IMG/VR virus record: IMGVR_UViG_3300044729_002263 | Coordinates: 1-43,944 of that record | From: a virus | Length of the DNA: 43,944 nt | Reading direction: 5' to 3' (one strand) | In this document: piece after piece, positions 1 through 43,944 of the stretch | Numbering within the stretch: the stretch's first letter is position 1 | Layout: each line of letters starts with the position of its first letter | Program-made: the position numbers and the translations under genes | Notes under the pieces: generated by a model | What the model was told of the DNA's origin: nothing | Database searches by the model: none | What the model saw: the letters and a program-made list of their open reading frames with translations, nothing else

Positions 1-297
1 TGGGCACGGGCTGCGTGACGGTGGGCTATGACTTCCTCAAGCAGCAAGCGACGGTAACCGTCAACCCCAGCACCAAAGGCTACAAAAAGTAACCCATGTG
101 GACGTGGATCAAGAAAGTGTTTGGCAGCAAATCTGCGACTGGCCCAGCGCCAGCCTCGCCGAGCTGGCCCTACGCATCCACAACCGTCTCCACGTCCGCA
201 AAGAGCACGCCAAACTACGACGAGCGCCGGGTCAGCACGCCGAACAAAAGCCAGTCGCCGATTACCCCGCAGGCGATTGTGCTGCACCACTCAAGCG
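1..297. repeat. Left copy of the terminal near-repeat (contig overlap)
   Basis: Bases 1-297 match 43642-43944 with scattered substitutions and a 6-base length difference in the end of the small lipoprotein gene. Bases 171-297 are identical to 43818-43944, which is 127 bases. Both copies hold the same gene junction, so I read this as the overlap of a circular or permuted genome in which two sequence variants were assembled, not as a functional repeat. Confidence 0.85.
3..92 (+). CDS. Small lipoprotein of the lysis cassette, 3' part only (variant copy)
   Basis: This is the last 29 codons of the gene seen complete at the other end of the window (43587-43739). It begins inside the lipobox (G-T-G-C) and ends at TAA just before the amidase gene. 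Relative to the complete copy the C-terminal part differs (TVNPSTKGYKK here, TYTHPPKTDGYKK there) and is two codons shorter, so it represents a second allele. Role: probably the outer-membrane spanin subunit, by position and lipobox. Confidence 0.7.
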   Translation, partial: GTGCVTVGYDFLKQQATVTVNPSTKGYKK

Positions 298-683
298 GCA
301 GCTACCTTGGTGGCGTTGACTGGATCATGAACCCGCAAAGCAAGGTCAGCTACCATGTGCTCATCGCCCGCGATGGGCGGCGCACAGTGTTTGGCGACGA
401 TACCGCCCGCATGTGGCACGCGGGCAAAAGCTCCTGGCTGGGACGGCCGGACCTTAACTCTTGGAGCCTTGGGGTTTCGTGGGAAGGCAACACTTACGAC
501 GACCCGCTGGAAGATGCGGCGATGGACAGCGCCATTGAATATCTGGCGCCACGCATGAAGCAGTGGGGCATTCCCATGACGCGCGTGCTGACGCACGCCG
601 ATGTGGCTCCCGGGCGCAAGAACGACATTAGCCCCGCCGATGCGGCGCGGTTCAAAAGCAAATTGAAAGCGGCCCTTAACTAA
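96..683 (+). CDS. Endolysin, N-acetylmuramoyl-L-alanine amidase (Amidase_2/PGRP fold)
   Basis: This 195-aa enzyme should cleave the amide bond between MurNAc and the stem peptide at lysis. The first 55 residues are a Ser/Thr/Pro-rich linker with no signal peptide, so export would depend on a holin. The zinc-amidase domain follows: IVLHHSS (His64), GVSWEGN (Glu130) and THADVAPGRKNDISP (His167, with Asp177 at the position of the third metal ligand in AmpD-type enzymes). It lies directly after the lipoprotein and two holin-like genes across the contig ends. Its stop overlaps the next start (TAATG). A second 5' copy of this gene is cut off at 43944. Family assignment is firm; ligand numbering is from motif reading. 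Confidence 0.9.
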   Translation: MWTWIKKVFGSKSATGPAPASPSWPYASTTVSTSAKSTPNYDERRVSTPNKSQSPITPQAIVLHHSSGSYLGGVDWIMNPQSKVSYHVLIARDGRRTVFGDDTARMWHAGKSSWLGRPDLNSWSLGVSWEGNTYDDPLEDAAMDSAIEYLAPRMKQWGIPMTRVLTHADVAPGRKNDISPADAARFKSKLKAALN

Positions 684-2806
684 TGGCATTAGAAAGTCCA
701 GTCCAACGCGACGGCGACGCCGGGTTCCTCGGCTTTGCCAGCCGGTTGAATCCCCTCACCTTGCCCGCGGGCATGTTGCAGGACTCGGTGAATATGCGGC
801 TGGATCGTGGCGTGGCGCAGACCCGCAAGGGGAGCAAGCGCCTCACGGATACCATCGGCACGACGGGGGCGCCTCTGACTTTGGATTTCAGCCTCGGCAC
901 GGACAAGACCGTAAGCAGCCTCACGCGCTCGGTGAGCACGGCGACGGCAACCGCGACGGCCCACGGGTTCACCACCGGCGACCAGGTGAACATTCGCGGC
1001 GCCGCGCAGGCGGAATACAACGGCGACTTCATCGTCACCGTGACCGACGCCAACACCTTTACTTACACCGTGACGGGCAACCCAGCGACCCCGGCGACCG
1101 GCACGATCATCGCCAACAACGGCCCCGAGGTGCGCGACTCCTATGACGGCGGACTGTATGCGGCAGGGGTGTTTGCCTCGCAGAACTACGACAACGCCAG
1201 CGAATGGATTGCCCTCGCCGGACGCGACACCTGCTTCCTCTGGCGCGATGGGCAGTCGAGCGTGACGAAAACTTTCCCGCAGTCGCCGGCCGAGGTGATC
1301 GATGGCACGGACACGGTCTCGGTGGTGCAGGCGTTTGACCGTCTTTACATTTTGCGCGAGGCCGACCAGACGGTGGTGGGCTGGGAAAAGCGCAGCGTGA
1401 CGGCGGGCGGGATCACAGTCTCAGGCACGACGGCCACGGTGAACCTGACGGCGCACGGCTACCCGCAGGGCGCACGCGTGCGGATCGACGGCAGCACGAC
1501 ACCGGCTTTCTCGGGGCACGAATACGACATCCAAAGCACGGCGACCAACAGCTTTACCATTACGGTGCCCAGCGGCACGGCGCCGGACACGACATTGACT
1601 GGACGCACGGTGCGGCGGGTCAAGCCGCCGATCTACTGGGATGGCGGCACAGGGGACTTTGTGCGGGCGGCGGCCGGCGTGCCAAGCGAAGGCGTCACCT
1701 ACACCAAGATGCCGAGTGTCGGCTGGGCGAGCTACATCAACAACCGCCTCTGGATCGCCAAGAACCGCGACACGGTGGGCATCAGCGACGTGCTTGACCC
1801 CGATCTTTACGATCCGTTTTTCAACAGCTTCCGCGCCGGGGCCGGCGGCGATGATCGCATTGTGGCCATCCACCCATGGGTCGAAGGGCAGGCGCTCGTC
1901 TTCTGCCGCAAGTCGATCTGGCTGGCGACACTGAATCAGTTTGCCAGCACGGACGGCAGCGGCTTCTCAGTGGATACGCCGGTGAGTGGCCTCACGCTGC
2001 TGACCAACGAGATCGGGTGTAGCGCCCGCAACAGCATCGTGACGGCGGGCAATTTTGTTTTCTTTCTGTCTGACGCCGGGATTTACCGCCTCGACAGCCG
2101 CTTGGATCTCAAGCTGCGCGGCGACACCATGCCGCTCTCCGAGCCGATTGCCGATTTGTTTGGCACGGTGGTGCAGTCCCGCGTGGAGCGGAGCGCCTTC
2201 GGCATCTGGCACAACAACCGCTACCTCATCGCGCTGCCGATTAGCCCCGACCCGCTTGATGGGAACCAGCTCGTTCTCGCCTGGAACGCTCTGAACAATT
2301 CGTGGGAATACCGCGACACCTATCCCAGCTCGGCCAGCGTGAATATAATACTCGTCGGCACCTATAACAATCAGCGCCGTGTGTTCTCAGTCCCGCGCTC
2401 GGGCAACCTTTACTTGCTAGAACAAGAAGACAGCGCGCTCGATGACAACGCCGTCAACGCGGGAACCAGCCCGGTCACTGGCAGCATCAAGACGCGCCGC
2501 TACGACTTTGGCGACATGCACTCTAAGCGCTTCCTCCGCACGATTGCCGATGTGGTGATACCCGAAGGCGGAAGCGTCACGACGAAGATCAGCACGATCA
2601 ATCCCGATACCGAAACTATTGTCGGCACGCTGACCAACGGCAGCGCTGGACCCGAGGACTATAATATGAAGACGCCGGTGCGCTACAAGGCGCACAGCGC
2701 CGAAGTGATTTACGAGACATCCGGTGGGCGGCCGGAAATACGATCCGCCAGCATTGAGGCATCGCCGAAGGGCCTGCCTTCGACCGAAACCCGATCAGCA
2801 GCATAA
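683..2806 (+). CDS. Tail nozzle or DNA-stabilisation-like structural protein
   Basis: This 707-aa beta-rich protein starts with GDAGFLGFASRLNPLTLPAGM, the type of N-terminus seen in podoviral tail/stabilisation proteins placed next to tail fibres (P22 gp10-like in role). It has two copies of a small beta module at about residues 85-132 and 244-298 (TAHGF..GD..NIRG...YNG...V...NTFTYTV), resembling the FCCH-like repeats common in phage virion proteins. The rest reads like a propeller (repeated short strands with W and G, for example WIALAGRDTCFLWRDG). It would close the tail tube below the connector. The TAATG overlap with the amidase ties it to the late operon. The exact ring position is inferred. 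Confidence 0.65.
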   Translation: MALESPVQRDGDAGFLGFASRLNPLTLPAGMLQDSVNMRLDRGVAQTRKGSKRLTDTIGTTGAPLTLDFSLGTDKTVSSLTRSVSTATATATAHGFTTGDQVNIRGAAQAEYNGDFIVTVTDANTFTYTVTGNPATPATGTIIANNGPEVRDSYDGGLYAAGVFASQNYDNASEWIALAGRDTCFLWRDGQSSVTKTFPQSPAEVIDGTDTVSVVQAFDRLYILREADQTVVGWEKRSVTAGGITVSGTTATVNLTAHGYPQGARVRIDGSTTPAFSGHEYDIQSTATNSFTITVPSGTAPDTTLTGRTVRRVKPPIYWDGGTGDFVRAAAGVPSEGVTYTKMPSVGWASYINNRLWIAKNRDTVGISDVLDPDLYDPFFNSFRAGAGGDDRIVAIHPWVEGQALVFCRKSIWLATLNQFASTDGSGFSVDTPVSGLTLLTNEIGCSARNSIVTAGNFVFFLSDAGIYRLDSRLDLKLRGDTMPLSEPIADLFGTVVQSRVERSAFGIWHNNRYLIALPISPDPLDGNQLVLAWNALNNSWEYRDTYPSSASVNIILVGTYNNQRRVFSVPRSGNLYLLEQEDSALDDNAVNAGTSPVTGSIKTRRYDFGDMHSKRFLRTIADVVIPEGGSVTTKISTINPDTETIVGTLTNGSAGPEDYNMKTPVRYKAHSAEVIYETSGGRPEIRSASIEASPKGLPSTETRSAA

Positions 2807-2809
2807 TCT

Positions 2810-4828
2810 ATGGCAAACTACGGCTACACCTTCACCAGCGGCGACACCGTCACGCCGACCAAACTTAACAACGCCCGCACTGTCAGCGAGATCGTCAATG
2901 CGGACATCGCCAGCGCGGCGGCGATTGTGGGAACGAAAGTGTCTCCCAACTTCGGGTCGCAAGCGGTGAGCACGACTGGAACCGCGACGCTGGGAACCTT
3001 GAGCGTGACCGGCAATACCACCTTGGGAGACGCAACGGCCGATACCATCACGCTTACTGGCACCGTGCAGCCGGGTGTGGTTGTTTCCGGCAGCAGCGCC
3101 GGTGATGCGGTGCGGATTACGCAGACCGGCGCGGGTAATGCTTTGACTATTGAAGATAGCGCTAACCCCGATAGCACGCCGGTAATCGTCGATGCCGCGG
3201 GCAATGCCGTGATCGGGCACACGGCCGCCTTGGCGGCGGGCGGCACAACGCAGCCGCTGACGGTAAGCGGCCTCGGCGCCACGCTGGTGCGGGCGGCGGC
3301 GGATGCGGTCGGCGCCGTGCTGATGTTTTGCAAATCGCGCTCGACCACGGTAGGCGGGGCGCGGGCGATTGTGGCCAACAATGACGAGTTGGGCGCGATT
3401 GAATTTGCCGCCGACAATGGCGCCAACTTGAGCGTCTTGGGCGCGATCATTCAGGCGTCCGTAGACGGAACACCTGGTAGTGCCGATATGCCGGCGCGAT
3501 TGGTCTTTAGCACGACGGCGGATGGGGCGGCTTCGCCGACCGAGCGGATGCGGATTACCAACGCGGGCAATGTTGGTATCGCCAACACCTCTCCCAGTGA
3601 AAAGCTGCATGTCACCGGCAACATTAAGGCCAGCGGGTTCATCGACACCGACACATCGTTCCGAGGGCAGGCCAGCGACTCGGCTGGGGCACCGTCGTTC
3701 ACTTGGACCGGCGACACAAACACCGGTATGTTCCGGCCGGCGGAAGACACGCTGGCCTTCAGCGAGGGCGGCAGCGAGGTGATGCGCATAAATTCTTCCG
3801 GCAACGTCGGCATAGGCACGGCTGCGCCCAGCACCAAGCTCGATGTGAGCGGCACGGTGACGGCCACAGCGTTTAGCGGTCCGCTGACAGGGTCGGCCAC
3901 CACGCTAGCCACCGGACGCACCATCGAGCTGACCGGCGATGTCACGGGAACCACGGGATCATTCAACGGCTCGGCCAACGTGAGCGCGGCGACAACGATT
4001 GCCAACAATGCAGTAGACAACACCAAGCTGCGCGACAGCGCCGCGCTCTCCGTGATCGGTCGCAGCGCCAACTCCAGCGGAGACCCGGCCGACATTGCAG
4101 CCGCTACCGATGGCCATGTGCTGCGCCGCAGTGGGACGGCCTTGGGTTTTGGGCAGATTGCCACGGGGGGCATTACGGATGCGGCTGTGACCACAGCGAA
4201 GATTGCGGATGCCAATGTCACCACAGCGAAGATTGCGGATGCCAATGTCACCACAGCGAAGATTGCGGATGCCAATGTCACCACAACGAAGATTGCGGAT
4301 GCCAATGTCACCACAGCGAAGATTGCGGATGCCAATATAACTCCCGCAAAACTTTCTCAACCGCTGACCCTTGCCACATCGCAAGCCACTACCAGTGGCA
4401 CTAGCATCGACTTCACCGGCATTCCGTCTTGGGTAAAGCGGATTACGGTTATGTTTAGTGGTGTTAGCACAAGCGGTTCTAGCAACTATATTATTCAGCT
4501 GGGAGACGTTGGCGGTTTTGAAATCACTGGATACACGTCTGGAGCAGACAACAGCAATGGGAGCGGCATTGTCACATCATCAGCGGGCTTTATTCTAACT
4601 CAGCAAAACGCCGCCGCAACCGTTGCTCATGGCGGTCTGATTGTTGTTTCCTCAATTTCAAATAATGCGTGGGTTTACAGTTCTTCGCTATACACGACAA
4701 CGCCGCGAATGCACATGGGCGGAGGAAACAAAACCCTCTCCGACGCGCTAACGCAGCTTCGCATCACCACTGTGAACGGCACCGACACTTTTGACGCCGG
4801 CTCAATTAACATCATGTATGAGGGCTAA
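2810..4828 (+). CDS. Tail fibre, receptor-binding protein
   Basis: This 672-aa protein begins with MANYGYTFTSGDTVTPTKLN, a typical fibre N-terminal attachment start. It continues through threonine/alanine/glycine-rich beta-helical stretches containing the NVGIGT.AP..KLDVSG motif twice (near residues 250 and 330). A tandem array of TTAKIADANV units follows at about residues 461-510. The last 150 residues (from GIPSWVKRITVMFSG to GSINIMYEG) form a C-terminal domain recurrent in phage fibres and likely contact the host. The DNA for that last domain is visibly AT-richer than the rest, suggesting module exchange. No peptidase S74 chaperone is seen; the small gene just downstream could be an assembly partner. 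Confidence 0.85.
   Translation: MANYGYTFTSGDTVTPTKLNNARTVSEIVNADIASAAAIVGTKVSPNFGSQAVSTTGTATLGTLSVTGNTTLGDATADTITLTGTVQPGVVVSGSSAGDAVRITQTGAGNALTIEDSANPDSTPVIVDAAGNAVIGHTAALAAGGTTQPLTVSGLGATLVRAAADAVGAVLMFCKSRSTTVGGARAIVANNDELGAIEFAADNGANLSVLGAIIQASVDGTPGSADMPARLVFSTTADGAASPTERMRITNAGNVGIANTSPSEKLHVTGNIKASGFIDTDTSFRGQASDSAGAPSFTWTGDTNTGMFRPAEDTLAFSEGGSEVMRINSSGNVGIGTAAPSTKLDVSGTVTATAFSGPLTGSATTLATGRTIELTGDVTGTTGSFNGSANVSAATTIANNAVDNTKLRDSAALSVIGRSANSSGDPADIAAATDGHVLRRSGTALGFGQIATGGITDAAVTTAKIADANVTTAKIADANVTTAKIADANVTTTKIADANVTTAKIADANITPAKLSQPLTLATSQATTSGTSIDFTGIPSWVKRITVMFSGVSTSGSSNYIIQLGDVGGFEITGYTSGADNSNGSGIVTSSAGFILTQQNAAATVAHGGLIVVSSISNNAWVYSSSLYTTTPRMHMGGGNKTLSDALTQLRITTVNGTDTFDAGSINIMYEG
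4190..4339 (+). repeat. Five tandem copies of a 30-bp unit inside the tail fibre gene
   Basis: The unit begins ACCACAGCGAAGATTGCGGA and is 30 bases long. Units start at 4190, 4220, 4250, 4280 (one substitution, CAACG for CAGCG) and 4310 (last bases diverged). It is in frame and encodes TTAKIADANV. A degenerate sixth unit (ITDAAV) precedes it. Near-identity of units 1-3 at DNA level points to recent slippage, which changes fibre length in 10-residue steps. Confidence 0.95.
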
Positions 4829-4830
4829 GG

Positions 4831-5178
4831 ATGCTGCCATGGCAACGCGCAAAAGCATGGTGGGACAACCACTCGACGCAAGACTTCTGGGAAGCAGTCG
4901 GCGAGCATCTGTCGGCGGGCTATGTGTGGAACTCGCCGGAGTGTTTCCTGCTGGCCAAAGCCTGCCGGTGGAACGCGGAGGAGCAACAATTTGAACTCGG
5001 GGAAGCTAACTGCTGGTTCGTCACTCTGGCTGCTGGCGCTCTTGGCACAGACCCTGTGCGGGAGTGTCTGCGCGTGGCACCGCATCCGCAGACCTATGTG
5101 GCCTGGTGCCGCCGAGGGGGCTTTGAGCCGCGGGTATACTATTGGGAGAAACTTATGAAGAAAGTAGGAGGACAATAA
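4831..5178 (+). CDS. Hypothetical protein next to the tail fibre (possible fibre assembly factor)
   Basis: This 115-aa soluble protein is rich in Trp and Cys (AKAWWDNHSTQDFWEAV, CWFVTLAAGALG). I recognise no domain. It follows the fibre by two bases and its stop lies just ahead of the next gene, whose AGGAGG ribosome site sits in its last codons. Position suggests a fibre chaperone or accessory virion protein, but this is inference only. Confidence 0.6.
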   Translation: MLPWQRAKAWWDNHSTQDFWEAVGEHLSAGYVWNSPECFLLAKACRWNAEEQQFELGEANCWFVTLAAGALGTDPVRECLRVAPHPQTYVAWCRRGGFEPRVYYWEKLMKKVGGQ

Positions 5179-5179
5179 T

Positions 5180-6715
5180 ATGGGAGGAGGACCAAGCATT
5201 CCAGCACCGCCACCGGCGCCACCGGCACCGGCACCAATCGACTACGACAAGATGTATGAGGCCGCCACGCGCGGCGCCATCGCGCAAATGCGGGAGCAGG
5301 AGGCGCAGATCCAGCGGCTTTACCCGCAGATGACCGCGCTGCAGCTTGGCACGGCGCGCCAAGTGGCCAGTGAGCTAGACAACGAATACCTCGCCCGCAC
5401 CCGTGGCGTGCTGGGCGAAGAACTCGCTGCGGCCGGGGCGCCTTCGTCCTTTGAGTCGGACATCCAGCGGCAGGCCGCGGCCGAATTTGCCGAGGGGCCA
5501 ACGCTGGCAGATCGACAGATACAAAGCGCCGGTATGGGCGCGATGGATGTGCGGGCGGATCAAGTCTCTGGCCCTATGAATATCCGCGAGGTGTCGGCCC
5601 GCAATGTGCGCGCACAACAGGCGGCGGCGGCGCAGATGGGTCGGGTGGCCGACGTGAACGCGGTGAGCGCGCAGCGGGTGGCCGATGTGAACGCGCAGAA
5701 TGTCGAGGCCGGAGCGCTCGGCGGCGCGCTCATGCAGCAAGCGATCCAGCGGGCCAACAGTGACGGAAGGCTCTCGCCGGAGGCATCACGCGATGCGGTG
5801 CAGTCGGCGCGCGCGGGGATGGCCTCGCGCGGCATGGCCACGGGCAACGCCGGTCTGGCGGCCGAGTTGCTTAATCGTGACCGCTATGCCCGCAGCCGGC
5901 AGGCGGAAGATTTGGCCTTTGCCCAAGGCGTGCAGCAGCAGGATGTGTCACGGCAGTTTGGCAACCAAGAGGCGCAGATGCGCGCGGCGATGGCCAATCA
6001 GCAGATGGCTGGTCAAATGTCCCTCGCCGACCAAGAGGCGGCGATGCGGGCGGCGATGGCCAACCAGCAGACGGCCTTCAATACCGGACAATTCAACGCG
6101 GCCAACCAGCAGCAGGCCAATCTGGCCAACCTCGACGCCTCGATGCGTGCCTCTCTGGCCAATCAAGATGCCGGACTGCGCGCATCCTTGGCTAACCAAA
6201 ACCGCGACCAGACGCTGGGGCAGATGTTTATGCAGGCGCAGATGGCCAACCAGGCGGCGAACCAGGCGCAGCTCGCGCAGAATCGCAGCTTCATGCTTTC
6301 GGCCAACGATGCCTTCAACGCGGGCAATGATCGCCGCATGAATCTTGCCCTCGGGGCCAATCAGCTCGATCTCGCCCGCCGAGGTCGCCGCATCACCTTG
6401 GCTGAAGGTTACGGAGCGCTTGATCCGTATGCGCGAGGCATCAATTCGGCCTTCCAGCTTGGCAGCGCCACGATGGGGCAAGGAACCAGTCTCATCGGCA
6501 ACACCTTCAACAATGCGGTGCAGACCGCCGGCAACGTGGAGAGCTTCAACGCGAACATGGCGGCCAACCGCTACAATAGTTGGGCCAACAATGCGGCTGC
6601 GCTGCAAGGTGCGGGAATGCAGGCGGGAGCGGCCAGCCAAGCGGGCACTATGGGAATGGTCGGCTCCGGTGTGGGCGCCGCTATCGGCATCGCAGGCATC
6701 GGCATCGCTATCTAA
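5180..6715 (+). CDS. Internal virion (ejection-type) protein with Ala/Gln/Asn repeats
   Basis: This 511-aa protein has a proline-rich N-terminus (residues 6-19) and a long alpha-helical Ala/Gln/Asn-rich body. A repeat of the form MRAAMANQQ occurs at residues 267-275 and 289-297 with variants at 321-330 and 332-341. The C-terminal tail is hydrophobic and glycine-rich (GVGAAIGIAGIGIAI) and could insert in a membrane. Long helical, low-complexity proteins between the fibre gene and a very large virion gene are usually ejected with the DNA in short-tailed phages. Its stop overlaps the next start (TAATG). Confidence 0.6.
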   Translation: MGGGPSIPAPPPAPPAPAPIDYDKMYEAATRGAIAQMREQEAQIQRLYPQMTALQLGTARQVASELDNEYLARTRGVLGEELAAAGAPSSFESDIQRQAAAEFAEGPTLADRQIQSAGMGAMDVRADQVSGPMNIREVSARNVRAQQAAAAQMGRVADVNAVSAQRVADVNAQNVEAGALGGALMQQAIQRANSDGRLSPEASRDAVQSARAGMASRGMATGNAGLAAELLNRDRYARSRQAEDLAFAQGVQQQDVSRQFGNQEAQMRAAMANQQMAGQMSLADQEAAMRAAMANQQTAFNTGQFNAANQQQANLANLDASMRASLANQDAGLRASLANQNRDQTLGQMFMQAQMANQAANQAQLAQNRSFMLSANDAFNAGNDRRMNLALGANQLDLARRGRRITLAEGYGALDPYARGINSAFQLGSATMGQGTSLIGNTFNNAVQTAGNVESFNANMAANRYNSWANNAAALQGAGMQAGAASQAGTMGMVGSGVGAAIGIAGIGIAI

Positions 6716-7674
6716 TGGATCAACTCGTCACAGACACCTGCCGCAAGGTGGAACGCTGGCTCGCGGCCAGCGCCAACCCGGTCGTGCTCTGGAGCGGCGG
6801 GAAGGACAGCACCGCGATGCTGCACCTGATCCGCTTCAAGGTCGGCGCCAAGACGCCGGTGGTGCAGTGGCGGGAGCCGCGGTTCCGGCACCGGTATGCG
6901 CATTCGGACATGCTGGCGCAGGCTTGGGATCTGGAGGTCTACGATTGGTCGCCGATCAGCTATGCGCTGACGGACGGCTACGACATCGAGACCGGCGTGC
7001 CGCGCTTTGACTTTGTGAAGATGTATGAGATGGCGCCGCGGAAGGTGATGTTCCTTTGCCTCGGCACCGAGGAGCCGCAACCCGAGGAGCTGGCCAGCGG
7101 ACGGTATCTGTGCGGGCTGGACGCGCTCAAGCGCCCGACCGGGACGTTCAATTTTCCTTGGGACAGTGCGTTTCACGGCCAAAAGAGCGCCGACGTGGAC
7201 TTGATAAAAGGCCAAGTGCCGCTGGCGCAGGACGCCTTGGTGCAGGCCGGCGTGCCGACCCAATACTATCCCATGCGCCATTGGTCGGATGCCGACGTGT
7301 GGAATTACCTTGAGGCGGCCGGCGTGCCGAACGACGAAACCCGCTACGAGAAGGCGGACGGCGTCTGGAGGCACCGCAAGGACAAGAGCGCCAACAGCGA
7401 CTACTACCCGGTCTGCTGGAACTGCATCAACCGGCACTTGGGCGAGACGGTATACTGTCCTAAGAACTCATGCGAGACGAACAACATCAGCTCTCTGGCG
7501 CCCTACATCGACCTACAATCGGAAGCGCAGGGCTTCCGCCCGACGTGGCAAGATTCGACTGTGAACGGTGTGGGGCATGCTGCTCTCACAAGTGGAGCTG
7601 GCCCGTCCTACGACGAGACCGCTCCGACGCTGCTGCCATCCCGCCATGGATGCTGCGCACCGACTACCCTTTGA
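6715..7674 (+). CDS. PAPS-reductase-like PP-loop ATPase (CysH/DndC superfamily)
   Basis: This 319-aa protein carries the PP-loop LWSGGKDSTAML (SGGKDS at residues 27-32), which binds the pyrophosphate of ATP or PAPS, and a C-terminal Cys cluster C234-x2-C237-x10-C248-x4-C253 that probably binds zinc or an Fe-S centre. HWSDADVWNYLE (189-200) is typical of phage and DndC-like members. I start it at the ATG overlapping the previous stop, since the upstream open stretch lies inside that gene. After about residue 278 the sequence looks unlike protein (QDSTVNGVGHAALTSG) and a second frame becomes coding (next entry). It sits among virion genes although it is an enzyme. Roles could be sulphur assimilation or sulphur modification of nucleic acid; the substrate cannot be told from sequence. 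Confidence 0.8.
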   Translation: MDQLVTDTCRKVERWLAASANPVVLWSGGKDSTAMLHLIRFKVGAKTPVVQWREPRFRHRYAHSDMLAQAWDLEVYDWSPISYALTDGYDIETGVPRFDFVKMYEMAPRKVMFLCLGTEEPQPEELASGRYLCGLDALKRPTGTFNFPWDSAFHGQKSADVDLIKGQVPLAQDALVQAGVPTQYYPMRHWSDADVWNYLEAAGVPNDETRYEKADGVWRHRKDKSANSDYYPVCWNCINRHLGETVYCPKNSCETNNISSLAPYIDLQSEAQGFRPTWQDSTVNGVGHAALTSGAGPSYDETAPTLLPSRHGCCAPTTL

Positions 7675-7835
7675 TGAAGACAACGAACCATAGATGCGTG
7701 GCGCTGACCGGCAAGGTCGGCTGCGGCGTGTCGTGTTCTATTTACAATCACCGGCCGGCAGCCTGCCGCGCTTTCGTGCCGGGTTCACCACTGTGCCTCG
7801 AAGCACGGGCTGCGGCGGGAATACAGGAGGAATAA
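7470..7835 (+). CDS. YkgJ-family cysteine-cluster protein
   Basis: Up to 121 aa, overlapping the end of the PAPS-reductase-like gene in another frame. The signature is FDCERCGACCSHKW, then CVALTGKVGCGVSCSIYNHRPAACRAF and a last Cys (GSPLC), the Cys pattern of the YkgJ/UPF0153 family, which is thought to bind Zn or Fe-S. The start is uncertain: ATG at 7470 gives an N-terminus that is probably out-of-frame reading of the neighbour, while GTG at 7545 gives MARFDCERC and a 130-base overlap. The stop overlaps the AGGAGG ribosome site of the next gene. Adjacency suggests it works with the PP-loop enzyme, for example as a metal or sulphur partner (inference). Confidence 0.7.
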   Translation: MRDEQHQLSGALHRPTIGSAGLPPDVARFDCERCGACCSHKWSWPVLRRDRSDAAAIPPWMLRTDYPLMKTTNHRCVALTGKVGCGVSCSIYNHRPAACRAFVPGSPLCLEARAAAGIQEE

Positions 7836-7839
7836 AACT

Positions 7840-8265
7840 ATGTTTGCATTTGACCCAGGAGTGAATGACGAGAGCGGCCAGATCCTTGGCAAGTATGGAG
7901 TGATGGCGGCCCAAACCACCGCCGATGCCAATGTGAAGCTGGTGGACAATATCGGCAGCGCGCTAGTCGGTCTTGCTGGAATGTATGCCGGCAGCGTGGA
8001 AAAAAAGAATGCGCTCAAAGGTATGGACAGCGCCGTGGGGGCCATGGCCGATGCAGGCGCGCTGCCCAAGGGATTCCTCAATCAATACAACCAGCTCGAC
8101 GACACCACCCGGCCGTTTGTTTTTGAGGCCATTGCTTCGCCCATGTTTAAGTCCTTCAACGCTGGCCAGTCTGCCGCTGCGCAGGCGCAGGCTTGGGATC
8201 AATACAAAAACAAATGGGGTTCAAACGCCGGCGGTGGTGGTGGCGCCATGCCCTTTACCTACTAG
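7840..8265 (+). CDS. Hypothetical virion-associated protein
   Basis: This 141-aa protein has an excellent ribosome site (AGGAGG 9 bases before ATG). It is alanine/glycine-rich with a mildly hydrophobic helix (NIGSALVGLAGMYAG) and a Gly run near the C-terminus (NAGGGGGAMPFTY). No family recognised. It lies between internal virion genes, so a small ejected or connector protein is likely, without direct evidence. Confidence 0.6.
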   Translation: MFAFDPGVNDESGQILGKYGVMAAQTTADANVKLVDNIGSALVGLAGMYAGSVEKKNALKGMDSAVGAMADAGALPKGFLNQYNQLDDTTRPFVFEAIASPMFKSFNAGQSAAAQAQAWDQYKNKWGSNAGGGGGAMPFTY

Positions 8266-8269
8266 CACC

Positions 8270-8842
8270 ATGGATATGACCAACTCCTTAATGGACTTCC
8301 GCACGTTTGCGCGCGTGGTTCTACAGCGCACGCCTGGAGCGCGGGTCGGCGTTGAAGTTTCCGAGGCAGAGCATGAGTCGGACAAAAAAGCTTACGACTA
8401 CTACGTCAAAAAGGGCATTGACCAGTCGATGGCGCAGCCTCAGTCGCCTCCGCAATTCATGTCGCTGACCAACTCGGAAGGCCGCGTCATTGACGTGCTG
8501 ATGAAGCCCAATGGTGAACCGATGGTAGTGGAACCGAAGGTGCAGAACACCCAGCAGGGTATGTTCACTATGGCCAACCCGACTAATGCCGTGCCGATTG
8601 TTGACCCGCGCACAGGGCAGCAGTTGCAGGGCTATGCCGCTGACCCGATGATGGGAGGCATGCCGTCCCCAGCGCCATTGGCTGGCGGAGGGATGGTGGC
8701 GACCAATGCGCCGACCGCTGCGCCTGTGCAGGCGCCCGCCCCCTCGCCCACACCCTTCCCCGAGGGCGCGGTGATTCGCAGCAAACGTGACGGCAAAAAC
8801 TATCGCATCGTCAACGGACAGCCAGTTCCCGTAGGACCGTAA
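8270..8842 (+). CDS. Hypothetical structural protein with Pro/Ala-rich C-terminal half
   Basis: 190 aa from the ATG at 8270; an alternative ATG lies two codons in. The frame stays open upstream, but that part overlaps the previous gene. The N-terminal 60 residues are charged and helical, the middle is Met/Pro/Gln-rich, and residues 130-165 are Pro/Ala-rich. The C-terminus (EGAVIRSKRDGKNYRIVNGQPVPVGP) ends in a small beta motif seen in other internal virion proteins. The stop is directly followed by the ATG of the giant virion gene. Confidence 0.6.
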   Translation: MDMTNSLMDFRTFARVVLQRTPGARVGVEVSEAEHESDKKAYDYYVKKGIDQSMAQPQSPPQFMSLTNSEGRVIDVLMKPNGEPMVVEPKVQNTQQGMFTMANPTNAVPIVDPRTGQQLQGYAADPMMGGMPSPAPLAGGGMVATNAPTAAPVQAPAPSPTPFPEGAVIRSKRDGKNYRIVNGQPVPVGP

Positions 8843-11800
8843 ATGGCATACAACCCAGCAGACTTTGAGCTTGTCGAGACACCGGCAGGCTCCGCTTCTC
8901 CCTACAATCCCGCTGACTTTGAGTTGGTGGATGATGGGCAGACGGGGCTATTGGAGGGTGTTGGCAACGCGCTGGAGCGCGGGTGGTCTTTGAGCCTCAT
9001 GGCGCGGGAGATGGAGAAACCCATGCCCGACCCGCAGGCGGTCGCCGCTTTGCAGCAACGCATGCAAGCCGTGCCGCCGTCGCCGGAATACATGGCGACA
9101 ATGAATGATGAGCTGGAGCCGGTGGAAAGCTGGAGCGCCTTCAAGTCTGCCCCGGTCAAGGTGCTGGCCGAACTCATGGGCGAATCGCTCTCGGCATTTG
9201 CGGGGCAGATGATCGACAAGGCCCCGAACCGCGTGGCCATTGGCCTCGGTGCCGGTGCGGCCATGGGCGCCCCAGTCGCTGGCATAGGCGCCGTTCCCGG
9301 CGGATTCATCGGCGCGGGCGCAGGGTTTGCCGAGTCGGCCGGCGCTGCCAGCTATGCGCTGGAGATGGCTGGCGGGGTGCTGGAATCTTTGGAGAGCGCG
9401 GGTGTTCCCCTCAATGATCCGCAGGCACTCTCCGTTGCCCTGCAAGATCCGCAGCGCATGCAAGTCGCCCGCGAATTTGCCCAACGCAAAGCCGTGCCGG
9501 TCGCCGTGTTCGATGGTGCCAGCGCCGTGATCGGTGGACGTATGTTCGGCGGCGGCAAGGTGGCCTCGGCTATGACCCGCCTTGGCCAAGGACTGGCCGA
9601 GACCTTCACCCAAGGCGCTATGGGTGCGGCCGGCGAGGCCAGCGGTCAGCTTGCCCAAAGCGGCGAGATCACCAGCGGTCGCAGCATCTTGGCCGAAGGT
9701 GTGGCCGAGCTGCCCACGGGACTCATCGAGATCGGGGCCGGTCAACTTTCCCAAGCAGGCGCCAATGCCGGTGCCCCTGCCGCCACGGCTACCGCGCAAC
9801 CCGCCCCCGCTGCCGCCCCCCAACCCGCCCCCTTCACTCCCCCACCCGCCGCTGAGACGGTTGTGGTTGAAGAAGTCTTTGGCGATGCGACCACGGCAGC
9901 CGCGCCCGCAGAGGAAGCTGCCCCTGCTGCCGAACCCGCCATCAACCCCGATGACTTTGAGGTTGTCGAGATGCCGGGGGAGACGATTGTGACGGAGCCG
10001 CCGGCTGCGCCCCGCAAGATTTTCCGTGGCGTATCGCCCGACGTTGACTACTCAAGCGGCGATCAGTTCTGGTCCGAGAGCCGTGAGGTGGCCGAGAACT
10101 ATGCCGCGCAGACTGGCACTGAGGGCACCATTGACGAGGCTACGCCGGACACGTTGCCGCAAAACCTTTACACTGCCACCGACAAGCCCACGCTGAAGGA
10201 CGAGCTTGAGCTAAAGAGTGAACCCTTCGCCCCAGAGTTTGACGCCGAAGCCAGGACCGTCTTGCAGGCGCGCGGCTTTGAGGGCATCCGCTACGATTCG
10301 GGCACTGACTTGGGCGGGGAGCAGGCGACAGAGTTTCATGTGTTTGGGAAAAGCCCAAAGCCCACAAGCGTCCCGCCCAAAGCGCAAAAGCTGAAGGCTA
10401 AATTGGCGAAACTGGACCCCATGTTTGCCGATCAAGGATTCTGGCAAGGCTTTGAGCAAGGCGGATATAACGACCAGAAGATCCAGCAACTTGAAGGCAT
10501 GGTCGCCAACTTCTCCAAGCCCAAGCAGCCCGCGCCCAAGACGGCCAAGGGCAAGGCCGCCCAAGCCTCTCCCATCGCCGACATCTGGGAACAGTATGAC
10601 GGCACTGGCGAGATTGATAGCGTGGGCGCATTGGCCGATGCGGTCGAGTCGTATGCCGCAGAAACCGGCGATACCACATTGACCGACGCTGTTGCCGAAT
10701 ACCGCGCCAACCGGATGGAGGACCGCAGCGAGTTTGGTGATCGTGGGGAGAGCGGATACTCGGATGCTTTTGTGGCGAAGGTGCAGCAGGCGGCCAAGCA
10801 GCCCGCAGCGCAACCGGCGGCGGCGGCAACTCCATCCTTCGCCGAAGACTTGCCGCAAGCCAAGGCCGTCAAGGATGCCCGTGGGCGGTCTGTGGTGGTA
10901 ACTGAGGCTAACGCCAAGAAAATGTCAGACGAGAAGGTGATGACGAGCTACGCCGTCTTCGCAGACACAATGATGCGGGCAAGGGAGGCGGGACAAGACA
11001 TTGACCCTGTTGTCCGCGTCAATGCTGCCACCGTCTACCAAGAGGGGCGCCGCAGGAACTTGGTTCCGCAAGAGCCGTCCATTGAGGCTTACTTGGGGAC
11101 GCAACCCCAAGATTCACCAGCCCAAAAGTCCCGCCGCCGCATCAAAAACATGACCGCCCAAAGCGGCGCGATTGACCTCTCCATCGTCGAAGACTTGTTT
11201 GAATACGGCAAGACGATCTACCGCGCCGGCATGAGCTTCGGCAAGTGGGCCGGCCAGATGGTCAAGGAGTTTGGCCAGGGCATTGCTTCGTTTTTGAAAC
11301 AGGCGTTTGACCGCATCGTCCAAGCCTACAAGGACAGTCCTTACAGCGACACGACCGGAGCGGTGGGCGATGTGCGGCCGAAGGCCAAGCCGCGGCAGTT
11401 TGAGCAGAAGGCGGCACAGGCGCCGGGGCTGGATGCTGAGACCCGCGCGCAGATGGGCAATGATCCGTATGTGCCGATCACCTTGCGCGGGGTAGCCGAG
11501 GATGCCAAGGCATGGCTGGCAGAGAACGGTGTGGAAGCAGCCGAGCGGCGGATCTTGGAGCTGAACAGCGAAGAGACCACGCCGACCCCGCTAGACTTTG
11601 GTATTGGCTTGGAGTTGACGGCCAACCTTTCTGCCACCGGCCAGCATGCCCGCGCCGCTGCGGTGGTGCGCACCATGAGCCGCCGCGCCACCAGCTTGGG
11701 GCAGACGATCAGCACGCTTGCCATGCTGTCGCGCCTCACGCCGGATGGCATTGTTTTCTACGCTAACCAGACCATCGAGCAATACATCGGGAGCCTGCCG

Positions 11801-14368
11801 CCGGAACGTCAGCAGCAGATCCGCACAGCACAGGATGGCATTCGCCAACTGGAGACGGACATTGCCACGACCCGTAAGCGCACGGCCGAGGACGCAATCA
11901 TCAAGGGCGAGCAGGGCGGCGAGAAGATCCAAGACAAACTCAAACGCCGCATCCCCGACAAGACGCAGAAGCAGCAGACCAATGTGAGCATCCGCTCGGT
12001 GCTGACGAGCCAAGCAACCAAGGCCGAAGCGACCAAGCAGATCACGCAGATCCTAGTGGACAGCGGCATCAGCCAGAGCGAAGCCACGGCACTAGCCACG
12101 GCCATCACCAACCGTTTTTACAAGGTGCTGGAGGATGCGCGCAAAGCCGCCGCCGCCAACCGCCGGCCGGCCTCGGGCAAGGGGCGGGTGACGTTTGATA
12201 AGTTGATGGCGCAACTCAAGGACGGGAAGGTCAGTGACCAAGATTTTATTGGTGCCCTTGCCCAGCTTGCCGGCGTGCCGGCATTGACGCCCGAGCTGCG
12301 AACCAAGTTGGAGAACTTGACCCGCCAATACAAGGCGGCCACCGACGACGACATTGCCTTGGTAACGGGCGCCAGAATCTTTGAGGAGGTTCACGGACTA
12401 ATCCCCGCCGACTTCTGGGTGAAGCTGCGCGCGGTGAGCTACCTCTCCATGCTGTTCGCCCCCAAGACGTGGATCAGAAACTTGGGCGGCAACCAGATTC
12501 AATGGCTGACAGACATTGGGATCGACAGCGCCATCAGCATGGTCTTCGACCCTATCGCCAGCGTTTTTACCGGCAAACGAACCACGGCCGGCGTGTATGT
12601 CGGCACCAGAATCAAGGCCCTGCTGACGCCGGTGCAAGATGTTATCAAGGGCTACAAGTGGAACGCGCAGCAAAACCCCAGCGCCAACTTTATGGAAAAC
12701 CTCGGGGCGGGTGTTGAGCATTTGCGCGTGCTGGCCAAGCTGACCACGCAAAACAAGTTCGACATTGTCGATGCCAAGGAAGTCGGCCGGAGGATCTTTA
12801 GCAACAAATTCATGCAGATGTGGGAGGGCGCACTGTCCATTGCTTTGGGCGGCGGCGACCGTGCGTTCTGGATGTCGGCCTTTCGCGCGTCTCTGGCACG
12901 GCGCGAGGCGGCGGCCAAGAAGAACGGCGAGTGGACCGGCCAACCGACACCGGAAGATGTGGAGGCAGCCTACGCTGACGCCATGTATGCCATTTACCAG
13001 AACCCCAACGTTCTCAGTAAGAACGCCAACAAGATCCGACAGGCACTCAATCGTTTGGCCACGTTCGGCAAGACAGATCAATTTGGGTTGGGCACGGGAC
13101 TGATGGCCTTTACGCAAGTGCCGGGATCGCTTTCGCTGCGCGGCATTATCGAGATGTCGCCGCTGGGGCTGGTCACGGCGCTCTATGAGGCAATGCGCCC
13201 GGTGCTATTCAAGGCCAGCGGCGGACGAGTCGGTGGACAATTCCGCCAAGAGGACTTCAACAAGGCATTGTCTCGGGCCATGGTGGGCAGCGGCATGTTT
13301 TACGCTGGCGGTTACTGGCTATACTCCGTGGGCGTCATCACGGCCAGCCGCGAGGAGGACGATGACTTGGAGGCAATGCGGAGGGCTTCTGGCATGGGAG
13401 CCTACCGTATCAATGCCTCAGCGCTCAAGCGTATGCTGGGCAGCGGCAACTTCTTTGAGCGGCAGACACCACAAGACGGCGACCTCATTATGTCCTACGA
13501 CTGGGCGCAGCCGGTCGCTATCACGTTCGCCGCGGGAGCCGAGCTGGCTAAACAGGTAGAGCAAAACAGCCGCGAAGGCGTGAAGAAGGGGCTGGCGGGC
13601 AAGGCCAATATGGTGGCGATTAGTTTGGCCGCTGGAGCGAAGTCGCTGGAGGAATTGCCATTGCTCTCGGGGTTGTCGTCCTTTGCCAGAACGTGGGGAT
13701 ACAGCGATTTTGTCACCGCGGCCTATGGCACCATCGCCGGCATGCCCTCCATGTTTGTCCCGCAGCTTGTGCGGCAGGCCAACCAGCTCATGGACAACAC
13801 GGTGCGAGAGACCCGCTCGGGCGAAGGGGTGTTCCGTGCCTTCAACCAGATCGCCGCCAACACCCCCGGTGTGGCCGACCAATTCCCGCCGCGCATGGAC
13901 ATCATGGGGCAGGCCATTGATCGCTACCAATACGGCAGCAACAGCTTTTTCAACGTGCTGACCAACCCCGCCATGACCAGCCGCGTGCGCACCAACCCTG
14001 TGCTCAACGAGGTAACGCGGCTCATGGAATCCACCGGCGAAGAGCGGCAGATCCCCCGCCAAGTGAAGCGCACGGCCACGATCAACGGCGAGTCGATCCA
14101 ATTAAGCAACGAGCAGATCAGCGCCTACCAGTATTACTTGGGCAACTACACCATGAGCATGATGCAATGGCGCATGGCCAGCCCCCGCTACGCGCGGCTG
14201 CCGGACACCGAGAAGGTGCGCATCCTCGCCCAAGACATTGAGGATGTGGACGCCGCCACCAAGTCCGCCCTCTTCGGCCACGACATCCGCCGGCTGACCC
14301 GCCGCCAGCGGGTGATGCGCAACAACCTGGTCAACTCTCCCCTCGGGCAGTCGATGCCCCCGCGCTAA
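8843..14368 (+). CDS. Giant internal virion protein with ADP-ribosyltransferase-like domain
   Basis: 1841 aa, the largest gene. It opens with two copies of NPADFELV (residues 4-11 and 22-29); a third form, NPDDFEVVE, is at 368-376. Residues 130-160 are a glycine-rich hydrophobic segment and 305-365 are Ala/Pro-rich linker. Residues 390-505 look like an ADP-ribosyltransferase of R-S-E type: IFRG (Arg395), QFWSESREVAENYA (Ser411/Ser413) and EFHVFG (Glu497), preceded by GFEGIRYDSG. The body to about residue 1150 is mostly helical with long charged stretches. The last 650 residues contain several hydrophobic helices (near 1210, 1280 and 1480) like other large polyvalent phage proteins. It is probably packaged and ejected into the host, which would deliver the enzyme domain at infection. 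Gene boundaries are firm; the transferase call rests on motifs only. Confidence 0.75.
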   Translation: MAYNPADFELVETPAGSASPYNPADFELVDDGQTGLLEGVGNALERGWSLSLMAREMEKPMPDPQAVAALQQRMQAVPPSPEYMATMNDELEPVESWSAFKSAPVKVLAELMGESLSAFAGQMIDKAPNRVAIGLGAGAAMGAPVAGIGAVPGGFIGAGAGFAESAGAASYALEMAGGVLESLESAGVPLNDPQALSVALQDPQRMQVAREFAQRKAVPVAVFDGASAVIGGRMFGGGKVASAMTRLGQGLAETFTQGAMGAAGEASGQLAQSGEITSGRSILAEGVAELPTGLIEIGAGQLSQAGANAGAPAATATAQPAPAAAPQPAPFTPPPAAETVVVEEVFGDATTAAAPAEEAAPAAEPAINPDDFEVVEMPGETIVTEPPAAPRKIFRGVSPDVDYSSGDQFWSESREVAENYAAQTGTEGTIDEATPDTLPQNLYTATDKPTLKDELELKSEPFAPEFDAEARTVLQARGFEGIRYDSGTDLGGEQATEFHVFGKSPKPTSVPPKAQKLKAKLAKLDPMFADQGFWQGFEQGGYNDQKIQQLEGMVANFSKPKQPAPKTAKGKAAQASPIADIWEQYDGTGEIDSVGALADAVESYAAETGDTTLTDAVAEYRANRMEDRSEFGDRGESGYSDAFVAKVQQAAKQPAAQPAAAATPSFAEDLPQAKAVKDARGRSVVVTEANAKKMSDEKVMTSYAVFADTMMRAREAGQDIDPVVRVNAATVYQEGRRRNLVPQEPSIEAYLGTQPQDSPAQKSRRRIKNMTAQSGAIDLSIVEDLFEYGKTIYRAGMSFGKWAGQMVKEFGQGIASFLKQAFDRIVQAYKDSPYSDTTGAVGDVRPKAKPRQFEQKAAQAPGLDAETRAQMGNDPYVPITLRGVAEDAKAWLAENGVEAAERRILELNSEETTPTPLDFGIGLELTANLSATGQHARAAAVVRTMSRRATSLGQTISTLAMLSRLTPDGIVFYANQTIEQYIGSLPPERQQQIRTAQDGIRQLETDIATTRKRTAEDAIIKGEQGGEKIQDKLKRRIPDKTQKQQTNVSIRSVLTSQATKAEATKQITQILVDSGISQSEATALATAITNRFYKVLEDARKAAAANRRPASGKGRVTFDKLMAQLKDGKVSDQDFIGALAQLAGVPALTPELRTKLENLTRQYKAATDDDIALVTGARIFEEVHGLIPADFWVKLRAVSYLSMLFAPKTWIRNLGGNQIQWLTDIGIDSAISMVFDPIASVFTGKRTTAGVYVGTRIKALLTPVQDVIKGYKWNAQQNPSANFMENLGAGVEHLRVLAKLTTQNKFDIVDAKEVGRRIFSNKFMQMWEGALSIALGGGDRAFWMSAFRASLARREAAAKKNGEWTGQPTPEDVEAAYADAMYAIYQNPNVLSKNANKIRQALNRLATFGKTDQFGLGTGLMAFTQVPGSLSLRGIIEMSPLGLVTALYEAMRPVLFKASGGRVGGQFRQEDFNKALSRAMVGSGMFYAGGYWLYSVGVITASREEDDDLEAMRRASGMGAYRINASALKRMLGSGNFFERQTPQDGDLIMSYDWAQPVAITFAAGAELAKQVEQNSREGVKKGLAGKANMVAISLAAGAKSLEELPLLSGLSSFARTWGYSDFVTAAYGTIAGMPSMFVPQLVRQANQLMDNTVRETRSGEGVFRAFNQIAANTPGVADQFPPRMDIMGQAIDRYQYGSNSFFNVLTNPAMTSRVRTNPVLNEVTRLMESTGEERQIPRQVKRTATINGESIQLSNEQISAYQYYLGNYTMSMMQWRMASPRYARLPDTEKVRILAQDIEDVDAATKSALFGHDIRRLTRRQRVMRNNLVNSPLGQSMPPR

Positions 14369-14375
14369 AGAATTA

Positions 14376-14420
14376 GGGCCGCCCCGGTTGCCCGAGACGG
14401 CCCAGCCCCGCACTCGCGGG
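14376..14420. terminator. Two hairpins in the convergent intergenic region
   Basis: GGGCCG (14376-14381) pairs with CGGCCC (14398-14403), and CCCGC-actc-GCGGG forms a second stem at 14407-14420. They lie between the end of the giant plus-strand gene and the end of the minus-strand lipoprotein gene, where transcription from both sides should stop. No clear T-run follows on either strand, so intrinsic termination is uncertain. Confidence 0.45.
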
Positions 14421-14457
14421 ACTCGTCCTTGTGGCTAGGAGACACACTTGGACAAAG

Positions 14458-14892
14458 TCATGGCTGCTGGATTGGCTCTGTATAGTAAATCGGTTGGCTG
14501 CGAGTGTCGATAATCGGCGGCGCTGCGGGGAACATGGGGCGGTTATTGCCGCCGAACTGCGAGACGATGGTGGTGTTCCCCACTTGGCTGGCCATGGTTA
14601 CGCCGCTGCCTCCTGTGCCAGTGACAATAACTGGAGCCGGTGGCGGTGCAAAGTTTTGCGCCATGGCTTGATTAAAGACGGTCGGATCAAACGCTATTGT
14701 CGCCGGCTTGCCGTCTGGCATGACCCAAGGATGGCCGGACCCAAAGAAGCGGGTTCCCTTTGGCACCCATTTGCCATCCTGCGTGCGGACTAGCCCTTTG
14801 GCCTCCATCCTTGCGGCTTTTTGTTGCGTTGTTTCACAGCCCGTGGCAGCCATCACCATGGCGGCGGCGAGTGTTAGTGGTAGCAGTTTCAT
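14458..14892 (-). CDS. Lipoprotein coupled to the integrase gene (candidate lysogenic conversion gene)
   Basis: 144 aa starting MKLLPLTLAAAMVMAATGC: a signal peptide with lipobox ATGC and lipidated Cys19. I chose this ATG because the open frame upstream lies inside the integrase gene, while the ATG has a ribosome site (ACAGGAGCC) and overlaps the integrase stop as ATGA. The mature part has DGKWVPKGTRFFGSGHPWVMPDGKPA followed by a Pro-rich, Gln/Asn-rich tail. No domain recognised beyond the lipoprotein signal. Co-expression with the integrase suggests it is made early or in the lysogen, where a surface lipoprotein could change the envelope or exclude other phages (inference). Confidence 0.8.
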   Translation of the reverse strand: MKLLPLTLAAAMVMAATGCETTQQKAARMEAKGLVRTQDGKWVPKGTRFFGSGHPWVMPDGKPATIAFDPTVFNQAMAQNFAPPPAPVIVTGTGGSGVTMASQVGNTTIVSQFGGNNRPMFPAAPPIIDTRSQPIYYTEPIQQP

Positions 14893-16040
14893 ATTATTGG
14901 CTCCTGTTGAAATGCCGCCGGCATGACTACGGCTTTCTGCCATGTGGCATACCATCGGCTTGTTGTGGTCGGGGTGCTGTGCCCGAGAAGGTGTTGCACT
15001 TGGCTGATCTGGCCGGTGGCTTCCAGCCAATCGGAGCCTGCTTGCTTGCGCAATTCGTAGGCCGCCCCCTTGCGGTCGGGGATGTGGGTGCGCAGCCAGA
15101 GGTTGAATACGCGCAGGATGTATTGATAGCGCAGGTTCGGAGTGTGCAGCGGGATCAAGTAGTCGTCGGCTTTGAGCAGGGCATCGGCCATCCATGGTGC
15201 AATGACAATATCCCGCTCGCGCGCCCCGCCTGTCTTTAGGGAGAAACCCTCCTCGGGACGCTCGCGCACACACATGGCCTTGCCTTGCGGGCGGTCTTCG
15301 ATCCAACCCTTGCGGGCGAAACTGACCTCCTTCGGCGTCATGCCAAGATACCGGCAGCAGATGAAGGCACGGCGGCGGGTCTCATCGGCGCGGCTCTCCC
15401 GCTCCATGGCGGCAAGAATGTCCTTGGGGATGTGCTTAAAACTGTTGGGATTGTATTTCTGCTTGGCCTCCTTGGAGGCATTGAGAAAGCCCGAGATGTC
15501 GGGAAGCGGGAAGCCGACCCAGTCCTTTGTGCGGGCAAAGACGGCTTTGGCGCCGGCCAGCGTGGTTCCCTTGGTGTAGGTGGCAACCTTGTCGGCCCGC
15601 TGATAGTCCACGGCAAGCTGGGCGGTCAATTCGGTGGCGCGGACGGCCATCACCTTGGCCTTCTCGGATGCGGTCATGGTGCGCTCGCCCTCGGTGATCC
15701 AACCCTTCGCCCTGGCGATGACTCGGAGCAGGGCGTTTGAGTTCTTCTTGTGTGTCATGCAGTCCGTCACCTTCTCGTAATGCTCGATGATCTGGCCAAT
15801 GGTCGGGGCCGTATCGCGCAGGGATGCAGCCTCTTTGAGCTTGGCGAGACCTTGCTCACCAAGAATAGTGAGGTAGGAAATGGCTTTCGCTTTTGCAACT
15901 TTGGCTTCGGTCGTCTTGAGGCTTACCCGCTTCAGCATTTTATCTGCCGTGAAGCGCAGCCACCAATGGTCCCGCCGCCAAAAGCAAGTGCCTCTCACGC
16001 CAAACTTCGGGACTTCAACTCGGAAGGATTCGGTATTCAT
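14889..16040 (-). CDS. int: Tyrosine recombinase, phage integrase
   Basis: This 383-aa enzyme would integrate the phage DNA at a host tRNA gene. An N-terminal arm-binding-like part (1-80) and core-binding helices (80-195) precede the catalytic domain. Visible catalytic elements are Lys269 (FSLKTGG), Arg331 (AYELRKQAGS), His354 (LLGHST) and the nucleophile Tyr364 (TTTSRWYA). The position where most family members have the first Arg (TGLR) reads GMTPKEV (Thr235), and the usual His before Arg331 is Tyr328, so two of the usual residues are changed or displaced. The start at 16040 lies about 120 bases from the tRNA-like attP core and next to two TGGTGTCAA repeats, so Int binding may also autoregulate it. 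Confidence 0.9.
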   Translation of the reverse strand: MNTESFRVEVPKFGVRGTCFWRRDHWWLRFTADKMLKRVSLKTTEAKVAKAKAISYLTILGEQGLAKLKEAASLRDTAPTIGQIIEHYEKVTDCMTHKKNSNALLRVIARAKGWITEGERTMTASEKAKVMAVRATELTAQLAVDYQRADKVATYTKGTTLAGAKAVFARTKDWVGFPLPDISGFLNASKEAKQKYNPNSFKHIPKDILAAMERESRADETRRRAFICCRYLGMTPKEVSFARKGWIEDRPQGKAMCVRERPEEGFSLKTGGARERDIVIAPWMADALLKADDYLIPLHTPNLRYQYILRVFNLWLRTHIPDRKGAAYELRKQAGSDWLEATGQISQVQHLLGHSTPTTTSRWYATWQKAVVMPAAFQQEPII

Positions 16041-16057
16041 AACGCCTCAATATGGGG

Positions 16058-16077
16058 TGGTGTCAAAATGGTGTCAA
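16058..16077 (+). promoter_or_regulatory. Pair of integrase arm-type site candidates (TGGTGTCAA x2)
   Basis: TGGTGTCAA occurs at 16058-16066 and 16069-16077, same orientation, 11 bases apart (one helical turn), just upstream of the integrase start. A third copy lies on the other side of the tRNA-like core at 16266-16274. Three identical 9-mers flanking an att core within 220 bases fit arm-type integrase binding sites; they could also be an operator for int. Confidence 0.6.
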
Positions 16078-16156
16078 CTTTTGATTAGCACCACCATGGG
16101 TTCTTGTGGTTTAATGTGGCACATAAAAGATCAATATACAGAGAAAACCTTACTTT

Positions 16157-16197
16157 GGGGGTGTAGCTCAACGGTTAGAGCAGGCGGCTCATAATCG
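16157..16197 (+). other. attP: attP core candidate: 5' half of a tRNA-Met(CAU) gene
   Basis: The bases match tRNA positions 1 to 38 or slightly further: acceptor strand GGGGGTG, TA, D-arm GCTC-AACGGTTA-GAGC, then GGCGG and anticodon loop CTCATAA with anticodon CAT at 16190-16192. After TCG the sequence departs from a tRNA: no T-arm and no CACCCCC acceptor strand follow. It lies beside int and between arm-type repeats, so I read it as the identity block shared with the host tRNA gene. Unlike most phages it carries the 5' half, so a lysogen would rebuild the tRNA downstream of phage DNA. Confidence 0.7.
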
Positions 16198-16265
16198 TGA
16201 GACGAAAAATCGAGGGCGTTTGTTTTACTCTGTAAAATATCTTTTGTGATACGTCGTGTTACAAG

Positions 16266-16274
16266 TGGTGTCAA
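16266..16274 (+). promoter_or_regulatory. Third arm-type site candidate (TGGTGTCAA)
   Basis: Exact third copy of the 9-mer found twice at 16058-16077, on the far side of the tRNA-like core. The surrounding stretch 16198-16349 holds no convincing gene. Confidence 0.5.
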
Positions 16275-16349
16275 GATTTGTGCTTTCGGTGGGTATGGCG
16301 GCCATCACTTGCCGGCCATTTTCGTGGCGTCACGAAATTGGTCCGGCGA

Positions 16350-16378
16350 AAGGGAGAGGGCGATTTGCCCCCTCCCTT
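16350..16378 (-). terminator. Terminator-like hairpin after the minus-strand operon
   Basis: AAGGGAGAGGGC (16350-16361) pairs with GCCCCCTCCCTT (16367-16378) through 12 pairs with one G-U wobble around a 5-base loop. It lies 14 bases after the stop of the last gene of the minus-strand small-gene operon, so it should insulate the att region from it. A strong T-run is absent. Confidence 0.6.
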
Positions 16379-16391
16379 GTGAGCTGCGGCG

Positions 16392-16541
16392 CTATATCAC
16401 GATAAGGTGTTTTTTGGCCCAATCCTTATTGATGCCACCCTTCTCGATGATGAGTCTCTTTAGCTTGTCGGCCTTCGTTTCCGGCGCCCTGCCCTTGGCG
16501 GGCTTGCGCGCGGTCTTCCGTTTCTTGGGTGCAGCGGCCAT
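16392..16541 (-). CDS. Small basic hypothetical protein
   Basis: 49 aa, starting MAAAPKKRKTARKPAKGRAP and ending KGGINKDWAKKHLIVI. The Lys/Arg-rich N-terminal half suggests nucleic-acid binding, and the C-terminal half has a short helix. I start it at the ATG that overlaps the preceding stop (ATGA) and follows GGAGAAGTG; an in-frame ATG 15 codons upstream lies inside the neighbouring gene. Last gene of the minus-strand operon. Confidence 0.6.
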   Translation of the reverse strand: MAAAPKKRKTARKPAKGRAPETKADKLKRLIIEKGGINKDWAKKHLIVI

Positions 16542-16894
16542 CACTTCTCCAGCGCTGCAATCACAGCGCGGGCGCGGCCTAGCCATTCGTTAAACTTCGG
16601 GTTGTCTAGTTGCTCTGGCGCGGCGTCACGCGACCCCTCGGCGAACTCTGCCAATCGTTGCAGGACGGCCAGCGTCTCTTGTTTGCTCGACGGATCGGCC
16701 ACTTTGACCGGCTCATAGCTCCAACTATCGCATTCCGGCATGCGCCTAACCTTCCAGCGCTTTGCCTTGGCGTGTTCTCTGGCCTTGGCTTGTGTGGCAA
16801 ATGCCTTGGTGGGGATTGTGTCGCCCCTCCATGTGGACAAATACCATTGGCCGTCTTCGGCCTTCCATAGCATGACTGTTGTGTCGTTTTTCAT
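16541..16894 (-). CDS. Hypothetical protein, small accessory gene
   Basis: 117 aa starting MKNDTTVMLWKAEDGQWYLS, with ribosome site AAAGGAGACAC directly before the ATG. The N-terminal half reads as a small beta sheet with aromatic residues (LWKAEDGQWYLSTW) followed by a basic helix (FATQAKAREHAKAKRWKVRR); the C-terminal half is helical. No family recognised. Its upstream boundary carries the repeated GCGGCCATCAC element. Confidence 0.65.
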   Translation of the reverse strand: MKNDTTVMLWKAEDGQWYLSTWRGDTIPTKAFATQAKAREHAKAKRWKVRRMPECDSWSYEPVKVADPSSKQETLAVLQRLAEFAEGSRDAAPEQLDNPKFNEWLGRARAVIAALEK

Positions 16895-16992
16895 GTGTCT
16901 CCTTTGTATAGATGGTGCGGCCATCACCGGGTCAGCATGTTTGCCGTCCGTTCCGGCCTCTGCCCCCATTGGACAAAGGCCGGTGTCGGGCG

Positions 16993-17439
16993 TCAAGCGG
17001 CCATCAGATATAGCTTTTCTGCATTGTATCCCCTTCTCCTGTGCCGGGCCGGCAAGAAACAGACGCCGATAACCTCTCTAACAATGCGGCCTTTCTTTTC
17101 TTGGCCATTGATTAGAGCAATGGCCTTCTTGCCGACCATTGACTCGTCGCACCCCTTGTTCCACCCCAAGCTAACGAGGCGGCGGTGTTCTTTGCGCTGC
17201 AAGTAGCGCTGGTGAACCTCGTTCGCGCAATAAGCAAGGAAGGAATAGGGCGCGATATCGCTAGACTCCGGCTCTCCGTCTCCCGCCCGCAAGATGCGGG
17301 CAACTTCTGAAACATAAGAGCATCCTCGGTGGCGTTCAACTTTTCGGCGCGCGCGCATGGTGTGAAGATTAAACGGAGCCTTTGCAAAATCTTCTTTGAT
17401 GTTTTGCGCGTCGATGTTCCTGCAATATGTGGGTTTCAT
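16993..17439 (-). CDS. Hypothetical protein, basic, Cys-containing
   Basis: 148 aa starting MKPTYCRNIDAQNIKEDFAK, with ribosome site AAAGGAGACACA. It is rich in Arg/Lys and His (MRARRKVERHRGCSY, RYLQRKEHRRL) and ends LMAA, where the end of the gene coincides with the repeated boundary element of this operon. No domain recognised. Confidence 0.6.
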   Translation of the reverse strand: MKPTYCRNIDAQNIKEDFAKAPFNLHTMRARRKVERHRGCSYVSEVARILRAGDGEPESSDIAPYSFLAYCANEVHQRYLQRKEHRRLVSLGWNKGCDESMVGKKAIALINGQEKKGRIVREVIGVCFLPARHRRRGYNAEKLYLMAA

Positions 17440-17458
17440 TGTGTCTCCTTTCTGTGCT

Positions 17459-17752
17459 TCAAGCGGCCATCACTGGCTCGTTGGTTATTTTGGCGATTAG
17501 CTCGATTGCCTCGGTAACGTCCGGCAGCTCGGCCTCGTCGTCGTTCATGTAGTCAACAAGGCCCCCGGCCAAGTTGTTTAGCGCCTCTAACAACTCAGGC
17601 GCGGCGGCCAGCAGGCGCGCGTCTGCCTCGCCATCATAGGCAAGGGCCACGGTCTTGCCGGTTGCCTCAGAGGCAATCGCGCTTTGTCCGTGTGTTTCGT
17701 GTCCGGCCGTTGGCTGTGAATACCATGGCCCCGGTGTGTGTTGTGTTGTCAT
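17459..17752 (-). CDS. Small phage protein of the HTPGPW type
   Basis: 97 aa starting MTTQHTPGPWYSQPTAGHET and containing ARLLAAAPELLEALNNL. Proteins with HTPGPW and AxLIxxAPELLEAL occur widely in phages and prophages; their function is unknown to me. A paralog lies at 18803-19135. Ribosome site ACAAAGGAGACACAT. It ends PVMAA at the repeated boundary element. Confidence 0.8.
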   Translation of the reverse strand: MTTQHTPGPWYSQPTAGHETHGQSAIASEATGKTVALAYDGEADARLLAAAPELLEALNNLAGGLVDYMNDDEAELPDVTEAIELIAKITNEPVMAA

Positions 17753-17860
17753 GTTATGTGTCTCCTTTGTATGTGTTTGGCGGCCATCACTGGCCGGGAT
17801 TGCGTTTTGCTCTCCGTGCTGCCCACGGCGAACCGTGGACAGATGCGGAACTCATGCGCG

Positions 17861-18031
17861 CTACATGCTGCGAAACATTTCCTCCACAACCTTTTGCCGG
17901 ATGTCTTCAAGCATGTATTCCGCCTCAAGGTCGCTGTAATCGTCGAACCCTTGAGCGCATTTAATGAACTCCTTGCGGCGTTCATTAAGAAACCACGCAA
18001 GGATGTCGGCCTCTGCAAACTCAAGCGTCAT
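17861..18031 (-). CDS. Small acidic hypothetical protein
   Basis: 56 aa starting MTLEFAEADILAWFLNERRK and ending EEMFRSM, probably one or two helices. It has a strong ribosome site (AGAAAGGAGACCA) located inside the end of the upstream gene, with which it overlaps by 11 bases. Supported by operon spacing and base composition rather than homology. The stretch 17753-17860 after it holds only the repeated boundary element and an unconvincing 22-codon frame. Confidence 0.65.
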   Translation of the reverse strand: MTLEFAEADILAWFLNERRKEFIKCAQGFDDYSDLEAEYMLEDIRQKVVEEMFRSM

Positions 18032-18197
18032 TGGTCTCCTTTCTGTTTGTTGTTAGCCATTCTCTGACCTTGGCGGCCATCACTGCCCACCAGGGCAACT
18101 TGGCGCGCTTCGCAGCCAGCGCTTGCCAGTAGATCGGCCAGCAAATAAGCGGCCGGTCTCCGTGGTATTCTGTAACAGTCGGGCGGCCGGTGCTCAT
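18021..18197 (-). CDS. Small hypothetical protein, Trp-rich
   Basis: 58 aa starting MSTGRPTVTEYHGDRPLICW and ending EWLTTNRKETNDA, with WWAVMAAKVREWL near the C-terminus. The start overlaps the preceding stop as ATGA; the frame remains open upstream but within the neighbouring genes. The repeated GCGGCCATCAC element falls inside this gene. Function unknown. Confidence 0.6.
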   Translation of the reverse strand: MSTGRPTVTEYHGDRPLICWPIYWQALAAKRAKLPWWAVMAAKVREWLTTNRKETNDA

Positions 18198-18349
18198 TGG
18201 TCGGCCTCCTCGGTTGCTTCGTTTATGGCTTGATCGACCACGGCAAACACACCGGCGAACCTTTCGGCCGCTTGCGGGTCGGTGTCGAATAGTGCGCGCA
18301 GATGGGCGCGGACTGTGACCAAGGCGAACAGAAGACGGTCGGGGTTCAT
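18194..18349 (-). CDS. Small hypothetical protein
   Basis: 51 aa starting MNPDRLLFALVTVRAHLRAL and ending ATEEADQ, predicted all-helical. Ribosome site GGGAGGCAGC precedes the ATG, and ATGA overlaps link it on both sides. No family recognised. Confidence 0.65.
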   Translation of the reverse strand: MNPDRLLFALVTVRAHLRALFDTDPQAAERFAGVFAVVDQAINEATEEADQ

Positions 18350-18624
18350 GCTGCCTCCCATTCTTTGCTGTCTTGTATGTCCCCGGCCGCAATCCACAGT
18401 ATGCGCCGATCGTTAGCTTGCCGGTCTGCCAATTCCTCGGCAGACCATGCGCCATATTCGCCAAGTTCGGCCGCAAGCGCCTCGTCGGGGATGTCGGACA
18501 GGTCAACCCGCCCCTGCCAATGCTCAACGCCAGCATCACAGGCGCCTTGATGGTGACAATCGGCGACACAATCGCCCGAGAGTTGGAACTCGAAACGGTT
18601 GAAGGTGGCCCAGTAGGTTTTCAT
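18346..18624 (-). CDS. Conserved small phage protein
   Basis: 92 aa starting MKTYWATFNRFEFQLSGDCV. It has a Cys/His cluster (CVADCHHQGAC) that could bind a metal, followed by an acidic helical part (DEALAAELGEYGAWSAEELAD). I have the impression that similar proteins occur in other phages, without a known function. Ribosome site AAAGGGGCGCACA; ATGA overlaps on both sides. Confidence 0.7.
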   Translation of the reverse strand: MKTYWATFNRFEFQLSGDCVADCHHQGACDAGVEHWQGRVDLSDIPDEALAAELGEYGAWSAEELADRQANDRRILWIAAGDIQDSKEWEAA

Positions 18625-18806
18625 TGTGCGCCCCTTTCCGACTTGTAGTGTGCAAGGGCAGAGTCAAGCGCCTGCCTGATTTGTTCCTCTCCGAATATGT
18701 GCAAGCTATCCGCCAGCAGATCAACAAGGCCGGTTCTGGCCGTCTCTCCTGGCGAATAGTCGCACAAGACGCGGCCCGCTTTGCGGGTGCGGTCTGCCGT
18801 TGTCAT
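18621..18806 (-). CDS. Small hypothetical protein
   Basis: 61 aa starting MTTADRTRKAGRVLCDYSPG and ending LAHYKSERGAQ. Mostly helical (LVDLLADSLHIFGEEQIRQALDSALAHY). Ribosome site GGAGGGCGAACA and ATGA overlaps with both neighbours. Function unknown. Confidence 0.65.
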   Translation of the reverse strand: MTTADRTRKAGRVLCDYSPGETARTGLVDLLADSLHIFGEEQIRQALDSALAHYKSERGAQ

Positions 18807-19135
18807 TGTTCGCCCTCCGCTTGTCTGATCGCGTGGCGCGCTTTCGCTAACGCCTCACAATTTGCCAGCCCTTCGGCCGTGGCGCGTTGATCCATGAATG
18901 GCCCGCGCGCGACCATCGCCCGCAACGCCTCCAACAGTTCCGGCGCGGACGCGATTAGGCGCGCGTTCCCCTCGCATTCTTCGCGGTCAACGCCTAACGC
19001 TTCGCCCGCTCTCGGCGTGTGAAACTTGCCGGTGTTTTTGGGAGTGAAGACAGCGGCCCACCATAGGTTTTTGTCCCTCTTGTTAATGCTGCCGATTTCC
19101 CATGGTCCCGGCGTGTGTGTTGCTTGTGTTGTCAT
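18803..19135 (-). CDS. Small phage protein of the HTPGPW type (second paralog)
   Basis: 110 aa starting MTTQATHTPGPWEIGSINKR, with NARLIASAPELLEALRAMV. Same family as the 97-aa product at 17459-17752 but diverged in the middle, so an old duplication or independent acquisition. Ribosome site GGAGGCGCACACA. Function unknown. Confidence 0.8.
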   Translation of the reverse strand: MTTQATHTPGPWEIGSINKRDKNLWWAAVFTPKNTGKFHTPRAGEALGVDREECEGNARLIASAPELLEALRAMVARGPFMDQRATAEGLANCEALAKARHAIRQAEGEQ

Positions 19136-19149
19136 TGTGTGCGCCTCCG

Positions 19150-19578
19150 TTATGCGTGCGCGCGTGTCAGCGCGTAATCTTTCACGCCTAGAGCGTCAGC
19201 AATGGCGCAAAGCGCTTCCTCAATGGCATTGCTGCCCACTCCACCAATCGGGAACGCTAGGCGGATGCCCGCATTGCTGATTGCCTCCTGTGCTGCCGCG
19301 CTTGGCCGGTGATAGCCGCCCCCGCCCGCGCTTCCGCTGGCGTGTGCGTGCGTGCCGTTATGATTGATCCACAGGCACGCATAGTTCATGCGGCCGGTCC
19401 CGTATAACCTCAACTCAACAGGAACATGCGCGCGGCGGTCTGGCCGCTTGCTGTCCGTGTCCATAGTTATGATTTGCAAGACCTCAAGAAAGCACTTGCC
19501 CTCTTTGCGGTGGCTTGTGGTGAACTTGCATTGATGGTCCGCCGTTATTGTGGCGGATTGCTTTTTATCCGTTGTCAT
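19150..19578 (-). CDS. Conserved phage hypothetical protein
   Basis: 142 aa starting MTTDKKQSATITADHQCKFT. The recognisable part is MNYACLWINHN, HASGSAGGGGYHRPSAAAQEAI and AIEEALCAIADALG, a pattern I associate with hypothetical proteins in many phages. Ribosome site AAGGAGACACACA. Function unknown. Confidence 0.75.
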   Translation of the reverse strand: MTTDKKQSATITADHQCKFTTSHRKEGKCFLEVLQIITMDTDSKRPDRRAHVPVELRLYGTGRMNYACLWINHNGTHAHASGSAGGGGYHRPSAAAQEAISNAGIRLAFPIGGVGSNAIEEALCAIADALGVKDYALTRAHA

Positions 19579-19617
19579 TGTGTGTCTCCTTGTGTGTTGT
19601 TTGTGTGTGCTTTTGTG

Positions 19618-19737
19618 TTACAAAGCCAGCAGCAAAGCGCCGCAGGCGAAGATTAGGAGAACGGCGAGGATTTCGCCGAGGGTTTCGAGCAGCGCGGCGG
19701 AATCCCCGCGCCCGTTTGGGTTGTTTGTGTGTCTCAT
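19618..19737 (-). CDS. Tiny membrane protein, first gene of the minus-strand operon
   Basis: 39 aa starting MRHTNNPNGRGDSAALLETL, then one strongly hydrophobic segment (GEILAVLLIFACGALLLAL) to the end, so a single membrane helix with the short N-terminus outside it. Its ATG is only 9 bases from a -10-like box, so the transcript may be nearly leaderless; no ribosome site is seen. Role unknown; small membrane proteins at this place may affect the host envelope. Confidence 0.6.
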   Translation of the reverse strand: MRHTNNPNGRGDSAALLETLGEILAVLLIFACGALLLAL

Positions 19738-19746
19738 AACGTGGTC

Positions 19747-19775
19747 ATTGTGCTACAACGTGGCACATAGTGCAA
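19747..19775 (-). promoter_or_regulatory. Promoter of the minus-strand accessory operon with overlapping operator
   Basis: Read on the minus strand: TTGCAC (19775-19770), 17 bases, CACAAT (19752-19747), then the ATG of the 39-aa gene 9 bases further. The dyad TTGTAGCACAA (19758-19748) overlaps the -10 in the same register as the two plus-strand promoters at 20260 and 24549. Sigma70-type boxes are visible; activity is inferred. Confidence 0.5.
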
Positions 19776-19862
19776 GAATTTTTTTCATGTTTGTGAAAAT
19801 TTATTTTTCAGGCGGTTCGGGGAATAAAATCAAACGCTCGTTCAGTTCGTTTTCGGGCACGC

Positions 19863-20186
19863 TCAAGCCGCCCCGCGTGCGCGTTTGCTTGGGGACTGTG
19901 TTGCCGGTTTTGCGTTGTATTCGCCCGCCGCTTCGTGAAGCCGCATTGATACTTTTTTTATACTATCAAGCGCAGCCCGTTCTTCAAGGTCAGACAGCAC
20001 GCGGCCGCCCGCAGCGTGAAAACATTCAAGCCACCACGAAAAGGCAGCACGATAAATGTCCGCCACAACTGCGCCGGTCTCGCGTGCGGCGTGGATGACT
20101 TGCTTCTTCATTTCACGATTAACGCGCAGATGAACGATGGTGTCTAACTCGTCACGCGTGCGCACTCTGACAGGGTTTCGTTTCAT
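19863..20186 (-). CDS. Ribbon-helix-helix-like DNA-binding protein (candidate repressor)
   Basis: 107 aa from the ATG at 20186; an earlier in-frame ATG seven codons upstream has no better ribosome site. Residues 15-55 read DTIVHLRVNREMKKQVIHAA and on through RETGAVVADIYRAAFSWWLE, a short strand followed by two helices, as in Arc/CopG-type repressors. The rest is a helical and charged tail. It is transcribed divergently from the excisionase-like HTH gene, the usual place of a lysis-lysogeny switch, and no CI-like repressor exists elsewhere in the window. It is therefore the best candidate for binding the TTGTnnnACAA dyads, but that link is inference. Confidence 0.6.
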   Translation of the reverse strand: MKRNPVRVRTRDELDTIVHLRVNREMKKQVIHAARETGAVVADIYRAAFSWWLECFHAAGGRVLSDLEERAALDSIKKVSMRLHEAAGEYNAKPATQSPSKRARGAA

Positions 20187-20237
20187 AACGAATTGACAAG
20201 AGCACACAGCCGGACACCCCGCAAATTAAATCGCTTA

Positions 20238-20249
20238 GGGTGTTCACCC
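20238..20249. promoter_or_regulatory. Palindrome in the divergent control region
   Basis: GGGTG-TT-CACCC is a perfect dyad located between the divergent RHH-like and HTH genes, 10 bases upstream of the -35 box at 20260. Imperfect outer arms CGCTT/AAGCG extend it. Operator function is inferred from position. Confidence 0.45.
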
Positions 20250-20259
20250 CATCAAGCGC

Positions 20260-20288
20260 TTGACAGCATGGCACGCTTGTAATACAAC
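20260..20288 (+). promoter_or_regulatory. Early rightward promoter with overlapping operator
   Basis: TTGACA (20260-20265), 17 bases, TACAAC (20283-20288). The dyad TTGTAATACAA at 20277-20287 overlaps the -10 box and is preceded by GGCACGC; the same arrangement recurs at 24549-24578. The ATG of the HTH gene follows 10 bases after the -10, so transcription should start only a few bases before it. Confidence 0.65.
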
Positions 20289-20298
20289 GCAACACATC

Positions 20299-20502
20299 AT
20301 GACGGAATACCTACGACCTAAGGAAGTTTGCGAACGTCTCAACATTGGGCGAACTACGCTTTGCCGCTGGATCAACGCTGGGAAAATTCGCGTTTCCCGC
20401 CCGACGCTTCGCACGACATTGATTAGCAGCACGGAGCTTGCGCGCTTCCACAGTGCCAACCTCCAGCCGGTTCCCGGCGCAAACAATCGCGCCGCTGCTT
20501 AA
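20299..20502 (+). CDS. Excisionase/AlpA-like HTH protein
   Basis: 67 aa starting MTEYLRPKEVCERLNIGRTT. Residues 4-50 form a MerR-type winged HTH (LRPKEVCERLNIGRTTLCRW, then INAGKIRVSR) as in the helix-turn-helix family 17 that includes Xis and AlpA. A frame extending 13 codons upstream would cross the promoter, so the ATG at 20299 is preferred. It has no ribosome site, consistent with a nearly leaderless start. Likely role: excision factor or regulator of the early switch. TAATG overlap with the next gene. Confidence 0.75.
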   Translation: MTEYLRPKEVCERLNIGRTTLCRWINAGKIRVSRPTLRTTLISSTELARFHSANLQPVPGANNRAAA

Positions 20503-21269
20503 TGCCTAAGACCGCGACAGCACGACCGCGGAAGGTTGCCAAGGTTCCGGCAACGCCAGCGGTTGACGCCCCCACTACCCCGCCCCAGCCGGTCCGCGTG
20601 AACAACGGGTCAACCGGCCTTTGCATCCCCGAAGAGAAGCAAGAGGCAATCGCGCGGATGCACGTTGCAGGCGTGCCCGTTACACGCATCGCGTCAGAAC
20701 TTGGCGTATCTTACCATTCGGTAGCCGGTTTGATTCGCAACCGCCCCGACTTGCTCGACGCGGCCCGCGACATCACGGCCAAGAATTGGAGAACCCTTGC
20801 AGCTTTGGGGACGGCGCAACTTGTGGACCGCTTGCCGGAAATGAAAGATCAGGCGCTATCAGTTCTTTCCGCTATCGCTACCGAGAAGGCGGAGCTGCTT
20901 GCCGGTGGCGCCACCCAGCGCATTGAGCATGTCCAGGCTCCGAGCGCTGATGAGTGGCTGGATGTTGTGGACGGTGTGGTTGTTGAGTCGGCGCCCCTGG
21001 CAACCGGTATTGCTGGCCGAAGCCGTGACACAAAAGGGCACAGCATAACACAAGCCCCGCGCCTCGCGGCCCCAAGCGGTGAACAACCGCCTGTTTCTGA
21101 CTGTTCCGTCTCTGTTGGTGTCGATGGTGTGCCAGTTTTTGAGCCAGCCGCCCCCCAATTTTTGCCACCCCCACCCCCTACCAAGACCGGGGGGGAGGGG
21201 GTTCGCCGGTTTTCTAACCCATCACTACCCGATTCGTTAAGCGATGACGAAATTTTTCATAAAACGTGA
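20502..21269 (+). CDS. HTH DNA-binding protein (possible regulator or small-terminase-like)
   Basis: 255 aa. A basic, Pro/Ala-rich N-terminus (1-40) precedes an HTH at about 45-80 (KQEAIARMHVAGVPVTRIAS, then ELGVSYHSVAGLIRN) and a helical region to about 150; the C-terminal 100 residues are Pro/Ser-rich and probably disordered (QFLPPPPPTKTGGEG). The HTH-plus-helix layout also fits small terminase subunits, and no small terminase gene is recognisable next to the large one, but this gene sits in the early region. I therefore call it only a DNA-binding protein. Confidence 0.55.
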   Translation: MPKTATARPRKVAKVPATPAVDAPTTPPQPVRVNNGSTGLCIPEEKQEAIARMHVAGVPVTRIASELGVSYHSVAGLIRNRPDLLDAARDITAKNWRTLAALGTAQLVDRLPEMKDQALSVLSAIATEKAELLAGGATQRIEHVQAPSADEWLDVVDGVVVESAPLATGIAGRSRDTKGHSITQAPRLAAPSGEQPPVSDCSVSVGVDGVPVFEPAAPQFLPPPPPTKTGGEGVRRFSNPSLPDSLSDDEIFHKT

Positions 21270-21309
21270 CCCATCCCACCCTTAACCCCACCCGCCCCAC
21301 CCTGTAATT

Positions 21310-21738
21310 ATGTCCAACAACTTCATTAAGCGCCTCAAACGACTGAGCAAAACACTAGAATCTGCGCCCACTGACGCAAATTCTTCTTACGACCAGACGC
21401 CAGACGCCCCCGCATTTGCGCCAGAAGGCCCCTCAGAGACGCCGCCGCCGCTAGACAGCCATGAGACAGCCAAAGTCGATACGGTGGCTGGTTTCGAGAA
21501 ATACAAAGAATACGCGGCATCCGTGTCGGTGCGGGAGGTCAACAGAGGACAGGCCGAAAACGCCAACCGCATGTGGATCAGAGTAGAGGATTACGAGGGA
21601 GATTGCCTTTGCATGGTAAAGAACCGCCATAAGTGGCGTCCGCATGAACGACTTACAGTGATTTTTAGCGGAACATTGGTCGGACCGTGGCCAGTGTTTG
21701 CGCACCAACCGGGGCCAAGAGACGCAAGGAGGAACTGA
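21310..21738 (+). CDS. Hypothetical early protein
   Basis: 142 aa starting MSNNFIKRLKRLSKTLESAP. The N-terminal 55 residues are polar and proline-rich, and the C-terminal 85 form a likely small domain (AENANRMWIRVEDYEGDCLC). The 40 bases before the ATG are C-rich with no ribosome site. The stop overlaps the initiator start (TGATG), and the initiator's AAGGAGG site lies inside this gene. Confidence 0.6.
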   Translation: MSNNFIKRLKRLSKTLESAPTDANSSYDQTPDAPAFAPEGPSETPPPLDSHETAKVDTVAGFEKYKEYAASVSVREVNRGQAENANRMWIRVEDYEGDCLCMVKNRHKWRPHERLTVIFSGTLVGPWPVFAHQPGPRDARRN

Positions 21739-22520
21739 TGAGCGCCAAAGCAACTAACTGGGTGTGGGAGGAAAGCGCCTCGACAGGGTCGGCAAGGCTG
21801 GTGCTGCTGGCATTGGCTGATTACGCCAACGAAAAGGGTGTTTGCTTTGCCTCTTATCGGGGGCTGGCCAAGAAGACAAGGCTGGGATTAGCCACAGTGA
21901 CCCGCGCACTGCGGGAGCTAGAGGAGGCCGGCGAGGTCAAACAGCTTGAGCCGGGAGAGTTTGGCACGGCTTCATCACACAAGGCTGCAAGTGATTGGCT
22001 TCTCCCAAAAATAGCATGTGCTCAATCTGAGCATGTGCTCAATTTGAGCACATCATGTGCTCAATCTGAGCACACAACAATACTAAACAATACAATAAAT
22101 AAACGCTCGGCTTCGCCTCGCTTACAGCAATCAGCAACAGATAACACAATATCTCACCATAAGCTAAAGCAAAACAAATCCCCTAACCCACCCTCTGTCT
22201 TTAATCCCGAAGGGATTCCCCTTCCCCATGGTCCGCGCTTGGCCCACGTTTGGGGCGAGTTTTGCCAGCACCGCCGTGAGCTGAAGCGCAAGCTCACTCC
22301 CATCTCCGCCCGCTTGATCCTCAAAGACCTCGCCTCGGTCAGCGAGGATGTCGCCGTAGATTGCCTGTCTCGCAGCATCAAGAACGGCTGGCAGGGCGTA
22401 TTCCTGCCCGAAGCACCGTCGCAGCGTCCGACCACCGGCAAGATCGTCTCGCTACCTTCGCAGAACAATTCCGCCTTCATGCAAGAGCTGAAGGCTATCC
22501 GTGAGGCGGTGGGAGAATGA
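21738..22520 (+). CDS. Replication initiator-like protein (winged-helix N-terminus) carrying the iterons
   Basis: 260 aa from the ATG at 21738, chosen for its AAGGAGG site. Residues 15-75 form a winged HTH (ARLVLLALADYANEKGVCFA, then YRGLAKKTRLGLATVTRALR) as in phage replication proteins of the lambda O/DnaD-like type. A low-complexity linker (about 90-150) is encoded by the iteron and AT-rich DNA. The C-terminal domain (about 165-240, VWGEFCQHRRELKRKLTPIS, ENGWQGVFL-like) resembles primosomal/helicase-loader partners. It is followed by nucleases and the DnaB-type helicase. Likely role: bind the iterons within its own gene and recruit helicase. Confidence 0.7.
   Translation: MSAKATNWVWEESASTGSARLVLLALADYANEKGVCFASYRGLAKKTRLGLATVTRALRELEEAGEVKQLEPGEFGTASSHKAASDWLLPKIACAQSEHVLNLSTSCAQSEHTTILNNTINKRSASPRLQQSATDNTISHHKLKQNKSPNPPSVFNPEGIPLPHGPRLAHVWGEFCQHRRELKRKLTPISARLILKDLASVSEDVAVDCLSRSIKNGWQGVFLPEAPSQRPTTGKIVSLPSQNNSAFMQELKAIREAVGE
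22017..22074. repeat. ori: Three palindromic iterons, candidate replication origin
   Basis: Consensus TGTGCTCAATYTGAGCACA: copies at 22017-22035 (last two bases diverge and overlap the next copy), 22034-22052 and 22056-22074. Each is a dyad with 8-base arms around 3 bases. A very AT-rich, G-poor stretch follows (22075-22110, CAATACTAAACAATACAATA). Iterons plus an AT-rich segment inside the initiator gene is the layout of lambda ori. Confidence 0.75.
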
Positions 22521-22912
22521 TCGCCGGCACCAGTTGCGAAAAAGGCACTCATGCCGAGTTGTTATTTTGCGCCGAGGCGGGGGCGCGCGGTTGGCAGGTG
22601 CTTATTCCCATGGGGCACAGCAGTTCGGTCGATGCGTGGATTTTTAAGGCGCCAGGTCGCCCCGTTAGTGTTCAGGTGAAAAGGGCGTTGCGGGACACCC
22701 GCAATGACTACACGCTCAATGTCGGCCACGGCAGCAGCAGCAAGGTTGCCTACGCGGAGGGGTCATTCGACATCTTGGCCGCCTATCTGCCCGACATTCA
22801 CGATTTTGTCTTGTGGACATTGCCCGACCTCAAGGGCCGCAAGCGCATCCGCTACAACCCCACCCGCCATCGGTCGCCGGGGAACTGGTCACTTCTGGAG
22901 AACTTCACATGA
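22517..22912 (+). CDS. PD-(D/E)XK nuclease-like protein
   Basis: 131 aa. The fold pattern is KGTHAELLFCAEAGARGW (Glu14), SSSVDAWIF (Asp39) and VSVQVKRA (Gln53-x-Lys55), as in the small archaeal-type/group-I-intron-associated PDDEXK proteins, here with Gln in place of the usual Glu of ExK. It overlaps the initiator by ATGA. Likely a DNA-processing nuclease of the replication module; activity unproven because of the Q-x-K variant. Confidence 0.65.
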   Translation: MIAGTSCEKGTHAELLFCAEAGARGWQVLIPMGHSSSVDAWIFKAPGRPVSVQVKRALRDTRNDYTLNVGHGSSSKVAYAEGSFDILAAYLPDIHDFVLWTLPDLKGRKRIRYNPTRHRSPGNWSLLENFT

Positions 22913-23109
22913 GCTTGCGATACGAGGAATACCGCGCCTTGCGCAAAAGCCGCGACCTTTTGGGGGACCTGCTGAACCCGCAGAAGCGCCCAAAGACCAT
23001 CGGCGAGCTGAAGCGGCGGGCGAGCGAGGCGTTGCACCACTTTCCATTTTTGGACGAGCGCGGCAGCCCGATGTTTAGCGACGACAATTTTACCGAGGAA
23101 ACAAAATGA
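22909..23109 (+). CDS. Hypothetical small protein
   Basis: 66 aa starting MSLRYEEYRALRKSRDLLGD and ending DDNFTEETK. Charged and helical; no family recognised. ATGA overlaps on both sides in the early operon; the frame extends upstream only inside the nuclease gene. Confidence 0.6.
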   Translation: MSLRYEEYRALRKSRDLLGDLLNPQKRPKTIGELKRRASEALHHFPFLDERGSPMFSDDNFTEETK

Positions 23110-23531
23110 GCGACACACCAGAGACTGATGCCCAAGTAACGACGTTTACGTCTATCAGTAAACTGAAAAAACGTTTTGAAGTTAGCACGGGAAAAGTGAG
23201 CGCTGAATTTGCCCGCAAGCTGGAGCGCGAGCGGGATGAACTCCGTCGAGAGCGCGATGAAGCGCTGGTATTGGCCGGCGGGGCGAGCACGCTGCGTGAG
23301 TTGGCCAATTTGCACGTCGAAGCGTTGCTGTGTTGGAGCACGGCAGAGCGCGAGCGGGACGAAGAAAGGACGATAACATTTCGCCAAGCCGATTGTATCG
23401 AAGAACTGGAGAGCGAACGCGACGAGGCGCGGAGGGCAAGCGCACGATGGAAGTCCGCAGCAAAAGATTGGCGACGATTTTACATTGAGCTTTGGGGGCG
23501 GCACAAACGATTCAAGGAGGCCGCGAAATGA
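23106..23531 (+). CDS. Coiled-coil protein with MSDTPETD start
   Basis: 141 aa. After MSDTPETDAQVTTFTSISKL comes a long Arg/Glu-rich coiled coil (about 35-55 and 78-110, LERERDELRRERDEALVLAG, EELESERDEARRASARW). The end FKEAAK is encoded by AAGGAGGCCGCGAAATGA, which also provides the ribosome site and start of the next gene. Similar MSDTPxTD proteins are frequent in phages of several hosts; function unknown. Confidence 0.65.
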   Translation: MSDTPETDAQVTTFTSISKLKKRFEVSTGKVSAEFARKLERERDELRRERDEALVLAGGASTLRELANLHVEALLCWSTAERERDEERTITFRQADCIEELESERDEARRASARWKSAAKDWRRFYIELWGRHKRFKEAAK

Positions 23532-23659
23532 GTGACACACCCGAAACGGATGCAGCTTTAAGACCTAGTGGGCTGCGGGCAATCGCTGACGTTCTTATTT
23601 TAAAGTTGGGACGAGGGTATCAGCCAGACGCTTTCTTTGTCGCTGATGTTCTGCGGTAA
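23528..23659 (+). CDS. Short protein sharing the MSDTPETDA start
   Basis: 43 aa starting MSDTPETDAALRPSGLRAIA and ending VADVLR. Its first nine residues repeat those of the preceding gene although the rest is unrelated, as if a new reading frame had been joined to a copied gene start. Strong ribosome site AAGGAGG and an ATGA overlap support translation. Confidence 0.55.
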   Translation: MSDTPETDAALRPSGLRAIADVLILKLGRGYQPDAFFVADVLR

Positions 23660-23664
23660 CTAAT

Positions 23665-24072
23665 ATGACAACAAGACGAAAACGATGCGAAAGATGCAAC
23701 ACTCTTTCTTACGACTGGGAAAGATATAACGGAGAAACAAGGTGCTACCCCTGCGGAAGAAAGGCGCGCGAAGAAGCCACCCCGCATCTTTTCAAAAAAA
23801 AGCGTTTGAAAAAGGCCGTAGGTAGCAAGGCGCGTGAGCGCGACGAGGCGCTGGAGCAATGCAAGAGAGCAGAATACGACGCGGCTCAAGAAACGATTAA
23901 AAACAGCATATTAAAAGGTCACTGGATTACCGCCTGCCGAGAGCGCGACGAATGGCGCGAGTGTGCGGACATGCTAGTTGTCGCACTCAAGGAATTGGGC
24001 GGAGGCGACCTTCCTGATTATGCGGAGTTTGTTTTAAGCAGCTACCACAAACTAAAGGAGGCGGCGAAATGA
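23665..24072 (+). CDS. Zinc-ribbon and coiled-coil hypothetical protein
   Basis: 135 aa. Residues 8-33 hold CERCNTLSYDWERYNGETRC, then YPCG, a Cys-x2-Cys...Cys-x2-Cys zinc knuckle. A basic stretch (FKKKRLKKAVG) and a helical part with KARERDEALEQ follow. It ends LKEAAK encoded by AGGAGGCGGCGAAATGA, the same boundary as the gene at 23106-23531. Possibly nucleic-acid binding; function unknown. Confidence 0.6.
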   Translation: MTTRRKRCERCNTLSYDWERYNGETRCYPCGRKAREEATPHLFKKKRLKKAVGSKARERDEALEQCKRAEYDAAQETIKNSILKGHWITACRERDEWRECADMLVVALKELGGGDLPDYAEFVLSSYHKLKEAAK

Positions 24073-24359
24073 GTGCAGGAAAGGGCGACACGCCAAGGCC
24101 GGTGAATGGCCGCATATATCGTGCCAACTACGAGGCTATTTTTGGATTAACTAACGCCAATAAAATCAAAAAATTGACATTAGTTAATTCGCCATATCCC
24201 GACTGGATTTGCGCGCCATGCGGACGCGCCTATGGAAAACGACCCGAGGGCAATCCCTACGGAGCCACCTACCATTTTGGCAAATGCGACGTGTGCGGCA
24301 ACGCTGCGGAGGTGACAGAACCGCGGGACTTTGGGCACCTTAGAAAGTGGCCGCTATGA
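24069..24359 (+). CDS. Conserved small phage protein with zinc-ribbon Cys pairs
   Basis: 96 aa starting MSAGKGDTPRPVNGRIYRAN. The N-terminal GKGDTPRPVNG...NYEAIFG is a pattern I recognise from many phage hypotheticals. Cys pairs CAPCG (near 48-51) and CDVCG (near 73-76) would bind zinc. ATGA overlaps on both sides. Confidence 0.7.
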   Translation: MSAGKGDTPRPVNGRIYRANYEAIFGLTNANKIKKLTLVNSPYPDWICAPCGRAYGKRPEGNPYGATYHFGKCDVCGNAAEVTEPRDFGHLRKWPL

Positions 24360-24559
24360 TGTCTGGCCGCCAACTTAGCCAATACTTTGACAAAGGCGCC
24401 AAGCGCATGAACGGCGAAGTGCTGCACTACCGCGTCGAGGAAGCCGAACCGACGTTGCCGAGCGCACAGGAGTTGCGCGAATTAGACCGTGCGATTGCCC
24501 GCTTTTGGGAGCGTCGCCGGAACCGAAAAACTTTTTTGCAAAAACCTGTTGACACATAG
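24356..24559 (+). CDS. Hypothetical small protein
   Basis: 67 aa starting MMSGRQLSQYFDKGAKRMNG; the second Met is an equally good start. The C-terminal part is a basic helix (RELDRAIARFWERRRNRKTF). No family recognised. Its end overlaps the -35 box of the promoter at 24549. Confidence 0.55.
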   Translation: MMSGRQLSQYFDKGAKRMNGEVLHYRVEEAEPTLPSAQELRELDRAIARFWERRRNRKTFLQKPVDT

Positions 24560-24578
24560 GGCACGTTTGTAATACAAC
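24549..24578 (+). promoter_or_regulatory. Replication-gene promoter with overlapping operator
   Basis: TTGACA (24549-24554), 18 bases, TACAAC (24573-24578). The dyad TTGTAATACAA (24567-24577) and the preceding GGCACG match the early promoter at 20260-20288 almost base for base. The ATG of the next gene is 11 bases after the -10. Confidence 0.6.
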
Positions 24579-24589
24579 GTCACACAGTT

Positions 24590-24694
24590 ATGAACCTCAC
24601 CATCATTTTTACCTACGTTGCGTTGCTTGTTCTGCTCGCACTCATCGCGTGGTTTGCCTTCGGCGGAGACGACAACAACACCCCCGTGCTGTGA
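24590..24694 (+). CDS. Tiny membrane protein
   Basis: 34 aa starting MNLTIIFTYVALLVLLALIA, a single membrane helix followed by WFAFGGDDNNTPVL. It has its own promoter with a nearly leaderless start, and its stop overlaps the helicase start (TGATG), so it may serve mainly to couple translation into the helicase gene. Function unknown. Confidence 0.6.
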   Translation: MNLTIIFTYVALLVLLALIAWFAFGGDDNNTPVL

Positions 24695-26088
24695 TGAAGA
24701 AAAACGCCATACCCCACGACGCCTCGGCGGAAGCGTATGTCCTCGGCAGCCTGATGCTGCACGCCGATTTGTCCGACGAGTGGAGCGAGTTGTCTGCCGA
24801 TTATTTTTTCACGCCGGCGCACCAAGACGTGCTCGCCGCCATCCGCACCATTCGCGCTACGGGAGGCACGCCGGACCTGCTCACCGTCACATCGCATTTG
24901 GACAAGATCGGCAAGCTCGATCACGTCGGCGGCCCCGGTGCTCTTACCGAAATGTATTCGACCGGCGGTGCGAGGGACTTGACCTACCACATTGAAATCT
25001 TGCGCGGGTTTATGGCTCGTCGCCGGATTATCGAGGCAGCTGCGCGCATGACGACGGCGGCGAAAGACTTGGCCGCCGATGCCGAGGAAGCCTTGGCAGT
25101 GGCGGGAGAAAGCATTTTGTCCGTCGATATGAGCGGCAAGAACGATGCCGCCCGCGCCAGCAGCGAGATGATTCATGGCGTGTTGGCCGAGATGGAAGAG
25201 GCCATTGCCAACAAGGGGCGTCCGCGTGGTGTGGCGACCGGATTCCGCGACTTTGACCACATGACTGGCGGCTTGCGCGGCGGGCAGTTGATGCTTATTG
25301 CCGGCCGACCCGCCATGGGCAAGAGCGCCCTGCTGCTCAACATCGCCGACCGTATGGTGGCCCGCGGCACGCCAGTGTTGTTTTACAGCTTGGAGATGCG
25401 CGACAGCAATTTGATGCAGCGCATTATCTGTGCGCGGGCGCGGGTTTCCTCTACGCGACTGCGCACCGGCACGGTCGGCAAAGACGAACAGAAGCGACTT
25501 GGCATCGAGGGTATGAAGCTGGCCGGCGAGCCGCTATTTATTCACGCCTTGGAGGCGCCGACGATCAGCGAGTTGCGCGCCAAGGTCCGCCGCGAAGTCC
25601 GCAAGAACGGCATCAAGTGCATCATGGTCGATTACGCGCAACTTGTGCGCGCCCCTGGCGCAACAGCCAAGAACCGCGAAGCCGCCGTGGGCGAAGTCAG
25701 CCGTGGCCTCAAAGCCATGGCCATGGAGCTGGATATTCCGGTGATCGCTGCGGCCCAGCTTAACCGTCAGGCCGAAATGCGCGGCGACAACCGCCCGAAA
25801 CTCGCCGATTTGCGCGAGAGCGGCAGCTTGGAGCAAGACCCCGACATCGTGACGCTCATCTTTCGTGGCAGCTACTACGAGAGCGGCGACATGACCGGCG
25901 AGCCACAGGATGCCGAATGGACGCTGGCCAAGCACCGCGAAGGCAAGACGGGGATGCTCCCGCTGGTCTGGCATCCAGAGTTCACGCGCTTTGACAGTGC
26001 GCGCATTGCCAGCATGACCGACGAGCCGGTGCAGGAATACAGCACGCAGCCCAATCTCCACGAAATCAACACCTTGCTAAACGAATGA
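24694..26088 (+). CDS. dnaB: Replicative DNA helicase, DnaB family
   Basis: 464 aa. The N-terminal DnaB domain (8-105, PHDASAEAYVLGSLMLHADL) is followed by a RecA-like ATPase: Walker A AGRPAMGKS (203-211), LFYSLEM, Walker B CIMVDYAQLV, AAQLNRQAEMR (H3 motif) and LRESGSLEQDPDIVTLI (arginine-finger region). Length and order match hexameric DnaB. It would unwind the fork loaded by the initiator encoded upstream. I start it at the ATG overlapping the small membrane gene; the frame is open 15 codons further but without a better site. Confidence 0.95.
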   Translation: MKKNAIPHDASAEAYVLGSLMLHADLSDEWSELSADYFFTPAHQDVLAAIRTIRATGGTPDLLTVTSHLDKIGKLDHVGGPGALTEMYSTGGARDLTYHIEILRGFMARRRIIEAAARMTTAAKDLAADAEEALAVAGESILSVDMSGKNDAARASSEMIHGVLAEMEEAIANKGRPRGVATGFRDFDHMTGGLRGGQLMLIAGRPAMGKSALLLNIADRMVARGTPVLFYSLEMRDSNLMQRIICARARVSSTRLRTGTVGKDEQKRLGIEGMKLAGEPLFIHALEAPTISELRAKVRREVRKNGIKCIMVDYAQLVRAPGATAKNREAAVGEVSRGLKAMAMELDIPVIAAAQLNRQAEMRGDNRPKLADLRESGSLEQDPDIVTLIFRGSYYESGDMTGEPQDAEWTLAKHREGKTGMLPLVWHPEFTRFDSARIASMTDEPVQEYSTQPNLHEINTLLNE

Positions 26089-26297
26089 GCGCCACAATCG
26101 ACACGCCACGCCCAATCACGCCCGAAAAATACGAACTGCTTTACCGTGCGCAAATGAGTGAATGCCACCGCGTTATGGATCAACGCGACGCATGGGAAGA
26201 ATTTGCCACACGCCTTATGGCCTTGGCCCGCCTGCAAGCTCCGTTGCCGCGCGGCGTGGAAGAAGATTTCCGCGACTTGAAAGAGGATCGCCAATGA
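26085..26297 (+). CDS. Hypothetical small protein
   Basis: 70 aa starting MSATIDTPRPITPEKYELLY. Helical and charged, with DQRDAWEEFATRLMALARLQ. ATGA overlaps with helicase and nuclease genes. The dTPRP start resembles that of the gene at 24069. Function unknown. Confidence 0.6.
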   Translation: MSATIDTPRPITPEKYELLYRAQMSECHRVMDQRDAWEEFATRLMALARLQAPLPRGVEEDFRDLKEDRQ

Positions 26298-26620
26298 ACA
26301 GCCGCCAAAAAGGAAAACGCGGGGAACTGGAATTTGCCAAGTTCCTCACCGCCCGAGGGTTTGCCGCCCGCCGGGGACAGCAATTCAGCGGCGGCAACGA
26401 TAGTCCTGATGTCGTCTGCGAAAGCCTCCACCGTTTCCACATCGAAGTGAAACGCTGCGAGAAAGGAAATCTTTACGACTGGCTTGATCAGGCCCGCCGC
26501 GATGCCGGGGAAAAACAGATCCCCACCGTCTATCACCGCCGCAACGACTGCCGATGGGTCGCCATCCGCGATGCCGAAGACGACCTCTTGCTCATCCGTA
26601 ATTCCGCTTTTTTAGAGTAG
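26294..26620 (+). CDS. Holliday-junction-resolvase-like PD-(D/E)XK nuclease
   Basis: 108 aa. Motifs in order: QKGKRGELEFAKFL (Glu11), GGNDSPDVVC (Asp39), FHIEVKRCEK (Glu51-x-Lys53) and WLDQARRDA (Gln66), the arrangement of Hjc-like and related resolvases. It would cut branched replication/recombination intermediates before packaging. Start at 26294 because the upstream frame lies in the preceding gene and the ATG overlaps it. Confidence 0.8.
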   Translation: MNSRQKGKRGELEFAKFLTARGFAARRGQQFSGGNDSPDVVCESLHRFHIEVKRCEKGNLYDWLDQARRDAGEKQIPTVYHRRNDCRWVAIRDAEDDLLLIRNSAFLE

Positions 26621-26662
26621 TAACAAACACAACAACAACACAAAAAAACACAAAATAACACA
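26621..26662 (+). promoter_or_regulatory. A/C-rich leader without ribosome site before the SSB-like gene
   Basis: The 42 bases between the resolvase stop and the next ATG are almost only A and C (AACAAACACAACAACAACAC). No Shine-Dalgarno sequence is present. An unstructured A-rich leader can recruit ribosomes through protein S1 and suits a highly expressed protein. Confidence 0.5.
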
Positions 26663-27142
26663 ATGGCTAAAATCCCTGAAAACAAAACATCGGCCCTCTC
26701 CAACCTTGGCGAGCCGCCGGCCAAAGGCACCTACCTCGCCGTCTGCACGGACGTGGTGGATGAATACAACGTCACTCGCCGCAAATACGACAGCGACGAG
26801 ATGGAGACCGTCAACCTCACCCGTTTCATCTTTGGCGTGAAGGCCAAGGACGGCTCGCTGCGCAAGATCGCCAGCAAGCCCATGAAGATCAGCAACCATG
26901 AGAATAGCGCCCTTCGCGCTTTCTTGGTGAGCTGGACGGGCGAAGCCCCAAAAGCCGGCTTTGACACCGCAACGCTCAAGGGCAAAGCCGCGCAGATCAG
27001 CGTGGTCGAAGACGACCGTGGCGACAAAATCTACATGAACATCGGCACGATTGCCGAAGTCATGGACGAATTGCTCGGCAAGGTTCCCAAGGTTTCCGAG
27101 TTCGGCGGGGAAGACAACAACGGCCAAGACATTCCGTTCTGA
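26663..27142 (+). CDS. Single-stranded-DNA-binding-like protein
   Basis: 159 aa with a central beta-rich region (KGTYLAVCTDVVDEYNVTRR to QISVVEDDRGDKIYMNIGTI) and an acidic C-terminus ending GQDIPF, the tail by which SSB proteins bind partner enzymes. It lies between a resolvase and an exonuclease. The OB fold itself cannot be proven by eye, so the call rests on tail, length and neighbours. Confidence 0.6.
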   Translation: MAKIPENKTSALSNLGEPPAKGTYLAVCTDVVDEYNVTRRKYDSDEMETVNLTRFIFGVKAKDGSLRKIASKPMKISNHENSALRAFLVSWTGEAPKAGFDTATLKGKAAQISVVEDDRGDKIYMNIGTIAEVMDELLGKVPKVSEFGGEDNNGQDIPF

Positions 27143-27144
27143 TT

Positions 27145-27336
27145 ATGGTCCTACGAAATCCCGAGTTGGCCAGCGAGGGCTTCAAATGCCTCGCCGGTCC
27201 ATTCAGCAAAGAGGAGGAGCCGATGATGGATAGCTTCATCAACGACGCCTACAACGCGAAGAAAGAAGTGCGCCTGTCGCAAAACAATCGCGGCCTGTGG
27301 ATTTGGCATCGCCGCCGTCAATCTTCGCCCAACTAA
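27145..27336 (+). CDS. Hypothetical small protein
   Basis: 63 aa starting MVLRNPELASEGFKCLAGPF and ending WHRRRQSSPN. No ribosome site is obvious, but a purine-rich AAAGAGGAGGAGCCG stands ahead of an internal Met pair near residue 27, so a shorter product starting MMDSFINDAYNAKKEVR is possible. Function unknown. Confidence 0.45.
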   Translation: MVLRNPELASEGFKCLAGPFSKEEEPMMDSFINDAYNAKKEVRLSQNNRGLWIWHRRRQSSPN

Positions 27337-27343
27337 CCCCACA

Positions 27344-27374
27344 GCGGGGAGTCGGCCGACCGCTGGCTCCCCGC
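27344..27374. terminator. Hairpin between SSB-like and exonuclease genes
   Basis: GCGGGGAG (27344-27351) pairs perfectly with CTCCCCGC (27367-27374), with a small inner stem CGG/CCG. C-rich sequence follows rather than T, so attenuation or RNA stabilisation is as likely as termination. Confidence 0.45.
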
Positions 27375-27393
27375 CCCCCACCCACCCAAAGTT

Positions 27394-28224
27394 ATGGCAA
27401 TTTTATCCGAAGCAAAATCCGTCGATGGCGGCCACTGGTATAAGCCCGATGGCACGCCCTGCCACCAGCTTCCCAAGAAAGACGGCAGCGGACTCAAAGA
27501 CACCACATTGGCCGACGCCAAGAAGCTCATGCTCCTGCCGTCCGTCACCGGCTACACCAGCATTCTCGACAAGCCGGCCCTCCTCAACTGGAAGGCCACA
27601 CAAGTAGCGATAGCCGCCTTCAACTCCCCCCCTCAAACCGACGAAACCGTGGAGTATTTCTGCGAGCGTGTCATTGGCGCCAGCAAAGCCCCCGTCATCG
27701 CCGCCAGCGATCTCGGCAGCAAGGTTCACGACGCCTTGGAAAAGCTACTCATGGAAGGCCCGAGCGCGGTTCCCGAGGATATGTGGGACTACGTCCGCCC
27801 AGTCGTGGCGTGGAAAAAGAAACATAAAATCACCTACACGGATATCGAAGTGGTCTTAGTCAATACCGAATACGGCTACGCCGGCCGCTGCGACGCCTTG
27901 GGCACCGACAAAGACGGCAACCGCCTCGTCATCGACTACAAGACCCGCAAGACCAAGCCCAACCAGAAGGTCGGCCCCTACGACACCCAGGGCATGCAGC
28001 TCGCCGCCTATGCCGTGGCCAAGTGGGGCGAAGACGCCCTGCACACCGTCCACGGCTACAACGTTTACATCAGCACCACCGAAGTCGGCCGCGTCGAACC
28101 CTACAAGCACGACAGCCTTGTGCCGCATTGGGAAGCATTCAAAGCCGCGTGTGTCCTCTGGCGTCACGTCAAAGGCTACGACCCGCGGCAACCGGCGTTT
28201 AGCACATTGAAGGAGGCCGCATGA
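27394..28224 (+). CDS. RecB/Cas4-type PD-(D/E)XK exonuclease
   Basis: 276 aa. Motifs: DLGSKVHDALE (His112), GYAGRCDAL (Asp167), RLVIDYKTRK (Asp181-x-Lys183) and YDTQGMQLAAYAVA (Gln202 and Tyr206), the His-Asp-DxK-QxxxY set of RecB-like nucleases. In phages such enzymes resect DNA for recombination, fitting the nearby SSB-like protein and resolvase. The gene ends TLKEAA encoded by AAGGAGGCCGCATGA, which gives the next gene its ribosome site. Confidence 0.85.
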   Translation: MAILSEAKSVDGGHWYKPDGTPCHQLPKKDGSGLKDTTLADAKKLMLLPSVTGYTSILDKPALLNWKATQVAIAAFNSPPQTDETVEYFCERVIGASKAPVIAASDLGSKVHDALEKLLMEGPSAVPEDMWDYVRPVVAWKKKHKITYTDIEVVLVNTEYGYAGRCDALGTDKDGNRLVIDYKTRKTKPNQKVGPYDTQGMQLAAYAVAKWGEDALHTVHGYNVYISTTEVGRVEPYKHDSLVPHWEAFKAACVLWRHVKGYDPRQPAFSTLKEAA

Positions 28225-28364
28225 TTCCTCATTGGGTCGTAGTTAATCCCAGCCGGCCACATGGCTGGCGCGTCTTTGAATACAAAGGCGACCGCCCGTG
28301 CATTCCGGTCCGCATCATGCGGGAAATCGCGTGCCGTCTTGCGCGCAAGAAGCCCCAATCCTGA
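28221..28364 (+). CDS. Hypothetical small basic protein
   Basis: 47 aa starting MIPHWVVVNPSRPHGWRVFE and ending CRLARKKPQS. It has an ideal ribosome site (AAGGAGG) in the end of the exonuclease gene and an ATGA overlap. Basic, with a short beta part then a helix; no family recognised. Confidence 0.6.
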   Translation: MIPHWVVVNPSRPHGWRVFEYKGDRPCIPVRIMREIACRLARKKPQS

Positions 28365-28375
28365 CCTTCCCCCCG

Positions 28376-28897
28376 ATGCCAGCCCGCCGCTTCATTGTTA
28401 AAGAAAAGACATTTGGCTTGCACGTCCACTTCCAAGTTGGCGGCAGCCAAGCGGCGGCGCTGCGCCAATGCGCCAAGTATATCTCGCTGGACCCGGCAGC
28501 CCCCGAGAACGAACCCGACGATAGCGCCAGCGGATGGGCCTTTTGCGACGGATCATGGGCCTACATCTGGCTCGACGCGCAGCCCGACAAAAGCTGCTAC
28601 GGGCTTTTGGTGCATGAGCTTTACCATGTCGTCGCCGCCTTTCTTACACACGTTGAGACGCACGACGAAGAGGTAGGCGCGTATATCCAGCAATACTTGT
28701 TTGAAGAAGCTACCAAGCGCCTTGGTAGCGAAAGCAATGGCTCTCTGGACAAGCTCTGCCGGCAATGGCGCAAGTGCGCCGAAGGACTCCACGCCGCCCT
28801 TTGCTATTTCGCGCCGAACCTCCAAGAAGACGATGGGTTCACGGCCGAAAAAGACGCCGTCAAAGAGTTCAAGCGCTTATCGGAGGCCAACGAATGA
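28376..28897 (+). CDS. Putative zinc metallopeptidase-like protein (HExxH)
   Basis: 173 aa from the ATG at 28376. The central motif is LLVHELYHVV (His90-Glu91-x2-His94), followed by THDEEVGAYIQQYL, in which Glu108 or Glu109 could be the third ligand. This matches small phage hypotheticals with HElxH and a downstream EaxAY-type helix. It could be a peptidase or only a zinc-fold protein. It is in the early region, so an action on host proteins is possible but unproven. Confidence 0.6.
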   Translation: MPARRFIVKEKTFGLHVHFQVGGSQAAALRQCAKYISLDPAAPENEPDDSASGWAFCDGSWAYIWLDAQPDKSCYGLLVHELYHVVAAFLTHVETHDEEVGAYIQQYLFEEATKRLGSESNGSLDKLCRQWRKCAEGLHAALCYFAPNLQEDDGFTAEKDAVKEFKRLSEANE

Positions 28898-29049
28898 CCA
28901 GCGCCGTCCTTATCGCCCTTGTCGGTCTCGCCTACTTCGCCGTCGCCATCGACCTCGGGCTAATCCAGCACCGCTATTGGCACGGGCTTATCTGGCTCGG
29001 CTACGCCATCGCCCAAGTCGGCTTGTGGCAAATCACCGTTCGCCCCTGA
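28894..29049 (+). CDS. Small membrane protein with two hydrophobic segments
   Basis: 51 aa starting MTSAVLIALVGLAYFAVAID, then a polar turn (LGLIQHRYWHG) and a second segment (LIWLGYAIAQVGLW). Probably a two-helix inner-membrane hairpin. ATGA overlap with the HExxH gene. Function unknown. Confidence 0.6.
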   Translation: MTSAVLIALVGLAYFAVAIDLGLIQHRYWHGLIWLGYAIAQVGLWQITVRP

Positions 29050-29056
29050 CGTTTTT

Positions 29057-29209
29057 ATGGAGAAATACAAAATTATGACACCCGAGATCGAAGAAATCGA
29101 CAAGACGATCACCTTGCTCAAGAGCAAGCGGCAGCAACTTTACGCAGAAGAAGTGAAGAAGAAGACGCAAGCAATGTGCGCCGAAATGCGCAAGCGCAAG
29201 AGCAAATGA
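29057..29209 (+). CDS. Small coiled-coil protein
   Basis: 50 aa starting MEKYKIMTPEIEEIDKTITL and ending CAEMRKRKSK, nearly all charged helix with a heptad-like pattern. An internal Met at residue 7 is an alternative start. ATGA overlap with the next frame. Function unknown. Confidence 0.6.
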   Translation: MEKYKIMTPEIEEIDKTITLLKSKRQQLYAEEVKKKTQAMCAEMRKRKSK

Positions 29210-29673
29210 ATTTTTTAGCAGCAGACAACATAGTGGGTATTGATGCGGCGAAAACCGGGCACTCGTCCGTGGATTTGGCGTCGGAGATTCATAACCACCC
29301 GTTCCGTAACATCATAAAAGCGGAGCCTGCTGCCTATTACTTTGGTGGAGTGTCGATCGGTCGGGCACCGTATGGTGTTCCGTCCGCGTCCAGATGCGAG
29401 CTGATCACTCGGCTCCACCTAGCTGCGGTCATTGAGGGCATCAATGTGAGTAAAGCGTTCCGGCGGGTTCGCATCATGGGGATGAGCGACCTGAGCCGTA
29501 GCTCCACTTTGTCCGGGCAGCGTGACAAAATTTCGGCCAGAACGACCTTCCTCTACCTTAATGGCAGACTAGGCTACTGGCGGGATGGGCGGTGCATGAG
29601 CACCCTAGACTCCCGAACGCCCCACGCTGAAAAGGTGAGCGCTCACCGTCCCCGGCAAATCTTTTTCGTATGA
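29206..29673 (+). CDS. Orphan hypothetical protein with unusual codon use
   Basis: 155 aa starting MNFLAADNIVGIDAAKTGHS. Notable parts are YYFGGVSIGRAPYGVPSASR and TTFLYLNGRLGYWRDGRCMS. No family recognised. Both ends join neighbours by ATGA overlaps, which supports a real gene, but it lacks a clear ribosome site. It also uses CGG, AGA, TCG, TCC and CTA more than neighbours, which favour CGC and GCC. Base use suggests recent arrival. A structured RNA occupying this stretch cannot be excluded. Confidence 0.5.
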   Translation: MNFLAADNIVGIDAAKTGHSSVDLASEIHNHPFRNIIKAEPAAYYFGGVSIGRAPYGVPSASRCELITRLHLAAVIEGINVSKAFRRVRIMGMSDLSRSSTLSGQRDKISARTTFLYLNGRLGYWRDGRCMSTLDSRTPHAEKVSAHRPRQIFFV

Positions 29674-29876
29674 TCCACGAATTTGCCCGCACCTTCCCCG
29701 TCTGGACGCCGCACGGCTACGGCTGGCCGATCTATGTGCAGGCCATGAGCGGCTTCGCCAACGACATCTGGTGCGTGGCCGCCGAAGACGGCGGGCATGT
29801 GAGGCACTACCGCTCGGACCAGTTGCAGGTTTTGCCGAATGGGACGTTGGATATTGAGGAGGACGCGAGTGAATGA
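29670..29876 (+). CDS. Small hypothetical protein before the methyltransferase
   Basis: 68 aa starting MIHEFARTFPVWTPHGYGWP. It reads like a small SH3-like beta fold (WPIYVQAMSG, NDIWCVAAEDGGHVRHYRSDQ). Its last codons contain GAGGAGGACGCGA, the shared ribosome site of the two overlapping genes that follow. Function unknown. Confidence 0.6.
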   Translation: MIHEFARTFPVWTPHGYGWPIYVQAMSGFANDIWCVAAEDGGHVRHYRSDQLQVLPNGTLDIEEDASE

Positions 29877-30597
29877 GCTGGCTCTTTTCGCGGGCGCTGG
29901 TGGCGGAATACTCGGAGGCAAGCTCCTTGGGTGGAACACCGTCTGCGCCGTCGAATACGACGCTTACGCCGCCAGCGTTCTTGTGGCGCGACAAAACGAC
30001 GGATGCTTGGAACCGTTTCCCGTCTGGGATGACGTGCGAACCTTTGACGGACGGCCGTGGCGAGGAATTGCTGAAGTCGTTTCTGGCGGATTTCCATGCA
30101 CCGACATCAGCGTTGCCGGGAAAGGCGCGGGCATCGAAGGCGAAGAAAGCGGCCTCTGGTCCGAAATGGCCCGAATCATTGGCGAAGTGGGACCGCGATA
30201 CGTCTTCGTGGAAAACAGCCCAGCGATTGTTGTTCGCGGACTCGGTCGAGTGCTTGGAGACCTTTCCGAGATGGGGTTTGATGCGCGCTGGGGAGTTATT
30301 GGCGCAGACGCCTGTGGATTTCAACATCACCGAGCCAGATTTTGGCTGGTTGCCCACGCCGATAGCAACAGACGGCAAGGGCGGAACGACGACTATTCGC
30401 AAGGATACTGGGAAGCAGCGAACGGATCAGCTTCGCCACTACGTCAAGATCCGCTTTGGCGTCATCTATCCGAATCCGAACTGGCTCGACAAAGTTATGG
30501 GATTCCCGACCGGCTGGACCGCACTCGATGCGCTGGAAACGCCCAGGTGGCACCAGTGGCTGCGCTCGCATGGCGTCTGCTCGGCGGACCCCGATAG
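29869..30597 (+). CDS. C5-cytosine DNA methyltransferase (short form)
   Basis: 242 aa from the GTG at 29869, preceded by AGGAGG. Motif I ALFAGAGGG (4-13), motif IV GGFPCTDIS with catalytic Cys77, motif VI FVENSP (Glu115), motif VIII region FQHHRARFW (152-159) and motif X GNAQVAPVAALAW near the end. The target-recognition region (about 165-215) is very short for a Dcm enzyme. It would methylate phage DNA, protecting it from host restriction or altering regulation. The whole gene is overlapped in another frame by the next entry. A longer frame from 29839 overlaps the previous gene and lacks a better site. Confidence 0.9.
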   Translation: MNELALFAGAGGGILGGKLLGWNTVCAVEYDAYAASVLVARQNDGCLEPFPVWDDVRTFDGRPWRGIAEVVSGGFPCTDISVAGKGAGIEGEESGLWSEMARIIGEVGPRYVFVENSPAIVVRGLGRVLGDLSEMGFDARWGVIGADACGFQHHRARFWLVAHADSNRRQGRNDDYSQGYWEAANGSASPLRQDPLWRHLSESELARQSYGIPDRLDRTRCAGNAQVAPVAALAWRLLGGPR

Positions 30598-30622
30598 CAC
30601 ACAACCGCACACACCCGCATGA
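29873..30622 (+). CDS. Second gene overlapping the cytosine methyltransferase in frame +2
   Basis: 249 aa starting MSWLFSRALVAEYSEASSLG four bases after the methyltransferase GTG, so one ribosome site (GAGGAGGACGCGA) could serve both. Features are SRALVAEYSEA, SLAKWDRDTSSWKTAQ, TFPRWGLMRAGELLAQTPV and, near the end, NPNWLDKVMGFPTGWTALDAL. I recognise this pattern from proteins encoded at methyltransferase loci of other phages. Its stop makes an ATGA overlap with the next gene, as almost every gene of this operon does, whereas the methyltransferase stops 21 bases earlier. That supports real translation. Function unknown; long open shadow frames are common at this GC, so proof is needed. Confidence 0.6.
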   Translation: MSWLFSRALVAEYSEASSLGGTPSAPSNTTLTPPAFLWRDKTTDAWNRFPSGMTCEPLTDGRGEELLKSFLADFHAPTSALPGKARASKAKKAASGPKWPESLAKWDRDTSSWKTAQRLLFADSVECLETFPRWGLMRAGELLAQTPVDFNITEPDFGWLPTPIATDGKGGTTTIRKDTGKQRTDQLRHYVKIRFGVIYPNPNWLDKVMGFPTGWTALDALETPRWHQWLRSHGVCSADPDSTQPHTPA

Positions 30623-31089
30623 AATCCGACCAGCAATTCCTCGGCGACTTGAGCGCCAGCCGGCGGGCGGTCAACGACTTTGCCGACAAGCTGCGTCAGA
30701 CCGGCATGCAAGTCTGGCTGCCGCCGCAGCGCACCCGCCCCGATGCGACCGTGCGCGAGCAATACGCCGACAACGGCGACTTGATGGTGCAAGGCCGCGT
30801 CGAGCACAAGGTCCGCACTAACCTGCATTTCACCAACCGAGACGATTACCCGTATCCCACGGTCATCGTGGACGAGGCATACAAAGTAGACGCCAAAGCC
30901 GACACGCCGGTCTTGGCCTATGTCATCGAGAACGCCACCCGCACCGTGGCCGCCGTCGTCTATGGCTGGACCCGCAAGCATTGGCGCGTCGAGGAAGTCT
31001 ACGACCCCAAGCAAGGCCGCAAGTGCCGCAACTATACAGTGCCCAAGCAGCATGTGCGGTTCTGCGAACCAGCGGAGGCATTCGCATGA
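30619..31089 (+). CDS. Hypothetical protein, possible PD-(D/E)XK nuclease fold
   Basis: 156 aa starting MKSDQQFLGDLSASRRAVND. A segment NGDLMVQGRVEHKVRTNL (Asp54, Glu62-x-Lys64) has the D...ExK pattern of PDDEXK nucleases; the remainder (VDEAYKVDAKADTPVLAYVI) is beta-rich. It follows the methyltransferase locus directly, so it could be a nuclease partner or an accessory packaging endonuclease, but the match is weak. Confidence 0.5.
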   Translation: MKSDQQFLGDLSASRRAVNDFADKLRQTGMQVWLPPQRTRPDATVREQYADNGDLMVQGRVEHKVRTNLHFTNRDDYPYPTVIVDEAYKVDAKADTPVLAYVIENATRTVAAVVYGWTRKHWRVEEVYDPKQGRKCRNYTVPKQHVRFCEPAEAFA

Positions 31090-31211
31090 CTTTGCGCAAA
31101 GGAGAACAGGGGCCGCAAAACAATGGTCTTGGTGGACCGTGCGCAATGCGCCGCGCCTGCCGATGCGCGGTGGCGGCACTGGGGGGTGCTGCCACCACTT
31201 CTTTACGATGA
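31086..31211 (+). CDS. Tiny hypothetical protein before the terminase
   Basis: 41 aa starting MTLRKGEQGPQNNGLGGPCA. Very basic and Cys-containing (CAMRRACRCAVAALG). Its only support is the pair of ATGA overlaps with the genes on both sides; it may be a translational linker. It is too short for a normal small terminase subunit. Confidence 0.4.
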   Translation: MTLRKGEQGPQNNGLGGPCAMRRACRCAVAALGGAATTSLR

Positions 31212-32857
31212 GCGACAAGAAATCAACGCCACGCTCCCGCTTCACCCCGACACCGCATCCGGTGATGAAGCTCCCGCCCAAGGACGTGCTCTTGGCCATC
31301 GGGCCAGAGAAGGGCTGGGATCTGCTGCTCAAGCGCGAAGAACTAATCCTCAAGGAAAAGGTCGACCCTTACCGCTACGGCTACCGTCCGCCGATCTGGA
31401 ACAAAGCCAGCGAACTTCTGGAGCAGCACAGGGAGATACTTGTCATGGGCGGCAACAGGTCCGGCAAAACCGAATGGGCCGCACGCGAGGTCATTCATCG
31501 GCTATACCACAAAAAGCAATCCGTCGCTTGGTGCTTCCAGACGACCGCCCCCAACAGCATCGAGATGCAACAACCCCGCGTCTTCAAGTATCTGCCGGCC
31601 GACTGGCGGCAGGCGCGCAAGGGCACGGTGACAAATATAACATATTCGGTTAAAGGGGGTTTTACAGAATCCAAGTTTGTCGCCCCCAACGGCAGCCAAT
31701 GCGTTTTTCGCAACTACGCACAGGACATCAGCACCATCGAGGGCGGGGAGATTGACATTGCATGGTGCGATGAGTTGGTGCCGCTGGATTTCTTGGAAAC
31801 CCTGCGCTTCCGCCTGCTCGACCGCAACGGCGTGCTCATCGTCACGTTCACCCCTATTGAGGGCTACTCCCCCACGGTCAAGGACTACCTCACGGGCGCA
31901 AGTGCCGTGGAAGAAGTTGACGCCGAGCTGCTTCCTAAGTTTGAAGATCGCCAAGGCGAGAAGGTCATTGTCGGCTACGAGAAAGTGCCCATCGTCCAAT
32001 CGGGGCGCAAAGGACGGCCGATTATTTACTTCCAGACCAAAGGCAATCCTTGGGCCGGATGGGAGCGCATGCAACAAGAGCTACGAAACGAGACGCGAGA
32101 GAAGATCCTTTGCCGCGCGTATGGCGTCCCGACTCGCTCGATCAACAACCGCTTCCCCCTGTTCAACGACAAAGTCCACGTCATCAAGCATGAGTGGATT
32201 CCCAAAGAAGGCACCCGCTACCAGTTTGTCGATCCGTGTTCCGGAAGGAACTGGGCGATGATCTGGGCGCTATTCGACAAAGCCAACCGCTGCTTTATTT
32301 ACCGCGAATGGCCCTGTCCTAACGAGTATGTCGAGGGCGTTGGGTATCCTGGCATGTGGGCCGAGCCGGACGGCAAGAAGGCGGACGGGCGCCAAGGCCC
32401 CGCGCAAAAAGACTTTGGCTTCGGGCTGGAACGCTATGTCGAAGAAATCCGCCGCGTAGAAAACGGCGAGCGCATCTTTGAGCGCTGGATGGACAGCCGC
32501 TATGGCAACGCGCAGACCTTGGCCAAAGAGCGCCCGACCACACTGATCGAAGAGATGGGCGACCTCGGCATGGACTTCACCGCCACGCCGGGAGACACGA
32601 TTGATGAAGGCGTTGCCCTCATTAACGACTGGCTGCATTACGACACGCAGAAGCCGATCAGCGCCCTCAACCAGCCCAAGCTCTACATCAGCGAAAACTG
32701 CCAGAACCTAATCTGGTGCATGAAGGAATGGACCGGTGCGGACGGTGCCAAAGGCAGCAGCAAAGACTTCCCTGACTTAGTTCGCTACCTTGTTCTTTCC
32801 GGCTGTAACAACGTCGAAGGCGACATCCTGCGCCCGCGTGGAGGAGGGAGCTATTGA
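31208..32857 (+). CDS. terL: Terminase large subunit
   Basis: 549 aa. ATPase domain: Walker A MGGNRSGKTEW (GGNRSGKT at 81-88), Walker B IDIAWCDEL (Asp188, Glu189), VTFTP coupling motif near 213. Nuclease domain begins at YQFVDPCSGRNWAMIWAL (Asp342), with further acidic positions around WMDSRYGN and the C-terminus. It is the packaging motor and headful/cos cutter acting at the portal. I begin at MSDKKSTPRS, whose ATG overlaps the preceding stop; the frame is open for about 96 codons upstream, but that lies over the preceding genes. No small subunit is recognisable beside it. Confidence 0.9.
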   Translation: MSDKKSTPRSRFTPTPHPVMKLPPKDVLLAIGPEKGWDLLLKREELILKEKVDPYRYGYRPPIWNKASELLEQHREILVMGGNRSGKTEWAAREVIHRLYHKKQSVAWCFQTTAPNSIEMQQPRVFKYLPADWRQARKGTVTNITYSVKGGFTESKFVAPNGSQCVFRNYAQDISTIEGGEIDIAWCDELVPLDFLETLRFRLLDRNGVLIVTFTPIEGYSPTVKDYLTGASAVEEVDAELLPKFEDRQGEKVIVGYEKVPIVQSGRKGRPIIYFQTKGNPWAGWERMQQELRNETREKILCRAYGVPTRSINNRFPLFNDKVHVIKHEWIPKEGTRYQFVDPCSGRNWAMIWALFDKANRCFIYREWPCPNEYVEGVGYPGMWAEPDGKKADGRQGPAQKDFGFGLERYVEEIRRVENGERIFERWMDSRYGNAQTLAKERPTTLIEEMGDLGMDFTATPGDTIDEGVALINDWLHYDTQKPISALNQPKLYISENCQNLIWCMKEWTGADGAKGSSKDFPDLVRYLVLSGCNNVEGDILRPRGGGSY

Positions 32858-34170
32858 TGAAGGTTTCCCGCGGCGACTGCCTAGAGGTCTTGCGCACCAT
32901 GCCCGACGCCAGCGTGGATTCCATCGTCACTGATCCGCCCTACGGCCTGAGCTTCATGGGCAAGCGCTGGGACTATGACGTGCCAAGCGAAGATATATGG
33001 CGCGAGTGTTTGCGGGTGCTCAAGCCGGGAGGGCATTTACTGGCGTTTGCCGGCACTCGCACACAGCACCGCATGGCCGTCCGCATCGAGGATGCGGGGT
33101 TTGAGATTAGGGACATGATTGCGTGGGTTTATGGCAGCGGGTTTCCGAAGTCGCTGGATGTAAGCAAGGCGATTGATAAGGCGGCTGGCGCGGAGCGCGA
33201 GGTTGTTGGGACAAGAACGGACGGCAGGGGGAAGTCTCATCAAAAGATCAATAATCACGGCCAAGGTGATACAGGCATCGGACACGCCGATGGCTCGAAA
33301 CAAACATATTGCGAAACCGCGCCAGCCACCGAATCCGCCCGCCAATGGCAAGGCTGGGGCACCGCCCTAAAGCCCGCGCTGGAGCCGATCACCGTAGCCC
33401 GCAAGCCGCTTATCGGCACCGTGGCCGCAAACGTGCTGGAGCACGGCACTGGGGCGCTGAATGTGGATGGGTGCAGGGTGGATGGAGTAGTCACGACAAA
33501 CCCACTTGTCCGCAATGTCGGCGGATTTGGAAGCGGCGGGCCTTCGAATCAAACACACCCGCCAAAGAGCGTTGTGTCGCAAGGCCGCTGGCCCGCCAAC
33601 CTGATTCACGACGGCAGCGACGAGGTGGTGGGGTTGTTTCCGCAAACTGGCGTATCAGCGGGAGGAAGGTCTGGTCACACAGCGGCGTATTCTGGCGGAT
33701 TCAAGCAAGAGCATTACGGTGACGCCAAGCCGGGTTTTGGAGATTCCGGCTCTGCCGCCCGCTTTTTTTACTGCGCCAAGGCAAGCAAGAAGGATCGGGA
33801 TGAGGGGCTTGATATGTCGCCCGACCGGTTTATGGCGGCAAGCAATCAAGCGCAAGCACAGCTAAAGCGTGGGATTATCCATGAAGCTGAAAGCGGTGTT
33901 AATACGGTCAAGGTTCGCAAAAATAATCACCCCACGGTCAAACCCACCGCGCTCATGCGCTACCTCTGCCGCCTCGTCACGCCGCTCGGCGGCACTGTGC
34001 TTGATCCCTTCATGGGCAGCGGCAGCACTGGCAAGGCGGCTGTGCTGGAGGGCTTCAACTTTGTCGGCATCGAACGCGAGGCGGAATATGTGGAGATCGC
34101 CAAGGCGAGGATCGCGGCGGCGGAAGCGAAGCGCGGTGAGATGTTGCCGATGGAAGTGGAGGCGGCATGA
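32857..34170 (+). CDS. DNA methyltransferase (N4-cytosine/N6-adenine type)
   Basis: 437 aa with AGGAGGGAG before the ATG and a TGATG overlap with terminase. Motif IV IVTDPPYGLS (DPPY at 26-29) comes first and motif I DPFMGSGSTGKA (about 383-394) last, the beta class order, with HPTVKPTALMRYL between. The middle (about 120-340) is Gly/Asn-rich, unusually long and probably contains the target-recognition region. It would modify phage DNA alongside the cytosine enzyme. Same family as many orphan phage methyltransferases; no partner restriction gene is visible. Confidence 0.9.
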   Translation: MKVSRGDCLEVLRTMPDASVDSIVTDPPYGLSFMGKRWDYDVPSEDIWRECLRVLKPGGHLLAFAGTRTQHRMAVRIEDAGFEIRDMIAWVYGSGFPKSLDVSKAIDKAAGAEREVVGTRTDGRGKSHQKINNHGQGDTGIGHADGSKQTYCETAPATESARQWQGWGTALKPALEPITVARKPLIGTVAANVLEHGTGALNVDGCRVDGVVTTNPLVRNVGGFGSGGPSNQTHPPKSVVSQGRWPANLIHDGSDEVVGLFPQTGVSAGGRSGHTAAYSGGFKQEHYGDAKPGFGDSGSAARFFYCAKASKKDRDEGLDMSPDRFMAASNQAQAQLKRGIIHEAESGVNTVKVRKNNHPTVKPTALMRYLCRLVTPLGGTVLDPFMGSGSTGKAAVLEGFNFVGIEREAEYVEIAKARIAAAEAKRGEMLPMEVEAA

Positions 34171-34382
34171 GCAAGCGCGACCAACTTTGGAGCGACCTCA
34201 CGCGGCGCAATCCGCGCCTATTAAATGATCCGCATTTCACCACGGCTGGGCTGCGCAAGTTTTTTGAGAAGGTCTATGACGCTGGATTCGATGCCGGCAC
34301 GCTGGCCGCGCAGCCGCCGCGCATGAGCGGAGCTTCGGGTGCGTCGGCTTTTGAGGAGATTTTCGGAGGGTTTCGCCGATGA
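34167..34382 (+). CDS. Hypothetical small protein
   Basis: 71 aa starting MSKRDQLWSDLTRRNPRLLN and ending FEEIFGGFRR. Helical and basic in the first half. ATGA overlaps with the methyltransferase and the next gene. No family recognised. Confidence 0.6.
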   Translation: MSKRDQLWSDLTRRNPRLLNDPHFTTAGLRKFFEKVYDAGFDAGTLAAQPPRMSGASGASAFEEIFGGFRR

Positions 34383-34585
34383 GCATCTCCGGCGTCGTTC
34401 CCCCACCGCCGCGCGTGCGCCCGTGGCGTGGTCGCAGCAAGGAGCCGCCGAAGTGCGGGGTCTGTAGCAAGCAGCTTCGTATCGACGACATCCATGGCGT
34501 GGACCCTCAGCTGGGTCCCATCTGCCGCGAGTGCGGGCCGCATGTCGTGGCCGCCAACAGGCTACTGCATCCCTTTTGGGTGTAG
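34379..34585 (+). CDS. Small zinc-finger-like protein
   Basis: 68 aa with a Pro/Arg-rich start (VVPPPPRVRPWRGRSK) and a zinc knuckle CGVCSKQLRI...GPICRECG (two Cys-x2-Cys pairs). Possibly nucleic-acid binding. ATGA overlap upstream. Confidence 0.6.
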   Translation: MSISGVVPPPPRVRPWRGRSKEPPKCGVCSKQLRIDDIHGVDPQLGPICRECGPHVVAANRLLHPFWV

Positions 34586-34631
34586 CGACATTCGCTATTC
34601 GCAAACCCCGAACACAAACAGCTTAAAAATT

Positions 34632-34919
34632 ATGTTATTCGCAAAAACCAAAACCATCCCCCTCGACCGCTACACTGTAAGCACCGACTTTGACGCCGAT
34701 GGCGCCCTCGGCTTTAGCCGAGACAAGGCCCCCGCTGCGTTTCTTTCTGTGATGCTTAACATTCAAGACCGCATCGCCGACGCCGCCACCTTAGTTGCCG
34801 CTATGGCCACGGCCAAGGAACCCGGCTACCTTGCCCATGCTGCTGGGCAGCTTAACGCCTTGCAAGAATTGTGGGACGACATTGAATCTCGCCGCGCGGA
34901 TGCCTCGCGCTTGGAGTAG
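34632..34919 (+). CDS. Hypothetical protein, last gene before the control region
   Basis: 95 aa starting MLFAKTKTIPLDRYTVSTDF, mostly helical (SVMLNIQDRIADAATLVAAM). An A-rich leader precedes it with no clear ribosome site; the open frame upstream overlaps the zinc-finger gene. Function unknown. Confidence 0.55.
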   Translation: MLFAKTKTIPLDRYTVSTDFDADGALGFSRDKAPAAFLSVMLNIQDRIADAATLVAAMATAKEPGYLAHAAGQLNALQELWDDIESRRADASRLE

Positions 34920-35243
34920 CTGCATACTTTTTGCGCAGTAGTTCAAGCCACGTTTGAACTATCGGCCATAAATGAAGCAAGACTCCATCTGCCGCCGCCG
35001 CTCTAAACATTCCCGAGCTATACCTTTTCGGGGCGCTCAAATTCACACACCTCTGTCGGCGACTGGTCGCTATACCCGCTCGGGAACTGTTGCAAACTGT
35101 CTGACCTTGCACGCAACGTCCTACGGTTTGTCACAAATTTTCCACACAGAAAGTGACTAAAAGTGTCACTACTTGTGCAGAAGTGTAGCTGATTCTATCC
35201 GGTTTGCCTTAGAAATCCAGCAATGGCGAAATCTTGGCACGCA

Positions 35244-35254
35244 TTGTATCACAA
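35244..35254. promoter_or_regulatory. Operator-like dyad TTGTATCACAA
   Basis: Preceded by GGCACGCA, as the dyads at 20277 and 24567 are preceded by GGCACG. No -35 box stands at the right distance, so it may be a binding site without its own promoter. Confidence 0.4.
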
Positions 35255-35313
35255 AAGCCGTCGCCGCATCCTCCGCATTACCAGTCGCTTGCGCTTGCTT
35301 GTGTTTATTTGTG

Positions 35314-35348
35314 TTGACAACGTGTTACGTTGTGTTGTATTTGTATAG
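35314..35348 (+). promoter_or_regulatory. Late promoter candidate with overlapping inverted repeat
   Basis: TTGACA at 35314-35319, then a T-rich -10 region (TATTTG at 35338-35343 after 18 bases, or GTATAG at 35343-35348). The perfect inverted repeat ACAACGT-gtt-ACGTTGT (35317-35333) overlaps the -35 box and spacer, so a bound protein would control it. The scaffold gene starts about 95 bases downstream. Confidence 0.5.
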
Positions 35349-35438
35349 ACAGAGGGACGCAGTGTGTCCGTCGCCCGGTTCTAACGTCCCGGTTCCCCCT
35401 TCAGACGTTTGGCGCACCTTTCTTGGAAGGTTTTATCC

Positions 35439-36497
35439 ATGGCGACAGAAAAAGAGGCCGCGACAGCGGCGGGAGCGGATGATGTAGTTTCGATGGCACT
35501 CAACGAGTTGGGCATTAAGCGCCAACCCGAGGAGGCCAAAGAGGAATCCGCAGACAAAGAGACGATCTCTGACAACGCAGACACGACAGAGGAGCCAGAG
35601 GAGAAATCCGAAGACCCTGCTGAAGATGTTGAGAATGAAGAGGATGAGGCGGAAGAAGCCGACAAGCCCGAGGAACCAGAGGAGGACGAGGAAGGCGCCG
35701 AGGATAAAACCCACGGCGACGAGGTATCGAAGGACAAGGTTCAGCGCAGGATTGACAAGCTAGTCGCCAAGCAGCGTGAGGCCGAAGAAAAAGCTCAGGC
35801 CGCGACATCCGAATTGGAGCAACTGAAAGCCGCCAAGGCGGATTTGGAAGCCCAGCTCAACCAAAACAGCCGCCCCGTGCTGACCCCGAGCGCCGACAAC
35901 CCGTTGGCCGATGTGGACAGCGACGAGGCCCTTCAACAGCGCATCCAGAATGCCCAAGCGGTTCGCCGGTGGGCACTTCAGAATACGGATGGCACCACGA
36001 TCAAGCAGCCCGATGGCTCTGAAAAGTTCATCGAGGCAGCGGAGGTTAAGGACTATCTCGTCAAAGCTGACGACATCCTCACCATCCACGTCCCTGCCCG
36101 TAAGCAGTGGTTGGCCCAGCGTGAGCCGGCGGTGCAAGCCGCCAAGCAGACGTTCCCCGACATATTCAAGGAAGGGACCCCGCTCAACCAAGCCTACAAG
36201 GCCACGATCAAAACGGCGCCCGATCTCCTCAAAATACCCCAGCACGAATACTGGATCGGCCTCGCCCTCTACGGAGAGCAAGCCCTTATGGCCAAGCAAC
36301 AAACCGAAGCCGCCAAGGAAAAGGCCAAGAAGTCTGTGTCCGCGAAGAAAGAGAAACCGCCCACCCCCGCCAAGCCCGTCAGCGCCGCCCGTTCTGCCAA
36401 TCAAAAGGGCAGCCCTACGGCTGCAAAACAGCGGTTCTTTGAGTCGGATGGTTCGATGCGCGACATCGAGGCACTGGCCGAAGAACTCATCGGATAA
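35439..36497 (+). CDS. Scaffolding-like protein
   Basis: 352 aa from MATEKEAATAAG, with GGAAGG before the ATG. Residues 25-95 are extremely acidic (EEPEEKSEDPAEDVENEEDE) and the following region is coiled coil (KVQRRIDKLVAKQREAEEKA). A folded middle (about 150-275) and a basic C-terminal tail (AKKSVSAKKEKPPTPAKPVS, then MRDIEALAEELIG) complete it. Acidic, helical proteins immediately ahead of the major capsid gene normally scaffold the procapsid, with a basic or helical C-terminus binding capsid. First gene of the capsid operon. Confidence 0.75.
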   Translation: MATEKEAATAAGADDVVSMALNELGIKRQPEEAKEESADKETISDNADTTEEPEEKSEDPAEDVENEEDEAEEADKPEEPEEDEEGAEDKTHGDEVSKDKVQRRIDKLVAKQREAEEKAQAATSELEQLKAAKADLEAQLNQNSRPVLTPSADNPLADVDSDEALQQRIQNAQAVRRWALQNTDGTTIKQPDGSEKFIEAAEVKDYLVKADDILTIHVPARKQWLAQREPAVQAAKQTFPDIFKEGTPLNQAYKATIKTAPDLLKIPQHEYWIGLALYGEQALMAKQQTEAAKEKAKKSVSAKKEKPPTPAKPVSAARSANQKGSPTAAKQRFFESDGSMRDIEALAEELIG

Positions 36498-36522
36498 ACC
36501 CACAATAATTACTTAATCTAAT

Positions 36523-37530
36523 ATGTCTCAAGGACTTGTTCATCCGGCCGTCGGTTTGCGCGAAGACTTGGCCGACGTGATTTCCGTCATCGACGCGAAA
36601 AATACGCCCGTCACTTCACGCATCAAATCCGGCTCGGATCTTAATAATGGCTCTGTCTTTTCTTGGCAGGCCGACAGCTATAATGACCCGTCGTTCGACG
36701 GCGTCCTCACCAACGCCGACGTTACTACGTTCGACGATCCCGCCAAAAACCGCGCCCTGCTCTCCGGCCGCGCCCAGAAGTATCGCCGCTCGATCAAAGT
36801 GGACGACTTCGCGCAGAACGTGGACAACATCGCCGGTGTTGGCAAGAAGAAGGAAATGGCCCGTGGCGTTTCTCGCGCCCTTGTCGAACTCAAACGCGAC
36901 ATCGAAGCGAGCTTCTGCTCCGACGCCGAATCCCAAGAGCAAAACGGGGCAACGCCCTTCAAAACTCGCGGTCTCGGCAAATGGATTCAGGCCAGCGCGC
37001 AATCGGATCTTCCGGTTCCCGCCGCCTTCCGCACGCCGTCCGCCTCGGTGGACACCACCGGGACATCCACGCTCACCGAAGCTATCGTCGCTGGCATTCT
37101 TCAGAGCGTTTACGAACAGACCGGCACCATCGACACGATGGATTTGGTCTGTGGCCCGAACCTCAAGAAGCGTTTCGCTGAGTTCACCCGCTACACCAGC
37201 GGCGGAACCAACACCGCGATCTCGACTCGCCAATACACCGCCTCGTTGAAAGACAAGACGGTCATCAGCGCGGTGGACACCTACGTTGGCGATTTCGGCA
37301 CCATTAGCTTGGTCCCGACATTGTTCAACGCCAAGGACGCAGCCGCCGCCGTGCAGCTCGCCCGCGGGTATCTGCTCAACATGGACATGCTTGAAGTCCG
37401 CTACGGCCGTCGCCCCCGCTTCCAAGAGTTGGAAGATCAGGGCGGTGGTCCCCGTGGCCTCATCGACGCCATTGCCGCGCTCGTTTGCTGGAACCCCAAG
37501 GGCCTCGGCAAGTTCGCCGCTGCTTCCTAA
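36523..37530 (+). CDS. Major capsid protein (SU10-like, HK97 fold)
   Basis: 335 aa starting MSQGLVHPAVGLREDLADVI. Typical elements are ISVIDAKNTPVTSRIKSGSD, VDDFAQNVDNIAGVGKKKEM and RALVELKRDIEASFCSDAES, which match the SU10-type (DUF5309) coat family in order. The ATG has an AT-rich leader (ATAATTACTTAATCTAAT) without a Shine-Dalgarno sequence, remarkable for what should be the most abundant protein. Placed between scaffold and decoration-like genes. Confidence 0.85.
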   Translation: MSQGLVHPAVGLREDLADVISVIDAKNTPVTSRIKSGSDLNNGSVFSWQADSYNDPSFDGVLTNADVTTFDDPAKNRALLSGRAQKYRRSIKVDDFAQNVDNIAGVGKKKEMARGVSRALVELKRDIEASFCSDAESQEQNGATPFKTRGLGKWIQASAQSDLPVPAAFRTPSASVDTTGTSTLTEAIVAGILQSVYEQTGTIDTMDLVCGPNLKKRFAEFTRYTSGGTNTAISTRQYTASLKDKTVISAVDTYVGDFGTISLVPTLFNAKDAAAAVQLARGYLLNMDMLEVRYGRRPRFQELEDQGGGPRGLIDAIAALVCWNPKGLGKFAAAS

Positions 37531-37562
37531 TCGCAACAACTAACTAAGGAAAAAGCACCAAG

Positions 37563-38009
37563 ATGAAAGTCTACGAACTGCCCGCAGAAACCAAAGCCGC
37601 CACCGGCTTCACCCACAAGGCGATTGTCACGCACGTTGACATCACCGAAAGCACCGCCGACACCGACCAGACCATCGCTCTCTTGAGCGTGGCCGCTGGC
37701 GATGTCGTCGAGAAGGCCGCCTACAAGCTCGTCACCGCGTTCTCCGATGCTTCGGATTCCGCGCTGAACGACACGAAGGTCCAAGTCGGCGACGGTGGAG
37801 ACACCGACCGCTACATCGCGGCCACTCAGGTGAACGTCAATGGCACGGAAGTGCTGTTCGCCGCCAACGCGAACACCACGGCCTACGCCTACACGGCGAC
37901 TGACACGGTTGACCTGCTCGTCGAGTCGATGACGGCCAAGAGCCTCAGCGAATTGGATGCTGGAGAAATCCACATCTACCTCGCGGTCTCGAAGCTCTCG
38001 TCGCTCTAA
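37563..38009 (+). CDS. Capsid decoration-like protein
   Basis: 148 aa starting MKVYELPAETKAATGFTHKA, beta-rich with many Thr/Ala/Asp (DTDQTIALLSVAAGDVVEKA). Such proteins directly after the coat gene usually sit on the capsid surface or seal it. A strong hairpin follows the stop. The role is inferred from position, composition and length. Confidence 0.55.
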   Translation: MKVYELPAETKAATGFTHKAIVTHVDITESTADTDQTIALLSVAAGDVVEKAAYKLVTAFSDASDSALNDTKVQVGDGGDTDRYIAATQVNVNGTEVLFAANANTTAYAYTATDTVDLLVESMTAKSLSELDAGEIHIYLAVSKLSSL

Positions 38010-38022
38010 GCGTCTTAACACA

Positions 38023-38048
38023 CTGCGGCCCCAGCAATGGGGCCGTAG
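38023..38048 (+). terminator. Strong hairpin after the coat and decoration genes
   Basis: CTGCGGCCCC (38023-38032) pairs with GGGGCCGTAG (38039-38048) around AGCAAT: ten pairs with one G-U. No T-run follows, so it may slow transcription or protect the 3' end of the coat mRNA, which would raise coat and decoration expression relative to portal. Confidence 0.6.
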
Positions 38049-38056
38049 CAGTTAGG

Positions 38057-38389
38057 ATGTCAAACAATCTATGGTCTGAACTCGTCCTCGACCTCGGGGA
38101 CGACATGGCCGAAGCGGTTAAGCAAGAGCTGATCACCGGCTGGAATGCCGATGCGGTTCTTGCCGCGACCCGCCAACGCCAGATCGCCGAAGCCAGCCAG
38201 CGCATAGAGCAATGCGCCATTGAAGGCATCGGGCAGAAGGACATGAGCATAGACGCCCATGCCTACTGGTCATGGGAAGCGGCGGAACCTGGCTGCTGGA
38301 AGGACCGAGCCTTCCGCGACTGGTTCAAGAAAAAAAATCCCGAAGTTGTTGTGCCCTATACCCCTCGCGCCACCACCGTCCTCCTATAA
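38057..38389 (+). CDS. Hypothetical protein before portal
   Basis: 110 aa starting MSNNLWSELVLDLGDDMAEA. Helical, with DAHAYWSWEAAEPGCWKDRA and a basic segment FKKKNPEVVVPY near the end. No family recognised. TAATG overlap with the portal gene. Confidence 0.55.
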   Translation: MSNNLWSELVLDLGDDMAEAVKQELITGWNADAVLAATRQRQIAEASQRIEQCAIEGIGQKDMSIDAHAYWSWEAAEPGCWKDRAFRDWFKKKNPEVVVPYTPRATTVLL

Positions 38390-40497
38390 TGATAAAAGCA
38401 CCCAAACCCGAGGACATTACGTCGATGCTCTATGAGATCGACCAAGCGGACGCGGACGGCAGCCAATATGTGCAGCGCAAACTGCGCAACTGGAACACCC
38501 GCTTTTGCATCTGGCCGGGGCAAAGTGAGGACGGCAGGAAGTGGCAGGGTGCCAAAGGCCGGCAGCCGTGGCCTTGGTCTGGCGCCAGCGACGTGCGCGT
38601 AAGATTGGCGGACACGGTCATCAACGATCACGTCGCCATCTTGAGCAACGCTTTCTTCAAAAGCCGCGTGCAAGTGCAGCCGGTTGAGAGCATGGACATC
38701 GACAAGCGTGCCGCTGCGGAGATGGTGCTTAAATGGCTTATGTTCCAGCATTGTCTGGATGACCTTCGCCGCGAGGTAAAACTGGCCGCGCAATTCCGCG
38801 AGACCTACGGGCTGGCGGTCATGGCGGTGGATTGGGTGCAGAACACCCGCACCGAGATCAAGTCCTTTAGTCTGGAAGACGCGCAAATGATGTTGGAGCA
38901 GTCGCAAGACCCCAACCTCGCCGCCCTCTTGGAAGTGGTCATGGACCCGCTGCAAGAGGAGACTGCCGCCGAACTCTTAGGCCAAGTCATTCCCGAATTG
39001 GGAACAACTGTCAAAGTTCGCCAGTTCCGCGAAAAGGGATTTGTCGAATGGGAGGAGCCTTACGTTTTTGAATCCAAGCCCGTGTGGACGGCTTTGGAAG
39101 CGTGGGAAGATGTGATCTTCCCCATCCAAACTTTCAGCCTTCAACGCGCCGCGTTCGTTGCCCGCAGAGAATTGCTCACTGAAGTGGAGTTGCGCGAGCG
39201 CGGTGCCCTTGAGGGCTGGGACGAGGAATGGATCGAGCAAGCCGTGCAACACAAGGGGCAGCTTAAACGCATCTCGCTCAACATTCACCGCGCCGACCAG
39301 TTTCTTTACGAGCAACTGCGAGACCTGTGCGAAATCTGGCACGTCTATCGCAAGGAGAACGACCCCAAGACCAACGCCATCCGCGTCACACGCTCGGTCA
39401 TTAGCTACCACGTCACGGATAAAGTTGCCGTGCATGAGTTGCTGCCCTACGCCCACGGACAATACCCTTTTATCGAACTCCCCCGCGAGCGTGCTACACG
39501 CCCCCTACTGGAAAGCCGTGGCATCCCCGAGTTGGTGCAGACGGCGCAAGAGGAAATCAAAATCCAGCGAGACTTCCGCGCCGACAGGGCCAGCATTAGC
39601 ATCCTGCCACCGGTCAAGGTTCCCGCCAATCGTGGCAAGTTTGATTTGGTTCTTGGTCCCGGCCTGCAAATCCCCGAGCGCCGCCCCGGCGAGATCGAGT
39701 GGATGAATCCTCCTCGCCCCGACATGGGCAGTATCGAAGTAGAAGCCGCCACCCGTGCTGATGTAGACAACTATTTTGGGCGCATCAGCGACGCCGTTCC
39801 GCAGCAACGCTACATGCTTCATACACAAGAGCTTATCGACTCTTGGCTCATTGATATGAAGCTCTGCATCGCGCAGACGATGGCCCTTGCCCAGCAGTAT
39901 ATGACTCCCGAGGAGGTCGCGCGCATCACCGGCAATGCGCAGTTGGCATTCAACGCAAGCCCGCAAGACATCCGCGGACGCTTCGACATTACCGCCGAGT
40001 TTGACGCGCGCCTCCTCGACAACGAAGCGCTCGGGGCGAAGCTCGAATACCTCGCCAAGATTCTCGTCCCGATGGACAGCTTTGGCGTCATCGACCGCGC
40101 TGGCTTGGTCAAATACATGTTCCAAGCCGTTGACCCGAACTTGGCCGGCATGCTGGTGCAAGACATCGGCAAGGCCACGCAGGCTGAGATCGAGGACGAG
40201 CAGACCGCCTTCGCAAAAATCGCCGCCGGCACCGAGCCGCCGCTCAAAGAAGGCGGGCAAAACGCGCAAGTGCGCTTGCAGACCCTGCAGCAAATCATTC
40301 AGTCCAACCCCGCCGTGCAGCAGCGCTACGCCCAGGACGAAATCTTCAAGAAGATGATCGACGCTCGCGCCCAGGCTTTCCAGTTCCAGCTCCAGCAGCA
40401 GCAAAACGCAGTGATCGGTCGCGTCGGCTCGCAGCCCGCGCTCCAGCAGATGCAGCAAGACCAGCAGCTCGGCATGACCGCCCAACCCGCCGCCTAA
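38389..40497 (+). CDS. Portal protein (P22-type)
   Basis: 702 aa from the ATG overlapping the previous stop. Opening part has PWPWSGASDVRVRLADTVIN, common near the N-terminus of large podoviral portals. The middle contains ELPRERATRPLLESRGIPEL and DFRADRASISILPPVKVP, and the C-terminus is a long Gln-rich helix (LQQIIQSNPAVQQRYAQDEI, FQFQLQQQQNA) resembling the barrel of P22-like portals. It forms the dodecameric ring for packaging and tail attachment. Its place after the coat gene rather than next to terminase is unusual. Confidence 0.8.
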   Translation: MIKAPKPEDITSMLYEIDQADADGSQYVQRKLRNWNTRFCIWPGQSEDGRKWQGAKGRQPWPWSGASDVRVRLADTVINDHVAILSNAFFKSRVQVQPVESMDIDKRAAAEMVLKWLMFQHCLDDLRREVKLAAQFRETYGLAVMAVDWVQNTRTEIKSFSLEDAQMMLEQSQDPNLAALLEVVMDPLQEETAAELLGQVIPELGTTVKVRQFREKGFVEWEEPYVFESKPVWTALEAWEDVIFPIQTFSLQRAAFVARRELLTEVELRERGALEGWDEEWIEQAVQHKGQLKRISLNIHRADQFLYEQLRDLCEIWHVYRKENDPKTNAIRVTRSVISYHVTDKVAVHELLPYAHGQYPFIELPRERATRPLLESRGIPELVQTAQEEIKIQRDFRADRASISILPPVKVPANRGKFDLVLGPGLQIPERRPGEIEWMNPPRPDMGSIEVEAATRADVDNYFGRISDAVPQQRYMLHTQELIDSWLIDMKLCIAQTMALAQQYMTPEEVARITGNAQLAFNASPQDIRGRFDITAEFDARLLDNEALGAKLEYLAKILVPMDSFGVIDRAGLVKYMFQAVDPNLAGMLVQDIGKATQAEIEDEQTAFAKIAAGTEPPLKEGGQNAQVRLQTLQQIIQSNPAVQQRYAQDEIFKKMIDARAQAFQFQLQQQQNAVIGRVGSQPALQQMQQDQQLGMTAQPAA

Positions 40498-40501
40498 CGC
40501 C

Positions 40502-40723
40502 ATGACACCTAACGTCCAAGTCCGCAACATCGCCGGTCTGAACATCCCGCAGCACGACCATGTGGCGTGCGCGTATTACGCCGGCACGAACAACCTCCAG
40601 ACCGTGACCTACCGCGAGGGCGGCGCCACGGGGACCATCGTGGCGACGGTCAACTTTACTTACACCCCGACGCAGCCGCCGACCGCCAATGACGCGCTGC
40701 TGCTGAATGTCACCCGCTCTTAA
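40502..40723 (+). CDS. Small beta-rich virion-like protein
   Basis: 73 aa starting MTPNVQVRNIAGLNIPQHDH, with TYREGGATGTIVATVNFTYT. Probably a small beta fold; similar short proteins are common between connector and fibre genes. No family recognised. It is followed by a pyrimidine-rich leader. Confidence 0.55.
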   Translation: MTPNVQVRNIAGLNIPQHDHVACAYYAGTNNLQTVTYREGGATGTIVATVNFTYTPTQPPTANDALLLNVTRS

Positions 40724-40765
40724 CCTTCCCACTTTCCCACCTTTCCACTTTCGCACCTCAAACCC
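40724..40765 (+). promoter_or_regulatory. Pyrimidine-rich leader without ribosome site
   Basis: Three near-repeats of TTCCCAC/TTTCCAC (TTCCCACTTTCCCACCTTTC) fill the gap before the second fibre gene, and no Shine-Dalgarno sequence is present. A slippage-prone, possibly S1-bound leader. Confidence 0.45.
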
Positions 40766-41938
40766 ATGGGCCTTCGCTACAATCCATTTTCAGGAAGTTT
40801 CGACTTCACGCGCTCGCCGGGGAGCTACCTCGACGGCGAAGTGGCGACGTTTGCGGATCTGCCGCTGGACACCGCCGCCGCTCCGCTCAATAGCGCGTGG
40901 CTGGTCCGCGAGGCGTCTGGATTGTATTTCCTCACCCGCAAGCCCGCGGGCATCTACATCCGCACGGCCACCGGCGGCACGGATCGTAACGCCGATTATA
41001 CTTATGCGTCGGCCTTTCCGGACGTGTTCAGCGATGCCAATCTGGTCGTCTACTCGGATGCGGACTCAAGTAAGAATATCAAGTTTTCCGCCAGCAGCAT
41101 CACCACCGGCCAAGTCCGCACGCTGACCGTCCCAGACGCCTCGGGCACCCTGCCGCTTTTGGAAACCGCCAACACCTTCACGCAAAACCAAACGCTGAAC
41201 GGCACGAACAATGTTGCCCCCAACCAGACGGCGGCGAGTGGGAGCAGCCTCATCACCCGCGATCTTGGCGATGCGCGGCACCCGCAAAAAATGACCGTCA
41301 CAACAACGGGCGTTTCTAATTTTTACTTAGCGGACCTTCTTAGCAGCGGCACAACAAGCAGCGCGGGGCAGGCTGGTTGGGAGGGAGGCGTTGTCTCTTT
41401 TCAAGCGGCCAGTTCTACCGAGAGGTTGGCATTTTGGCGCGGCGCAACTGGGGCCGTCGCCAACCAAAAAGCAAGGTTGGTTTTGCGCGGGACCGCCACG
41501 TTAAACCAAGGCGCATTTTGGACGGACAATTTTGCGGGCACGCTGACAATGCGTTTTCGCCTCAACCAAACGACCGCCTGCCAACTGACTGTCGGGCTGT
41601 CTTCGCCTGCGGCAGCGGGTGCAGGCACCATCACCGACAAATTTGGAGCCTACTTGCGCTACGATGCCGCGACCGACACGAATTTCATGTTCCAAAACGG
41701 TGCCACAGCAGCGAACGCCGTCAGCAGTGGCGTCGCTGTGGACACAAACTGGCACGTTGTCCGCGTGCGCTTTGTCAGCACGACCAGCGTGTTTTATTCG
41801 CTCGACGGAGGAGCCGAAACACACGTGACGGTCTCGACAGGGAGCGGCAGCGTGTCGCCTGCGTTCTTTGTAATGACGACGGCCAACACCGACAAAACCG
41901 CAGACTTTTCCGCCGTGACCGTGGAGGCAACGACATGA
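40766..41938 (+). CDS. Second fibre or appendage protein with jelly-roll-like C-terminus
   Basis: 390 aa. The N-terminus MGLRYNPFSGSFDFTRSPGS is a virion-anchoring motif shared by many phage fibres. Residues 60-150 are a beta-rich shaft (TYASAFPDVFSDANLVVYSD). The C-terminal 200 residues resemble a concanavalin/LamG-like sandwich (AFWTDNFAGTLTMRFRLNQT, VDTNWHVVRVRFVSTTSVFY), which often binds sugars. It may be a head fibre or a second host-recognition element. Confidence 0.65.
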   Translation: MGLRYNPFSGSFDFTRSPGSYLDGEVATFADLPLDTAAAPLNSAWLVREASGLYFLTRKPAGIYIRTATGGTDRNADYTYASAFPDVFSDANLVVYSDADSSKNIKFSASSITTGQVRTLTVPDASGTLPLLETANTFTQNQTLNGTNNVAPNQTAASGSSLITRDLGDARHPQKMTVTTTGVSNFYLADLLSSGTTSSAGQAGWEGGVVSFQAASSTERLAFWRGATGAVANQKARLVLRGTATLNQGAFWTDNFAGTLTMRFRLNQTTACQLTVGLSSPAAAGAGTITDKFGAYLRYDAATDTNFMFQNGATAANAVSSGVAVDTNWHVVRVRFVSTTSVFYSLDGGAETHVTVSTGSGSVSPAFFVMTTANTDKTADFSAVTVEATT

Positions 41939-42318
41939 CTCTCCGCCTCGCCAACAACAGCCTCACCCGCTACGTAGACCGCCAAGGCTACGCCGCCGCC
42001 GAAAACGTCCCGCTGCAAGGCGACCTCGCCGCTGTGGCCGAAGGTCTGCTCGCATGGCTCGGCGCACAACTCGCCACGGGCGAGACGCTCGCCGATGTGG
42101 TGCTGGAGGCCAGCGGCCAAGTGGCGACGGCTTACGAGACGGCCACCGACGACGACGGCAACGAGACACAAGTGCCGACCGCTTTCCGTCCGAGCATTTC
42201 CGCCGCCGTGTCCGTCACCGCGCCGCTCGGCTCGCGGACGTTTGTGGTTTCGAGCGAGAGCCTTCCGGATGCGCTGCGCGATGGGCTGGTGGCGGCTTGG
42301 GAGGCTTTGGCACAATGA
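41935..42318 (+). CDS. Hypothetical virion-region protein
   Basis: 127 aa starting MTLRLANNSLTRYVDRQGYA. The middle is helical (DLAAVAEGLLAWLGAQLATG) and the end is APLGSRTFVVSSESLPDALRDG. No family recognised. ATGA overlaps with the fibre and connector genes suggest co-translation in the structural operon. Confidence 0.6.
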   Translation: MTLRLANNSLTRYVDRQGYAAAENVPLQGDLAAVAEGLLAWLGAQLATGETLADVVLEASGQVATAYETATDDDGNETQVPTAFRPSISAAVSVTAPLGSRTFVVSSESLPDALRDGLVAAWEALAQ

Positions 42319-42959
42319 AGACTGTAACACTTCAATCTATACTCCTCCGCGCATGGCAACGCGCTGGCAACGACGGCTCGGATATTTCTAATATCCCCAG
42401 CGGCGCCCGCACCATGATGGTCGCCGCCGCCAACGAACGTATCGCTGACTGCTGGGAGTGGGCCGATTGGCCGGAGCTGTGCCGGGTGGAAGCCCGCACC
42501 GTCCAAGGTGATTCGACAAGCGGCTTCTATATCGACTACGAGCAGGTCGGCGAGACGCCGATGGGCGAGATCTTCGCCGTGCTGCGCGACAACCCGGCGA
42601 CGCATGTGGCGCCGCGCCAGATCGGCTACACGCTGCTGGGTGACGCTATTAGATTCCCCGAATCGACCAGCCTGCCGACCACCGTGTATGTGCGCTATCG
42701 CATCCGCCCGATAGACGTTCCCGCTCGCGTCCTAGCCATCGGCATGACCGCTGCGCTGCTCGAAAACATTTACCCCGCCGTCTTGGCCAAAGCCGTCGCC
42801 TATCTACTCACCGGCGACCTCCTAGAAGAAGACGGACAGATGGATAAGGCGATGCTCATGGAGCAAAAGGCCGAGAGCGAACTGATCTCGCAGCGGGACA
42901 AATATGTTTTCCAACAGAACCAACCGACGATGTGGACCGCCCGCGTCAACCAATACTAA
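42315..42959 (+). CDS. Head-tail adaptor-like protein
   Basis: 214 aa starting MKTVTLQSILLRAWQRAGND. Elements such as RTMMVAAANERIADCWEWAD-WPEL, VYVRYRIRPIDV and a long helical C-terminus (LAKAVAYLLTGDLLEEDGQM) resemble podoviral adaptor proteins of the P22 gp4/T7 gp11 type that bind below the portal. Length fits. Assignment by pattern and position, not proven. Confidence 0.55.
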   Translation: MKTVTLQSILLRAWQRAGNDGSDISNIPSGARTMMVAAANERIADCWEWADWPELCRVEARTVQGDSTSGFYIDYEQVGETPMGEIFAVLRDNPATHVAPRQIGYTLLGDAIRFPESTSLPTTVYVRYRIRPIDVPARVLAIGMTAALLENIYPAVLAKAVAYLLTGDLLEEDGQMDKAMLMEQKAESELISQRDKYVFQQNQPTMWTARVNQY

Positions 42960-42963
42960 ATCT

Positions 42964-43218
42964 ATGAATCCTAATGTAAGAACTACCAACCGTCAGAGCG
43001 GCGCCGTCAGCATCGCCGACACCAACGCCGTGAGCGGCGAATTTGTCAGCATCGACGTGATGACCGACACCAAATTCCACACTTTGACCGGCAACCTCTC
43101 TGGTGCCGCCAACGCCACCGAGGCGAGCGCCCATACGATCAAGGCCGGCACGACCATCGACGGCTACTTCACCGCGATCAAGCTGCACAGCGGCACGGTG
43201 ATCGCCTACCGCAAATAA
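42964..43218 (+). CDS. Small beta-rich virion-region protein
   Basis: 84 aa starting MNPNVRTTNRQSGAVSIADT and ending SGTVIAYRK. Thr/Ser/Ala-rich beta pattern (GYFTAIKLHSGTVIAY). The MxPNV start is shared with the 73-aa product at 40502. No family recognised. Confidence 0.6.
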   Translation: MNPNVRTTNRQSGAVSIADTNAVSGEFVSIDVMTDTKFHTLTGNLSGAANATEASAHTIKAGTTIDGYFTAIKLHSGTVIAYRK

Positions 43219-43221
43219 ATT

Positions 43222-43425
43222 ATGAGCCTGCTGCAAAGCCATCTTACTACGGTTGAGCGCGGCGCCTTGGGCACGTTCGCCAGCATTGGCAGTGCAGCGG
43301 TTTCTATGGTGTCCCACCTCGAAGTCTATCTGCGCGTCGCCGGCCTGTGTGTCGGCCTCGCTGTCGGCATTGTCACATTGCTTTCGGTCCTTCACGACCT
43401 TCGGAAAAAACAGAAAGAGAAATAA
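43222..43425 (+). CDS. Holin-like small membrane protein
   Basis: 67 aa starting MSLLQSHLTTVERGALGTFA. Two hydrophobic segments are possible (GALGTFASIGSAAVSMV and VAGLCVGLAVGIVTLLSVL), followed by a very basic tail (RKKQKEK), a usual holin layout. It opens the lysis cassette, followed by another holin-like gene, a lipoprotein and the amidase. Confidence 0.65.
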   Translation: MSLLQSHLTTVERGALGTFASIGSAAVSMVSHLEVYLRVAGLCVGLAVGIVTLLSVLHDLRKKQKEK

Positions 43426-43426
43426 T

Positions 43427-43600
43427 ATGAGAAACTGGAAAACTACTACGATTGGCGTTTTGACCGCCATCATTGCCACCGCCACCGGCGCCCGCGAGTT
43501 CCTCGCCACCGGCAGCGTGCCGGACCTCGGCCTCATCGCTGCGAGCCTCATGGCTGCTTGGGGTCTGATCATGGCCAAGGACAACAATGCGCGCCTCTAA
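43427..43600 (+). CDS. Second holin-like membrane protein
   Basis: 57 aa starting MRNWKTTTIGVLTAIIATAT, with a second hydrophobic stretch LGLIAASLMAAWGLIM and the end AKDNNARL. It may be holin or antiholin to the upstream gene. Its end overlaps the lipoprotein start by 14 bases in another frame, a nested arrangement typical of spanin and lysis genes. Confidence 0.65.
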   Translation: MRNWKTTTIGVLTAIIATATGAREFLATGSVPDLGLIAASLMAAWGLIMAKDNNARL

Positions 43601-43739
43601 ACATATCGCCGCTGGCCTGCTGTTCGCCGCCTTTGCCCTCCTAGGCACGGGCTGCGTGACGGTGGGCTACGACTTTCTGAAGCAGCAGGCGACGCTCACC
43701 TACACGCACCCGCCCAAGACGGACGGCTACAAAAAGTAA
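43587..43739 (+). CDS. Small lipoprotein, candidate outer-membrane spanin
   Basis: 50 aa: MRASKHIAAGLLFAAFALLG, then the lipobox T-G-C with Cys23 as lipidation site and a short 27-residue mature part ending DGYKK. It has a basic start and a hydrophobic core as required for export. In the lysis cassette such a peptide is most likely an o-spanin (Rz1 type), but no clear i-spanin is seen, so it could be a unimolecular variant or another lipoprotein. The allele at the left end differs in the C-terminal 12 residues. Confidence 0.7.
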   Translation: MRASKHIAAGLLFAAFALLGTGCVTVGYDFLKQQATLTYTHPPKTDGYKK

Positions 43740-43944
43740 CCCATGTGGACGTGGATCAAGAGAGTGTTTGGCAGCAAATCCGCGACTGGCCATCGGCCAG
43801 CCTCGCCGAGCTGGCCTTACGCATCCACAACCGTCTCCACGTCCGCAAAGAGCACGCCAAACTACGACGAGCGCCGGGTCAGCACGCCGAACAAAAGCCA
43901 GTCGCCGATTACCCCGCAGGCGATTGTGCTGCACCACTCAAGCG
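43642..43944. repeat. Right copy of the terminal near-repeat
   Basis: Counterpart of bases 1-297; 43818-43944 is identical to 171-297 (127 bases), while 43642-43817 differs by scattered substitutions and 6 extra bases. See the left copy. Confidence 0.85.
43743..43944 (+). CDS. Endolysin amidase, 5' part only (second allele)
   Basis: First 67 codons of the same gene as 96-683, cut by the window end. It differs in a few residues near the N-terminus (IKRVFG for IKKVFG, TGHRPA for TGPAPA) and is identical from codon 26 on. In a circular genome this and 96-683 are one gene represented twice. Confidence 0.85.
   Translation, partial: MWTWIKRVFGSKSATGHRPASPSWPYASTTVSTSAKSTPNYDERRVSTPNKSQSPITPQAIVLHHSS

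Follow-up and report, generated by a model that had tools for sequence, protein, structure and literature searches.

Positions 16058-16274 most probably (probability of about 0.9) form the attachment site (attP) of a temperate phage of Chthoniobacter-like Verrucomicrobiota, whose integrase would recombine an anticodon-loop core with the host elongator tRNA-Met gene. The stretch analysed, referred to here as the window, is the whole linear IMG/VR record IMGVR_UViG_3300044729_002263 (positions 1-43,944; 43,944 bp). The assignment is based on three observations: the identity of a phage block with a host tRNA, the conservation of this block in phage relatives, and the same outcome for other elements in host genomes.

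The attP identity block GGGGGTGTAGCTCAACGGTTAGAGCAGGCGGCTCATAATCG (16157..16197, + strand) is 41 nt long and equals nt 1-41 of the elongator tRNA-Met(CAU), its 3' edge falling in the 3' strand of the anticodon stem. An exact 41-mer match to a tRNA set has a chance expectation of ~1e-17. Three GTDB species genomes contain the exact 41-mer. All are Verrucomicrobiota MAGs, under the names Chthoniobacter flavus, Chthoniobacterales bacterium and uncultured Verrucomicrobia, and in each it lies inside a complete elongator tRNA-Met called by ARAGORN (L025, L026, L027). The initial annotation had placed attP on the 5' half of a tRNA-Met(CAU) gene and predicted a host tRNA sharing its first 38-41 bases; both are borne out by the 41/41 identity, and the fragment, as expected of a tRNA-targeting attP, restores the host gene exactly. 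A single short sequence thereby reveals which host these uncultured phages probably have.

Full tRNA-Met matches at E<=0.001 numbered one per matching genome, so the elongator tRNA-Met seems to be single-copy, subject to the incompleteness of MAGs. In the closest hosts yajQ (DUF520) follows within ~30 bp. This tRNA-Met(CAU)-yajQ spacing recurs in Chthoniobacter-like genomes (L025, L026, L027, L037-L042, L044, L045, L049, L065), where the two genes probably form one transcript. The DNA 5' of the host tRNA-Met is conserved, and most of the closest hosts carry TTCAAG-N17-CATNCT ~11-13 bp before the tRNA, a sequence that is probably the host tRNA-Met promoter. Integration would separate the apparently sole elongator tRNA-Met, and the yajQ that follows it, from this conserved upstream DNA.

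A tyrosine-recombinase integrase gene (int, 383 aa; 14889..16040, - strand) adjoins the site, as in other tRNA-targeting attP sites, with 116 bp between its start and the 5' edge of the block at 16157. It was assigned by PHROG (phrog_1, E 2e-14), a weak PF00589 match below cut-off and two family alignments (A1, A2). In alignment A1 the R, K, ELR and LLGH motifs and the final Tyr are conserved. The HxxR box reads YELR (His to Tyr) in the phage integrases and HELR in the distant relatives L105 and L107 (alignment A2). The window further encodes a terminase, major head protein, O-like initiator, DnaB-like helicase, RusA, endolysin and tail-fibre. An 1841-aa ORF at 8843-14368 (+) had no PHROG match, and a phosphoadenosine phosphosulfate reductase-like ORF and two DNA methyltransferase genes lie at 6715-7674, 29839-30597 and 32857-34170 (+). 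Megablast of the first 25 kb of the phage against 50,697 phage records gave no match.

The core is flanked on both sides by putative arm-type repeats, another feature of tRNA-targeting attP sites. The three copies of TGGTGTCAA that had been reported, two on one side and one on the other, were confirmed: on the int side at 16058..16066 and 16069..16077, 11 bases apart from start to start, and on the far side at 16266..16274 (all +). These are the only copies in the 43,944-base window, both strands counted, and a 9-mer with three copies per 217 bp arose in 15/5000 Markov sequences. GTGTCAA-type repeats stand at the same place as the two int-side copies in relatives, and the far-side copy is kept in L003, L004 and L006 and degenerate in remoter relatives. 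An imperfect inverted repeat is centred on the core, with a left arm at 16122..16147 (CATAAAAGAT, TACAGAGAAAA) and a right arm at 16224..16248 (TTTACTCTGTA, ATCTTTTGTG; both +), where CTCTGT/ACAGAG recurs in relatives. Its centre (16185-16185.5) lies just 5' of the anticodon loop; an equal score was reached at 0.16% of window centres.

Beyond attP, GTGATGGCCGC occurs in six copies within 1.8 kb (16298-18083), all on the minus strand, several of which directly precede a AAAGGAGA-like ribosome site at gene junctions. GTGATGGCCG at one mismatch occurs 17 times in the window versus 5.7 expected. The GTGATGGCCGC-type repeat is also found beside attP in phage relatives and is possibly a phage regulatory repeat.

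Elements already inserted in tRNA-Met of host genomes reveal what such an integration produces. In G066 (L067), a Chthoniobacterales MAG, a displaced 38-nt 5' half (nt 1-38) lies at 8227-8264 behind conserved host upstream DNA. It is followed by an element of 2,210 bp with an integrase ORF (9326-10384, -; PF00589 above cut-off) and, beyond the element, by a complete tRNA-Met at 10475 and then yajQ. When joined, the flanks align over ~250 bp with the uninterrupted upstream-tRNA-yajQ region of six other genomes at 78-84% identity. The intact tRNA-Met is preceded by element DNA, and no second full-length tRNA-Met was seen in G066. In G057 an integrase gene and a rebuilt tRNA-Met share one contig and the displaced nt 1-38 lies on another; in G038 the 5' end of tRNA-Met borders on a fragment resembling an integrase. 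The integrases of G066, G057 and G038 are not detectably related to that of the window. As a parallel to the inverted repeat around the attP core, TTTACTCTGTTAAT and TCTCTGTAAAC also occur 5' of tRNA-Met in L043 (G057) and L046 (G038), despite their unrelated integrases. We rejected the idea that insertion is of the 5' type in order to keep tRNA-Met with yajQ, since the layout in G057 and G038 is the same but lacks yajQ.

The window's integrase would recombine the anticodon-loop core of attP with the identical core in the host elongator tRNA-Met. In four host elements the displaced half stops at nt 38-39, and phages and hosts cease to be identical at nt 40-43, which makes the anticodon loop the most likely place of strand exchange; the predicted overlap region is CTCATAA, tRNA nt 32-38 (16188..16194, +). 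The same anticodon-loop overlap is described for other tyrosine recombinases in a passage of a review (PMC8371274). Since attP carries tRNA nt 1-41, integration would leave the host promoter at one end of the prophage, reading into a non-functional 5' half and, beyond it, phage DNA. The other side would hold a tRNA-Met of full sequence, made of the phage 5' half and the host 3' half, preceded by 116 bp of phage DNA and then by int reading away from the tRNA. The expected rebuilt junction is 16041-16194 joined to TCGCTTGGTT, the tRNA 3' half. Three parts of this scheme are predictions: that this phage itself integrates, where precisely the crossover falls, and that a promoter carried by the phage transcribes the rebuilt tRNA.

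The proposed host search for the tRNA and for abutting prophages succeeded in its first half, with a tRNA sharing the block, and yielded no lysogen of this phage in its second. No close relative of the window's integrase was found in 213 order-level genomes, 384 class-level genomes or a GTDB contig scan, in which 40 stretches matched the integrase patterns and none was a relative; hence neither a lysogen nor an integration junction of this phage came to light. The layout of a displaced 5' fragment upstream of an intact tRNA, with an integrase gene between, was observed in G066, G156 and G663, and on two contigs in G057, in every case for another element. That a rebuilt tRNA comes to stand behind element DNA, as the initial annotation had envisaged, is demonstrated directly by other elements in the same tRNA-Met and by distant relatives of the window's integrase.

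The annotation had gone further and placed the essential tRNA under prophage control. If the gene is essential, the phage DNA before the rebuilt tRNA must hold something that drives it. No promoter reading into the block was found above shuffles in the int-tRNA gap, using a consensus and an E. coli-type matrix. Across loci, L104 alone reached p 0.05 in the test before the block. Real host upstream regions, promoters included, also fail, so the test has little power. The single promoter-like site for int itself (TTGACA-17-CATATT; 16049..16077, -), which overlaps an arm repeat and has 10/12 consensus matches, is weak because one was found versus 0.5 expected in shuffles. As no driver of the tRNA was found in the phage DNA, prophage control of tRNA-Met is a hypothesis that we infer from the layout.

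We lean towards a plainer account, in which lysogeny relies on the site and the host promoter is simply replaced, either by a constitutive promoter in the gap between int and the tRNA or by readthrough there. This account competes with the functional claim of prophage control and is compatible with the attP assignment. It agrees with the finding of no regulated promoter or operator between int and the tRNA, and with the existence of hosts that carry elements of this layout, including G066 with one full-length tRNA-Met seen. Against it, the rebuilt tRNA of archaeal pTN3-type elements is said, in a passage of the same review (PMC8371274), to be expressed from the integrase promoter. The layout would make it possible to test directly whether the expression of an essential tRNA can be taken over by a prophage.

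The attP assignment is further supported by phage relatives. Two IMG/VR scans returned 12 integrase relatives, 60-100% identical; L005 begins too near int to include the site, and the integrase of L024 is partial. A tRNA 5' half is present at the same place in 11/11 relatives with the site in the record, a count that is not fully independent since L002 equals the window around the site, L024 is nearly the same as L009, and L011 and L012 are close. This half comes from tRNA-Met in eight relatives (L002, L003, L004, L006, L007, L008, L009, L024) and from tRNA-Arg(UCU) in three (L010, L011, L012), so the conserved feature is a 5' half and not one sequence. The Arg block of L010 matches Chthoniobacterales tRNA-Arg genes over nt 1-40, and a T/C variant at tRNA nt 20 is present in phages and hosts alike. 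A pattern scan of IMG/VR for the block returned only phages already found, with no complete tRNA in the fetched DNA.

These data bear on whether the block could instead be what is left of a tRNA gene that was captured and then decayed, with an accidental position beside int and no role in integration. The block is indeed not a complete tRNA, and no lysogen appeared in the genomes searched. However, it is retained in all relatives, at a nearly constant distance from int, and in the tRNA-Met phages measured it is 97-100% identical to the window's while the flanks diverge to 21-75% (near-identical L002 left out). One branch has even swapped it for the 5' half of another tRNA with the same end point, which makes a remnant highly improbable. 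Even less credible is a tRNA-dependent lysogeny as known in actinobacteriophages (PMC10865867), where integration breaks the tRNA and a complete phage-borne tRNA complements the loss: the 41-nt block restores the full host sequence and the window holds no complete tRNA (none by ARAGORN or Rfam), which excludes this mechanism for the record unless a missing genome end holds a tRNA-Met gene.

The wider integrase family was surveyed by searching genomes of the class (384), the phylum (388) and the order (213) with profiles. Distant relatives were 25-32% identical among those compared, and most had no tRNA nearby. Seven loci have a 5'-type orientation, with a complete tRNA at the int start and its 5' end facing int: L104 and L108 (Ser), L106 and L155 (Lys), L129 (Arg-UCU), L132 (Pro) and L135 (Arg-ACG). 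Displaced halves lie ~45 kb away in two of them, nt 1-38 for tRNA-Lys in G156 (L106) and nt 1-39 for tRNA-Arg in G663 (L129); in the other five the contig ends before any displaced 5' half is reached. Five loci are of the 3' type: L105 (Thr), L107 (Val), L130 (Ser), L147 and L165. L105, L107 and L130 each have a displaced 3' half, and in L147 and L165 int adjoins one. These last two were rejected as 5'-type because ARAGORN had called the displaced 3' half as a gene. The L106 element (G156:C58, L114-L116) is a ~45-kb 5'-type insertion in tRNA-Lys(CTT) with type I restriction specificity, restriction-modification, helicase and reverse-transcriptase-like genes; its gene content therefore marks it as an island and not clearly a prophage.

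The seven 5'-type against five 3'-type loci, which are not independent and of which five are unproved, suggest an enrichment of the 5' type in this Verrucomicrobiota family relative to the Islander catalogue (159/3919). On the integrase tree the order of 5'/3' switches is not resolved; parsimony gives three changes, and a single origin is also conceivable. Because these relatives use either tRNA half, the switch is open to study within one family. More speculatively, and in our view doubtfully, 5'-half sites might be common in this family, with lysogens and island carriers routinely transcribing an essential tRNA (here the elongator tRNA-Met, apparently the sole copy, together with any yajQ behind it) from mobile-element DNA, which would tie host viability to the element's promoter and possibly to the prophage state.

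Compared with known systems, the window shares with canonical 3'-half attP sites (e.g. of mycobacteriophages, PMC10865867) a tyrosine integrase, an anticodon-loop core, two-sided arm-type repeats and an identity block of ~40 bp beside int. It differs in carrying the 5' half, and the host promoter and the rebuilt tRNA would therefore stand on opposite sides of the prophage. The initial annotation was right that 3'-half sites are the norm: Islander lists 3760 islands of this type and 159 of 3919 (4%) with 5' tDNA fragments (PMC4383910). Like the Islander 5' class, the window has an identity block consisting of the 5' half up to the anticodon stem-loop, so that the element regenerates the 5' part of the tRNA. 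The displaced 5' fragment of that class would be expected here by analogy, and anticodon-loop crossover, one of its two site classes, is predicted for the window as well. The window's phage differs in being known as free phage DNA only.

Archaeal pTN3-type integrases also use the tRNA 5' half as site and integrate with a swapped promoter, an arrangement seldom encountered in bacteria according to a passage of the review (PMC8371274, citing Cossu et al. 2017). Integration of those elements splits int into int(N) and int(C) in archaeal hosts, whereas here attP lies outside int, whose ORF (14889-16040) is whole before the block begins at 16157, so the suicidal pTN3 layout with the site inside int is absent. 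A limited literature search found no earlier report of 5'-half integration in Verrucomicrobiota. For the marine Verrucomicrobia phage group G11, known from metagenomes, a passage of the source (PMC3861242) likewise assigns the host by an exact attP-tRNA match. The 5'-half arrangement of the window is thus well supported as real and rare, with precedents in the Islander and pTN3 systems, and Verrucomicrobiota phages and islands join the small set of elements that rebuild a tRNA from its 5' half.
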